48,448 nucleotides of DNA from a virus, in the IMG/VR virus record IMGVR_UViG_3300049846_002530, positions 1 to 48,448 of that record; one strand, 5' to 3'. A model generated the notes under the pieces. That model made no database searches. It saw nothing but the letters and a program-made list of their open reading frames with translations, and had not been told where the DNA came from. Below, in pieces: positions 1 to 48,448 of this stretch; position 1 is the first letter of the stretch, and each line of letters opens with the position of its first letter. Both the position numbers and the translations under genes were made by a program.

Positions 1-167
1 GCCTAGGCCGATTATCTCCTCTGTCAGCGACTCGACTTATTTCGATGGTGAGACGGGGATTGTGATTACCGGCTTGGGATTCGCTCAGACGCAGGGCACT
101 GGTTCAGTTATCATCAGTCCAACAGATGATGTTAATGATGCAGCTGCGGTAACTCAGACAGTTACTT
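1..167. repeat. Terminal overlap, left copy (circular genome closure)
   Basis: Bases 1-167 are repeated at 48282-48448 with a single difference (G at 128, A at 48409). The repeat is inside a coding sequence that stays in frame across the junction, so it marks a circularly closing or circularly permuted genome of about 48,281 bp. It is too short and too well placed within a gene to look like a functional terminal repeat, although that cannot be excluded. Confidence 0.9.
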
Positions 168-361
168 CTTGGGCCACGAATTCGGTTACTTTTACAGCGA
201 AGCAAGTAGCGATGCTTGTCAACGCGCAGTGTTACCTGTTCGTGAAGTCCAGTTTTGGTCTTGCCAACGCCTCTGGTTGGCCGGTGACGTTTAAGTTCCG
301 CGGCCCGATTACTCCTCGCACGATCCTGAGAGCCCAGTCTGCCACTGTTGCCGGAAGCTAA
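2..361 (+). CDS. C-terminal part of lectin-like/IPT-like adhesin (gene begins at 47560)
   Basis: This is the 3' end of the gene that starts at 47560 and crosses the junction. Joined, the protein is 360 aa. The part here begins PRPIISSVSDSTYFDGETG, followed by a beta-rich region with a FKFRGPITPRT segment. It resembles an IPT/TIG-like Ig-fold domain of the kind that ends many phage and bacterial surface adhesins. The full protein has a concanavalin/laminin-G-like N-terminal domain (see 47560). The stop TAA at 359-361 is followed 3 nt later by the GTG of the next gene, so they are cotranscribed. The single mismatch in the repeat changes Asp to Asn in this domain. Function is inferred from fold-like sequence pattern and position in the adhesin block. 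Confidence 0.75.
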   Translation, partial: PRPIISSVSDSTYFDGETGIVITGLGFAQTQGTGSVIISPTDDVNDAAAVTQTVTSWATNSVTFTAKQVAMLVNAQCYLFVKSSFGLANASGWPVTFKFRGPITPRTILRAQSATVAGS

Positions 362-364
362 ATT

Positions 365-1687
365 GTGGCTACCATCTATGACGTAGGCGCAACAATCAAT
401 CTTGCCGGACAGGCTGCGTCAGCGGCAGGTACCGGTACGAAATCAACTCCTACGCTTGTGTATGACACAGGCACAGGGCTGACTGTAATTGCCCGACCTG
501 CGACTATTACGGCTGATATTTCAGTCAGTGCCGGCGGAGCGCCTAAGTTGGTGCATGATCTGGGTACAGTAATTCAACTGTACGCTCAGAGTGCCCAGCT
601 GACTACCCCGAATGCCACTTTAGTAGAGGATTTGGGAGCTACGGCTGAGTTGCTGGCTCAGCGTGCTACGATGAGTGGTACGTCTAGGGCGGCGAAAACC
701 GGTGCTGGAGCTATAGTAGGTCAGAGAGCAACGGTGCTTTCTTTAGGGGCTGCAGAGAGAAAGGGCTCAGGAGCATTTCAAGCCCAAGCAGCAACAGTTT
801 TTGGTCTCTCTGAGAGACAGATTCTAACAGCGACGGCTGCGTTAGTTGCTCAATCTGGTCAAGTTTCTTCTTCTACAAGGAAAACTGCGACTGCAGTTGG
901 GGCACTGGTAGTAAGTCCAGCTGTTGTAGTTGCGACTGGTAAGGTTGAGAGGAAGAGCACTGCGGCCCTGATTGCTGGAGCTGGTGTTTTTGCTGGAATT
1001 GGTGGGCATTCGACAGCTTTAGGCCCCGTTGGTTCGGGTAACCTGCTGGCTGACGCGGCGACTACGACGACAGCGACAGGAGTGACCAAGTTTGCTGTCG
1101 GTGCGTTGCTGGCTGGAGAAGCCACCCTGGAATCTGGCGGGAAAAAGGAGATTACTGGGCGTGCGCAGCTGAAGGCTCTCCCGGCCTATGTAGCTTTGGA
1201 CGCAGCTTCGGGTGATTTGCTGACCTGGGAGATGGATGACGCAATCTGGGGTCAGCCGAGTGTAATTCACGCTCGCGATTGGCCAGTTTTTGCGAAAGGA
1301 AATCGTTTCTTCCAGGCAGATTTTGGTCGGTACTTTGACAAGGAACCTGTTCGGGTTGTCTTGGAGAGGACCGGCTTGTCGATTCTGGGTCGAGATCGAC
1401 AAGGAAACTGGAAGGTAAATGCAGGGGTGATTAAATTCATCTCTGGCGTGTGGCCGTATTTGAAAGGTACTCCTGGAACAGAAGTACTCGTCTACGTAGG
1501 CAGTCAAATGTTTACGGAAGAGGCGATTACCTGGGAAGGTCCGTATAAGGCAATTATCGGACAGACAGAGTTCTTGGACTTTACAGTCAGTGGACGATAT
1601 ATGGCGGTTCGCTTTGAGTCGGTCGGCCAGCCGCCGTGGGAGTTGGTATCTTATGATCTTGATCTCACCACGGTAGGAGAGAGGTAA
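365..1687 (+). CDS. Repeat-rich tail fibre protein with a gp10-like C-terminal domain
   Basis: 440 aa, GTG start with GGAAG upstream. Residues about 1-285 are an Ala/Gly/Thr-rich series of imperfect units of roughly 20-25 aa built on a pattern like G-x-G-x-L-x-A-Q-x-A-x-V. The same pattern occurs in the C-terminal half of the protein at 3998-7261. Residues about 290-440 change character (LLTWEMDD, GRYMAVRFESVGQPPWEL) and resemble the C-terminal end of P22 gp10-type head-tail stabilisation proteins. I therefore infer a virion protein at the tail tip or fibre. It lies downstream of the wrapping adhesin and its TAA overlaps the next start (TAATG), indicating translational coupling. The exact role is unknown. 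Confidence 0.6.
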   Translation: MATIYDVGATINLAGQAASAAGTGTKSTPTLVYDTGTGLTVIARPATITADISVSAGGAPKLVHDLGTVIQLYAQSAQLTTPNATLVEDLGATAELLAQRATMSGTSRAAKTGAGAIVGQRATVLSLGAAERKGSGAFQAQAATVFGLSERQILTATAALVAQSGQVSSSTRKTATAVGALVVSPAVVVATGKVERKSTAALIAGAGVFAGIGGHSTALGPVGSGNLLADAATTTTATGVTKFAVGALLAGEATLESGGKKEITGRAQLKALPAYVALDAASGDLLTWEMDDAIWGQPSVIHARDWPVFAKGNRFFQADFGRYFDKEPVRVVLERTGLSILGRDRQGNWKVNAGVIKFISGVWPYLKGTPGTEVLVYVGSQMFTEEAITWEGPYKAIIGQTEFLDFTVSGRYMAVRFESVGQPPWELVSYDLDLTTVGER

Positions 1688-1956
1688 TGACTGAATTTAC
1701 GCAAGAAGAAGAAAATGCTTTTGCAACCAAGTTTCTCTTGAAATCGCTAGCAATAGCCTTTGGTTGCTGGGCAGCGGTGGTAGCCTGGGGTGTGAATCGA
1801 ATCACGCAGGAGATGGATAAGATTTCCACGAAGCAAGAAGCGTTCTATATGGAGTTTAAGAACTACGTAACGCTGACTGAATCGAGGGTTACTAAGATTG
1901 AAATCGAAATGAGGAACGAACAGCGTATGCGGGAGGAGCACCGTGAGCAACATTAA
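1687..1956 (+). CDS. Small membrane protein of the lysis cassette (possible holin or antiholin)
   Basis: 89 aa with one clear hydrophobic segment at about residues 18-37 (FLLKSLAIAFGCWAAVVAWG), an acidic N-terminus and a charged, probably coiled-coil C-terminal half. It starts on the stop of the preceding gene (TAATG) and its last 14 bases overlap the GTG of the next gene. Single-TM proteins of this size beside spanins are often holins or antiholins. The neighbour at 1943 is the stronger holin candidate, so the two may form a holin/antiholin pair. No family was recognised with certainty. Confidence 0.55.
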   Translation: MTEFTQEEENAFATKFLLKSLAIAFGCWAAVVAWGVNRITQEMDKISTKQEAFYMEFKNYVTLTESRVTKIEIEMRNEQRMREEHREQH

Positions 1957-2179
1957 GGAGCGACTGACCGCAGTGATGTGGTACTTCTATGATCGGCTGA
2001 CGGAACCTTCGGGAATTCGTGGGTTGATTCAGATGATCATGGGTGGTGGCTGGAAAGCGCTGGATGGGACGAGTAAAGGTGAGGCTCTGGCACAATGGGG
2101 ACTGATTATCCTCGGGGCCTTGCAGTTTTTCCTCCCGCAGCGAGTGCTGTATCGGACGGATAAGCCGGAGCACAAATGA
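1943..2179 (+). CDS. Putative holin
   Basis: 78 aa, GTG start with a strong GGAGGAG ribosome site 3-9 bases upstream inside the previous gene. It has an amphipathic stretch around residues 24-42 (GIRGLIQMIMGGGWKAL) and a hydrophobic segment near 53-67 (GLIILGALQFFLP), followed by a basic tail. Size, hydrophobic pattern and position immediately before Rz fit a small phage holin that perforates the inner membrane. Its TGA overlaps the Rz start (ATGA). The assignment comes mostly from context, and the 89-aa protein upstream could be the actual holin. Confidence 0.55.
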   Translation: MSNIKERLTAVMWYFYDRLTEPSGIRGLIQMIMGGGWKALDGTSKGEALAQWGLIILGALQFFLPQRVLYRTDKPEHK

Positions 2180-2607
2180 ATCCTCTGCTGATCAAAGGCA
2201 TTGTTCTGGCGGTACTGGCGACTGCAATCTTTGGCGCCGGTTGGTCCACTGGCAGCAAGCTGGAGGAGAACAAATGGCTGCGACAGCAGGTGGAAGAAGA
2301 GAAGGCTGCAGCCGCGGCGCGTGTAGAAACCTTTGGAAAGGATATGGCTTATGAATTACGAATTAAAGATCTGGAGGCCGATGCTCGTGCTAAGCCTACT
2401 CGCGTTGTCAGGCTGTGTAACCAACAAGTGCCCGCCGCCGGACATACCAGCGAGCCTGCTGGTACCGGAGAGGACGGATCAACTGGAGTGGCTGGACCAG
2501 ATATTGGACCAGGGCTTAAGGACTTCGCCCTCGCCTACAGAACCTGTGCGGAAAGGCTCAACGAACTCCAGCGCCGGGTCAACCCGGTAGCAAGTTCGGG
2601 AGGATAA
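2176..2607 (+). CDS. Rz: Rz-like inner-membrane spanin
   Basis: 143 aa. An N-terminal signal anchor (about residues 5-23, IKGIVLAVLATAIFGAGW) is followed by a helical, charged region (residues 29-75) typical of i-spanins that span the periplasm as a coiled coil. A second gene with a lipoprotein signal is embedded in the +1 frame (2351-2590), which is the classical Rz/Rz1 arrangement. In the last step of lysis the pair fuses inner and outer membranes, which implies a Gram-negative host. It is coupled to the holin-like gene by ATGA overlap. Confidence 0.85.
   Translation: MNPLLIKGIVLAVLATAIFGAGWSTGSKLEENKWLRQQVEEEKAAAAARVETFGKDMAYELRIKDLEADARAKPTRVVRLCNQQVPAAGHTSEPAGTGEDGSTGVAGPDIGPGLKDFALAYRTCAERLNELQRRVNPVASSGG
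2351..2590 (+). CDS. Rz1: Rz1-like outer-membrane spanin lipoprotein, embedded in Rz
   Basis: 79 aa from the ATG at 2351; an upstream TTG at 2333 and a downstream ATG at 2381 are alternatives. The sequence MLVLSLLALSGC carries a lipobox (LSGC) with the acylated Cys at residue 22. The mature part is short and Pro-rich (KCPPPDIP), as in Rz1 o-spanins. The whole frame lies inside Rz in another reading frame. The lipobox in an otherwise fully overlapping frame is strong evidence that the frame is real. Confidence 0.85.
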   Translation: MNYELKIWRPMLVLSLLALSGCVTNKCPPPDIPASLLVPERTDQLEWLDQILDQGLRTSPSPTEPVRKGSTNSSAGSTR

Positions 2608-2614
2608 TGCTACC

Positions 2615-3259
2615 ATGCGTCTCGAAGCTTCGATCACTAACAAGCAAGTTCTTGATAATATGATGAAACGGCTGGGTAATCGCCAGTCGCCGCAGCTTCG
2701 AGAGCAAGTGCTCTGGGAGTTGAATCGTGGGATTGATCTGTTGGAGACTGGTGCTACCCTGCCGTGGTTTCTGGAGAAAGAGTATTCTTTCCAGACTGCC
2801 GTGGATGTGGTATCGTATGACTTACCAGCGGATTTCCTCAGGGAATATGAGGAGGGGAAACTGTCGTTCTACTACGATGGGAAATTCCTGTGTGCACTCG
2901 ACAAGGTTGCGCGAGAAGATCTGGATTACGTCTACATCGGCCAGACGGGCGGGTATAGTTTGTTCGCGGAGAAGCTCATCATCGCTCCGAAGCCTGATGT
3001 GGTGTACGACTGTAAGCTGGAGTACCTTGCGGAGACCCAGGAAGTCCTGGATTCAGAGGCTGTTGTCAGTAATCCGTGGTTGAAGAACGCGCACGCTTGG
3101 GTAACTCACTTTGCTCTAAAGCAGGTGGCTGCTCTTCATATCCAAGATGATGGCATGGCGGCGAAATTTAGCGCGCTCGCTACGGAAGCTGAGCGCTTGG
3201 TCTGGAAAGCTCATGAAGCTCGCCAGCACGCAAATCGGAACTACAAAATCGAGGACTGA
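2615..3259 (+). CDS. Head-tail adaptor (P22 gp4-like) candidate
   Basis: 214 aa, mostly helical. The N-terminal half has the look of phage portal-adaptor proteins: a helix with QLREQVLWELNRGIDLLE, then PWFLEKEYSFQT, then a beta segment VVSYDLPADFLREYEEG. The C-terminal half is a long helix ending with HEARQHANRNYKIED. Such proteins dock as a ring below the portal and receive the tail proteins. The position just before the collar and stabilisation proteins fits. The start is preceded by GGGAGG, but with GCTACC directly before the ATG, a motif seen elsewhere in this genome. Family assignment is by pattern only. Confidence 0.5.
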   Translation: MRLEASITNKQVLDNMMKRLGNRQSPQLREQVLWELNRGIDLLETGATLPWFLEKEYSFQTAVDVVSYDLPADFLREYEEGKLSFYYDGKFLCALDKVAREDLDYVYIGQTGGYSLFAEKLIIAPKPDVVYDCKLEYLAETQEVLDSEAVVSNPWLKNAHAWVTHFALKQVAALHIQDDGMAAKFSALATEAERLVWKAHEARQHANRNYKIED

Positions 3260-3261
3260 AC

Positions 3262-4005
3262 ATGGGCCTGGAAACTGGACAGTATATTAAGGATCTCGTT
3301 ACCAACTGGCCGCTGGCGACGGATAAGAGGCGAGAAGGTGATGATCACCTGCGGTTGATTAAGCAGGTGCTGAAGAATACCTTCCCAAACCTGGATGGTC
3401 CGGTTACGGCTACACCAGCGCAGTTGAATGGACTGACGGATGCACTGGGTGCGGCGCTAGCCTCAATTGTGAATCATCTAGTTCCGCTCAGAACTGTTGT
3501 AGGTTTCGCCGGCTTAGAAACGCAGATTCCAACGGGCTGGGCGCTTTGCAACGGTCAGACACATCCAACGCTGGGGGTACTGCCAGACCTGCGAGGGAAG
3601 TTTATTATGGGGGCTTCCAGCAGTGTACCGTCGGGAAGTGCTGGTGGAGCTTCTTCAGTGACCACAGGAGTCGCCGGTTCGCATACGCACACTGTTCAGG
3701 GTGTTGCTTTAACCTCCGCTCAGATTCCCGCGCACAATCACAGATTGTACACTTCGGATAAAAACGGCAGTGACATTGACCCTTTGTCTGTAGCAAACTC
3801 TGCGGTCGCTGGTGCGGCGGGGGGAACAAACGGATATCTGTCGGCAAATGGCAGTTCTACGAAGCTTGTTGAGGATACTGGCAGTGGTCAGCCTCACACG
3901 CATGGTATGAACTCAGGTGGCGATCACGCGCATAACGTCTCCATTGTGCCGCCCTTTTACGCTTTGGCCTACATCATCAAGGTAAGCGAGTACTCGAATG
4001 GCTAA
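3262..4005 (+). CDS. Tail-collar-domain fibre protein
   Basis: 247 aa. The N-terminus (NWPLATDKRREGDDHLRLIK) matches the helical attachment region seen at the start of many phage tail fibres. Residues about 85-125 contain the phage tail collar signature IPTGWALCNGQ...PDLRGKFIMG. The C-terminal part is rich in H-x-H pairs (HTHTV, HNH, HTHG, HAHN), as in T4 gp12-type short fibres, where such histidines coordinate metal along the trimer axis. Probable receptor-binding short fibre. Its last 8 bases overlap the next gene. Confidence 0.8.
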   Translation: MGLETGQYIKDLVTNWPLATDKRREGDDHLRLIKQVLKNTFPNLDGPVTATPAQLNGLTDALGAALASIVNHLVPLRTVVGFAGLETQIPTGWALCNGQTHPTLGVLPDLRGKFIMGASSSVPSGSAGGASSVTTGVAGSHTHTVQGVALTSAQIPAHNHRLYTSDKNGSDIDPLSVANSAVAGAAGGTNGYLSANGSSTKLVEDTGSGQPHTHGMNSGGDHAHNVSIVPPFYALAYIIKVSEYSNG

Positions 4006-7000
4006 GATCAAGCTTGCCAATCTCGGCGGAATTGGGCTGATTAAAGATGTGGTAGATGGCGATCTGCCGCCAGAAGCCTTCACTGATGCGATTAATATCA
4101 GATTCAACCGCGAGGGGGCGCAGGCTTTTTCTGGTCATCGAACCGTTTTTCAGCCGACGCTGATTAATCCAACTTGGATGAAGGCGTTTCCTCCCGTGAC
4201 AGACCCAATCTGGGTGTACGGGGATGGCGTAGGGCTGTGGACTTGGGATGGGACTGAACATAGGGAAATTACCAGGGCAGCGGGGCCGTATACTGGGGGT
4301 GCTGAAAATCGTTGGCAAGGGGAGGTGCTGAATGGAGTTGGCATCTTTAATAATGGGGCTGACTTGCCGCAGATGTGGCTGGGCTTTTCTCCTCTGACGA
4401 GGCTGCAAAATCTTAGTGCTTGGCCAGTAGGTTTAAGGGCCAAGTGGCTTCGCCCCTTTTCGTTCTTCTTGATTGCCGGTAATATTAGCGAAGGTGGGAA
4501 TGAATATCCCTACCGAGTTCGCTGGAGCAATCCTGCAGCTCCGGGAAGTGTTCCGTCGAGCTGGGATTATGCTGACCCTTCCACTGATGCCGGTGAAGTG
4601 GATATTGCTGAGACGAGCGATTACCTGGTTGATGGTCTGGGACTTGGACAGATCTTTGTGATTTACAAAGAACGGACCGCCTGGGCAATGCAGTATGTCG
4701 GCGGCCAGAATGTGTTTAATATCTGGCAGTTGATTTTTGACCGCGGTCTGCTCTGGAAGGATTGTGCGCAGGCAATTCCTGGCGCGCATTTCGCTGTTGG
4801 GCAAGATGATATCTATATCCACACTGGTCAACTGAATAGTGTCCAGTCAATTGTGCAGGATAAACTGCGTCGTTGGATCTTTAAGCAGATTTCTTCCTCG
4901 ACGTTCTATAATTCCTTCACTATGCTCAATAGAGCGGAGTCGGAAGTTTGGTTTTGCTTTCCGGAATCTGGAGCGAACTACGCTACGCTGGCAGCGATCT
5001 GGAATTGGACGACGAATTCCTGGGGAGTTCGCGACCTGCCAGAGATTCCCTTCATGCATGCGGGAGTTGTAGAAGAGGAGAGCGAACTGGACCTGTGGGG
5101 TGCATTGGATCGGTATGCGACTGGAGCCATGGAAGCGGGATTCGCCAGTGTTAGTGCGGAAGTGGATAAGGTCAATACTGCCCAGGCGACGAACCTGGAA
5201 CCGGCAGTGGGTGCATCGACAGTTGGTACAGGTGCGGTAGGTGTCGCTGGTTGGCCGGAGTATGATGCGATCTACTTTGGAACAATTACGGAATCTGGTG
5301 GGCCGATTAAGCTTTCTGAACTGGTATTGACCAGCGATAGCTTGATTCCTTATTACGCACAGACAGCAAAGATTTATTTGACTGTCTCCCCTGGTGTTGT
5401 ACGCACAGGAGATCGCACCGCGGCGAATCAGGCCGCTCTTTGGCTGGACCAACTGTACAGCGTTTCTACGATCATTCTGAATCTTTCCGGTGCCACTCTT
5501 CAAGGTGCCGACGGCGCGGCGGAAGAGAATGGATTTCCTGGATTGATTGTCAGCGGCAATGGACAGCCGTATGTGAAGATCAACGGAGGAACGATTAACG
5601 GAGGCGCTGCAGGGACGAATGGAGTAGATGGTTACTCTGTTGTGTATCTGGAGAATACAGAGTTCCTTAAGCAGGCTGTGACGCAGTTTGGTGCTGATCA
5701 GGCATATGGGCTGAATTTTGAAGCTACCCTGTCGAGTGGTGGCCTATCTGCTGTGGTGCCTAATGGAACGCAGACACTGGGACACATCGACGTTTTTACA
5801 GGCGGCGCAGCGAATGATAAGAATACTAGGCTGCAGATTACTCGAATCGCAGGGGATACGTTTGTCAATGCTTTCTGGGATCGGTCCTCGATTGCAGAGC
5901 CTTTGAAAGTTGTCTTCACATCAGATGGGGTTGACCGAAGGAGAGAGGCGACGTTTGAGATTACTGTGCTGGACGGCGCTGGGCGTTCGACAGTTGCAGG
6001 GTACGCTTCTATTCAAGCAACACATGGAGTACCGCTTTATAACCTGACGCTAACTCCTCCGAATGTGAACCTGACCGTTGACCTTTACGGAAAGAACGGG
6101 GCGAATGCAACTTGGACTCAGGAATTTGTTGCCACCCCAGCAGGAGGAATTGGTCCGTTTACTTATGATTGGTCAACAACTATCGGAACAATTCTTTCTG
6201 GACAAGCTACTCCTGCGGTAACCATCTCGCAGTTTTCTGGCTTCCTTTCCAGAGGAACTGATGCTTCCTTCTCTGGTCAGGTTACTTGTACCATTACAGA
6301 TCAGGGGAATGGAAATGACCAACTGGCTAAAACGGCAGCGGTATCACTATTCTTTGACAATTCGCCTCCTGAGGCAGTCTATGATGGAACTGGAAGTCTG
6401 GTGGCACAGAACTCGACTACGCAAGGTACTGGTTTGGCTATCCTTACGGAGTCAGTCGGTGGTGGGTATCTGGCGGCGCAAGCGGCCCATGCAGAAGGAA
6501 CTGGAACTATAACTCCAGTTGTTCCAATGACGCTGAACGTCACTCCGGATACTGTGACGGAGAGTTTCCAAGGGCCGGGGTTGGTGAATAACTACTCCTA
6601 TACCTTCATTGTGAATCTCTCGGCAGTTGTGACAGATGGCGTAGGTCCCTTTGTTTATGAGTGGGCAGGAAAGACTGGCTGGACGATTATTGGAGATGGA
6701 ACGGCGAACATCCAGGCAAGGCGAACCCTCACTTGTGATATTGACGGAGGGCCGATTGGCTACAATGGGACACTGAGTTGTACTGTAATTGACCAGGCTA
6801 ATGGGTATTCGAAGACAGACTCGTGTCCGATCAGTCTGCAGTTGACGAATCCCCGAGTGCGGCAGATCTTTACCGGCACTGGTGCTATGCGGGCGCAATC
6901 GGGAGATGTGGATGGTGTTGCGTTTAAGACGTCTCCATCGGCTCTGGTGGTCAGTATTATTCCTGGAGCCTTCAATGGAACCTGGATTGGCGCGAGCAAG

Positions 7001-7261
7001 ACCTTCAACCAGGCGCTGGCGGCAAGCATCACTGGTGGTGTTGGGCCGTTCCTTTACAGCTGGGGTACAACTGCAGGGACGTTTACGACTGCAACGAATA
7101 TCGCAAATGTGAATCTGAGAAATTCACTAAGCGCCCCCTTTGGGCAGCAAACTGTAGTAACCGGTGTAGTGACACTGACGGTGACAGATACTGGCAGGGC
7201 AGGGAATCCTCAGGTTTCCTCTACTGCAACCTTTGAGTACATCGTGGAGAACTACGCATGA
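3998..7261 (+). CDS. gp10-like tail stabilisation protein fused to adhesin-type repeats
   Basis: 1087 aa. Residues 1 to about 390 start MAKIKLANLGGIGLIKD and contain AINIRFNREGAQAFSGHRT, then a beta-rich stretch. This is the pattern of P22 gp10-like head-to-tail stabilisation proteins found in podoviruses. The rest is unlike gp10: a glycine-rich beta region (about 480-560), Ig-like units with GGIGPFTYDWSTT and GVGPFVYEWAG repeated about three times (near 700, 870 and 1010), and G-T-G-x-L-x-A-Q motifs like those in the protein at 365-1687. The expected gp10 C-terminal end is absent here, and a similar one is on the 440-aa protein. Probably a structural ring component that also carries adhesin domains. 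Confidence 0.65.
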   Translation: MAKIKLANLGGIGLIKDVVDGDLPPEAFTDAINIRFNREGAQAFSGHRTVFQPTLINPTWMKAFPPVTDPIWVYGDGVGLWTWDGTEHREITRAAGPYTGGAENRWQGEVLNGVGIFNNGADLPQMWLGFSPLTRLQNLSAWPVGLRAKWLRPFSFFLIAGNISEGGNEYPYRVRWSNPAAPGSVPSSWDYADPSTDAGEVDIAETSDYLVDGLGLGQIFVIYKERTAWAMQYVGGQNVFNIWQLIFDRGLLWKDCAQAIPGAHFAVGQDDIYIHTGQLNSVQSIVQDKLRRWIFKQISSSTFYNSFTMLNRAESEVWFCFPESGANYATLAAIWNWTTNSWGVRDLPEIPFMHAGVVEEESELDLWGALDRYATGAMEAGFASVSAEVDKVNTAQATNLEPAVGASTVGTGAVGVAGWPEYDAIYFGTITESGGPIKLSELVLTSDSLIPYYAQTAKIYLTVSPGVVRTGDRTAANQAALWLDQLYSVSTIILNLSGATLQGADGAAEENGFPGLIVSGNGQPYVKINGGTINGGAAGTNGVDGYSVVYLENTEFLKQAVTQFGADQAYGLNFEATLSSGGLSAVVPNGTQTLGHIDVFTGGAANDKNTRLQITRIAGDTFVNAFWDRSSIAEPLKVVFTSDGVDRRREATFEITVLDGAGRSTVAGYASIQATHGVPLYNLTLTPPNVNLTVDLYGKNGANATWTQEFVATPAGGIGPFTYDWSTTIGTILSGQATPAVTISQFSGFLSRGTDASFSGQVTCTITDQGNGNDQLAKTAAVSLFFDNSPPEAVYDGTGSLVAQNSTTQGTGLAILTESVGGGYLAAQAAHAEGTGTITPVVPMTLNVTPDTVTESFQGPGLVNNYSYTFIVNLSAVVTDGVGPFVYEWAGKTGWTIIGDGTANIQARRTLTCDIDGGPIGYNGTLSCTVIDQANGYSKTDSCPISLQLTNPRVRQIFTGTGAMRAQSGDVDGVAFKTSPSALVVSIIPGAFNGTWIGASKTFNQALAASITGGVGPFLYSWGTTAGTFTTATNIANVNLRNSLSAPFGQQTVVTGVVTLTVTDTGRAGNPQVSSTATFEYIVENYA

Positions 7262-7455
7262 TGCTCTATCGGCCAGTGTATAGTGGAGAACCTGGGATTA
7301 CTCAGGAATTCCGCCAGTTGTCTGCGGTTGTGGAACAGCTGGTGTTTGGGGTGAATCAAGTGAAAGCTGGAGCTGGTGGCGGGCAACTGGATGGCGGGAC
7401 GCCGTTTACAGTGTTCGCCCCCTCCGACCCGTCTGTTGATTGCGGAGGTCCGTGA
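7258..7455 (+). CDS. Small hypothetical protein between stabilisation and fibre genes
   Basis: 65 aa. Start overlaps the previous stop (ATGA) and its own stop overlaps the fibre start (TGATG), so it is translationally coupled on both sides. The N-terminal half is probably helical ([22 protein letters not shown]) and the C-terminal half Gly-rich. It could be a small fibre-attachment or assembly factor, but no family was recognised. Confidence 0.6.
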
Positions 7456-8801
7456 TGCCTGTACAATTTCAATTTAGACGGGGAACTGCGGCTGAGTGGG
7501 CCAACGCAAATCCTGTTCTGGCAGATGGTGAAATCGGCTTAGAGTTGGATACGAGAAAGATTAAGCTCGGCGATGGAACTACGGCTTGGAATGCTCTAGC
7601 CTATGGTGGGATTGGGCAAGCCGGGGCAACTGGACCAGCGGGACCTACCGGACCTACAGGACCTGCTGGAGCTAATGGAGCGCAAGGTCCGGCTGGCGCG
7701 GCGAGCACAGTTCCAGGGCCCACTGGACCTACTGGGCCGCAGGGTTTGCAGGGAGCAACTGGTCCTCAGGGACCTCAAGGCATACAGGGGCTGACAGGTC
7801 CTACTGGTCCCATTGGTTTGACTGGACCGACTGGACCGATAGGATTGACTGGGCCTACAGGACCTGAAGGACCACAAGGATTGCAGGGTATTGCTGGTCC
7901 AACAGGTCCGACTGGCCCTGCGGGGGCGGACTCTGTTGTACCTGGTCCAACTGGACCCACAGGTCCCCAGGGGCCTCAGGGTATTCAGGGTATTCAGGGT
8001 ATTCAAGGTATTACTGGGCCTACCGGCCCGACGGGACCTGCAGGAGCGGATAGTGTAGTCCCAGGACCAACTGGTCCAACAGGCCCAACAGGGGCAACAG
8101 GGCCGACGGGGCCTACTGGGCCAACCGGTCCGCAAGGATACAGTGTTCTAAATGGAACGGCTGCGCCGACTACGGAAGGTGTGAATGGAGACTTCTACAT
8201 TCGCACCTCGACGAACGAGATCTATGGTCCGAAGGCGGCAGGTGCCTGGGGATCTGCAACGTCACTTGTGGGGCCTACAGGGCCTACAGGACCGACTGGT
8301 CCTACAGGGCCTACTGGCCCAACAGGACCTACAGGCCCCACTGGTCCAACCGGACCGGCGGCAGCCTGGACGTTGGTTAAGAAGGACACGGATGAGTCTC
8401 GAGCGTCAAACACTACACTGACTGCAGATGGTGCACTTGTTGCTACGTTAGCAACTGGAATCCGTCGTGCTAGATTTGTAATCTGGTTGTTTACAAACAA
8501 CGCTACGATGGATTACAAATTTGACCTGAACTTTACAGGAACAGCAACGGTAGTTGCGATTACTCGTAGGTACTTTGTAGCGGGTGCGACGGCAGGTAAT
8601 AGCCAAGAGAACTCCCTGACTCAGAATACCACGTTAGGCGTAGTTAACGTAACCGCAACTAGTACTGGTATGGCGAGGATTGAAATTGAAGCTGTACTGG
8701 ATGTATCTGTGTCAGGTTCTATTCAATTCCGTTGGGCGCAGAATACGTCGGATGCAAGCAATCTGACCGTTCTCCGAGGATCGTACCTTGAACACTGCTA
8801 A
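7455..8801 (+). CDS. Collagen-like tail fibre with Mtd-type N-terminal domain
   Basis: 448 aa; the ATG at 7455 is chosen over an upstream TTG because GGAGG lies 8 bases before it. Residues 1-52 ([20 protein letters not shown]...[12 protein letters not shown]) match the N-terminal attachment domain of Mtd-like phage receptor-binding proteins. Residues about 55-227 and 273-302 are uninterrupted Gly-X-Y triplets dominated by GPT, expected to form a collagen-type triple helix. Between them is a short module with [17 protein letters not shown]. The C-terminal 140 residues are a beta-rich knob ending SYLEHC, probably the receptor-binding head. The last 14 bases overlap the following gene. Confidence 0.85.
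7620..8360 (+). repeat. Collagen-like Gly-X-Y coding repeat tract
   Basis: The DNA coding for Gly-X-Y triplets is made of degenerate 9-base units such as GGACCTACA. An almost perfect 9-base tandem (GGTATTCAG) is repeated around 7979-8010, and a larger unit coding [15 protein letters not shown] occurs twice. Such tracts are prone to slippage and recombination, which would change fibre length. An interruption at about 8136-8269 codes for a non-collagen module. Confidence 0.85.
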
Positions 8802-9237
8802 TAAGCCGGTCCAATGGACGCTGGTTACTCCAGCATATCTGGATACAGCCTGGCGGGTGTGTGCGCCTTGGCTGATTCAAGCTATTGGTGGGGAGGATCA
8901 GTGGGATCAGATTAGTGAAATTCAGCAGGATGTTTTCCGCAACGCTATGCAACTATGGGTTGTGCAGTGTCAGAAAAGCGGAGACGTCCTAGCGGTGTTT
9001 GTGACTGAACCGCAGCTGGTTGGTCGCGTTAAGACTCTCGTTGTCCGCTGGGCGGGAGGGAAAGAGATTGATACGTGGCTGGAAGATCTAGCTGTGGTTG
9101 AACGCTGGGCACAGCGGAATGACTTCGCCGCCGTGCAAATCTGGGGACGCCCTGGCTGGGGGCGCAGGTTTTCGCGGCATGGGTATCAAGAGAGTTATCG
9201 AGTAATCATGAAAAAGCTTGGTAAGGAGTTACACTAA
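8788..9237 (+). CDS. Putative internal virion protein, GNAT-like fold
   Basis: 149 aa, TTG start overlapping the end of the fibre gene. The pattern, a helix, then strands with [25 protein letters not shown], then [24 protein letters not shown], resembles degenerate acetyltransferase (GNAT)-like proteins found just before the ejection-protein genes of podoviruses, as with T7 gp13. No acetyl-CoA signature is convincing, so a structural or assembly role is more likely than catalysis. Its TAA overlaps the next ATG. Confidence 0.5.
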
Positions 9238-10139
9238 TGGGTGGTAGCACGCAGACGACTAAGTCTACTCAGACGACAAAGCTGCCTGAAATGCAACAGG
9301 CAAACGTCGACCTGCTAATGCAGGGGGCGAAAAACTTTTATCAGAGTGGTGGGCCGAAATACTTCGAAGGCCAGAATTACACTACACCGACGCAGAACCA
9401 GATTCTTGGGAGGGACATGCTTACCTCCTATGCTCAAGGACAAGGGCAGAATTTGGTCAATCAGGCACAGGGAGCGAATAGCTTCTGGATGGACCCGAAT
9501 ACGGTGTTTGATCTGAGCCGTATGCCAGGATATGATGCAAAGCGGCAGGGGATTGTAGATACGACCACTCAGCAGCTGAGAGAACAGTGGCTCCCGACGA
9601 ATAGGGGAACGGCTATTTCTGGTGGGCAGCTGGGTGGAAGCCGGCAGATGCAGATGGATGCTCTGGCGATGGGTAGAGCTGGAGAAGGCCTTGGTCGCGC
9701 CCTGGCGGATTTGGACTACAATGCGTCTGGTAGAAATATGGAGATGGCAAATGCGGCGATGAATCGAGCGCCCGCCATGTTTAACCTGGGAACGCAGCCT
9801 GGAGCGCTGATGGATACTGTGGGTACTGCCCAGCGTGGGGATGATGCGGAAAAGCTGGCAGCGGATATGGCTCGTTGGGATTTCAACCAGAATAGGGAAG
9901 GAAAGATGCTTGCCCTGCTGCAGGCTTTGACGGGGACTTCTGGTCAGTATGGTGGAACGACGACTGGGAAGCAGACGTCGAAGACAAACACTGATCCGAC
10001 AGGGCAGATTCTCGGTGGCTTGCTGATGGCTGGCAGTATGTTCCTCCCTCCGTTGGGAGCGGCAGCTGGAGCGGCGGGGGCAGCCGGGACAATTGGTAAT
10101 GGCCTCGGTATGCTTAACGCCTTTGGGAAAGAGTATTAA
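9237..10139 (+). CDS. Internal virion (DNA ejection) protein
   Basis: 300 aa. It begins with polar repeats (STQTTKSTQTTKLPEMQQANVD). The middle is Met-, Ala- and Gln-rich helix. Near residues 258-290 is a Gly/Ala hydrophobic segment (GGLLMAGSMFLPPLGAAAGAAGAAG) that could insert into membrane. Together with the next three genes this makes the typical podovirus set of ejection proteins stored in the head and released into the host envelope. It is followed by GGAGTCACC and the next start. No enzymatic motif seen. Confidence 0.6.
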   Translation: MGGSTQTTKSTQTTKLPEMQQANVDLLMQGAKNFYQSGGPKYFEGQNYTTPTQNQILGRDMLTSYAQGQGQNLVNQAQGANSFWMDPNTVFDLSRMPGYDAKRQGIVDTTTQQLREQWLPTNRGTAISGGQLGGSRQMQMDALAMGRAGEGLGRALADLDYNASGRNMEMANAAMNRAPAMFNLGTQPGALMDTVGTAQRGDDAEKLAADMARWDFNQNREGKMLALLQALTGTSGQYGGTTTGKQTSKTNTDPTGQILGGLLMAGSMFLPPLGAAAGAAGAAGTIGNGLGMLNAFGKEY

Positions 10140-10148
10140 GGAGTCACC

Positions 10149-10415
10149 ATGGAACTTGGACAACTTCTACAAATGGCGCAGGCTCAGGGATTGACTCCCC
10201 TGCAGGCTATTGCGCAGGTGATTCAGCAGGCGCGGAGTGAACAGGAGCTAATGCAGCGTTTGTCGAGTATGGGGGAACCTCCGGCTAATATTCAGCCGCA
10301 GATTCAGTACCCCCAGACGATGATGCGGCCGGCGACTCCTGGTACTGTTCCGCACGTTCCTCAGACCCGCGGGGAGGCAGAAACGAATCCCTCGCTGGGA
10401 CAGATGCTAGCATGA
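10149..10415 (+). CDS. Small hypothetical protein in the ejection-protein operon
   Basis: 88 aa; a Gln-rich helical N-terminus (QLLQMAQAQGLTPLQAIAQVIQQARSEQE) is followed by a Pro-rich tail. GGAGTC precedes the start, and its stop overlaps the next start (ATGA). Probably a virion or assembly component because of its place between two ejection-type proteins, but no family was recognised. Confidence 0.65.
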   Translation: MELGQLLQMAQAQGLTPLQAIAQVIQQARSEQELMQRLSSMGEPPANIQPQIQYPQTMMRPATPGTVPHVPQTRGEAETNPSLGQMLA

Positions 10416-11548
10416 AGGATGGCAACATGGTACAATCTACTCCTCTCGGCTTGCTTCTCTCCGGTCCTCCGGAAGATCAGCTTTCCATGCCAGCGGCCCC
10501 GATGGTTTCTCCAGCTGCACCTGCAGCGGCGCCTCAGGCTGGTGGTTTGGCTGATCGCTGGAAGGGTTTCCTCGGACGGGTGCAGAGTGATCCTAATCTC
10601 CGTATGGCCTTGATGCAAACGGGCGCAGCCATGATGCAAAGTCCGAAGTTCGGAGAGAACTTTGGGGATGTGTTTGGGCGAGCTGCGCAGACGGGTATGC
10701 TGACGCTGGATACCCTTCGGCAGAGGGATTATGCGCAGAAGGAACGGGAAGCTGACCGTACCTTTGATAGGGATGTGAAGACGAAGCAGCTGGGAAATGA
10801 CACCCAACGGACAGCGGCTGCTGTAGCAGCAGCGAATGCCCAGACAGACGTGGAAAAGGCAAAGCTGCCGGGTGTGCAGATGGAGAATTCTCCGGAGTAT
10901 TTGGAGAAGAAGCGCAGGCTGATTGATCTTGGGTTGGATGAGAAGGAGGCGGACATTGCAGCTGCTAAAGCCTTGGCCAATGATCGCAACGCTTCCGCTC
11001 GCCTGGCTGATCGGACTGATCCGAATGCTCGGGGATCAGGTAGCTCTGGTGGTTCTGGTGGCGGCTTTGATGTGCGAGCGGCGGAGGCTCGAGCAGCAGA
11101 ACTTCGCCGGAAGAATCCCAAAATGTCCCCAGAGGAAGCGAAGAATCAAGCCTATTCTGAGCAGACGGAAGCGAAGAAGCGTAGCCTGAACCCAACACAG
11201 GTTGCTGCACAGGTGCAGGAACGGGCGATGATGATTTCGATGGGCCTAATGCCGGGGAATAAAGAGGATGCTCTGACTGATGCAAGGAATCAAATTGCAG
11301 CAGAAATGCAGATGAGCATGAATCCTCCTGGGACGAAGGGACCTAGCGCGGTATTGGACGCAAGGCGGCGAGCCTCTGAACTGTCGAAGAAGCACGCGAA
11401 GAAACAGGTGCCGATTAGCTACGGCGATCGCGTTGTCAACGGCAGGGTGGGTAGCGCCAACGCTGACGGAACGATCAATATCGTTCTGGACAACGGGGCA
11501 GTTGAGAAAGTTACGAGTGAAGAACTGTTGCAGGAACTGGGAGAATAA
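10412..11548 (+). CDS. Putative internal virion / ejection protein, coiled-coil rich
   Basis: 378 aa. The N-terminus is Pro/Ala-rich, with a hydrophobic-amphipathic part (RMALMQTGAAMMQSPKF). Residues about 95-300 are highly charged and helical, with a Gly/Ser linker (GSGSSGGSGGGFD) near 210. The C-terminal 45 residues are beta-like (VNGRVGSANADGTINIVLDNG). The composition is typical of podovirus internal core proteins. ATGA overlap with the gene before, and 3 bases to the giant gene after. Confidence 0.55.
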   Translation: MKDGNMVQSTPLGLLLSGPPEDQLSMPAAPMVSPAAPAAAPQAGGLADRWKGFLGRVQSDPNLRMALMQTGAAMMQSPKFGENFGDVFGRAAQTGMLTLDTLRQRDYAQKEREADRTFDRDVKTKQLGNDTQRTAAAVAAANAQTDVEKAKLPGVQMENSPEYLEKKRRLIDLGLDEKEADIAAAKALANDRNASARLADRTDPNARGSGSSGGSGGGFDVRAAEARAAELRRKNPKMSPEEAKNQAYSEQTEAKKRSLNPTQVAAQVQERAMMISMGLMPGNKEDALTDARNQIAAEMQMSMNPPGTKGPSAVLDARRRASELSKKHAKKQVPISYGDRVVNGRVGSANADGTINIVLDNGAVEKVTSEELLQELGE

Positions 11549-11551
11549 CCT

Positions 11552-14500
11552 ATGACGATTCAGCGCGACAACGCGGCCACGACTGAGCCAGTTGTCAATC
11601 AGCAGCCGACAGGAATTGTTCGGACTCCTCAGGCAGGAACGATTACTCGGCAAGAGCCTCCGATGGCACCGCCGGAGGACCAGTGGAGTCTGGGGGCTGC
11701 TAGTGCCTGGGTGTGGAATAAGTTTACAAATCTGTCCCTTGGTGTGGAAGGTATGCTCAGGGGTGGATTGAAAACGGTTGCCCAGTTGGGTGATACGATG
11801 GGTGGGCAGGATAGCCCACTGATGCAGACTGGCTTACCGTTGAGGGGAATCTCTTCAGGGTTTAGTCAACTGAATGATGTTGATAAATACCTGGAAAAGA
11901 CTCAATGGTGGACTCCGCCTGTGGAGAATCCGAGCTTTGGGGATCAGATTGCCCAGGGACTGGGTTCAGCAATTGGATTTTTGGCAGCGGGCCTGCCGGC
12001 GAAAACGCTCGAGGGGGCGACGCTAGCCGCAGGTGGATTGGGTGCACTTGTGGGTGCTGGGCAACAGGTACTGGATGCTGAACAGTATACGAAAGATGAA
12101 GTAGAACAGACGCTGGCTGCACTCGGGGGCGCCGCCTTCGGTGCGACTGAAGCCGTGTTCGGTTATTCCGTTCTGTCGAAGATTAACAAGGCTACGGGCG
12201 GTGGGCTGTATAAGACCCTTGAACGGGCTGGCCTAACTAAGACCCCAAATGTCCTGGCAAATCCAAGCTACTTTAAGGAGATTGTTTCCAGCTTTGGTGC
12301 GGAGTTTGCCCAAGAAGCCCTGCAGACGGCAGGCGGAAACTGGGTGGCGCAGACGGTCTATGATCCAGATCGTCCAATTGGGGAGGGGGTTGGCGAGGCG
12401 GCGATGGTAGGCGGCATCGTTGGCGCTCTCTTTGGCGGCGGCTCAGTCCCCTTCCAAAAGCACATTCGCAATCAGCAGCTTTCCACCCTAAAAGCTGAAT
12501 ACGACAGATTAGTGCAAAGCGGCAATGCGATCAACGACTTTGTTGGTCCTGCGATGAGTCTCTTTAATCTGCCGGAGCTGAAGAATGAGTTGCTTCAGCT
12601 GGATGAACTATTTGACAAAAATGCAGATGATGCAGTTAATCTGCTTTTGTCTGGAAATTTCCCAGCAATCACACAGGCTTTTTCTGGACTGACGCAGGAA
12701 AAAACTGAGTTCACTACTCCAAACCCCAGCATTGGAATTACTGATCCTAGCTTTGATGTTTTTGGAGATGCTTGGGATTCCGTTGCTACAGTTGCAGATA
12801 CGAATCTCAACAAAACTCTGATTGGGGAAGAGCAGGCGCGAGGCACTCGATTCACGACAATAGAACTTCTAATGCGTGATGATACGAGTGTAGTGATTAC
12901 GGAGTCGAATAAGCTCACGGATGATATCACTGCAACGAATGCGCTGGTGCAGAAGCTGCAAACTACTGTCACCAACATGGAGGCGAAGATTAAGGAGCGG
13001 GAAGCTAATAATGTCCCGGTTCCAGCGCAGAGAGCGGTTCTGAGAACCCAGAAGCAGAAACTGAAGGAAGCTACGGATCGGCAAAGAAAGCTTTTTGCTC
13101 GGGCTAAGGCGGAAGCCCAGCTGATGAAGCACGTTGCCAAGTATATTGAGAAATTCAATGAAGTCCTTGGTGACGCGGCGATCACTATGGAGGGGCAGGA
13201 ACTAGAGACTTATATCGACGATCAAGGAGATAAGCAGACCCGCACTAAGTATCTTGATCCTACGATTCCAGCGAAATTTATCCTGTACTCTGGTCCAAAG
13301 GAATTTAGTGGTGCGTATACTACTAAGTACGGTGGCCAGCAAGCTACGTATAGGGTGCATGACGAGCAAGAAGTCGGCTTGATTGTCATGGACTTTGATG
13401 AGATCCTGGATAAGACGCACCCAATTGAACCTGGTGTACAGGCTGTTAAGCAGGCAGATGCGAAAGAAGAGTTCCTGCAAATGCGGGAATACCTCAACCA
13501 TGAGTTGGGACACTGGTTTGCTAACAGACACTTTAATCAGCTGAAGGACGCGGCCAATCTTCTGCAGAGTGTTGGCGACCCTAATATGCTGGCGAAGCCT
13601 GAGCTCGAACGGGCGAAGGCCTATCTTGGTATTATCCTTGGTTATCGCAAGTGGCTGGATAAAATGGCAGCGGAACGAGTGACTGCTGCATTCTACCACA
13701 TGCAGGCGAGAGGTTTGATTTCTGGACTTGCCCATGCTGATGCTATGGCTTTGGCAGCGAACAATGCTGGTTTGCCGCCGGGGGTTACTCCGTCTGCAAA
13801 AGCTATGAAGTCGGTTAAGTCAAAAGAGTGGTATTACAGCCAGCTGGAAAAGGTTGCCGCTAATGCAGAGATGAAGAGTGGTACGGCGGAGCAGTGGCTG
13901 AATTACCTCAAGCGAAAGAACGTCAAGCCGGAAGAAATGTACTGGACACGGCTTGGAGATTTTCTCCAGAAGTTCGGGAAAGGGCAGAAAATCAGTCGAG
14001 ATGATCTGCTTGAATACGTCAGGGTTAATACCATCAAGATTGAAGAGGGCTGGTATGGGGAACCTGACCTGGGGAATGATGCTCGTCGACTTTTTGTAGA
14101 AGGTAAGATAGAAGAAAGCAGGAGAAAACAGCTTGCTATTTTAGAGCAAGTGCGTACTCTTGAATATGAAATAGAACTGGACCCTTATGGAGAGGACGTT
14201 ACTGTCTACCGTACCTCAGATCCAGATCATGAAAACCCCCTGGATTACAATGATCTTCCTGCTGATGTACAACAACTAGGGGAAGATTATGCTCTTCTAC
14301 AGGAAGATATTAAAGAACTTGAACGGGAACTACAAGATGTTCATTATGCTGCTGAAGGGTCCGTTCCTCATGAAGTTTACACTTTACCGAATTCTGACTC
14401 TGCTTCACAGCGCGTCGTAGCGCTTAAGATTCCTGCGGCGGCAGGAGAAAAAGAGTATATGTCCCATACCTTTAAAGAGCATGGGAACATTGTCGTCTGG

Positions 14501-17500
14501 GTGCGGTTCAATACTCGCACACTGGCAGACGGTAGGAAGATGCTCTTTATCGAAGAGATTCAAAGCGACCTGCATCAAGAGGGAAGGGATAAAGGGTATA
14601 AAGATACTAACCTGTGGCCAAGTCCACCGCCTCCAATGAGCCCCTATGATGCGTGGAATGAAAAAGACATACAGCTTTCTCGCTACAAAGAAACTATAAT
14701 GCCGTGGATTGAAGAGCCGATTGGAACAAATCGTTCTGGCTTTAAATACTACGGTTCTGGGGCTTTCCGTTCTGTCGATCCAGTAAATTATGTCGTAGAA
14801 GACTTTGAGCTTTTTCTCAAAGAATTCTTTGCTCATGCTGCAGCAAATCCAGAGCAATTTGGGGAAACTCCACATGATTTTGATTTAGCGGAAACTCAAC
14901 TACGACAGTTGCATCAGTTAATGACAGAGCGCAATGAACTGTGGAGACAGCTGGATGAATATTATGCAAGACCACGGGAAGATCGAACGCCTAAGATCGG
15001 TCCTCCAGAACTTCCGTATAAGGATGGGGCTTATATGGACCTGGCAGTTAAGCGCATGGTGCGCTATGCTGCAGAGCACGGGCATGATTTGATTGGCTGG
15101 ACGACTGCGCTTCAGCAGGTTAGCCGCTATACCAATATGCTACGGGCAGTGGTAGACCACATTGAGTGGTGGACTTCTAATGGGGATAAGTTTGGAAGAA
15201 TCCACTTGAAGAAAGGCGGAAGGAAAGATCTTATACTGAAGCCAGATGGAACCTTGGATACTGGCTCAACTGATTGGGTGGGAGAACATATCAACAGTGT
15301 CGTGGGTCGCGATATCGGCGAGCGGATCATGACGCAGAATAGTGGAAGAACTACGGAGGATACTATCACTATTGGTGGAAAAGGGTTTATTCAGAACTAC
15401 GATAAGACCTTAGTGGATAAAGTCAATAAGTACATTAAACCCTGGAATAGCCAGGTCACGAAAGAGAACTTTGCTCCTGATCAAAAAGAGGTGGAGTTCT
15501 TTATCGAACGGAATGCTGATGATACTTTTTCGGTTATCCAGCGCGACCAGTATAGTGGGTCTGGCTGGGGGACAGGTATAGCTCACTTCATAACGAGAAG
15601 TGAAGCTGAGAGCTATCTGAACGATCGCCTTTACCCACCTTTGTCAACTGTTGATGTTGACTTTATTATTCCACGAGAAGGAGGAATGATTTGGACTGTA
15701 ACTCAGACTAACAAAGAAACAGGGGTTGTAGAAAAGCAAGAGACTTTTAAGGTCTTGCATGATGCTTTTGCTCGATCAGATGAATGGAAGGCAGCAGTTC
15801 CAAGAGGAGAAATCCCAAAGAAAACTGTTCCTAAGCACAACAATTTTTCTGAACAGTGGGTGTTCCCAGTTACAGATGAGATGCGGGAAGTGGCGCTGGC
15901 TGGGGTGCCGCAGTTCGCTCAAAAGGTAGTGGGGAATCAGAGCACGATCTTTGACCTTAAAGATCAGAACTACTCCCTGTCGTTTGATGAGTATCTTGCA
16001 CATCGAATGGAGCGTGCAGGCGCGCGTGTGAAGGTAGGGGCTGATGGGAAGTTGGAGTATGCTTCCGATCTGGATCGAGTGATGGGGAAGCATATCTTCA
16101 ATCGGTTTACCAGCCTGTATGAGAGCATCGTTAAAGCGTCGGAGGCAAACCCTGAAATAGCAAAGGCTTGGTCAGCTGAAGATCATCCATATGACGCCTT
16201 CATTCGACGGATACTTGTTAAGAATGAGTGGGACCGGGTGATGGAGCGGGTGCTGAAGCAGGGAGAAGTGGGGCTGATTGATATCCTGATGGATAAGAAA
16301 GTCATCCCTGGTATGGACCCTAAGATGTGGGCGGGGTTGCAAGAGCATCTGGATAATTTCAACGCCGCGATGGGGCTGAGTTTAAACCTCATCCAGCTGG
16401 CGAAGCTGAATCCACACACGTTCCTGAAGCCGTACTATGAGGCAACAGCGAATGAGTGGGCTGCGCATGGTAGGACGCTGATGAAGATGTCGGTTGATAC
16501 ACTTCATGCATGGCGCCGCCTTGGGAAGGAGGGATCGAATAAGGTTACCAATGTCCTGATGCAGGAGACACTGGATAAGGAGCCTTACACCCCCACGCAG
16601 ATTGGGCAGAAGCTGACACCGGCGGAAGCGGAGGTGTACTATCGAATTCGGTCGGACCTGAATCATGTACTGAATGAGATGGAGCGAATTACGCGCCTGG
16701 CGGCGGAGGTGAACTATAGCTATGATCCGGAACGGCTGGAAACTACACTGAAGGAGATTGAGCTTAACTTCGGTGAGATGAGGAATAGTGGATACTTTCC
16801 TCTGATGCGGCATGGAAAGCATCTAGTGATCGTGCGGGCGGACAAGGAAACTATTATTGATGGGAAGAAGTATAAGAAGCATGACCTTGTCCACTGGGAA
16901 GCTTTCGACTATGAGTACGAGCGGAACGCGGCGGCGAGGGAGCTGGGGAAGAATCCTGATCTTCGAGTCGGTATTGACACGATGACGGATACGGCCTATG
17001 CCGTGCAGGGTATTCCCCTTCCGATGATGCGTATGCTGCGAGCGAGATTGGAGGCAAGCGGCGCCACGTCGAAGGTACTTTCGGAATTGGACGATGCGAT
17101 TAAGAATGCCCTGCCACTGCAGAGTTTCCACCGGAAGTTCTTGAAGCGTCGTGGAATCGCTGGGTTTAGTAAGGACTTCGAGCGTAGCTATGCTCGGTAT
17201 ATGAGCAGCGCGGCGAATCATATGTCCAGAGTGGAAGCTGGAGAGGTGCTGCGGCAGATTCTCGTTCAGGGAGAACAGGAGGCTCGCATTCTACGGGAGA
17301 CTGGACGAGATGCTACAAAGCGTTCAGCCATGGTCGAGTGGGCGAAGAAGCACCATCAATATCTGATGAATCCGCAGAATGAACTGCAGGGTTTGCGAAG
17401 CTTTGCCTTCCTCTGGTATCTGGGGTTTAACATCAAGAGCGCCGCGGTGAACTTGACCCAGCCGCTGATTACCGGATATCCATATCTGGCTGATCAGTTC

Positions 17501-19450
17501 GGGGACGTGGCAGCTACGAAGCATATGATCCTGGCGAATAAGGATATCGCTGCGTACTTTAAGGATCGCGCCGAGTGGCTGCAGGCGGCGATGAAGGAAG
17601 AGGATCGAAAGTTCGCCTATGTGCAGGAGGTTGCACCGGGGCAGTTTGCACTAGATGGGATGCATCAGCTGTTTGATTTGAATGATCCGCAAGGGAAGTT
17701 CTTCAATCTTACTGGGCTGAAGATGGCGAATACAAATGATCCTGATGTGGTGCAGAAACTGATTACTACAAGATTGGCTCAGGTGAAGCGTGAGGTCGTG
17801 GTGAATCAGCCGCTGCAGCAGACACTGGAGGCTGCGCTGAGTCTCTACGCGGCAACGCCAAGTGTACTGAGCCAACAGGACTTCGAGATGATGACTCTGT
17901 CGGAGGCGTTGCCTGAGGCAGGTTATGACGGAGTGGTAGTGGATAGTAATGGGGACTCAATTGTCCTGGTCCCACATAGAACGCTGGATAAGCGGCAGAT
18001 TCCCCTGAAGGAAGCAGTGAAGCGTTCACAGATTCAATCCGGCGATCTTCGTGGGGAACTGATGAGAATGATTCAGCGGGGTCAATCGGAAGGTTGGCTG
18101 GATCAGTCGTTGGCAATGGAACTGGCGATCGCTGCGTCGGAGAATAAAGTCGATCGGTTGGCTCCAATTCATGCTGGACAGCGCGCGTATTATAAGATTG
18201 CTGAGTGGGGTTCTCTCCCCTTCCACGCAGCGGAAAAGATGAATCGTCTGCTGATGGCGATTTCGTATTACAGGGCTGCCAGAGAAGAAGGGATTGACGC
18301 GAAAGCGGCTGAGCAAGGGGCGCGTGAGTGTGTTCGACTGACAATGTATGAGCACACGAACTGGAATCGCCCGGTGTTTATGCGAGGGAAGAAGTCCCTG
18401 CTGTTTGTGTTTAAGAACTATGTGCAGAATACAGCGTTTACTGCCTTGCAGGGAGATGGTACGGCGCTGAGGATGTGGCTGGTCTTAGGTATGATGGCGG
18501 GTTTACAGGGCCTGCCGTTTGCGGAGGACTTGGCGGATCTGATCGACTACGTGGCGACGGAGTTTAAGGAAAAACTTGGACTCTCCAACCCCAAGGTACA
18601 GATTCGTCAGGAAGCTCGGCAGATTCTGGAAGAGCTTAATCTGAACCCGGATTTGATTCTGCACGGATTTGCTCAGGAGACCTTTGGCCTTCCGTGGATC
18701 TCACATAATCTGGGATTTGGCGCACCTGGGTTCGACCTGGCAAGTTCCATCAGCATGGGCAATGTGATTCCTGGCACGCAGTTGCCGTCTATTCTCTCCC
18801 ATCAGGGAAGTGATCGGGCACTGGCGACAGCGATTAGGGAGTTTGGTGGCGCCGCGCTGAGTGCAGGAGAGGGAGCGCTGAGAGCGGGAACATCGAGTGA
18901 TCCAAATGATGCCAAGAGACTGGAAAGATTCCTCCCGGCCTTTGCGAGGAACGTAGCAAAGTCAGTTCGTTATGGAGACCAGGGAGGAGAGTTCGCCGCC
19001 TCGGGCGACCCTATCGCCAACTTCGACCCGTTCAGTACACGAGAGCAGATTGAACTGATCGGACAGGCTGGCGGCTTTACGCCGACGAAAGTCTCGCGAG
19101 GCTGGGAACGGTATATGGCGGAGAGGGAACTTGTTCAATACTACCAAGCAAGGAGTGCCGCCCTTACCAAGGCGTATTCACACGCTGTCTATCTACAGGA
19201 TCGCGAGGCTATGGCTGATACGATGAAGGCGATTCAGACCTATAACAGCGCTGTGCCGTATCCAGAAATGCGGATCGGGGCGAGCCTGGATGGAAAGAAC
19301 ACCCTCGCCCAGAGTGTGGTTGACTACGTGGAGAGTCAACAGAAACACAAGCTGGGCAAGGGAGAGGCGCTTAAGTATTATCGCCTTGTCGAGGAAATTC
19401 GAGCGGGATATAAAAATCCAGTAGCCGAGGACACTGTGGACAACGAGTGA
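11552..19450 (+). CDS. Giant ejection protein with polyvalent-protein domains
   Basis: 2632 aa. Residues about 125-175 and 265-300 are Gly/Ala-rich membrane-like helices. At H650-H654 there is HELGH, the HExxH zinc-metallopeptidase signature, within LNHELGHWFANRHF. Around residues 930-1190 lies a region with FIEEIQSDLHQ (999-1009) and LAVKRMVRYAAEHGHDLIGWTT, a combination found in very large phage polyvalent proteins. Near 2120 is GYDGVVVDSNGDSIVLVP, like the end of an ADP-ribosyltransferase-type fold. The C-terminal quarter contains LPFHAAEKMNRLLMAISYYRAAREEG, also common in such proteins. By position and size it is the main DNA-ejection protein, entering the cell with the DNA. Bases about 14100-15850 are AT-richer than the rest. 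Confidence 0.75.
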   Translation: MTIQRDNAATTEPVVNQQPTGIVRTPQAGTITRQEPPMAPPEDQWSLGAASAWVWNKFTNLSLGVEGMLRGGLKTVAQLGDTMGGQDSPLMQTGLPLRGISSGFSQLNDVDKYLEKTQWWTPPVENPSFGDQIAQGLGSAIGFLAAGLPAKTLEGATLAAGGLGALVGAGQQVLDAEQYTKDEVEQTLAALGGAAFGATEAVFGYSVLSKINKATGGGLYKTLERAGLTKTPNVLANPSYFKEIVSSFGAEFAQEALQTAGGNWVAQTVYDPDRPIGEGVGEAAMVGGIVGALFGGGSVPFQKHIRNQQLSTLKAEYDRLVQSGNAINDFVGPAMSLFNLPELKNELLQLDELFDKNADDAVNLLLSGNFPAITQAFSGLTQEKTEFTTPNPSIGITDPSFDVFGDAWDSVATVADTNLNKTLIGEEQARGTRFTTIELLMRDDTSVVITESNKLTDDITATNALVQKLQTTVTNMEAKIKEREANNVPVPAQRAVLRTQKQKLKEATDRQRKLFARAKAEAQLMKHVAKYIEKFNEVLGDAAITMEGQELETYIDDQGDKQTRTKYLDPTIPAKFILYSGPKEFSGAYTTKYGGQQATYRVHDEQEVGLIVMDFDEILDKTHPIEPGVQAVKQADAKEEFLQMREYLNHELGHWFANRHFNQLKDAANLLQSVGDPNMLAKPELERAKAYLGIILGYRKWLDKMAAERVTAAFYHMQARGLISGLAHADAMALAANNAGLPPGVTPSAKAMKSVKSKEWYYSQLEKVAANAEMKSGTAEQWLNYLKRKNVKPEEMYWTRLGDFLQKFGKGQKISRDDLLEYVRVNTIKIEEGWYGEPDLGNDARRLFVEGKIEESRRKQLAILEQVRTLEYEIELDPYGEDVTVYRTSDPDHENPLDYNDLPADVQQLGEDYALLQEDIKELERELQDVHYAAEGSVPHEVYTLPNSDSASQRVVALKIPAAAGEKEYMSHTFKEHGNIVVWVRFNTRTLADGRKMLFIEEIQSDLHQEGRDKGYKDTNLWPSPPPPMSPYDAWNEKDIQLSRYKETIMPWIEEPIGTNRSGFKYYGSGAFRSVDPVNYVVEDFELFLKEFFAHAAANPEQFGETPHDFDLAETQLRQLHQLMTERNELWRQLDEYYARPREDRTPKIGPPELPYKDGAYMDLAVKRMVRYAAEHGHDLIGWTTALQQVSRYTNMLRAVVDHIEWWTSNGDKFGRIHLKKGGRKDLILKPDGTLDTGSTDWVGEHINSVVGRDIGERIMTQNSGRTTEDTITIGGKGFIQNYDKTLVDKVNKYIKPWNSQVTKENFAPDQKEVEFFIERNADDTFSVIQRDQYSGSGWGTGIAHFITRSEAESYLNDRLYPPLSTVDVDFIIPREGGMIWTVTQTNKETGVVEKQETFKVLHDAFARSDEWKAAVPRGEIPKKTVPKHNNFSEQWVFPVTDEMREVALAGVPQFAQKVVGNQSTIFDLKDQNYSLSFDEYLAHRMERAGARVKVGADGKLEYASDLDRVMGKHIFNRFTSLYESIVKASEANPEIAKAWSAEDHPYDAFIRRILVKNEWDRVMERVLKQGEVGLIDILMDKKVIPGMDPKMWAGLQEHLDNFNAAMGLSLNLIQLAKLNPHTFLKPYYEATANEWAAHGRTLMKMSVDTLHAWRRLGKEGSNKVTNVLMQETLDKEPYTPTQIGQKLTPAEAEVYYRIRSDLNHVLNEMERITRLAAEVNYSYDPERLETTLKEIELNFGEMRNSGYFPLMRHGKHLVIVRADKETIIDGKKYKKHDLVHWEAFDYEYERNAAARELGKNPDLRVGIDTMTDTAYAVQGIPLPMMRMLRARLEASGATSKVLSELDDAIKNALPLQSFHRKFLKRRGIAGFSKDFERSYARYMSSAANHMSRVEAGEVLRQILVQGEQEARILRETGRDATKRSAMVEWAKKHHQYLMNPQNELQGLRSFAFLWYLGFNIKSAAVNLTQPLITGYPYLADQFGDVAATKHMILANKDIAAYFKDRAEWLQAAMKEEDRKFAYVQEVAPGQFALDGMHQLFDLNDPQGKFFNLTGLKMANTNDPDVVQKLITTRLAQVKREVVVNQPLQQTLEAALSLYAATPSVLSQQDFEMMTLSEALPEAGYDGVVVDSNGDSIVLVPHRTLDKRQIPLKEAVKRSQIQSGDLRGELMRMIQRGQSEGWLDQSLAMELAIAASENKVDRLAPIHAGQRAYYKIAEWGSLPFHAAEKMNRLLMAISYYRAAREEGIDAKAAEQGARECVRLTMYEHTNWNRPVFMRGKKSLLFVFKNYVQNTAFTALQGDGTALRMWLVLGMMAGLQGLPFAEDLADLIDYVATEFKEKLGLSNPKVQIRQEARQILEELNLNPDLILHGFAQETFGLPWISHNLGFGAPGFDLASSISMGNVIPGTQLPSILSHQGSDRALATAIREFGGAALSAGEGALRAGTSSDPNDAKRLERFLPAFARNVAKSVRYGDQGGEFAASGDPIANFDPFSTREQIELIGQAGGFTPTKVSRGWERYMAERELVQYYQARSAALTKAYSHAVYLQDREAMADTMKAIQTYNSAVPYPEMRIGASLDGKNTLAQSVVDYVESQQKHKLGKGEALKYYRLVEEIRAGYKNPVAEDTVDNE

Positions 19451-19625
19451 CTTTGCCGAGCTTCTGCGCCCGTCTCCAATACTGCAAGGTCCGACGATGG
19501 ACACCAAGCCGAGAGGCAAGGACCGTCGTTCGGATCTTGCGGTTGGAAACGAGGAAATTGTGAATGCAGCAATAGCCAGAGGCTTGGGCGAGTTGGAAGA
19601 ATAAATCCTTCGTTGGTCCGGACAT
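19371..19625 (-). CDS. Small helix-turn-helix protein, antisense to the end of the ejection gene
   Basis: 84 aa. Residues about 33-55 (TTVLASRLGVHRRTLQYWRRA) fit a helix-turn-helix, and a CPQC pair follows at 62-65. The ATG is 2 bases after the TAA of the helicase gene with AAGGA upstream, a normal operon junction. Its last 80 bases lie on the opposite strand of the 3' end of the 2632-aa gene. As the last gene of the leftward operon and directly antisense to the end of the late operon, it may regulate transcription, but its target is unknown. Confidence 0.65.
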   Translation of the reverse strand: MSGPTKDLFFQLAQASGYCCIHNFLVSNRKIRTTVLASRLGVHRRTLQYWRRAQKLGKVTRCPQCPRLLDFYIPLEFPRQGDNT

Positions 19626-19627
19626 TG

Positions 19628-20815
19628 TTATTCCTTAGATTGAATCCAGACCGCGCCGTCCTTTTGGACAAGCTCGATTTGCTTCGATACCACACAGGCA
19701 TTGAGAGCTTCTTCAAACTCCCGGTAGGACATAAAGCGGAAGCAGTGGCGGAAGAGGTCCTGGGTCTTGATGAACTTGTGGGTTCGCACCAAGGCGAGAA
19801 CTTCTGTTGAATGCTTTGCCTGGCCTTCAACCCCGATGAAGTCAAAGACCTCCGTCATGTTGTCCTCTAAACCAGTTACGATATCTGCGGCAGCCGCCAG
19901 CTCCTCTTCCGTAATAACCAGTGAGTCACCTTTGGCGGCAGAGAGAACCATAGCCAGCTTGTGAATGTGGGTTTGCTTGCGAGCAAGGTAACCTCCAAAG
20001 CGATTGTTGTCAAGGTGTTTAGGTCGGTTAGTGTAATGGTTTTCATACCACTGCTCCCCGAAACGGAGAGCCGAAGCGGAGAGAGTAACTGGACCCCTGA
20101 GGTTGGCAATGATCTCAAGATCGTGGACAAGATCTTGTTGCAGACGCTTAAATTCAGGTGGGAGGATAGCGGAAGGATAAGCGACAAGCCTTCGCTTCTG
20201 CTTAGCAAACACGAATATACACCGGGAGGTAAATCCGCCCCCGATGAGATATTCAGGGAAACTCCCTGCGATCCAGCCAGGAGTAGTACAGGCTGCGATA
20301 TTGATCCAGGGATTTTCGATCCGATCAGAACCTTGAGTTTTAGTCTGTTTTTCCCAGACTCCGAGTTGTCCGTCCCATAGGCTGACGAGAACATCTACCA
20401 TCTCCCTGTCGTTTGGGTTAAAGAATGTTCCAAGTTCGGACGAAGCGATACTGATACACGACATAGGATGGTACGAGCCATCCGGCATCAGCACCGCCTC
20501 GTTCGCCCCCGCAAGGGCTTGAGTAAGTGCCTGCCAAGTAACAGCGTCCGGTCCAAACTTGATACCCTCGATCTGTCTCAATAAGTTCGCACCAATAGAG
20601 AGTGTCGTGGACTTGGAGACAATTCCAGGGGGCGCTACTAGTATCAAGTACATATTCGGCGTCCACTGAAAATATCCCTGGTCGATCCATACTCGTCTCC
20701 GTAAAGCTCCAGCGATTGTCCACGCACCCACCCAGAAGTGCATGGAGTCGGGAGCTTCGCTGAACGCGGAGTATTGCATATACCCCTTGAGAAAGTCAGG
20801 AAAGCGCCGTTGCAT
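19628..20815 (-). CDS. DUF3987-type replicative helicase/ATPase
   Basis: 395 aa from the ATG at 20815; a TTG four codons upstream is possible. The N-terminus MQRRFPDFLKGYMQYSAFSEAPDSMHFW and the P-loop-like VAPPGIVSKSTT at about residues 60-71 resemble DUF3987 proteins, regarded as phage helicases or primase-helicases. The loop lacks the glycine normally found before the Lys. An IASSELGTFF segment may be the Walker B side. The C-terminus looks like a winged-helix tail. It follows the polymerase by 37 bases and is the only obvious helicase. No separate primase was seen. Confidence 0.6.
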   Translation of the reverse strand: MQRRFPDFLKGYMQYSAFSEAPDSMHFWVGAWTIAGALRRRVWIDQGYFQWTPNMYLILVAPPGIVSKSTTLSIGANLLRQIEGIKFGPDAVTWQALTQALAGANEAVLMPDGSYHPMSCISIASSELGTFFNPNDREMVDVLVSLWDGQLGVWEKQTKTQGSDRIENPWINIAACTTPGWIAGSFPEYLIGGGFTSRCIFVFAKQKRRLVAYPSAILPPEFKRLQQDLVHDLEIIANLRGPVTLSASALRFGEQWYENHYTNRPKHLDNNRFGGYLARKQTHIHKLAMVLSAAKGDSLVITEEELAAAADIVTGLEDNMTEVFDFIGVEGQAKHSTEVLALVRTHKFIKTQDLFRHCFRFMSYREFEEALNACVVSKQIELVQKDGAVWIQSKE

Positions 20816-20818
20816 AGT

Positions 20819-20850
20819 TGCTACCAAGTTGGTCCATAACTCGCTACCAT
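20819..20850 (+). repeat. Dispersed regulatory-type element, copy E1
   Basis: TGCTACCAAGTTG, six variable bases, then AACTCGCTACCAT. All 26 non-spacer bases and the 6-base spacing are identical to the copy at 29261-29292 on the other strand. GCTACC occurs as a direct repeat around an AAGTT/AACT inverted repeat. E1 lies immediately upstream of the helicase start, between it and the polymerase gene, so it may act as an operator or internal control site. Confidence 0.75.
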
Positions 20851-20852
20851 CT

Positions 20853-23222
20853 TCACTTGCAGTCGCCCCAACTCACACAGGAGCGCTTGCCACCAACGGG
20901 GAGGATGAGGGGAGTGGGGTATGGAATGCTGACGAGCATATCCTGACGGATTTTATCAAACAATCCAGGGGTATTCTTAGGCCATTGAAAGACAGCGGAG
21001 TCGTGAACCTGAAGGAGAAACTGAACACCGGCGGAGCGATTCCTGTCGATGACCTGCATTATGCCCAGATTGACAGCAATTGCGACGGTAGACTGAGGTA
21101 TCCACGCAAGAGCTTCCTTGAGGATACCCTCGATGCGGTCAAAGTAAAACCGTCGATAGCCAAAAGCGTTCTCGACATAGCGCCGACTTGTAATTTGAGC
21201 GAGAGTCCTTCGATGCCATTCGGCGATTGCTGGATGTGCATCAAACCAGCGGCGCTGAAATCGTTCTGCCTCGTGGCGGGTGATGCCAAGGGCAGTGGCG
21301 AGAACGGGAGGGGTACCTCCATAGTTAGTGAGATGAACACCGGTTTTCGCGGCTTGGCGATTAGGGTCATCCTTCCCTTTGCAATGACCGAAGATCGTCG
21401 CTGTGTTTTCGTTGTGTAGATCTCGAGAGGGATCGTTGAAGAGTTCCATGAGCGGCTCGTCGTTCGCTTCCCAAGCGACAACCCGCGCGTCAGCTTGAGC
21501 AGCATCGAAATCTCCAATTTCGCACCCTTCGTCTGGAATGAAAAGCTTCCGTAGATTCGGGAGAGGGAACTCTGCGCTTCTTTCGTCTCCAGATGAGACG
21601 TTCTGCAGATTAGTTCCGAATCCGAAAGCATCTTCAGAGGAGGCGAAGCGGAAAGTTTCTGTTCCAGCGATATTGTAGCTGCAGCGGATTCGTCCGTCAG
21701 AGTCGATAGGCTGGGCACAGAATGAACGGAAATTGCTGAGCTGTCTGATTTGATTGATGGCAGCGCAGATAGGGCGCAGGATCGGGTCGGCCTTGGCGAA
21801 AGAGTCAAGCGCATCTGCGTTGGTCGTCGGACGACGGGTCTTGCGGTCGACGATGACTGGGAGCTGGAGTTCTTCATAGAAGAGCCTCTGGAGTTGCTTG
21901 GGTGAGCGGGGGTTGAGCGGGGCGCCAAGGACTGTGTTGAGGAATGTCTGTCGCTTAGATTCTTCCTCGGTGAGGGTGAAGACGAGTTGCGTTCGCGCCT
22001 TCAGGTCCAGACGGACGCCGCGCAGCATAGCCTCGAGGACATATGGAAAGAGGCGGTGCTGAATTTCCGGTGGTGTACCAAAGGGGGTAGTTTTAAGGGC
22101 AATCTGTTTTTCAACGGTCTCGAGAGTTTCAGCAGCTTCCAAGGTGTAGGTGGTATCCTTACAATTGTAGATCCACCGCTGTTCCTCTGGAATGTGTTCG
22201 TCAACCTCCTTACCTTCATCCTTCCAGTAGGTATAGTTCTCACAATAGAGCGAAGCGATATAGTCAAGGGACTTGGGAGTACCTGGGAAATGAACATGGT
22301 GCTGCAGCATGGTATCCATGTGCAGGCGGGCGATTACACCGAATTCTTTGCAGATGTACTGCTGGTCATACGCCCAGTTCTGTCCGATAACTTTAACCTT
22401 TTGAAGGAGGTTGCGGATTTCAAGACGGATGGTGAGTTCTTCCTCTTCCGTCCAGTAAGAGTGCGGCGCTTCCCGTTTGGAGAATGGGATGCAGATGGCT
22501 TTCTCTTTTGTCCAGGCGAATGAAATACAGTCGATGCGACCTCGGCTAGTTTCAATGTCGACTGAGACCTTATCGGTAAGGAGTGGAATTTGAGCAAGCC
22601 AATGCATCGCCGTGCTGAAGTCAGGGCGGATAATATATGACTCAGGTCGGACAATGAGGTGTTCGTAATCCGCTTCCCTGGCTGCTCTCCGAAGGTCATG
22701 GACCGTAATCCACCGCCAACTCCACTGCTTGAGAACAGTGGCAGGGTGATAGGTGGGAAGTACTTTATATGATCTGTCTCCCACAAGTCGAGATTTAATA
22801 CAGGAGCCTCGCCACTTGGCGATGGAGTCACGACCACAGAGATAAGATAAGACCTCATCTGAAAGGGCGATAATGAGGTTGGGCTTGATGAGGTCGATTT
22901 CTTTTTCGAGTTCTTCAATCCCCTCCGCAAGCCAAGGGTGGACCCAGCCGAGGTCTGTTGGGATGTAGTCCGCTGGTGGGATCTTGCCTTCGTAGATCCA
23001 GTTTTCAAGGTCATTCCAGGGTGGCCTCCGCTTGCAGATGTTGGTGAGATAAACCTCCGAGCGGAGGATACCGGCTTCATTTAGCATCTTGGTCAGCTCA
23101 ACTCCAGCCGAACCGGAGAAGGGCGTGAGACTGGACTCGTCAGTTTTGCCGGGGGCGTCGCCGACGATCATGATCTTAGCATCATGTGGTCCTCGACCAG
23201 AGACCTTGGGTACTACTGCCAT
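20853..23222 (-). CDS. Uracil-DNA glycosylase / family A DNA polymerase fusion
   Basis: 789 aa from the ATG at 23222, chosen over a TTG at 23249 because GGAGG lies 5 bases before it. Residues 1 to about 185 are a family 4/5-like UDG: GDAPG (21-25), PFSGSAG (34-40) and TYHPA (157-161). The usual N-terminal Fe-S cysteines are not evident. Next comes a 3'-5' exonuclease (VDIET with D222 and E224; YNCKDTTYT). The polymerase domain has motif A D573-AAQ-AD578, motif B R622..K626..H630..Y634 and motif C H740-D741. Residue H630 replaces the Phe/Tyr of bacterial PolA, and D578 replaces the usual Glu. UDG-PolA fusions are known in some phages such as SPO1. This is the replicative polymerase and probably removes or surveys uracil in the template. 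Confidence 0.9.
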   Translation of the reverse strand: MAVVPKVSGRGPHDAKIMIVGDAPGKTDESSLTPFSGSAGVELTKMLNEAGILRSEVYLTNICKRRPPWNDLENWIYEGKIPPADYIPTDLGWVHPWLAEGIEELEKEIDLIKPNLIIALSDEVLSYLCGRDSIAKWRGSCIKSRLVGDRSYKVLPTYHPATVLKQWSWRWITVHDLRRAAREADYEHLIVRPESYIIRPDFSTAMHWLAQIPLLTDKVSVDIETSRGRIDCISFAWTKEKAICIPFSKREAPHSYWTEEEELTIRLEIRNLLQKVKVIGQNWAYDQQYICKEFGVIARLHMDTMLQHHVHFPGTPKSLDYIASLYCENYTYWKDEGKEVDEHIPEEQRWIYNCKDTTYTLEAAETLETVEKQIALKTTPFGTPPEIQHRLFPYVLEAMLRGVRLDLKARTQLVFTLTEEESKRQTFLNTVLGAPLNPRSPKQLQRLFYEELQLPVIVDRKTRRPTTNADALDSFAKADPILRPICAAINQIRQLSNFRSFCAQPIDSDGRIRCSYNIAGTETFRFASSEDAFGFGTNLQNVSSGDERSAEFPLPNLRKLFIPDEGCEIGDFDAAQADARVVAWEANDEPLMELFNDPSRDLHNENTATIFGHCKGKDDPNRQAAKTGVHLTNYGGTPPVLATALGITRHEAERFQRRWFDAHPAIAEWHRRTLAQITSRRYVENAFGYRRFYFDRIEGILKEALAWIPQSTVAIAVNLGIMQVIDRNRSAGVQFLLQVHDSAVFQWPKNTPGLFDKIRQDMLVSIPYPTPLILPVGGKRSCVSWGDCK

Positions 23223-23293
23223 TTGTGCCTCCAATACCAGCCGACGCAAACGCCAGCGTAAAAGGCGAGGATGCCGATGATAAGGCTGCTCAT
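23213..23293 (-). CDS. 26-aa membrane microprotein between methyltransferase and polymerase genes
   Basis: A short frame, ATG at 23293 and TAG at 23213, codes 26 residues: MSS, a hydrophobic segment (LIIGILAFYAGVCVGWYW) and a basic end (RHKWQ). Its ATG overlaps the stop of the ParB-methyltransferase gene (ATGA) with GGAGGG 7 bases upstream. Its last 10 bases overlap the polymerase start. The tight double overlap, good ribosome site and clean single-TM pattern with a positive C-terminus argue that it is translated. Function unknown. Confidence 0.6.
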   Translation of the reverse strand: MSSLIIGILAFYAGVCVGWYWRHKWQ

Positions 23294-24582
23294 TGCATTC
23301 CCTCCGATAGCATTACTCGGATGGCAGCTGCATAAGTGGGCGACAGTTCGATACCAGTTGCTCGTAGGCCAGCAAGTTTGGCCGCTCGAAAAACAGTCCC
23401 GGACCCTGCGCAGGGATCGAGTACTTCCTCTCCAGGTAGGAAGGAAAGGTCCATAAGCTTCTTATAAAGTTCCACAGGTTTTTGGGCCGCATGAGACTTA
23501 TCTGTGGTCGCCGGGAATTCCAGAACGTCAGAACTGGAATTTCGCAGTTTTCGGCTGCCCTTCTGGGCGAAGAGGATCGCCTCGTAGCGACGCAGAAAAT
23601 AGCCTGGCTGTGGAGCGTGGCCCAGGTTTGGCTTATGCCAGATAAGCGGCGTTGGGTAACAGTACCATCCGCACTCAGAGGCAAGGTCACAGAGCTTAGG
23701 CCAGACTCGGATATCACAAAACATATAAAGGTGTGCGTCGGCTTTGCAAAGATCATAGCCTGTTACCAGAATGTTGGTGATAAGGTCAAGGGCGGATTCC
23801 TGATCGTCGGCGTATTGATGATCAAGCTTGAAGGTTTGATCCCCGAAGGTATCTGCGTCGATACCGTAAGGCGGGTCTACGATGATGCCACTGAATCTAC
23901 CGACGCCGAGAAATTTCATCTGCTCATCAGCGCTACCTTCGATCAGGGTGAAGTCTTTGGAGGAGACTGTGCAGAGGGCACCAAGGCCTTCCATGAATTG
24001 AGCTTCGAGCTTCTTTTTGGCGATCTTGACAGCCTCAGCCTTGGTCGCCGCCTTCTTCACATCTGGGTCTTGGGCGAAGCTGTCGAGGAGGATGGCGTCT
24101 CCGACCTCCTTGGCACGCGGGGGATCAGTTCGAGCGTCAGAATCACCTCGTACTTCGTCAAGTATTCGTCCAGTATCTGTCTTTGTCCAGGTTCCAGAGG
24201 GTGCGTTGCTGGCGAGATAAGAATGGAGTTTGGCAATAGCTTGAGCTTCCTCAACGGGAGAGAGGTTCTTTCTTCGAAGGTTTTCTTCCAGCTCAATGCG
24301 GAATAGCTGTACAGAATCGAGTCCATCAACAATGATAACTGGAATTTGTCCAGCCGGAATTTGGTCTGTGCCATAACGGTAAGGCTCGATAAGGGTTCGG
24401 ATGGCGGAGAGACGGCAGAAGCCAGCGACGAGTTCACCTTCCTTGGTGATGGTGACTGCGTGGATTAAGCCATCGGTGGCGATAGATTTAGCGAGTTCCT
24501 TGATGTGCTTTTCCGAGGGGTCCTTGCGTTGGCGTTCAGCCGAGACAAGGATGGCATCAACCGGAAGCTTGAGAATTGTCAT
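23290..24582 (-). CDS. ParB-like domain fused to DNA methyltransferase
   Basis: 430 aa. Residues 1 to about 110 are ParB/Srx-like (ATDGLIHAVTITKEGELVAGFCRLSAIR). After a linker, residues about 205-425 form an N6-adenine or N4-cytosine methyltransferase. Motif IV DPPYG is at 236-240, KPVEL at 368-372, and the SAM-binding motif I DPCAGSGT at 389-396. The order IV then I is that of the beta group. Such ParB-MTase fusions are common in phages and may protect DNA from host restriction. No cognate nuclease gene is adjacent, so it looks like an orphan enzyme. Its stop overlaps the 26-aa microprotein. Confidence 0.9.
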   Translation of the reverse strand: MTILKLPVDAILVSAERQRKDPSEKHIKELAKSIATDGLIHAVTITKEGELVAGFCRLSAIRTLIEPYRYGTDQIPAGQIPVIIVDGLDSVQLFRIELEENLRRKNLSPVEEAQAIAKLHSYLASNAPSGTWTKTDTGRILDEVRGDSDARTDPPRAKEVGDAILLDSFAQDPDVKKAATKAEAVKIAKKKLEAQFMEGLGALCTVSSKDFTLIEGSADEQMKFLGVGRFSGIIVDPPYGIDADTFGDQTFKLDHQYADDQESALDLITNILVTGYDLCKADAHLYMFCDIRVWPKLCDLASECGWYCYPTPLIWHKPNLGHAPQPGYFLRRYEAILFAQKGSRKLRNSSSDVLEFPATTDKSHAAQKPVELYKKLMDLSFLPGEEVLDPCAGSGTVFRAAKLAGLRATGIELSPTYAAAIRVMLSEGMQ

Positions 24583-24766
24583 ACGGATAAGCCTCGATAC
24601 CAGTGGGTTTCAAGAAGTAGGCAGCGCGCTCAATCAGCGTGGATTCAAAGAGCTGAAGCGAGCGGACCATATGGTGGGCGAGAATCTTGGGGGATGTGTT
24701 AGTCCTAACCCAAGACGGGTTGGCAATGAGGGCCTTCTCGATGAGAGAAACAAGTTCTTCATTCAC
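24557..24766 (-). CDS. Small hypothetical protein
   Basis: 69 aa, probably helical (MNEELVSLIEKALIANPSWVR...ILAHHMVRSLQLFESTLIERAAYFLKP). The start overlaps the stop of the endolysin gene (ATGA), and its last 26 bases overlap the ParB-methyltransferase start, which fits a genuine coupled gene. No family recognised. Confidence 0.6.
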   Translation of the reverse strand: MNEELVSLIEKALIANPSWVRTNTSPKILAHHMVRSLQLFESTLIERAAYFLKPTGIEAYPYDNSQASG

Positions 24767-25248
24767 GACAGAATCCCATTAAGATAGATCGTTCGCCGGT
24801 TCTGCTTGACAGCTGTGAGCATCTGTCGAATGGGGTCAGTACCCTCATAGCCGGAGATATGCACCCAGCCATCCGGCGGGAACTCGTGGATGAGCTGTTT
24901 GTACGGGAGTTGTTCGAGCGCCACCCAATGGCAGACGTCTACATTACGAATGCCTGGAACGATGATATCTGCTGCGCCGCCTTGCATGTGGTCGGAGGTT
25001 TTACTCCCGCCGACAGCCTTGTTGAGCCACAGGGGGCGATAGCCGCTGATGACGACGACAGGCTTACGGAAGTGTTTGCGGATTGGTTCAAGGAGATTGT
25101 GGCAGAGCCATGTCAGATTGCGCTCTACCTCCGGTGTCAGGTCTTGCCACGAAATTGTCCTGCCCATGCGGGCTGCGGTGGCGCTGACGAGCATCTCCCC
25201 GAGGGTGAAGTTTGGAGAGAGCTTCTTTCGCATAGGTTCAAGTGCCAT
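24763..25248 (-). CDS. M15-family peptidase, probable endolysin
   Basis: 161 aa, GAGGGAAA before the ATG. The fold pattern is that of peptidase M15 (D-Ala-D-Ala carboxypeptidase type): VVVISGYRPLWLN followed by S-D-H87-MQGGAA-D94-I and later W-V-H130-I. H87, D94 and H130 are the expected zinc ligands. It should cleave peptide cross-links in peptidoglycan. There is no signal peptide, so export would depend on the holin. It lies in the leftward early/middle operon, far from holin and spanins at 1.7-2.6 kb, and follows a predicted terminator. Confidence 0.85.
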   Translation of the reverse strand: MALEPMRKKLSPNFTLGEMLVSATAARMGRTISWQDLTPEVERNLTWLCHNLLEPIRKHFRKPVVVISGYRPLWLNKAVGGSKTSDHMQGGAADIIVPGIRNVDVCHWVALEQLPYKQLIHEFPPDGWVHISGYEGTDPIRQMLTAVKQNRRTIYLNGILS

Positions 25249-25275
25249 TGTTTTTCCCTCGTCTGAAATGAAAGA

Positions 25276-25307
25276 GGGGGCTCCAGGTTGGTTGACCTGA
25301 AGCCCCC
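25276..25307 (-). terminator. Hairpin terminator between SSB-like gene and endolysin
   Basis: On the minus strand GGGGGCTTCAGGT, a 6-base loop and ACCTGGAGCCCCC form a 13-bp stem with one G-U pair, followed by TCTTTC. It lies about 60 bases after the stop at 25370 and before the endolysin start, so it could reduce transcription into the endolysin, methyltransferase and polymerase genes. The T run is imperfect, so read-through is likely. Confidence 0.7.
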
Positions 25308-25369
25308 GCTGAGAGGATGTGGCAAAGAGGCCTCCCGCCCCCGGAGATTAGGCTACCACTGCCTGCCCA

Positions 25370-25831
25370 TCAAACAGCCGAAACGTCGCTGACTTCAGCG
25401 TAGATCTTGTCGTCCACGATGCGGTGCTTCACCTTGACGCGAGCAACCTGGTTTCCCAGCATGGAGAAGTTCCAGGGCTGCCCGTTCTGGTTCTGATTGA
25501 GCGCAGCGCGGAGACGACCGAGGCCGACGTTCTTGCCCTTGCCGAAGTCGATGGCCGTCCCGTCCGAGGACAGGTCGAGCATGATCGACTGCCTGACCTT
25601 GGGGGTGCGACCGAGTTCGTTCTTCACGGCGTCGTCGTTGATGGTCCACTCGAGATCAACAGCCAGGCCCTTCGTACCGGCGCGATCGCCCCGCTTGATG
25701 TCAAACGAGCGGAGCGATTCGGCGGTGATCGGGCCGGAGACTGCGACGAATTCGCCTTCGGGAACAGGAGAGAGGACGGTATCGGCGGCTTCGGTGTGAG
25801 TCGTGGAAAGGAAGGTTTCTGGATTGAACAT
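25370..25831 (-). CDS. Probable ssDNA-binding or recombination accessory protein
   Basis: 153 aa. It begins MFNPETFLSTTHTEAADT and has alternating beta pattern with DLEWTIND, QSIMLDLSSDG, DFGKGKNVGLGRLRAAL and ARVKVKHRI. Proteins of this pattern lie next to Sak4-like ATPases in many podoviruses, and an OB-fold ssDNA-binding role is plausible, but the family function is uncertain. It is 26 bases downstream of the ATPase gene and ends before a hairpin terminator. It is the last gene of the upstream segment of the leftward operon. Confidence 0.55.
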   Translation of the reverse strand: MFNPETFLSTTHTEAADTVLSPVPEGEFVAVSGPITAESLRSFDIKRGDRAGTKGLAVDLEWTINDDAVKNELGRTPKVRQSIMLDLSSDGTAIDFGKGKNVGLGRLRAALNQNQNGQPWNFSMLGNQVARVKVKHRIVDDKIYAEVSDVSAV

Positions 25832-25857
25832 TGCTGTCGGTCCTTATGTGAGGATGG

Positions 25858-26694
25858 TTAAGACTGAGTGGTCGGAGAAATGCGACCACCCTTCCGCTGC
25901 CACTCTTTGATGAGGGGCACGAAAGACGGGGGATGCTTAGCGGCGATGGAGAGATTGCGAGCTTTGACGGCCATCGTAGCGCTGGAAGTATCCCAAGAGA
26001 ACTCTGAGCCAACACGGACAGTGTTGATAACGTCAGAGAACATACGGGGAATGTCTGGAGCGAGCTTCTGGCCGAGGGTGCTGACGGTTACGGTAGTACC
26101 GCCGGTTACCTCGTTGTACTCACGGGCCAGGTGGCCGATGAGGATGAAGGTACACTCGGTTGCTGTTGTCAAGGGGTTGAGCAGCATACGGAGCATATTC
26201 TGGGCGACACCCCAATCAGCGGGGGAGCGGACAGGTTTGCCGCCGACTGTGTGGCTCATGGCCATATCGGAGAGGCCAGAGAGACTGTCGAGAATCAGGG
26301 CGCGATCGGTTGACCATTTGCTGACGTCACCGAATTTCTGACCGTGACAGTCGCAGACGAAATCGTTGCAGGATGTAATGACCTGGAGGAAGCCTTCGAA
26401 CTTCGTCTTATTTGGGTCAGCGACTTTGGTCAGATTCTCGAAGGAGAGTTGGTTGACCTTCTTGGCCATGTCGAGGATTGACCCCCAGCCTTGCGTGGCG
26501 GGGCGAATGTACTTGTAGTGCCACTTGCCATCTGGCAGGTCGCCGAGGGTTTCCATGCCCGGCTCGGTGAAGATGACGAAGGGGGTGATGCCTGCGTCGA
26601 TCAGAGAGCGGACGGCATAGGTCTTGCCAGTACCGGATTCGCCCATGAGGAGGACCTTAGGTCCGGGGATGAGTTTTTGAGTAGAGTCTGTCAT
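25858..26694 (-). CDS. RecA/Sak4-like ATPase
   Basis: 278 aa. Walker A GESGTGKT is at 18-25 and a Walker B strand RALILD ends at D136. The context ILIGHLARE and a QKLAPDIPRMF segment fit the RecA-fold phage ATPases of the Sak4 group, which promote single-strand annealing. AAGGTGA lies 5 bases before the ATG. It is flanked by SSB-like proteins, with a Cas4-like exonuclease three genes upstream: a complete phage recombination set (exonuclease, annealing or strand-exchange ATPase, SSB). Confidence 0.8.
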   Translation of the reverse strand: MTDSTQKLIPGPKVLLMGESGTGKTYAVRSLIDAGITPFVIFTEPGMETLGDLPDGKWHYKYIRPATQGWGSILDMAKKVNQLSFENLTKVADPNKTKFEGFLQVITSCNDFVCDCHGQKFGDVSKWSTDRALILDSLSGLSDMAMSHTVGGKPVRSPADWGVAQNMLRMLLNPLTTATECTFILIGHLAREYNEVTGGTTVTVSTLGQKLAPDIPRMFSDVINTVRVGSEFSWDTSSATMAVKARNLSIAAKHPPSFVPLIKEWQRKGGRISPTTQS

Positions 26695-26702
26695 ATGTCA
26701 CC

Positions 26703-26990
26703 TTAAAAAGGAATGTCGTCGAGTTCTTCTTGACTGCGAGGGGTGTCACTGTAGGAGCGGACGGGGCGAGCGCTTTGTTCGATTGGGAAGCGGAAGAGGC
26801 TGATCTGATCAGACCCCCTTCGATCAACGAGAGCGCCAGCAGGATTAAAAGTACGGTCGAGGAGGAGAATCTCTTCGCCGTGCTCATTCGTAAGGACGAC
26901 ACCAACGTCCTTGTAGCGGTATTTGGTTTCGCCGCCTGACTCGTAGGTCGCCGTGCGGACGGCTAAGCGGTGGGTTTTAGAGTAGGCCAT
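26703..26990 (-). CDS. SSB-like protein with acidic C-terminal tail
   Basis: 95 aa. The N-terminal part is beta-rich (KTHRLAVRTATYESGGETKYRYKDVGVVLTN, then EEILLLDRTFNPAG), and the protein ends EELDDIPF. The DDIPF end is the hallmark of single-stranded DNA-binding proteins, used to recruit partners such as exonucleases and polymerases. It lies directly upstream of the RecA-like ATPase. Its first 28 bases overlap the zinc-finger gene upstream. It is short for an SSB, so it may be a reduced OB-fold. Confidence 0.65.
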   Translation of the reverse strand: MAYSKTHRLAVRTATYESGGETKYRYKDVGVVLTNEHGEEILLLDRTFNPAGALVDRRGSDQISLFRFPIEQSARPVRSYSDTPRSQEELDDIPF

Positions 26991-27298
26991 ACTTGGTCAA
27001 GCTCCGTGGTTGCAATGAGGAATTCCAGGGCGAGAAGTTCGACAGGCTGATACCCATGTTGAACTTCCGCCCAATTAAGTATCTCCAGTGGCAGACCGAA
27101 GGCTTCAGGGGCGGTCTGACAGTTGGGACACTTAAGAGGGCGGAAGGTGTAGATGGCGAATGAGCCGAGGTGCAGGCGCTTGAGCCAAGTCTCGCCGCAG
27201 ATTGGGCAGCAGAACATGACGTGCCACGGACACCACTCAGGGGGAAGATCGTCCACCCGTAAGAGGTCATTGCCGTGGAACCAAGCGACCTTGGACAT
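26963..27298 (-). CDS. Zinc-ribbon protein
   Basis: 111 aa with two CxxC pairs, CPIC (about 31-34) and CPNC (about 57-60), that should bind one zinc ion. The rest has no recognised motif. Its ATG shares a base with the TAA of the exonuclease gene (TAATG), and its 3' end overlaps the SSB-like gene, so it belongs to the recombination cluster. It may be a small DNA-binding partner, but its function is unknown. Confidence 0.65.
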   Translation of the reverse strand: MSKVAWFHGNDLLRVDDLPPEWCPWHVMFCCPICGETWLKRLHLGSFAIYTFRPLKCPNCQTAPEAFGLPLEILNWAEVQHGYQPVELLALEFLIATTELDQVWPTLKPTA

Positions 27299-28287
27299 TA
27301 GTCCTCCGTGCCGGTCTGGAAGGGAATGGGAATCAGTTCGCTGGGAGCTTCCGGCTCAGGCTTACCGCCTGGGTTGACTTCGAGAGGGTCCCAATTCCTG
27401 TTGCCATAATTCCCCTCGATCCAGTTCTCAGGATTGGGGCTGAGGCAGAGGCGGGAGAAGGGGCAGGAACTGTAGGCTACGCAAGCGTCGGAGAAATTGA
27501 AATCCCAATAGCCTTCGCGCCATGCCCAGATCATCCGTTCAACGTCACGGTGGAGTTGATACCACCACTTGTCAATCAGCCAGTCTGGACGAGTGGTGAT
27601 GGCTTCAGCATGGCCGAATCCACTTGGGTTGGCCTTGGTTTCCTTTAGGAAGCTGAGGCCACGAATGATTGCGCCAGCGACAGGGAGGCCGAAGTCTCTC
27701 GCCGCCTTGCAATAGCCTGTGAACTGGCCACGCAGGTTCCACTTCTCTCCCCAGGTGGGGCCGAGCTGGCTGGTGGTTTTATCGTCGTAGACCCAGAGCT
27801 GGTTGCGGTACTCAGCGATCATATCGCAGCGACCGGCGTAGAGGAGGGGCTCGCCCGTTTCGGGGTGGCTGATCTCCATCGGCAGAGCGAATCGGAATTC
27901 GATGCCTGCGCCGCCGTCCCACTGGTGGGGCTTGAGGTAATCCCGATCAGCTGGGAACTGGTTGTAGTAATAGCCGAGGGCGGCGAGAACCCGCTCGAGG
28001 TTCTTCGTCTGCTTATGCTCCGGTGGTTCGTAGTCGCCCCAGTATTCGATGGTAGCGATTACGCCCTTCTGAAATGCAACAGGAAAGGGATCACCATGGA
28101 CGTAGAACTGAGTCCGAATGACCTCGTGGCCTCGAGCGTAGGCGCCGCCTGCGTGCAGGTCAGGACTTGGGCTCGTCGGGCCGAGTTTCTGAATGAACGA
28201 GCGGTAGAACTTCTGTGGACACTCTACGAATTCCGCTCGCATTGTCGAGTCGATCACTCGAGGGAATGCTGTGTGTAGGGTTACCAT
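27298..28287 (-). CDS. Cas4/RecB-like PD-(D/E)XK exonuclease with Fe-S cysteines
   Basis: 329 aa from the ATG at 28287 (VTLHTAFPRVIDSTM). Catalytic motifs: GRC-D155 and VY-D168-D169-K170, then Q188..Y192 (RGQFTGYCKAAR). Four cysteines, C23 (FVECPQKFYR) and C269, C275, C281 (CVAYSSCPFSRLC), are placed as the 4Fe-4S ligands of Cas4/AddB-type nucleases. It probably resects DNA ends to make single strands for the SSB and RecA-like proteins downstream. The first 128 bases overlap the end of the preceding gene in another frame. The frame is open further upstream, but that part overlaps the neighbour and lacks similarity. Confidence 0.85.
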   Translation of the reverse strand: MVTLHTAFPRVIDSTMRAEFVECPQKFYRSFIQKLGPTSPSPDLHAGGAYARGHEVIRTQFYVHGDPFPVAFQKGVIATIEYWGDYEPPEHKQTKNLERVLAALGYYYNQFPADRDYLKPHQWDGGAGIEFRFALPMEISHPETGEPLLYAGRCDMIAEYRNQLWVYDDKTTSQLGPTWGEKWNLRGQFTGYCKAARDFGLPVAGAIIRGLSFLKETKANPSGFGHAEAITTRPDWLIDKWWYQLHRDVERMIWAWREGYWDFNFSDACVAYSSCPFSRLCLSPNPENWIEGNYGNRNWDPLEVNPGGKPEPEAPSELIPIPFQTGTED

Positions 28288-28567
28288 CTTGGGCAGTCTC
28301 CAGGTTTGTCCAGTCGGGCGGACTGGATGAGGGGGCGATATGAACGATGCGGCCAGTGACGCGGCAAGTGAGCCGCATGGCTGCTTGGCGTTCTTCCTCC
28401 GGCAGCTCCGCACGAAGGCGATAGAACCTTCGGCGGAGCGCGCGAGCTTCAGATGAGCTTTTCTTAAACGTCGTGAGGCCCTGGGGTTCAGCCAGGACCG
28501 CACGACAGAAGGCGCGGAAGGTGTCGAGCTCAGTCAAGGTCGAGCCCGAGTGACTTGAGCTTTTCAT
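28160..28567 (-). CDS. Hypothetical protein overlapping the exonuclease start
   Basis: 135 aa from the ATG at 28567, GGAAG 5 bases upstream. Residues about 14-60 (LDTFRAFCRAVLAEPQGLTTF...RALRRRFYRLRAELPEEER) are helical and basic and look like a conserved small phage protein. The C-terminal 40 residues are polar and may be dictated by the overlap with the exonuclease reading frame. Its start overlaps the preceding gene by 38 bases. Function unknown; a DNA-associated role is possible because of the basic helices. Confidence 0.55.
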   Translation of the reverse strand: MKSSSHSGSTLTELDTFRAFCRAVLAEPQGLTTFKKSSSEARALRRRFYRLRAELPEEERQAAMRLTCRVTGRIVHIAPSSSPPDWTNLETAQDGNPTHSIPSSDRLDNASGIRRVSTEVLPLVHSETRPDEPKS

Positions 28568-28799
28568 CGAGGCTTCCACCAGTTGAAGGGGATTTGGCCT
28601 TTGCACTTGCGGCCTTGGCATTGCCGCCTCTCGCACCAGCAACAGCGCGGGAGCTGCGAAGGTCAGTGATAACTTGCTGGAGTTCCTCCGTGGTAATGCC
28701 TTCGTGAGAGGGCTTACCGTTCTGGAGGTTCTCCAGCATTCGAGCGCGGAGATTTACGATCCGCTGCGAACGAATGATTGACTCATCGGTAGTGGACAT
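28530..28799 (-). CDS. Hypothetical protein, Ala/Lys-rich tail
   Basis: 89 aa. The N-terminal part is helical (IIRSQRIVNLRARMLENLQNGKPSHEGITTEELQQVITDLRSSR), followed by an Ala/Gly/Lys-rich linker and an acidic end LDEKLKSLGLDLD. GGAGGAG precedes the start, which is next to the TAA of the previous gene. The basic linker suggests nucleic-acid contact, but no family is recognised. Confidence 0.65.
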   Translation of the reverse strand: MSTTDESIIRSQRIVNLRARMLENLQNGKPSHEGITTEELQQVITDLRSSRAVAGARGGNAKAASAKAKSPSTGGSLDEKLKSLGLDLD

Positions 28800-29057
28800 T
28801 TATGACTCCTCCCGCGAAGGGGCGGGACTCGTGGACATTGTGGCATGGGTGGACACAGATTGCAAGTCTTTTCTCTCCAGTTCTAACTCCATCCGTTCGA
28901 GCATATGGGCGACTACACGCTGAAATGCGGTGATTACAGCCGCCCGATGCGCGCCGCGAAGTTCTTCACGATCATAGGTGGATTCGATCTGATGGATTCT
29001 TCCATCTTTAATCCCTGTGACCGTGAGGGTGATCTGATCAAACTTGAGTAGACTCAT
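28800..29057 (-). CDS. Small hypothetical protein
   Basis: 85 aa from the ATG at 29057. The first half is beta-like (LLKFDQITLTVTGIKDGRIHQIESTYD) and the middle is a helix (GAHRAAVITAFQRVVAHMLERMELELERK). The open frame extends far upstream, but that part is antisense-like and overlaps the RHH-like gene. With this start the overlap is 20 bases. No family recognised. Confidence 0.6.
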   Translation of the reverse strand: MSLLKFDQITLTVTGIKDGRIHQIESTYDREELRGAHRAAVITAFQRVVAHMLERMELELERKDLQSVSTHATMSTSPAPSREES

Positions 29058-29262
29058 GAGTTTTTGTTCTCTGGTAAAGGTGGGCAACGTGTTCGTCCAG
29101 GTCTCGGCGAAGGAGGCCGAGAAAGTACTTGGAGATTGCTCCATACTTGGTTGTGCCGGAAGGGTCCTGGAGTTCTGGGCGGAGAAGGATGAGTTCAGCG
29201 TAGAGAGTCTCCGGGACACGAAGGTGGACCGAACGTGTGGGTCCGATGCTTGGGTTTGCCAT
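29038..29262 (-). CDS. Ribbon-helix-helix-like small protein
   Basis: 74 aa. The pattern RSVHLRVPETLYAELILLRPELQDPSG...GAISKYFLGLLRRDLDEH, a short strand followed by two helices, fits a ribbon-helix-helix DNA-binding fold. The start ATG is the last part of the 32-bp dispersed element E2, which would suit autoregulation by its own product. GAGGAG lies 12 bases upstream, a little far. RHH proteins commonly bind short tetramer boxes in arrays, so this is one candidate binder of the GTCT array at 32.9-33.2 kb. That link is an inference only. Confidence 0.55.
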   Translation of the reverse strand: MANPSIGPTRSVHLRVPETLYAELILLRPELQDPSGTTKYGAISKYFLGLLRRDLDEHVAHLYQRTKTHESTQV

Positions 29263-29292
29263 GGTAGCGAGTTGCTCCTCAACTTGGTAGCA
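29261..29292 (-). repeat. Dispersed regulatory-type element, copy E2
   Basis: On the minus strand: TGCTACCAAGTTG, spacer AGGAGC, AACTCGCTACCAT, identical to E1 (20819-20850) outside the 6-base spacer. The spacer here provides a ribosome site and the final AT belongs to the start codon of the RHH-like gene. The combination of operator-like symmetry and start codon suggests translational or transcriptional control of that gene. Confidence 0.75.
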
Positions 29293-29294
29293 AA

Positions 29295-29483
29295 TTAAAC
29301 CTTCACCTGAAGATCATTCAGGATCGGGACGATATCTTTCAGACGCTTGGAGCCGATGCAAATGCACATGGTCTTTTCGCGACCGCGTTGCTCGGCCAAG
29401 GGGGCGATAAGACGGACGAGTTGTGACTTGCCGCCGAGGGGCTCGATACGCCAAGTGGCGTTGGGGCGAACTTTGTATTTCAT
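29295..29483 (-). CDS. Small hypothetical protein
   Basis: 62 aa from the ATG at 29483 (KYKVRPNATWRIEPLGGKSQLVRLIAPLAEQ...ICIGSKRLKDIVPILNDLQVKV), with AGGAG 7 bases upstream. The ATG overlaps the stop of the gene before (ATGA). It appears to be a small mixed alpha/beta protein with a basic surface. It is the last gene before the E2 element. No family recognised. Confidence 0.6.
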   Translation of the reverse strand: MKYKVRPNATWRIEPLGGKSQLVRLIAPLAEQRGREKTMCICIGSKRLKDIVPILNDLQVKV

Positions 29484-29677
29484 GCTTGGTCTCCTGAAGT
29501 CCAATACCAAAAGGTTCCGTTGGGTTCATCTAGTAAGGCGAGACGAAGATAACCACTGCGGAGGGAGAGAAGTTGATCGCGGATTGCATCTGCTGTTGCA
29601 TAATCATGGGCCTTTCGTGCTTTGTCGCGAGCTGCAACTAATGTGTCAATTTCCTTATCATTCATAACTTCTACCAT
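29480..29677 (-). CDS. Small protein like the C-terminal domain of cysteinyl-tRNA synthetase
   Basis: 65 aa from the ATG at 29677, 2 bases after the stop of the 20-aa microprotein. The stretch DTLVAARDKARKAHDYATADAIRDQLLSL, followed by LLDEPNGTFWYW, resembles the helical C-terminal region of CysRS (R..AR...D...ADAIRD.L, then GT.W). There is no synthetase catalytic domain in the window. Standalone copies may be RNA- or nucleotide-interacting remnants. The similarity is by eye and short, so function is open. Confidence 0.55.
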   Translation of the reverse strand: MVEVMNDKEIDTLVAARDKARKAHDYATADAIRDQLLSLRSGYLRLALLDEPNGTFWYWTSGDQA

Positions 29678-29679
29678 GA

Positions 29680-29742
29680 TTACACCAGCCACGCCGCTAA
29701 GGCCAGCAGCAGAGCGAGGTTGATCCAGTCGTCATCGGTCAT
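29680..29742 (-). CDS. 20-aa hydrophobic microprotein
   Basis: ATG at 29742 overlaps the stop of the preceding gene (ATGA), and the TAA at 29680 is 2 bases before the next ATG. The product has an acidic head (MTDDDW) and a hydrophobic rest (INLALLLALAAWLV), a membrane-inserting peptide. It fills the gap between two genes exactly, and no other frame explains the junction. No own ribosome site is seen, so translation would be by coupling. Function unknown. Confidence 0.5.
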   Translation of the reverse strand: MTDDDWINLALLLALAAWLV

Positions 29743-30281
29743 GGCTTCACTGATGCGCGGACCGCCGCGTCGATAGCCTTGGCTTCATCCTCGCTGCACA
29801 TCCGGGCGTACTTCTCGTTACGTCCCATGTCGCAGCCGCTGTCCGGCTCCCAACATTCCTCGGTGTGTTGATGCACAGCCGGTGCGCTGCACTCTGGGCA
29901 GGGCTGGTCGCCGCGCAAGTCCGGCACGACTCCGTGACCGTTGCAGCGGGAGCAGACAGCCGGTGCGCTGTCAGCGGGTCTGTACCAGCCGCAAACTTCG
30001 TCTAAGACCCAGCCATTGTCGATCAATGCCTGCACAGCCTGAGCGTGTACCCTGCGTGTTAACGCAAGCATCTGATCCGCCTCGGCCAGCTGCGCCTCTC
30101 GGTCAGCGAGCAAGGTGCTGATGCCCTTACGCAGCAGCACCGCTGCGTCACGCTCGGCCTCAACGTGGGCCAGCCGCGCCGTGAGGGCGTCTAGTTCTGC
30201 TTGCGCTTGTTCTGCACCAGCCGTCACCTTGGCTTCTTTCAAGAACTTAATCGCTTGTTGAATCCAGTAGGTATCACTCAT
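29739..30281 (-). CDS. Coiled-coil protein with DnaJ-type zinc motif, GC-rich
   Basis: 180 aa. Residues about 20-75 are an Ala/Glu-rich coiled coil. Residues about 108-131 contain CSRCNGHG...CPEC, like the cysteine-rich repeats of DnaJ. More Cys and His follow (HQHTEECWEPDSGCDM). The gene is very GC-rich: 44 of 60 bases at 29881-29940 and 43 of 60 at 30121-30180, against about half in the flanking genes. That suggests recent acquisition from a high-GC phage or host. Its start overlaps the preceding gene by 8 bases. Function unknown. Confidence 0.65.
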   Translation of the reverse strand: MSDTYWIQQAIKFLKEAKVTAGAEQAQAELDALTARLAHVEAERDAAVLLRKGISTLLADREAQLAEADQMLALTRRVHAQAVQALIDNGWVLDEVCGWYRPADSAPAVCSRCNGHGVVPDLRGDQPCPECSAPAVHQHTEECWEPDSGCDMGRNEKYARMCSEDEAKAIDAAVRASVKP

Positions 30282-30597
30282 GACTCGCTGACTCCTGTGC
30301 TGTTGCGCTATCAGCTTGTGCCTTTAGCGCTCTGATTTGCTCTTTCCAAGCTGAGGGCTTGGTTGAGAGAATCCACAGGCTGTCGTTCTTTTGCTCTACA
30401 GAGAGCTCAATCGTATCGTATACCGTTCCTGCTGCGCCGAGTTCCTTTCTGTAGAGAGAACGAAAACCATAGAGCCTGTGGCGGAAGTTAACTGCTTTTC
30501 CCCTGGTATCAAAAGAAAGGGAGAGCTTGCCCTCCTTGGCAAGCTCCCAAGCCATCATGAATTCCTCAGGGAAATCGCTGAGCTTTTTCTCAGCCAT
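30274..30597 (-). CDS. Hypothetical protein
   Basis: 107 aa with N-terminal helix (KLSDFPEEFMMAWELAKEGKLSLSFDTRGKAVNFRHRLYGFRSLYRKEL) and a central segment DTIELSVEQKNDSLWILSTKPS. The C-terminal end is Ala/Ser-rich. The pattern of a basic helix followed by a beta strand recurs in several small phage proteins, but I do not recognise a family. Overlaps of 8 bases at both ends place it firmly in the operon. Confidence 0.65.
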   Translation of the reverse strand: MAEKKLSDFPEEFMMAWELAKEGKLSLSFDTRGKAVNFRHRLYGFRSLYRKELGAAGTVYDTIELSVEQKNDSLWILSTKPSAWKEQIRALKAQADSATAQESASHE

Positions 30598-30766
30598 TAC
30601 GGCGCTCCTCCATCATTTCCTTCCAGCGCTCGCGGCCCTTTTGCCAGCGGACGAAGTCCCGGTATTCCTGGGGATTGAGAAAGATCGCCCAGAGGCCACA
30701 GACGCAGAGAAAGAGAACGAGACAGATGAAGGCCAAAATGGCGCCGTCGAGTTGCTGGTCAGTCAT
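30590..30766 (-). CDS. Small membrane protein
   Basis: 58 aa from the ATG at 30766, which overlaps the stop of the gene before (ATGA). A strong hydrophobic segment covers about residues 9-30 (AILAFICLVLFLCVCGLWAIFL), followed by a highly charged cytoplasmic-type tail (RWQKGRERWKEMMEERR). Such one-TM early phage proteins may interfere with host envelope functions or superinfection, but there is no direct evidence for that here. Confidence 0.65.
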   Translation of the reverse strand: MTDQQLDGAILAFICLVLFLCVCGLWAIFLNPQEYRDFVRWQKGRERWKEMMEERRNG

Positions 30767-31002
30767 GACTTTTTCTCCAGGTGATAGGTGAGCAGACCGC
30801 ACGAATCCTTCGCCGTGACGCGATAGTTTGCCATGATCTGGAGGAGGAAATCGTGGAGGTTTTCCTTGGGAATGATGAAGATTTCCAAGCCGGCGGCGAT
30901 GATGGCCTCCTGGAGTTCCATGACTCCCAGGGACTTGGAAAGGGCGATCAAACGCTGGATCTTGTCGTTATCTTCAGATGAGAGATTGCTGTTGGTGTTC
31001 AT
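30763..31002 (-). CDS. Small hypothetical protein
   Basis: 79 aa from the ATG at 31002 with AGGA 8 bases upstream. Mostly helical (NDKIQRLIALSKSLGVMELQEAIIAAGLEIFIIPKENLHDFLLQIMANYRV). The frame is open six codons further, but the chosen start has the better ribosome site. It overlaps the preceding gene by 29 bases. No family recognised. Confidence 0.6.
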   Translation of the reverse strand: MNTNSNLSSEDNDKIQRLIALSKSLGVMELQEAIIAAGLEIFIIPKENLHDFLLQIMANYRVTAKDSCGLLTYHLEKKS

Positions 31003-31270
31003 TCTGGTATTCCTTTTCAAGAGAGGTGATGGACTCGTCGAGCTTGGCGATTACATCGTCATGACTGGCGTTGGCGGGGAGATTGAAGTGCTTGGCCCAT
31101 AGACGCTTGGCTCCGCCTCTGAGGCGAGAGTGGCGCAAGCCGAGTTTTTCGAGCTTGATCGCTCGCTTAGCGCACTTCATCTGAAAAGCCCTGATGAGAC
31201 GTGCGTCAGTGATGGTCGAGGGGGCGCCAACCATGTCGTGAAGCTGGCTGACTTTCTGCACCTTATCCAT
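30974..31270 (-). CDS. Small basic hypothetical protein
   Basis: 98 aa, basic and helical: ARLIRAFQMKCAKRAIKLEKLGLRHSRLRGGAKRLWAKHF, followed by a charged coiled coil ending EYQNEHQQQSLI. The basic helices would suit nucleic-acid binding. Its start overlaps the preceding stop by 8 bases. No family recognised. Confidence 0.6.
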   Translation of the reverse strand: MDKVQKVSQLHDMVGAPSTITDARLIRAFQMKCAKRAIKLEKLGLRHSRLRGGAKRLWAKHFNLPANASHDDVIAKLDESITSLEKEYQNEHQQQSLI

Positions 31271-31490
31271 TCTGGCTCTCCCACAAGAGGACAGCGCAGA
31301 GAGCGCGCTGCTGAGTGTTGAGTTCGACGGGGATATCCTCGCCGATCATGTAGGATTCCTCCACGCCTGGACCGTGGATTGTGATTTCTCCCTGGGATTC
31401 GGATACTTGATAAAAGGTCATATCCGACTGGACTCCGACAACAGAGCCTTTGTCGAACTGGCCGGTGAGCCGCGTTCTATACTGGGGCAT
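31263..31490 (-). CDS. Small hypothetical protein
   Basis: 75 aa, beta-rich in the first two thirds (YRTRLTGQFDKGSVVGVQSDMTFYQVSESQGEITIHGPG) and helical at the end (LNTQQRALCAVLLWESQ). It sits 2 bases after the stop of the preceding gene and overlaps the next start by 8. No family recognised. Confidence 0.6.
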   Translation of the reverse strand: MPQYRTRLTGQFDKGSVVGVQSDMTFYQVSESQGEITIHGPGVEESYMIGEDIPVELNTQQRALCAVLLWESQNG

Positions 31491-31492
31491 TG

Positions 31493-32308
31493 CTAAATCT
31501 CCTCAGGCTTGAATTCGATCAGGGTTGACGGGGCGAGTGCACTTTCCTCTGCCTTGATGATGGGGATAATCGTAGGCGGAGCAAGTGCAGACGGGGCGAA
31601 GTCGGAGCTTGCGGAGAGTAAGCCAAGCCCCTGTAAAGTGGACGAGCTGGCTGATATCGCCAGGTCGATTGGTGAATTCGGCGAAGAAGTCTGTAATGAG
31701 TCTGGGTCCATGCTGGATGTATTTAACATCAGCCCATTGGGATTCTCTAACGTGAATCTTGGCTCCGACGAGATGTGTGAGTTCTGGTCGATCTTGGATT
31801 GAGGTGATACGATAGAAGCCAGCTGTGAGATTAGCATATCTTCTAGGCATTGTGATTGGTCCGGCAGGGAGCCCTGCGTCTCGTGGAAACAAAGGTGGCA
31901 GAAGGGTGTGGTCAATTTGACTGTCTCTCTTACGCGAGGCAGAGAGATAGCTGACGAGAGTGAACTTCGAGAAGGCAGATAGCGGAATGAACTGTTGTCC
32001 TTCTGCAGTCGTTCTTTGATGAACGTCTCTGGCCAATGAGCGCAGGTGCTCACGGTTCCACATCCGCTGCAGTGCGTTTCCCGGAGAAACATGACTCGGG
32101 CGATTGGCCGCCAGTTTTGACTTTGCCATCTGAGTGCTATCTCCTGGGCTGGAGTGAGTTTGGGGTCATCTGGAAGTTTGTGATTCTTCGCTGGCTTGGT
32201 CTGGTGGGCGCGAGAGATTTTCTCCGCCTGATGGTCTGCTGGGGTTTCTCCCAAGAGGGCGAGAACCTTGCGCATCGCCTCAGAGACAGGCTTGAGTTTG
32301 TCACTCAT
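31493..32308 (-). CDS. Hypothetical zinc-binding protein
   Basis: 271 aa from the ATG at 32308 with GAGGAG 8 bases upstream; the frame is open much further, but that part is antisense-like and overlaps the next gene. The N-terminal part is basic and helical (SEAMRKVLALLGETPADHQAEK). The middle has HCSGCGTVSTCAHW and later FCHLCFHE, a probable zinc site. The C-terminal 120 residues are Ser/Pro-rich and low-complexity. The first 8 bases overlap the gene upstream. It is the second gene of the leftward operon, so probably an early protein; function unknown. Confidence 0.6.
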   Translation of the reverse strand: MSDKLKPVSEAMRKVLALLGETPADHQAEKISRAHQTKPAKNHKLPDDPKLTPAQEIALRWQSQNWRPIARVMFLRETHCSGCGTVSTCAHWPETFIKERLQKDNSSFRYLPSRSSLSSAISLPRVRETVKLTTPFCHLCFHETQGSLPDQSQCLEDMLISQLASIVSPQSKIDQNSHISSEPRFTLENPNGLMLNTSSMDPDSLQTSSPNSPIDLAISASSSTLQGLGLLSASSDFAPSALAPPTIIPIIKAEESALAPSTLIEFKPEEI

Positions 32309-32738
32309 ACTCTGGCTCCTCTGGTTCAGCCTCGGGGCCATCGAACTCAGCAGGAGGGGGACAAATGTCAGGCCTGCGCTCGTCCCATTCACAGTCGAGG
32401 CAAGTATACCATTCATGCGTTTCGCTGGACTTGAGTTCCAGCCTGGTCCCGCCGCAGCGAGGACAGTGACCATCCTCGATGCAACTGCAGAGGTCTCTGA
32501 TCTGCATTGGCCAGTAGAGGCCGCTGCCGAAGGGCGCACCGTTGTCGGTGTACTCCAACTGACCGCCACCCATGCACTTTGGGCAGTGTTTGGGCCAGGC
32601 GGCGATCCAACAGTCTGAACAAGTCTCCCCCTTAATCCCATGTGGGCAGAGTTCGATATGTTCCACCTCGAGGGCAGGGTCGCCGTCAACAATCTGGTAT
32701 TCAATTGAACCAGCGTTGTGCTCGAAGTAAGTAGGCAT
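32301..32738 (-). CDS. First gene of leftward operon: multi-zinc-ribbon protein
   Basis: 145 aa from the ATG at 32738 with AGGAG 9 bases upstream. Cysteine pairs: CPHG...CSDC, CPKC, CSC...CPRCGG and CLDC, enough for two or three zinc ribbons. The C-terminus is very acidic (PEAEPEEPEYE). Zinc ribbons plus an acidic tail often occur in transcription- or replication-associated proteins. It is the first product made from the promoter at 32792-32820, close to the dyad array, so it is a candidate for the regulator or origin-binding factor. That is inference only. Confidence 0.65.
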   Translation of the reverse strand: MPTYFEHNAGSIEYQIVDGDPALEVEHIELCPHGIKGETCSDCWIAAWPKHCPKCMGGGQLEYTDNGAPFGSGLYWPMQIRDLCSCIEDGHCPRCGGTRLELKSSETHEWYTCLDCEWDERRPDICPPPAEFDGPEAEPEEPEYE

Positions 32739-32791
32739 TGTGGTTATCTCCTGATCTCCAAATACCGGGGGAAATTCCCAGGTAACGGCGC

Positions 32792-32820
32792 ATTGTACCA
32801 TGTTGGATTGTAGAATGCAA
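32792..32820 (-). promoter_or_regulatory. Sigma70-type promoter of the leftward early operon
   Basis: On the minus strand TTGCAT (32820-32815), a 17-base spacer and TACAAT (32797-32792). That is 4 of 6 and 5 of 6 consensus positions with ideal spacing. It is about 54 bases upstream of the first gene start (32738). It lies just left of the dyad array, so proteins bound there could control it. Confidence 0.7.
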
Positions 32821-32980
32821 CCATTATTTTCGCCGCCTGCCGCGGCCGCCAGCCGCCAGCTGGCCAAACGGGCGGCGGAGATGTGGGGTGCTGATTGGCG
32901 TCTACATTGGCGTCTAACAGAGGTCTGCCCGCGGTCTGACAGAGGTCTGAGAACGTCTGAAAATGGGGTACCCCCATGTA

Positions 32981-32993
32981 TGCTACCAAGTTG
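32981..32993 (+). repeat. Half copy of dispersed element (E3), left of the A/T tract
   Basis: TGCTACCAAGTTG, identical to the first half of E1 and E2. It lies inside the dyad region, mirrored in position by E4 at 33058-33070. Confidence 0.7.
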
Positions 32994-33056
32994 AAATCCT
33001 CTGACCCCCCTTCTTCAGATTATAAAAAAAATATATATAGTAACTGGGAGAGCAAC

Positions 33057-33070
33057 ATGGTAGCGACTTG
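33057..33070 (-). repeat. Half copy of dispersed element (E4), right of the A/T tract
   Basis: Minus strand CAAGTCGCTACCAT, matching the second half of E1 and E2 (AACTCGCTACCAT) at most positions. Its position mirrors E3 about 33025.5 within one base, so the two half-elements bracket the A/T tract. Confidence 0.6.
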
Positions 33071-33232
33071 GAGAACGGGGGGTGGCAGAAGTAGACGGAC
33101 TCAGACCGAGGTTAGACCGCTCGCAGACCTCCATGTAGACCTCTCGTAGACGCCAACCAGACCCACACATCTGCGCCCGATTGGGGTGACTAAGGCCCAG
33201 GGGCCGCGCCGCCTAATCGCAGGCAAAAGAAA

Positions 33233-33260
33233 GGGGAGGCTGGATTTCTCCAACCTCCCC
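33233..33260 (-). terminator. Rho-independent terminator after the 33276-33752 gene
   Basis: Minus strand GGGGAGGTTGG, loop AGAAAT, CCAGCCTCCCC (11-bp stem with one mismatch or wobble), followed by TTTCTTTT. It begins 16 bases after the stop at 33276 and would stop leftward transcription before the dyad array. Confidence 0.85.
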
Positions 33261-33275
33261 GATCTTCTCCTGTGG

Positions 33276-33752
33276 TTAGCCGTTCGCTTCTGCTGCCGCG
33301 TCCGCTTCCGCCTTGGCGAGCTTCGCCGTCTCGCGTTCGAGCTTGATCTTCTGAATCGCGACCCGAACCTTCGCCTTCTTCTGGAGATCCTTCTTCTCCT
33401 CGTCCGACAGGTTCTCGATATACGCTGCCGCATCCTCGAGGCTCTGTCCACTGACCGCCGCGAAGGCCTGCACCAGAATGCTGACCCGCGAACCGCCACC
33501 GCCACCAGCCGCGCGCCATGCGCCATTGTACAGCTGTTCGATGGTATCCCTGACGCATTCCTTTGCGAACGATTCAGGGTCCGATTCCGAACCCGCACCA
33601 GCATAACTGTCGCCGATCTTCTGGCTCAGTCCGTGGAACATTGCCTGCAGCCGGATCTCCTCGGAGAGCTTGCTGACTTCGAGAGTTTGCACGGAGCCAT
33701 CGGCTGCCGTGAACGTCAGGACACCAGCCGCCACATCATAGGCTTTCTTCAT
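33276..33752 (-). CDS. Hypothetical protein, isolated leftward gene
   Basis: 158 aa with AGGTGA 5 bases upstream. The N-terminal half has beta strands (GVLTFTAADGSVQTLEVSKL) and helices. A Gly run (GGGGG) follows near residue 83, and the C-terminal 45 residues are Ala/Lys/Glu-rich coiled coil. It has its own terminator and is separated from both large operons, lying right of the dyad array. The Ala/Gly/charged pattern is seen in small early phage proteins of unknown role. A function at the origin is conceivable but not shown. Confidence 0.7.
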   Translation of the reverse strand: MKKAYDVAAGVLTFTAADGSVQTLEVSKLSEEIRLQAMFHGLSQKIGDSYAGAGSESDPESFAKECVRDTIEQLYNGAWRAAGGGGGSRVSILVQAFAAVSGQSLEDAAAYIENLSDEEKKDLQKKAKVRVAIQKIKLERETAKLAKAEADAAAEANG

Positions 33753-34138
33753 ACATCACCTTGCAAGTTTAAAGAATCCCCCAAGGGGGCGCGGGATACG
33801 GTATTGACCCCGCACAATCAGTAGATCAAATTCGAACCCGGCTGCATATACGTACTTACCGAGAGACGAAAAAACAACAGCCTGTTGCGGCCATGTCACG
33901 CACCATTCTGGTGCAGCCACCAGGCCTGCCACCCCACCACCCCCCTTTGGCGGGGGGCGGGTGCCTAGTTTAGTGTCCCCTCACGTGACTCGACTGAATT
34001 TCGAACTTGGTAGCAAGTTCCAACCCAACAAGCCACCATTCGCCCGCACCCACGCGCCCCGCCTTGCCCTTCCTGCCACACTCCGCCCATGGCCGAGAAA
34101 CCAGATTATCAACCAGAGCTTAACCGGAGGCGCGCGTA
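33753..34138. other. Intergenic region between leftward gene and terminase operon
   Basis: 386 bases without a convincing gene. It holds a small perfect palindrome GCACCATTCTGGTGC (33900-33914), a strong GC hairpin (33940-33945 with 33952-33957, extendable) and the E5 palindrome at 34003-34020. A weak rightward promoter is possible (TTGACC at 33804, TCAAAT 16 bases on). A 16-codon frame (34089-34139) ends on the small-terminase start (TAATG) and contains its GGAGG. It probably serves as the control region for packaging genes and could include the packaging site. Confidence 0.5.
34003..34020. repeat. Palindromic element E5 upstream of the terminase genes
   Basis: GAACTTG-GTAG-CAAGTTC: perfect 7-base arms around 4 bases. 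The minus strand contains TGCTACCAAGTT, the core of E1-E3. It lies 119 bases before the small-terminase start, so an operator for the late operon is plausible. Confidence 0.65.
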
Positions 34139-34753
34139 ATGTTCCTTGCGAGAGCGGCCGCCCCGCATTTGCCTGGGATTAAGAAGGTGGGGATCAAGCA
34201 TGAAGCGATCCTTAACTTCCTCTTGGCTCACCCGAATGTAAAAATGCGGGAGGTTGCGGAGCACTTCCAGGTCAGCCAGCCGTGGCTTTCGCTCATCATT
34301 CATTCGGATGCCTTCCAGCGTCTCCTGCGGGAGCGCCAAGATGTACACTTCCACGTCTCCATCCTGCCGATGATGGGGAAGATGGAGGTCGCGGCGGAGA
34401 AGGCGATTGATCGGATGATTGAGCTGATTCCGTTTGAGACGGACCTTGGGAAGCTTAATCAAGTGGCGGATAAGGCCCTGAATCGACTGGGCTATGGGAC
34501 GTCAAACGTCCAGCAGATTCAGGCGGACGTCCAGGTTCGCTCGGAGAGATCGGCGCTCGAGCGGGCGAGGACACTGATTGGAGCGCGGCCTAAGGCTGCA
34601 GCTCTTGAGGGTGAGGTAGTGTATGAAGCTGGACTTGCCAGCGAGGTGCAAGAGGGTAGAGACGGCGCAGTGGGTGAAACACCTCAGGTCGCCGCCTCCG
34701 TTTCCCCTGAAGCCCCCCACATCGGCTCGAGCGAAGCAGGGGGTTCGGTATGA
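34139..34753 (+). CDS. terS: Terminase small subunit
   Basis: 204 aa with GGAGG upstream. Residues about 20-55 contain a helix-turn-helix (VKMREVAEHFQVSQPWLSLIIHSDAF), followed by a long central helix region (ILPMMGKMEVAAEKAIDRMIELIPFE) for ring oligomerisation. The C-terminal 60 residues are acidic and low-complexity. It recognises phage DNA and delivers it to the large subunit. The position before the nuclease and large terminase supports this. The last 131 bases overlap the next gene in another frame. Confidence 0.8.
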   Translation: MFLARAAAPHLPGIKKVGIKHEAILNFLLAHPNVKMREVAEHFQVSQPWLSLIIHSDAFQRLLRERQDVHFHVSILPMMGKMEVAAEKAIDRMIELIPFETDLGKLNQVADKALNRLGYGTSNVQQIQADVQVRSERSALERARTLIGARPKAAALEGEVVYEAGLASEVQEGRDGAVGETPQVAASVSPEAPHIGSSEAGGSV

Positions 34754-35129
34754 GAGGAAGGTTCACCAGCGGTTGCTTAACTCCTGGGGCATCGACTATT
34801 TCCCGTCTCCCTGGTTTGCTTTTGGGGACGGTCGCAAGGTGTACTATTTCCAGCCCGATGGGTTGCTCTTCTTACCGGACCCCCTGCGCGTTGTGGTGGT
34901 GGAAGTCAAGTATCAACATACACCGGATGCCTACTGGCAGGTGGAACGGTACTATCTCCCACTCCTCAAGCTCTTTTTCGCCCGTTCGGGCAGGCAATTG
35001 GTCGCCCTCGAAATTTGTAAGTGGTTTGATCCTGCCACGGCTTTTCCCTGTCCCGTCCGTCCGGTGGAGCGCGTAGATGCAGCTCGGGGCGGCGCCTTCA
35101 ATGTCCACATTCTCAACAGACCCGATTAA
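34623..35129 (+). CDS. PD-(D/E)XK-like nuclease between terminase subunits
   Basis: 168 aa with GAGG before the ATG. It begins MKLDLPARCKRVETAQWVKHL. Motifs: E44 in YERKV, then P78-D79-G80 and VVVE94-V95-K96-YQH, then W105-QVERYY, the layout of VRR-NUC/Holliday-junction-type PD-(D/E)XK enzymes. It overlaps the small terminase by 131 bases and the large terminase by 53. Conservation of this gene between TerS and TerL in podoviruses suggests a role in packaging-linked DNA processing, such as trimming branched concatemers. The precise substrate is unknown. Confidence 0.75.
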   Translation: MKLDLPARCKRVETAQWVKHLRSPPPFPLKPPTSARAKQGVRYERKVHQRLLNSWGIDYFPSPWFAFGDGRKVYYFQPDGLLFLPDPLRVVVVEVKYQHTPDAYWQVERYYLPLLKLFFARSGRQLVALEICKWFDPATAFPCPVRPVERVDAARGGAFNVHILNRPD

Positions 35130-36609
35130 GGTCTCGTTGGAAGAGCTGTATGCTCTAGGGGCCGCTGACCCGCTTTTCTACTGCCATGAGTTCTTTCCCA
35201 AAACCTTCCGGTCGGAGAGTCCGCTCTTCCACTCGGACTATTGGGCGAAGATTGAAGATCCGAGTCTGGACTACTTTGGCGCTGAGATGTTCCGTGGTGC
35301 GGGTAAGACGACGCTCGCCCGTGCAGCCATCTCAAGGCGACTTGCCTATGGGATCAGCCGTAACGTACTGGCGGTAGCCATCAGCGAGGCCATGGCGGCG
35401 AATACGGTTCGCTGGGTGAAGAAGCAGGTTGAGAACAACACTCACTGGACTTCAGTCTTTGGCCTGCAGAAAGGGGCGAAGTGGACGGATGACTGGATTG
35501 AGATTTACCACAAGACCTTGGACTTCACTATCAACGTGATTGCTAAGGGTATGACCTCAGGTCTCCGTGGTTTGAACTTGGATGACTGGCGTCCGGACTT
35601 TATCTACTGCGACGACATTTGCAATGAGGAAAACACTGGGACTGAAGAGCAGAGGATTAAGACTTCCGATCTGCTCTTCGGTGCGTTGGCTCCTTCGCTG
35701 GCGCCAAAGATGGAAGCCCCATTGAGGAAACTTGTGCTTACTCAGACGGGTTTGCATAAGGATGACTGCATCAACATGGCGCACCGTGATCCCTCGTGGC
35801 TGACGGTCAAGTATCCGAAGATTTACAAGGATGAAGAACATCGGTGGCATTCAGCCTGGCCAACGCTTCATCCGGTTGACGCCTGCTTGAGAGAGAAAGA
35901 GTCCTATATTCAGCGGCGACAGTTGCACATCTGGCTGAGGGAGTACGAGTGCAAACTGGTCAGCGCGGCGACGTCTGCGTTTGATCCGGCCTGGCTGAAG
36001 TACTGGAAAGTTCTGCCGACGAATATGGCAGTCTTTATCGGTATTGACCCTGCGAGCGACTCGAAGCGCAAAGAGGCCCATAAGTCTGCGCTCGTTGCTA
36101 TTGGGGTTTATGCTGGGGAAACGTATCTCCTGGAGTATTACGCGCAGAAAGGCAAGAATCCGGAAGAACTCTGGACGGTGCTGACGGGAATGCGGAGGCG
36201 CTGGGGAGCGCGAGTCAGAAAGATCGGCTCGGAATCGGTTGCCTTCCAAAAGATGCTTGCCTGGTACTTCCGGCAAAAAATGCAGGAAAACAACGATTAC
36301 TTTGTGATTGCTGAAGTCAACGACCGAAGGTCGAAGCCCGATCGTATCCGCCAAGCGTACTCCGGCATCGCCTCGAACGGGAAGCTTTGGATCTCGGAGA
36401 ATCATACGGAATTTGTTCAGGAGTTCACAGAGTATGCAGACAATGTGGACTCGGACCTGCTTGACGCAGGGGCGCAGGCGATTACTCTGGCCAATCCTCA
36501 TATGCTGGTCGGTAGTGGTGGAGCAGATATCGACTTGGTGGAAGAGGACTATGCAGTGATGAATGAGTCTCACATTCCTGATCTTGGCTATGAGGGCTAT
36601 GCGCCATGA
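35077..36609 (+). CDS. terL: Terminase large subunit
   Basis: 510 aa; the ATG at 35077 has GGAG 8 bases upstream, and an ATG at 35101 is the alternative. Walker A RGAGKTT is at 73-79, Walker B FIYCDD ends at D179-D180, and GLRG lies at 162-165. The RNase H-like nuclease domain begins around 318 with FIGID324PASD and continues to VDSDLLDAGAQA near the end. It is the ATP-driven DNA packaging motor and cuts the concatemer. It overlaps the nuclease by 53 bases and the portal start by ATGA. Confidence 0.95.
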   Translation: MQLGAAPSMSTFSTDPIKVSLEELYALGAADPLFYCHEFFPKTFRSESPLFHSDYWAKIEDPSLDYFGAEMFRGAGKTTLARAAISRRLAYGISRNVLAVAISEAMAANTVRWVKKQVENNTHWTSVFGLQKGAKWTDDWIEIYHKTLDFTINVIAKGMTSGLRGLNLDDWRPDFIYCDDICNEENTGTEEQRIKTSDLLFGALAPSLAPKMEAPLRKLVLTQTGLHKDDCINMAHRDPSWLTVKYPKIYKDEEHRWHSAWPTLHPVDACLREKESYIQRRQLHIWLREYECKLVSAATSAFDPAWLKYWKVLPTNMAVFIGIDPASDSKRKEAHKSALVAIGVYAGETYLLEYYAQKGKNPEELWTVLTGMRRRWGARVRKIGSESVAFQKMLAWYFRQKMQENNDYFVIAEVNDRRSKPDRIRQAYSGIASNGKLWISENHTEFVQEFTEYADNVDSDLLDAGAQAITLANPHMLVGSGGADIDLVEEDYAVMNESHIPDLGYEGYAP

Positions 36610-38513
36610 TGAGCGTGCCGATTACACCGGGGTCTGAACTGCACACGCGGCTGAAAGAAGCTGTGATGAAGCGGTATCAGTATTCCAAGCGGAAGATGAA
36701 GGACTATCATTCGCAGTGGTCGGATGCTGACGATTCGATGAAAGCTTATCTGCCGGAGAAGGAGCTGGATAAGCAGAAGAAGCATGAGAAGAAGTACAAG
36801 GGGGAAGTGGACTACGTCACGCTGGAAGTCCCCTATACCTACGCGCAGGTGATGACGGCGCATACCTACTGGAGTTCGGTGTTTCTCTCGAGGTCGCCGG
36901 TTTGGCAGTTCACTGCTCGGCATGGAGAAGGCCAGGACTCGGTAATGGCTGTTGAGTCGGTGATGGATTACCAGCTGAAGGTTGGTTATCAGCTGCCTTG
37001 GCTGTATAACTGGCTTTATGATCTCGCCCGCTATAGCTTCGGCGTAATCGGTTGCTACTGGGATGAGGAGATTCGAACGGTTTCTCGAATGGTTGAAGAG
37101 CCTCGAACCCTCCTAGGCGTGGCCCTCCCCGGAGCCCCCCGCAAGGTGATGAAAACGGAGGATATCAAAGGGTATCAGGGGAATCGGCTGTATAACTGCT
37201 CTCCGTATGATTTCTACCCGGATCCTCGAGTTCCTCTGTGCCATTTCCAGAAGGGAGAGTTCTGCATCCGAGAGACCTCGGAGGGAACCAGCTCTCTGCT
37301 CTCTACGGCGAGTTCAATCCCTGGGTACTACATCAACTTGAAGCAGGCCCTCGAGGCGGCGAAGAAGGGTGGAGAAGGAGAACGCGAGCAAGGCTCGGAC
37401 CATGTAGAATATCCAGTGCGAGAGGGTGAGGACAATGCTCCTGGCGTTGGCTTTGTCAATCTCCTGGAGTGCTACATCAAGCTGATCCCGAGCGCCTGGG
37501 GACTGGGAGAGGGGAAGAAGGTTGAGATCTGGTGCATCACCCTGGCGGCGAAGGAGATTGTGATTTCCGCTAAGCCGCTCGGTTGCATTCACAATATGTT
37601 CCCCTTCTCGATCCTCGAGGGTAACTTCGGGGCAGATTCGTTTGTTAAGGTCGGTACGGTGGAGATGATTCGTCCGCTGACCGATGTGATGACCTGGCTC
37701 TTTAACAGTCACTTCTATAATGTCAGAAAGGCGTTGAACGATACGAGGGTTGTTGATCCTTCGCGCCTGGTGATGAAGGACGTGCTGAAGCCTCTCCCCG
37801 GTGGAATCATCCGATTGAAGCCAGAGGCTTATGGTACTGATCCGAAGCTGGCTATTCACCAACTGCAGAATACGGATGTGACCAGGAGCCATATCAATGA
37901 TACCATGTTCGTTGAGCAAATGCTACAAAGAGTCTCAGGTATCGTTGACAACATCATGGGCGCTCAGAATCAAGGCGGCCGGAAGACTGCAACGGAAGTG
38001 CGTACTTCAACGGGCTGGAGCAGCAACCGCCTTAAGGTGCCGGCAGAGTACAATTCGTCGCTCGGCTGGGACCCGCTGGCGCAGATGATGCTGGCGAATA
38101 CTCAGCAGTTTATGGATCTGACGCGAAAGTATCAGATTGCAGGATCAACCCTGGACCAGGCGAACAAGTTCGTTGAGGTCAATCCGGAATCAATCGCAGG
38201 CTTTTATGACTTCGTGCCGGTAGATGGAACCCTTCCGATTGATCGCCTGGCCCAGGCCAACTTTTGGAAAGAACTCTTAATGCAGATGGCGCGTGTGCCA
38301 GAGCTGGCCATGCAATGGGACTTGGGAGCTATGCTCGCCCATACGATGAAACTGCAGGGAGAGAGGAATGTGGACCGGTTCAGGATTCAGGTGATGGCGC
38401 CTGGGATGAATCCGGCGTTGGCGGCACAGGCGGGGAATGTGATTCCCCTTGGAGGCGGCGGTGGAAGAGGAACAGGATCGGGATCTGCGAGACCTGCAGG
38501 AGGAAAGGTTTAA
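36606..38513 (+). CDS. Portal protein
   Basis: 635 aa, directly downstream of the large terminase and overlapping it by 4 bases. The pattern LEVPYTYAQVMTAHTYWSSVFLSRSPVWQF, then WLYDLARYSFGVIGCYW and PYDFYPDPRVP, is that of podovirus/siphovirus portal proteins. The C-terminal part is Gly-rich. It forms the dodecameric ring for DNA entry and exit at the capsid vertex. The last 53 bases overlap the next gene. Confidence 0.85.
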   Translation: MMSVPITPGSELHTRLKEAVMKRYQYSKRKMKDYHSQWSDADDSMKAYLPEKELDKQKKHEKKYKGEVDYVTLEVPYTYAQVMTAHTYWSSVFLSRSPVWQFTARHGEGQDSVMAVESVMDYQLKVGYQLPWLYNWLYDLARYSFGVIGCYWDEEIRTVSRMVEEPRTLLGVALPGAPRKVMKTEDIKGYQGNRLYNCSPYDFYPDPRVPLCHFQKGEFCIRETSEGTSSLLSTASSIPGYYINLKQALEAAKKGGEGEREQGSDHVEYPVREGEDNAPGVGFVNLLECYIKLIPSAWGLGEGKKVEIWCITLAAKEIVISAKPLGCIHNMFPFSILEGNFGADSFVKVGTVEMIRPLTDVMTWLFNSHFYNVRKALNDTRVVDPSRLVMKDVLKPLPGGIIRLKPEAYGTDPKLAIHQLQNTDVTRSHINDTMFVEQMLQRVSGIVDNIMGAQNQGGRKTATEVRTSTGWSSNRLKVPAEYNSSLGWDPLAQMMLANTQQFMDLTRKYQIAGSTLDQANKFVEVNPESIAGFYDFVPVDGTLPIDRLAQANFWKELLMQMARVPELAMQWDLGAMLAHTMKLQGERNVDRFRIQVMAPGMNPALAAQAGNVIPLGGGGGRGTGSGSARPAGGKV

Positions 38514-38757
38514 TCTGGCGTCGCTCCTCGAGACGCCCGGTTGGAAGTGGCTTATGCAAGTTGCAGAAAGTCAGATCGAGGGGAGAAAGCAAGCGGTGTT
38601 CCTGCAGCCCTTGCGATCTATGGATGAAGCGTTTGCGCAGGAGTTTGCCAAGGGAGAAATCTCTGGTATTGAATTGTTCCGGCAGTTGGTCGGCATCCGC
38701 GTTGGAGAGCTGACGGAAGAGATTACGAGGAGAACGGATGATGAAGACGAGGAATAG
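38461..38757 (+). CDS. Small hypothetical protein between portal and scaffold
   Basis: 98 aa from GTG at 38461 with GGAGGC 5 bases upstream; a TTG at 38449 is also possible. It is helical and acidic (LRDLQEERFNLASLLETPGWKWLMQVAESQIEGRKQAVFLQPLRSMDEAFAQEFAKGEISGIELFRQL) and ends with DDEDEE. Proteins of this size and pattern lie between portal and scaffold in related phages; a role in head assembly is likely but not defined. Overlaps both neighbours. Confidence 0.65.
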   Translation: MEEEQDRDLRDLQEERFNLASLLETPGWKWLMQVAESQIEGRKQAVFLQPLRSMDEAFAQEFAKGEISGIELFRQLVGIRVGELTEEITRRTDDEDEE

Positions 38758-39682
38758 ACTGATGAATGCAGTTGAGGGTGATATCCCTCAGACTGGCGGT
38801 GGTGTTGGCGGCACTGAGAATGGCACGGTGGCGGCCGAGCTTGAAGATTCTACACTTTTTGCGGAACTCGCGGAACACGACGAGTACGCAGAGCCTGAAC
38901 TTGAGGGGGCGGCAGCGCTTGAAGCGTCGAGCGCGCCCGCGCCTGAGAGCCAGCCGCAGGGGACTCCGCCGACTCCTCCTGCAGCCGCTACTCCGGAACA
39001 GCCAGCGCCGGTTACGCAACCGACCGCTGTCGCTCCCTCAACCCCCGAGCAGCCTACGCCCGCTTCGGCAGCTGCGCCGGAACCTGCACCAGCGACGTCT
39101 CCTGACGAGCCGGTGACCCTTGAGAAGCATCGTGCGGAATTCCTCCCGAAGCTGCAGGAGCTGTACAAGCTGTCTCCTGAAGAGGCGGAGGAGTTGCGAG
39201 TTGAGCCTGAAAAGGCCTTGCCTAAGTTGGCCGCGACTCTGCACTATGAGGTGCTGACGTCTGCGTACAACTCCGTACTGAGTGTCTTGCCGAATCTTGT
39301 GGGACAATACCTCGAACAGCAGAAGGCAATTACTGCACATGAGGAAAGGTTCTACAATCGGTGGGGTGCGTTGAAGGATCCGAAGTATTTGGGCACTGTG
39401 GTTTCTTCTGTCAAGGCATATCGGGCGGCAAACCCGAAGGCCTCGCAGGAGGAGGTTATTGAGCGGGCAGGATTGATGGCAATGTTGACCTTGGGGTTGA
39501 ATCCTCAGGGAGAGACGCCGCCGCCAACTCCTTCGCAGCCTGCACCCGCAGCACCCAGGCCAGCTATTCCGGCAGGAGCGGGCTTCGGCTCGGCTCCTTT
39601 CCAGACTGGTGGGCAGAATACGACTGGTCCGGTTGACGATATCCAGGCACTCATTGAAGCGGAAATGGCAGGGCAAATCTAA
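38738..39682 (+). CDS. Scaffolding protein
   Basis: 314 aa with GAGGAG 5 bases upstream. The first 125 residues are acidic and Pro/Ala-rich, then a helical part (TLEKHRAEFLPKLQELYKLSPEEAEEL) and a C-terminal end with Pro/Ala linker. The composition, low-complexity acidic N-terminus and location directly before the major capsid gene fit an internal scaffold that guides capsid assembly and is later removed. The large antisense frame over this region is not a gene. Confidence 0.75.
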   Translation: MMKTRNRLMNAVEGDIPQTGGGVGGTENGTVAAELEDSTLFAELAEHDEYAEPELEGAAALEASSAPAPESQPQGTPPTPPAAATPEQPAPVTQPTAVAPSTPEQPTPASAAAPEPAPATSPDEPVTLEKHRAEFLPKLQELYKLSPEEAEELRVEPEKALPKLAATLHYEVLTSAYNSVLSVLPNLVGQYLEQQKAITAHEERFYNRWGALKDPKYLGTVVSSVKAYRAANPKASQEEVIERAGLMAMLTLGLNPQGETPPPTPSQPAPAAPRPAIPAGAGFGSAPFQTGGQNTTGPVDDIQALIEAEMAGQI

Positions 39683-39709
39683 CCCTATCACTTTCGAGGT
39701 AATTGAGTC

Positions 39710-40915
39710 ATGGCTTATTTTGCAGGCCTTCGTGGTACCGGCTCCTTCGGCGCAGATGAACGTCCGAAGAACTTCCGGGAAATGATCCTCTGGATGAACC
39801 CCAACGGCAGCGCCCCGCTGTTCGCCCTCACGTCGAAGGCGAAGACGGAGTCTGTGGATGACCCGGAGTTCAGCTGGTGGGAAGAGACGAATACGATCTG
39901 CCGTCTGCGTCTGAACGACGCAACGAACATGATTGCAGGCGATACGACCTTCGTCGTGGATGAAGGTGCGCTTCAGCTGATTCCTGGTGACATTCTCCAG
40001 GTTGAAGGAACTGAGGCGACCGCGTACACGAACGAACTGATCCGTGTGACCAGCGTTACGAATGACACGACCTTCGTGGCCGCTCGTGGCGTGGCTGGTA
40101 CTACGGCAGGGGCGATTGCGGATGATACCTACTTCACCCGCATCGGTAACGCCCAGTCGGAAGGTGGTCGTTCGATCACTTCGAGCAGCACCAACCCGAC
40201 GAAGCTCAGCAACTTCTGTCAGATCTTCAAGACGCCGTATCAGATCACGAAGTCGGCCCTGGCCATTCGTACTCGTACTGGCGACCCGAAGAAGAACGAG
40301 CAGAAGCGTAAGAGCTTCCAGCACGCGGAAAAGATCGAGCAGACCCTGCTGTGGGGTAAGCCGTATGAGACGACGGATGCAGGCAACGGCAATATGCCGC
40401 TGCGGTTCACTGGTGGCCTTCGCCACTTCGTGACCAGCAACCGGAAGGTCTACACGGCAGACCCGACGATCGACACGTTCCTGAATGACATCTATCCGGT
40501 CTTCGACTATGAGGCTGGTGGTGCAGGTAACGAGCGCCTGGTGTTCCTCGGCAATGGTGCCTTGAATCACCTGAACAAGCTCGTTCGAGCTGAGACGAAC
40601 GCGCGGATCAACTACGACGGTACGACCGAGTTCTACGGGATGAAGCTCCAGAAGTGGACGATTCCGCAGGGCACGCTGTACCTGAAGAGCCACCCGCTGA
40701 TGAATGTCCATCCGGTCTATACCAACTCGATGTTCGTCGTGAACCCGAGTGGGATTATCTATCGTCCGCTCAAGGGACGCGATACGAAGGTCGAGAAGGA
40801 CATTCAGGAAAACGACGCTGACTACGTGAAGGACCAGTGGCTCACGGAGTGCGGCTTCGAGTTCCACTATGAGCGGACCTTCGCGTACATCGGCGGCTTC
40901 AAGGATTGGCCGTAA
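39710..40915 (+). CDS. Major capsid protein (DUF5309-like)
   Basis: 401 aa, well-expressed style codon use. N-terminus FAGLRGTGSFGADERPKNFREMILWMNPNGSAPLFALTSK and later FCQIFKTPYQITKSALAIRTRTG, EQTLLWGKP, and PLMN.HPVYTNSMFVVNP match DUF5309-type major capsid proteins, a variant of the HK97 fold. It builds the icosahedral shell. Downstream of the scaffold by 27 bases with GAGG upstream. Confidence 0.85.
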   Translation: MAYFAGLRGTGSFGADERPKNFREMILWMNPNGSAPLFALTSKAKTESVDDPEFSWWEETNTICRLRLNDATNMIAGDTTFVVDEGALQLIPGDILQVEGTEATAYTNELIRVTSVTNDTTFVAARGVAGTTAGAIADDTYFTRIGNAQSEGGRSITSSSTNPTKLSNFCQIFKTPYQITKSALAIRTRTGDPKKNEQKRKSFQHAEKIEQTLLWGKPYETTDAGNGNMPLRFTGGLRHFVTSNRKVYTADPTIDTFLNDIYPVFDYEAGGAGNERLVFLGNGALNHLNKLVRAETNARINYDGTTEFYGMKLQKWTIPQGTLYLKSHPLMNVHPVYTNSMFVVNPSGIIYRPLKGRDTKVEKDIQENDADYVKDQWLTECGFEFHYERTFAYIGGFKDWP

Positions 40916-40936
40916 TCAACAACTGAGGTAATCATC

Positions 40937-41116
40937 ATGCAAGCGTCGGCGACTAGGCCTTTAGGTAAGGTGAGCGGTAAGGGTGAGGTTCGTGGCCCGA
41001 ACGGTGAGCTGAAAGGCTACATTGAATTCGAGGGCACGACCGATCTGACGGAGGAAGACCTTCGTCGGCGCTTGCAGGGTGATCCGGCTGAACAGAAACA
41101 GGAAGAGGTAAAGTAG
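40937..41116 (+). CDS. 59-aa hypothetical protein after the capsid gene
   Basis: Short frame with GAGG 10 bases before the ATG; 59 aa. It contains G-K-G-E-V-R-G-P-N-G-E-L-K-G-Y-I-E-F-E-G and then a charged helix (LTEEDLRRRL), ending QKQEEVK. It lies between the major capsid and decoration-type genes, starting 21 bases after one and ending 2 bases before the next. A virion or assembly factor is plausible, but no family was recognised. Confidence 0.65.
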   Translation: MQASATRPLGKVSGKGEVRGPNGELKGYIEFEGTTDLTEEDLRRRLQGDPAEQKQEEVK

Positions 41117-41118
41117 AC

Positions 41119-41496
41119 ATGGCGATTACGCATGGTAGTGCGACCCGCGATGCAGTCTGCAACGCAGTGGTCGATCGTTTGGACCTGGGCAGCGGAACGT
41201 CCGCTGGTCGCCTGGTGTTCCAGACGGCGGGAAGCGTGGCGGTAGCAACACTGCCGCTGAGCAATCCGGCGTTTGGTAATGCCAGCTCGGGTGTTGCAAC
41301 GGCCAACTCGATTACGAGCGACACGAATGCGGCTGGTGGTACGACCACCAAGTTCGAGCTTCGCGATCGAGATGGCGCGGCGGTAATCCTGGGTGCGGTG
41401 GGCACGAGCGGATCTGACATCAATCTGTCGAGCGTCATCATTGGCGCAGGCGACACGGTGTCGGTGAGTTCGCTGACCTATACGGCAATGCCGTAA
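41119..41496 (+). CDS. Probable head decoration or virion structural protein
   Basis: 125 aa, beta-rich, small-residue composition (GRLVFQTAGSVAVATLPLSNPAFGNASSGVATANSIT) with FELRDRDGAAVILGAVG. The start is 2 bases after the preceding stop with GAAGAGG upstream. Small beta proteins directly after the major capsid gene are commonly capsid decorations or head-tail completion proteins, and I favour the former. No motif is decisive. Confidence 0.55.
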   Translation: MAITHGSATRDAVCNAVVDRLDLGSGTSAGRLVFQTAGSVAVATLPLSNPAFGNASSGVATANSITSDTNAAGGTTTKFELRDRDGAAVILGAVGTSGSDINLSSVIIGAGDTVSVSSLTYTAMP

Positions 41497-41510
41497 GGAA
41501 GGAGCTGTTT

Positions 41511-43919
41511 GTGGCAAGACGAATTAAGCTAGCGACGCGAGTTAAGTCACAGGCAGCTTCTCTTTCTGCTGTTGTGGAAGTCGTCCCCCCTCTCGTAGGG
41601 GGGTACGACTGGCAGCAGCAGGTGACGGAGCCGTATCAGTTGCCAGATATGATTGCTGGCACTACGTTTCCGTTGGAAAACCTGGTGAATAATCCAGGTG
41701 GAGTTCCCCTGCAGTATGAGACTGTTCTTTCTGCTGAAGGGATTTCGGTTGATCCAACTACTGGAATTGTTTCTACCACAGGGGCCGCCGCTGGGGCGAA
41801 AGAGTTTAAGGTTCAGTTGATTGGACCAACTGTGGATAATTGGGAACAGAGGATTAGTGAAGCTGGCGTTGTCTGGTACCAGCCGCTGGATAACGTCAGA
41901 GAGATTACTGCGTTCATCAATCCAGGCGCGCGTGGGCCCTTAGGTGTCGATGTGATTCCTGGAATTTCCTCGCCGTCAGTCACCCCGCATATTATGCTGG
42001 ACGGTGAGCCGTGTCTAGAGATTTCGCAGATTGGTGGGCGACTGGCTGCTCCGATGACTGCACCAAATCTGACGGTGCACAGTTTTCCTGCCGCAACGCT
42101 GACTGTAACTGGCGCGAGAACAGCGACTATTAGTCTGCCGCTGACCGCCAGTTCCTTGGCGATTGAAAGTGATTTAAGTCTCTTCAAACTCACGAGTGGA
42201 GTTAACTCTGGACTGTTCTTGTCTGCGAGTTCTGATCCTGTTGTAGGGACGGAGATAGTCTTTAACGTATTTACGTCAGACAGAACCCCCTTTGTTGGCA
42301 ATCAGACTGGACTTACGTTCCAGTACAGCAAGTCTAGGGATGCGGCAAATCCTTATGAAGAGATTGTCATCAACGAGTTTGTGGATGAAGTCGGCGAAGA
42401 AAGCTGGGCATCCCCGACTGGTTGGGTACCAGGAGGACCGATTCCTCAGGATGCCTACTGTTTTGTAGTACATATGGACACCTCTGTTGGTGGCTTAGCG
42501 TCGAAGTATAAGGAAAAGTTGACCTGCGTAAAGAAGGTCTACGATCCAGTTACCAAACTTTCGACGCTGACGGTTCAGCGAAATTCCGTAGGTACCGGTA
42601 CGCTGGGGAGAATTGAAAAGGATATTATTAATCAGTTTTTCCCTTGTGAGTTCCCGTCGGGGACAGTGGTTGGTGTAGATACTCCAGGAGGATTTGCGCG
42701 CCCCTTGGCTGCGCTGCCTGCCCTCGAGAACGGCCTGGATTCTCCAGACCCGGCGGCGCGAGGGTCAGTACGGACTCGTTCGTTTGCCCCTGGTGGGATT
42801 CGTACTAGAAATTTCAGGACAGGATATTATGGGCATGAGGACTATCATAATCGGTATCCTGTAGGGTCTCCGTTTCTGCCGAACAGTATTGCATCGAATG
42901 GCGAAATGCCCTTTGATGGGAACGAGTTCTGGCTAGCTTGGTCGATGAAGTTCTCTCCGCTGATGGCGACGCGCAGTGGTTCCACGAAACTGTTCTTCAT
43001 TGACCAACATCAGAATGCTGACAAATCTCAGATAGTAGGCAGTAGTATCACTGCTGCGGAACGCTCTTTTAGGGCCTTTCATAACTATGGAAGTGCGCCG
43101 AATAGCTTTTTGACTGCGAAGAATGACAACAATGCGGATTCTTATAATCCGAACAGTCAGTGGGCTAATACCTGTACGCAGGGAAATCGGGACGTTCTGG
43201 GAAACTGCTGGTGGCCGCCGCTAGGTGAGTGGTTTGATATGCTCGCGCACTTCCGTGCAGGGCATGATAACTGCATGGAGTATAATGACTCGAATATCTA
43301 TGTGTACACGGCAGCTATCAACGGGAATCAGATGACGATTACTACTGGGTTGATTAACCTCGCTCCAGGTATGATCGTAAATGGAGGTTATCCGGTTTCT
43401 GCACAAAATCCGCTTGCCCTTAACCCTCGAACGACAGGGTATTTTGACAACTGGAGGCTTGCGTTTAAGGGGGCGACTGCAGGTGGTGGAATCCTGGCTG
43501 GAAAAGATTTCAAGATCATCAACCATGTTGTAGATCTGGGAGCTGGGGTTACGACCTTTGTTGTAGAGAAACTTAAACCAACTGATTCTTGGCCTCCAGC
43601 TCTTCCCGCTGTTGGGGATGCGTTTAAGTTATCGTGGATTGATAAAGAGACCTCTGCGCGATACTACGACTCTCAGATTGAGTTTTACAAGAAAGAAACA
43701 GCGGACGTTGATTGGGTTCCGGTGATGCGCTTGCCGCATCCGATTACCTTTAATGGAGGAACTTCGGATTCATCTGCTGGTAATCCTCCAGGTTGGAATA
43801 GTTTTCAGCCGACTGGATATGCCAATATCAACGACAACTCTCCTCCGGGACCGAGGTCGATCTATACCCGCTTCCGGAAGATCATTTTCTCTAAGCATCC
43901 AATTGCGGCCAGACAATGA
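41511..43919 (+). CDS. Large adhesin/fibre protein with Ig-like and jelly-roll domains
   Basis: 802 aa, GTG start with AAGGAAGGAG upstream. Residues about 40-105 look like an Ig-fold putative He_PIG domain (PGGVPLQYETVLSAEGISVDPTTGIVS). Residues about 460-620 contain GNEFWLAWSMKFSP, KLFFIDQHQ and GEWFDMLAHFRAGHDN, the pattern of concanavalin-like jelly rolls found in polysaccharide lyases and lectins. Its C-terminal end overlaps the next start (ATGA). It probably binds or trims host surface polysaccharide. No catalytic residues can be named, so enzyme activity is uncertain. Confidence 0.6.
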   Translation: MARRIKLATRVKSQAASLSAVVEVVPPLVGGYDWQQQVTEPYQLPDMIAGTTFPLENLVNNPGGVPLQYETVLSAEGISVDPTTGIVSTTGAAAGAKEFKVQLIGPTVDNWEQRISEAGVVWYQPLDNVREITAFINPGARGPLGVDVIPGISSPSVTPHIMLDGEPCLEISQIGGRLAAPMTAPNLTVHSFPAATLTVTGARTATISLPLTASSLAIESDLSLFKLTSGVNSGLFLSASSDPVVGTEIVFNVFTSDRTPFVGNQTGLTFQYSKSRDAANPYEEIVINEFVDEVGEESWASPTGWVPGGPIPQDAYCFVVHMDTSVGGLASKYKEKLTCVKKVYDPVTKLSTLTVQRNSVGTGTLGRIEKDIINQFFPCEFPSGTVVGVDTPGGFARPLAALPALENGLDSPDPAARGSVRTRSFAPGGIRTRNFRTGYYGHEDYHNRYPVGSPFLPNSIASNGEMPFDGNEFWLAWSMKFSPLMATRSGSTKLFFIDQHQNADKSQIVGSSITAAERSFRAFHNYGSAPNSFLTAKNDNNADSYNPNSQWANTCTQGNRDVLGNCWWPPLGEWFDMLAHFRAGHDNCMEYNDSNIYVYTAAINGNQMTITTGLINLAPGMIVNGGYPVSAQNPLALNPRTTGYFDNWRLAFKGATAGGGILAGKDFKIINHVVDLGAGVTTFVVEKLKPTDSWPPALPAVGDAFKLSWIDKETSARYYDSQIEFYKKETADVDWVPVMRLPHPITFNGGTSDSSAGNPPGWNSFQPTGYANINDNSPPGPRSIYTRFRKIIFSKHPIAARQ

Positions 43920-46900
43920 AGCTACGAACTTTTCGGGTTAACATTCTTCCTTCTGGGCCAATCACGGCGCCCACCTGGTTTTTGAACCTGCCTCCGATGC
44001 AGTGGACGCCTTTGGGCAATACTATTGATAGTGTTGTTCAAGGGCCTAAGCCGTATCCGCAGGGACAGACGACGGATGATATTACGGGTGCTGGCAACGG
44101 GGCGGCGATTGACCAGCTTCGGCGGGAAGTGTTGGTCTGCAATACTGGCGGTCATGCAGGTTGGTGGGGTGGGTTTAACGGGCGACTGGTGCTGAAGGAG
44201 AACAGTGGACCGTATTGGGAAAGAATGACGTCTTGGTTGCCGTCGTTTAAGGATGATCTTGCGTGGATTACCTCCTCAACCAGCTGGGATGCGGGGGTCT
44301 ACCCGAACGCGCCTTTCCCAACGAATCCCCTGGCGTTGGAAGAGTTCACGATGAAGCAGTGCGTAGACTACGGTGGTGGTCTGCCTTTGACTGATTCGGA
44401 GAGAACAACCTGGATTGGTCCAGACGGGACAAAGTATGATCGCTTTGACTGGCCCTGCACGTTTGTTGACGGTGTGTCGGCTGGCCAGCGTGTGCGTGAG
44501 TGGAAGCCGTGGAATACGCCTGATGTGAACTCCATTATGGAGAGACCGCGGGCGGTGCATACCTGCTACTCGATGCACTATTCGAACGGCAAGGTTTGGT
44601 ATCCTACGCAGAGCGGATCGAACAACGGCTCGGGCCGTGGCTCGAGGGTGCCGCATTCGTTCGATGCTGATTTTGTTAGAAATTACATCGCAGCGAACAA
44701 TGCTCCGTATCCAGAGGGCTATGGGAATAAGATTCCTTGGAAGTACTATCCCACAGTACCGACAGGGCAGAACTTCCCAACGACGTTTAATACGTCAGCA
44801 ATTGATACTGGAACTGGGCGGATCTGGGTTCAACTTGCGAATACTACGAAGTTCTTCCGTTTGGGAACAGTTGGTGCGGAAGAAGGGGTGAATCAGGTAT
44901 ATACGAATCCCATTGCCCCGCTCAATCGGTTCTTGAATGCGCCGAGCTGTGTCTGTCCTGACGCAGGTCGTAGAATGTGGGTGGTTATTCCCACGCTGAC
45001 GAATGTGAATGTGTCTCCAGATAGTATTGTTGTCTATGATCTGGACGCGATTGAGTCTGGTGCGCCGCTGACTGGCGGAACGCTGCCGACAGATCCTATC
45101 TCCAGTGTGATGGTTACTGGTCTGGGGGCGCTCCCTTGGGCCCGCCTGAGAACCGCCGTTGAAGCCCGCAAGGGCTACGGCATGATCTGGTACGCACCGG
45201 ATAAGGAGTTCTGGCTGTTTAACTGCGATGAGTCGCCGCGTGATACAGTAGCGAATACTACGACAATCTTCCGACTGATTCCTCCTCTCAATGCTGATGG
45301 AAGCTGGAACAGAAACGGAGCTTGGTCAGTTGGTACGATGGTTGTTAGTGGAATTCCCGCGATTTGCTCGACGGGTTCTGGAGGTATTAACGGCAGCTCG
45401 TTCACCCGCTTCAATATCATCAACGATATGGGGAATGGCGAGGCGCTGCTGATTTCCCAGGGGAACGTCTTAACCCAGACTTACTTTATGCGGGTGCCTG
45501 TGGCAACTCCGCAGTATACATATCTGGATGATGCGAATCCATATCCATCGCTGGTTCCGAATGACCCAGCTCTGCTGCAGCTGAACCACAACTATCCTCG
45601 CACCTCGCAGCATGAGGCGATTTCTACAGTGTCGCCGCTGACGATTGCCACTTACAATCATGCGAACATTCGAGGTTCCTCGTGGGCTTCAATGGCGGAG
45701 CCAGCGTTCGCAGATGATCCGAACCTGTTTATCACCAGGCACATCTGCCTGAACGAATTCCAAGGGTTTACGCAGTCGGATCAAGGGTATATCAGCGCCG
45801 GACCTGGTTTTGGTGGAACTGGACCGATTACACAACTAGGACCGGATGTAGCAAGTGGTGGACCTGGCACAGATGTGTACGCTGGTCACTGGTTGTACAA
45901 GGCGGGGACGACGATCAACCAAGTCGGTGGGATTACCGCGGGGGCGACTACAGTTACAGTTGCCAATGGGGCGCTGTTGCAGGCTGGTCAGTATGCTGTA
46001 ATTTACAACGCTCCCTTTGGGAGTTTTGTAAACGCTGAGCATGTGCTGATTAATACAGTAGTCGGCAATACCGTGACGTTCACTACGCGCGGGTATAAGT
46101 CAACTGCTGCAAGTCACGCAGATGGCTCGATTATCGCACAGCATGCACTTGGCGGTGGGACGGACCCGAAACTTTGGGCGTTCAACATCACGACCCAGTG
46201 TCCGGTAGACGGCGCAGGCAATCGGTACTGCGACTATGTTCCTACTTGGCTGGCGACCTACTACAACAAGCGTCAAAACAACATCGGTACGACTGCAAAC
46301 ATGATTAAGGGTATCAGTTTTGACACTGATATCTATCGGTATGTCTATGACGCTTGCGATGCAAACAACGATGGAGTGACGGATAATGGGCGCTCGGGAG
46401 CGACGAACTGGCACGGAGATGGATGGGATATCATTTACTCTACTCTGCGGGCTTTGAGGCCAGAATTGCATCTGGTTTCTGGTGTGCATGACGCGAGAGG
46501 ATTTGCCCATTTCAATGGACACCAGCTGGAAAACGCCTGGGACTATGGTAATGGGGATTTCAAGTATCCTCCGACCTTTGGTCAACTGCCGTCGATGTGG
46601 GCACTGTATCTGTACAATGCCAGTGAGCGAGCGAAGGGGCCGACTTTTGTTCAGGTTCTAACAAAGACCGCATCGGCACTGTATCCAGGCAACGACTCGG
46701 GCGCGACGCCGAATACGAATAAGTACCATCGCATGGGTCTCGCGTTGTGCTTGATGGATTGCGGTTACTATGCTACCCATAGCCAGAAAGTTGGTGACGG
46801 CTGGTGGGATGAGTTTGCGGTTGATGTTGTGCCCGGCTCGATCAATTTTGGCAAAGCGGTGAATCCTACCGATCTCGCTGCCCGTAAGACGCATCGAAAT

Positions 46901-47551
46901 TGGCTTGGAAAACCACTGGGTAAGTTCAAGCGCATCTACGACCTGGCAGTGTTTGATAAAGCGAACTCCCTGATGCCTAATGGTGAGTTCGCTACAGATC
47001 TGACTAATTGGGTCGGGTTTAGTTTGAACATTACCCGCGATCCTGCAGGCTTCTTAAAAGCCAGCACAATGACGACTTATCAAGGGCAGCCGGTTGGAGC
47101 TTATGTTAGAAACACGACTGCTATTGCCTTGGCAAATGATCAGGAGTACACACTGTGCTTCTCTGCCAAGGCCAGCGCCCATCGGGAAGTCACTGTGCAG
47201 TTTGGTAGTCATCCTAACCAGCGGTTCCCTGTTGGACCGAACTGGAGAAAATATGTGATGACTTGGAAGCAGTCTGGTGCTTCAACACCTCGCTGCCATT
47301 GGGGTCTGGGTGGGGAAAATACGGAATTTTGGCTGGATAATGTGTACCTCTTTGCAGGAAACGCCAACGTCTTCAGACGGGATTTTGAGAAGGGAATTGC
47401 AATTGCAAACGCTACCCCGAATCCTGTGACTGTGCAGCTTGGTGGTACGTTCCGTCTGATTAATGGTACACAAGATCCTACTGTGAACAATGGAGCTCAG
47501 GTGACTTCAGTAACACTGGATGCCTGGGATGGTCGAATTCTCATTAGGTAG
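43916..47551 (+). CDS. Tailspike: beta-propeller-like region, glycoside hydrolase, carbohydrate-binding module
   Basis: 1211 aa. Residues about 30-540 are repeated beta-rich segments with Trp/Gly (propeller-like). Residues about 700-1010 resemble a GHL15-type putative glycoside hydrolase TIM barrel: IKGISFDTDIYRYVYDACDAN, a Ca-binding-like D-x-N-x-D-G (near 812), DGWDIIYSTLRALRPELHLVSG and WWDEFAVDV. Residues about 1018-1150 are a CBM4/9-like module (LMPNGEFATDLTNW...WLDNVYLFAG). The last 60 residues (RRDFEKGIAIANATPNPVTVQLGG...LDAWDGRILIR) are the all-beta tail typical of this hydrolase group. I infer a capsule or O-antigen depolymerase spike that sets host range. Confidence 0.75.
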   Translation: MKLRTFRVNILPSGPITAPTWFLNLPPMQWTPLGNTIDSVVQGPKPYPQGQTTDDITGAGNGAAIDQLRREVLVCNTGGHAGWWGGFNGRLVLKENSGPYWERMTSWLPSFKDDLAWITSSTSWDAGVYPNAPFPTNPLALEEFTMKQCVDYGGGLPLTDSERTTWIGPDGTKYDRFDWPCTFVDGVSAGQRVREWKPWNTPDVNSIMERPRAVHTCYSMHYSNGKVWYPTQSGSNNGSGRGSRVPHSFDADFVRNYIAANNAPYPEGYGNKIPWKYYPTVPTGQNFPTTFNTSAIDTGTGRIWVQLANTTKFFRLGTVGAEEGVNQVYTNPIAPLNRFLNAPSCVCPDAGRRMWVVIPTLTNVNVSPDSIVVYDLDAIESGAPLTGGTLPTDPISSVMVTGLGALPWARLRTAVEARKGYGMIWYAPDKEFWLFNCDESPRDTVANTTTIFRLIPPLNADGSWNRNGAWSVGTMVVSGIPAICSTGSGGINGSSFTRFNIINDMGNGEALLISQGNVLTQTYFMRVPVATPQYTYLDDANPYPSLVPNDPALLQLNHNYPRTSQHEAISTVSPLTIATYNHANIRGSSWASMAEPAFADDPNLFITRHICLNEFQGFTQSDQGYISAGPGFGGTGPITQLGPDVASGGPGTDVYAGHWLYKAGTTINQVGGITAGATTVTVANGALLQAGQYAVIYNAPFGSFVNAEHVLINTVVGNTVTFTTRGYKSTAASHADGSIIAQHALGGGTDPKLWAFNITTQCPVDGAGNRYCDYVPTWLATYYNKRQNNIGTTANMIKGISFDTDIYRYVYDACDANNDGVTDNGRSGATNWHGDGWDIIYSTLRALRPELHLVSGVHDARGFAHFNGHQLENAWDYGNGDFKYPPTFGQLPSMWALYLYNASERAKGPTFVQVLTKTASALYPGNDSGATPNTNKYHRMGLALCLMDCGYYATHSQKVGDGWWDEFAVDVVPGSINFGKAVNPTDLAARKTHRNWLGKPLGKFKRIYDLAVFDKANSLMPNGEFATDLTNWVGFSLNITRDPAGFLKASTMTTYQGQPVGAYVRNTTAIALANDQEYTLCFSAKASAHREVTVQFGSHPNQRFPVGPNWRKYVMTWKQSGASTPRCHWGLGGENTEFWLDNVYLFAGNANVFRRDFEKGIAIANATPNPVTVQLGGTFRLINGTQDPTVNNGAQVTSVTLDAWDGRILIR

Positions 47552-47559
47552 GTGATACT

Positions 47560-48448
47560 ATGTCTTTCAGTTGCGACGGCGCTAATGACTATGCCTATTG
47601 CACCTCCTCGCCCATTTCAGGTTATGGGTCAGGTTTTTCTATTGTCGCCTGGGTAAAACAGGAAGTTCTCACTAATGCGAGGGCTCTTGTTGGTTTGACG
47701 ACGACAGCGAATGCTACGTCAACGACCGGTAGTGCCTTGGTTGATATGGTGGGAATTAGAACTGATCCAGAAGTGACAGTTGGCAATGGCGCGCGTCCGA
47801 CAGCTATGGTAGCTGATGCGACAAACCAGCGATATGCCACTCGCCCTGATTCTGCTGGAGGTCTACTGACGACTGACTGGAATCTGCTTGTCGGCCTTTT
47901 TAACAGCAGCACGTCCAGACAGATTGTGTACAATGCGGATTATCCTGGCAATACACATACTTCTGCAGCGACTACGCCTAGCGCGGCGCTGACGAATATC
48001 ATCATCGGTGCTGGTGTGAATAGAAGCGCCACAGGTGGTCCGTCAAATGACTTTAACGGTAAGCTGGCGCACATTGCCCTTTATGGGAATATCCTGACTG
48101 AGGCGCAGATTGATGCGCTTTATGCTGGAGAAAATCCCCTGCAGGTAAACACTGCGAATTTGCTTGCCTATTATCCGCCTGGGACTGATATCGACAGTTC
48201 GTTGCTGGATTTGGTTGGTGGGTATAACCTTACCAAGTTCGGTAACATTGCCTACAGTGCGGATAATCCTACGGTCAATGCGCCTAGGCCGATTATCTCC
48301 TCTGTCAGCGACTCGACTTATTTCGATGGTGAGACGGGGATTGTGATTACCGGCTTGGGATTCGCTCAGACGCAGGGCACTGGTTCAGTTATCATCAGTC
48401 CAACAGATAATGTTAATGATGCAGCTGCGGTAACTCAGACAGTTACTT
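47560..48448 (+). CDS. Lectin-like/IPT-like adhesin, N-terminal part (continues at position 2)
   Basis: The frame begins with ATG at 47560, 8 bases after the tailspike stop, and runs off the window end. It continues in frame at position 2 and ends at 361, for 360 aa in all. Residues 1 to about 210 follow a laminin-G/concanavalin-like pattern (FSIVAWVKQE, TDWNLLVGLFN, GKLAHIALYGNILTEAQIDALY), typical of LamG-like sugar-binding domains. The rest is the IPT-like domain described at 2-361. It belongs to the adhesin block. At 48409 the repeat copy codes Asn where the left copy codes Asp. Confidence 0.8.
   Translation, partial: MSFSCDGANDYAYCTSSPISGYGSGFSIVAWVKQEVLTNARALVGLTTTANATSTTGSALVDMVGIRTDPEVTVGNGARPTAMVADATNQRYATRPDSAGGLLTTDWNLLVGLFNSSTSRQIVYNADYPGNTHTSAATTPSAALTNIIIGAGVNRSATGGPSNDFNGKLAHIALYGNILTEAQIDALYAGENPLQVNTANLLAYYPPGTDIDSSLLDLVGGYNLTKFGNIAYSADNPTVNAPRPIISSVSDSTYFDGETGIVITGLGFAQTQGTGSVIISPTDNVNDAAAVTQTVT
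48282..48448. repeat. Terminal overlap, right copy
   Basis: Same sequence as 1-167 apart from A at 48409 (G at 128). It shows that the window is one full turn of a circular map. Confidence 0.9.

Follow-up and report, generated by a model that had tools for sequence, protein, structure and literature searches.

The viral record IMGVR_UViG_3300049846_002530, whose whole 48,448-nucleotide stretch was analysed and is referred to here as the window, carries an intergenic dyad element (32874-33177, axis 33025.5) in which very short boxes, repeated in step with the helix, form two arrays that face each other in inverted orientation across a central A/T run, an architecture that recurs in related phages within a constant gene neighbourhood. 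Because relatives keep this architecture but not the letters of the boxes, comparison at the sequence level supports well the view that the dyad is a symmetric cis element, one that would be bound cooperatively around a meltable tract. Two arrays facing each other across an opening region would suit forks leaving in opposite directions, and the dyad stands at the head of a replication-type early operon; it is from this anatomy and gene linkage that we propose, as the function we hold on balance to be probable, a bidirectional, iteron-like replication origin.

Two phased arrays of short boxes mirror each other across an A/T run

The original prediction had placed six GTCT boxes to the left and seven AGAC boxes to the right of the axis, and every one of these coordinates proved exact (Table 1). 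Six of the right-hand AGAC boxes mirror the left array, the outermost (33159) being unpaired, and when the pairs are taken from the inside outward their recomputed midpoints fall at 33025.5 in five cases and at 33026.0 in the sixth, in agreement with the predicted mirroring within half a base of 33025.5. The axis likewise falls inside the 21-base A/T run, as had been claimed. On the outer side, TTGGCGTCTAC at 32896-32906 and its complement at 33146-33156 both lie inside 32-nt inverted arms (32874-32905 and 33146-33177) that are 84% complementary. Between the arrays and the A/T run, the predicted half-elements are present on both sides, but their mirroring is rough, with hand-counted midpoints at 33023 for GCTACCA/TGGTAGC, 33028.5 for CCAAGT/ACTTGG and 33043.5 for CCCCCC/GGGGGG.

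Table 1. Coordinates of the dyad components and of the early genes discussed in the text
Feature	Position	Strand	Description
Replication module, end of early operon	19628..23249	-	DUF3987 protein 19628-20827; family-A DNA polymerase 20853-23249
RHH-like protein	29038..29262	-	74 aa; candidate box-binder
Second early family member	30274..30597	-	a related gene is the neighbour of the dyad in eight of the genomes examined; a further candidate binder
Zinc-ribbon-like gene	32301..32738	-	cysteine-rich; first gene of the leftward early operon
Left phased array	32896..32958	+	GTCT x6: 32900, 32912, 32923, 32934, 32945, 32955; spacings 12, 11, 11, 11, 10
Left inner elements	32982..33010		GCTACCA 32982-32988; CCAAGT 32986-32991; CCCCCC 33005-33010
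Central A/T run ATTATAAAAAAAATATATATA	33019..33039		21 bases, contains A8; presumed melting tract
Right inner elements	33058..33082		TGGTAGC 33058-33064; ACTTGG 33066-33071; GGGGGG 33077-33082
Right phased array	33093..33162	-	AGAC x7: 33093, 33103, 33114, 33125, 33137, 33148, 33159; spacings 10, 11, 11, 12, 11, 11
HGL gene, dyad-adjacent	33276..33752	-	158 aa; conserved family, often two paralogues per genome

The GTCT and AGAC arrays are the only phased tetramer chains of at least five boxes in the 48 kb, and inverted pairs of phased chains with at least eight boxes were absent from three shuffles of 2.45 Mb. A motif-free dyad score, defined as the number of bases covered by inverted 6-mers around each centre, reaches its genome-wide maximum of 107 at 33026, compared with 55 at the runner-up site and a shuffled maximum of 63. 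Given the phasing, the mirror match of the spacings alone has a probability of ~0.2 and is weak evidence; because such a match arises about once in five, the weight of the dyad lies with boxes, phasing and inversion taken jointly.

The GTCT tetramer itself does not stand out as a special motif: an IMG/VR scan for five phased GTCT boxes returned at least 120 matches, a control scan with GTCA likewise returned at least 120 with similar spacer diversity, and this equal behaviour of the control leaves an enrichment of GTCT unsupported. Some of the GTCT matches fall inside genes: unrelated phage contigs (L013, L048, L064, L079, L060, L059, L051, L041 and others) carry GTCT arrays with 11-12 bp spacing within replisome-organiser-like genes; some of these intragenic arrays adjoin DnaB-like helicase genes, and a tract of CTT/ATT/CAT triplets precedes. 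These arrays look like intragenic origin iterons.

The architecture is conserved among relatives while the boxes diverge

No phage record similar to the window at the DNA level was found. Relatives were sought at the protein level, by searches with the terminase and the polymerase that gathered more than 100 contigs, and the regions around genes of the dyad-adjacent family, named HGL for its HGLSQK motif, were then fetched. The dyad was found in 28 genomes, ~18 of them by an unbiased score of at least 65, a value reached by ~5 per 100,000 background bins in a background that itself includes at least one true dyad distant from its locus's HGL gene; the other ten, most of which score 53-64 and one of which (MF497422) scores lower, were identified in part visually, through the core that they share. 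Among the dyad-bearing phages are Vibrio phage vB_VspS_VS-ABTNL-3 and, with a weak dyad, Microcystis phage Mel-JY34.

The box sequence agrees between the two arms inside one genome and differs between genomes, as expected of a single co-evolving binder. It is TGTACG in G001, CCCTA in G004, ATTAGAT in G005, ACCCCGAT in G006, ATTTACC in G013, CTAGAT in G018 and GCCATT in MW202489; TTGTC boxes form arrays of seven plus seven in G026, CCTG boxes form arrays of four plus four with exact mirror spacing in G014, and a GTCT-type box recurs in G047. When 26 dyads are pooled, the autocorrelation of the arms at lags 10-12 and 21 is ~4-6-fold that of shuffled sequence, and it is also raised at 22 and 24. 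The helical period is absent from two dyads, with repeats at 4 and 16 bp in L134 and at 7 and 14 bp in MF497422.

A run of 6-19 A or T occupies the centre of the relatives' dyads; as some genomes have A there and others T, no direction is fixed for the core. Many of them also have a C-run between the left arm and the centre and a G-run between the centre and the right arm. On the plus strand the right arm is purine-richer than the left in 28 of 28 dyads, which places the purine-richer strand outward on both sides, although these do not amount to 28 independent observations because the genomes are related.

The position of the dyad recurs as well, at the head of a polA-type early operon and beside an HGL gene (in G047 the nearest HGL gene lies ~3 kb away), while the first gene of the early operon varies between genomes. 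Two polymerase relatives added after the pattern had been defined served as a prediction test of this arrangement: each has the highest-scoring dyad of its fetched region 0.2-0.6 kb from an HGL gene, with A11 or T16 at the centre. These later relatives (L444/L526, VRUF01000001.1, and L445/L527, QCWB01000003.1) come from bins named Planctomycetota and Nitrososphaera, and the contigs are probably mis-binned phages or a hint at hosts. The original prediction had named relatives that keep the flanking genes but lack the phased boxes or symmetry as grounds for its refutation, and in part this counts against it: layout and symmetry persist with other boxes in many relatives, but several HGL-bearing genomes that keep flanking genes (for example G028, G030, G034, G040 and G041) show no dyad at the sensitivity used.

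The dyad lies between a leftward early operon and the structural genes

The ends of the record, 1-167 and 48282-48448, overlap by 167 bases with a mismatch, and because of this overlap we take the genome to be circularly assembled and apparently complete at ~48.28 kb. The intergenic region that holds the dyad separates the early operon from the packaging and structural genes. To its left, the early operon reads leftward, with the zinc-ribbon-like gene first, followed by small genes and the RHH-like gene, and it also encodes a PD-(D/E)XK-type nuclease, a Sak4-type protein, a ParB-domain methyltransferase, the family-A polymerase and the DUF3987 protein. To its right, an intrinsic terminator (33233-33260) separates the dyad from the HGL gene, which reads toward it, and beyond the HGL gene come rightward-reading genes for the terminase and for a portal and a major capsid protein of SU10 type.

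Several features of these genes may be recorded in passing. The family-A polymerase carries an N-terminal domain of the uracil-DNA glycosylase superfamily that is kept in relatives, and the product of 23290-24582 is a DNA methyltransferase fused to a ParB-type N-terminal domain, with an annotated methyltransferase at the matching position in MF497422, MW202489 and Mel-JY34. In the structural-gene region, a predicted minus-strand tRNA-Glu (39067-39157) overlaps a rightward ORF (38738-39682) and may be a false call.

Candidate box-binding proteins

Three products had been put forward as binders of the boxes: the zinc-ribbon-like protein, the RHH-like protein and the product of the HGL gene. The RHH-like protein emerges as the best of the three and as a plausible candidate box-binder. 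Its family is present in 31 of the 37 relatives searched, and some members bear an RHH signature: in an alignment of 33 members, 2 hit Pfam RHH_3 (PF12651; best E 1.1e-4), and weak PDB profile matches lead to the RHH protein ORF56 and to 2q2k (E 0.94), a chain that we take to be ParR of pSK41. The predicted monomer model of the window protein shows two helices in the expected arrangement; a fold search with this monomer gave no significant match, and comparison of the RHH strand residues with the box letters revealed no clear correspondence. RHH proteins bind short boxes cooperatively, which suits boxes of 4-6 bp at every turn. As a candidate initiator near the dyad, the family is nevertheless missing from some dyad genomes, having gone undetected in the dyad-bearing G006, G008, G009 and MF497422.

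The other two proposals fared less well. The HGL family is widespread among phages and is the most constant neighbour of the dyad, but its confident predicted structure resembles no solved structure; it has no meaningful Pfam match, and 3 of 16 members match phrog_28928, a PHROG without an assigned function. Used alone as a query in viral contigs, the HGL protein retrieved no relatives, and the family alignment is too diverse for use in scanning. The zinc-ribbon-like protein has no Pfam or PHROGs match and belongs to no family shared near other dyads.

Alternative roles for the dyad

The main rival to an origin, though in our judgement an unlikely one, is a symmetric transcription-control region whose arms a phage regulator (perhaps the RHH protein) would use as operators or enhancers to control divergent early and late transcription, looping the central tract. 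Such a role would fit both the location of the dyad at a divergence of transcription in several genomes and the classic cooperative repressors Arc, Mnt and CopG among RHH proteins. In the window, however, where the dyad had been thought to lie beside the early promoter, a sigma-70 scan of 32650-33300 gave no minus-strand site, which leaves that placement unsupported, and its single plus-strand match lies in the A/T tract and faces an antisense-oriented gene. Moreover, the gene on the right reads toward the dyad and is closed off by a terminator before reaching it, the A/T run is found in both orientations, and a promoter region requires neither a 300-bp mirror nor two equal arms.

Packaging provides another possible role, in which small-terminase rings would sit on each phased arm of a pac or genome-end site with the DNA wrapped round a ring of DNA-binding domains. 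An 11-bp period would fit DNA wrapped on a protein ring, and repeated boxes near a small-terminase gene, characteristic of SPP1-type pac sites, are found here too, with a small-terminase-like gene starting at 34139, ~1 kb to the right of the dyad. Yet linkage and co-inheritance with one terminase type were not what we observed: the dyad persists across two terminase types, being kept in G012, G013, G019, G026, G047 and MW202489, all of which are without a phrog_38 large terminase, and ~10 kb of sequence with tail-type genes separates terL from the dyad and HGL gene in L004. Because the dyad survives this change of terminase type, the pac site of one terminase is an improbable identity for it. 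More improbable again is that the window is a plasmid-like prophage and the dyad its partition centromere, with an RHH protein acting like ParR as the binder. In ParR/parC centromeres of R1-type plasmids, RHH ParR proteins bind ~11-bp repeats in two blocks and act with a partner ATPase, and the dyad resembles them in its two arrays of ~11-bp repeats, as does the RHH family in its weak profile match to 2q2k; the parC blocks, however, are arrays of short direct repeats, whereas those of the dyad are mirrored, and no centromere is known to have mirrored arms round a tract of melting type. It would also suit such a role that ParR binding specificity differs among related plasmids (PMC9426499). Against a centromere speak the gene content, which is that of a lytic podovirus-like phage, and the finding of neither a ParA-type ATPase nor a tyrosine integrase in the end-overlapping, apparently complete genome; a search for a ParM-type partner carries no information because its controls were silent.

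A proposed bidirectional origin and its relation to known systems

Anatomy and gene linkage make a replication origin the best reading of the dyad. In the mechanism that we propose, a phage-encoded protein would occupy each arm cooperatively, taking one box per turn along a single face of the helix, so that the bound arms would form two mirror-image nucleoprotein arrays able to bend or unwind the A/T-run centre. The symmetry would then allow two forks to be assembled in opposite directions, serving the family-A polymerase and DUF3987 module, with the RHH protein as a plausible initiator or co-initiator. If initiator specificity evolves fast, relatives would keep the architecture while the box changes in both arms together. 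GC skew, suggested as a marker of an origin at ~33.0 kb, lends this proposal no support in the window, where the detrended skew shows no turn at the dyad; the skew minimum of MF497422 (41278) lies near its dyad at 40725, but it is confounded because it coincides with a change of gene direction.

Iteron origins, such as those of phage lambda and of plasmids P1, RK2 and R6K, have repeated sites beside an A+T-rich opening region, and plasmid iterons are in phase with the helix and replicon-specific in their site sequence (PMC5043065). The dyad shares all of these features, with replicon-specific sites in helical phase in the window and its relatives and an adjacent A+T-rich putative opening region (33019-33039 in the window, the central A/T runs in the relatives). 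Those iterons are mostly grouped in a single block to one side of the A+T region (lambda's within the O gene), whereas the dyad consists of two mirror arrays of 4-7 short boxes on either side of the tract, lying in the window in intergenic DNA. No initiator of O/P, Rep or DnaA type was identified: the genes examined contain no Rep, O or DnaA domain, and no known initiator domain adjoins the dyad. The herpes simplex oriS and the SV40 core origin have inverted initiator sites on either side of an A/T tract, but their sites are few and their initiators are helicases; the dyad resembles them in its inverted sites around an A/T tract, differs in its long phased arrays, and no homology is implied.

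A literature search, from which most subscription journals were out of reach, found no description of this layout. As an origin, the dyad would add a new form to the iteron type. More tentatively, and with confidence well below even, it could represent a new class of phage replicator, whose origin would be mirror-symmetric throughout and built from two arrays of very short boxes in phase with the helix. A small RHH protein would open it in place of an initiator of Rep, O or DnaA type, and its box would change from phage to phage, giving related phages private origins. Were the RHH protein indeed the initiator, it would be of a new and unexpected kind.

The origins of most environmental phages are unmapped, and the layout described here would allow them to be located across a podovirus-like group even though their sequence is not conserved. 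The relatives would at the same time offer a natural series of initiator and box pairs in which to follow changes in origin specificity, and two families, HGL and the early RHH-like proteins, are flagged as candidate replication proteins.
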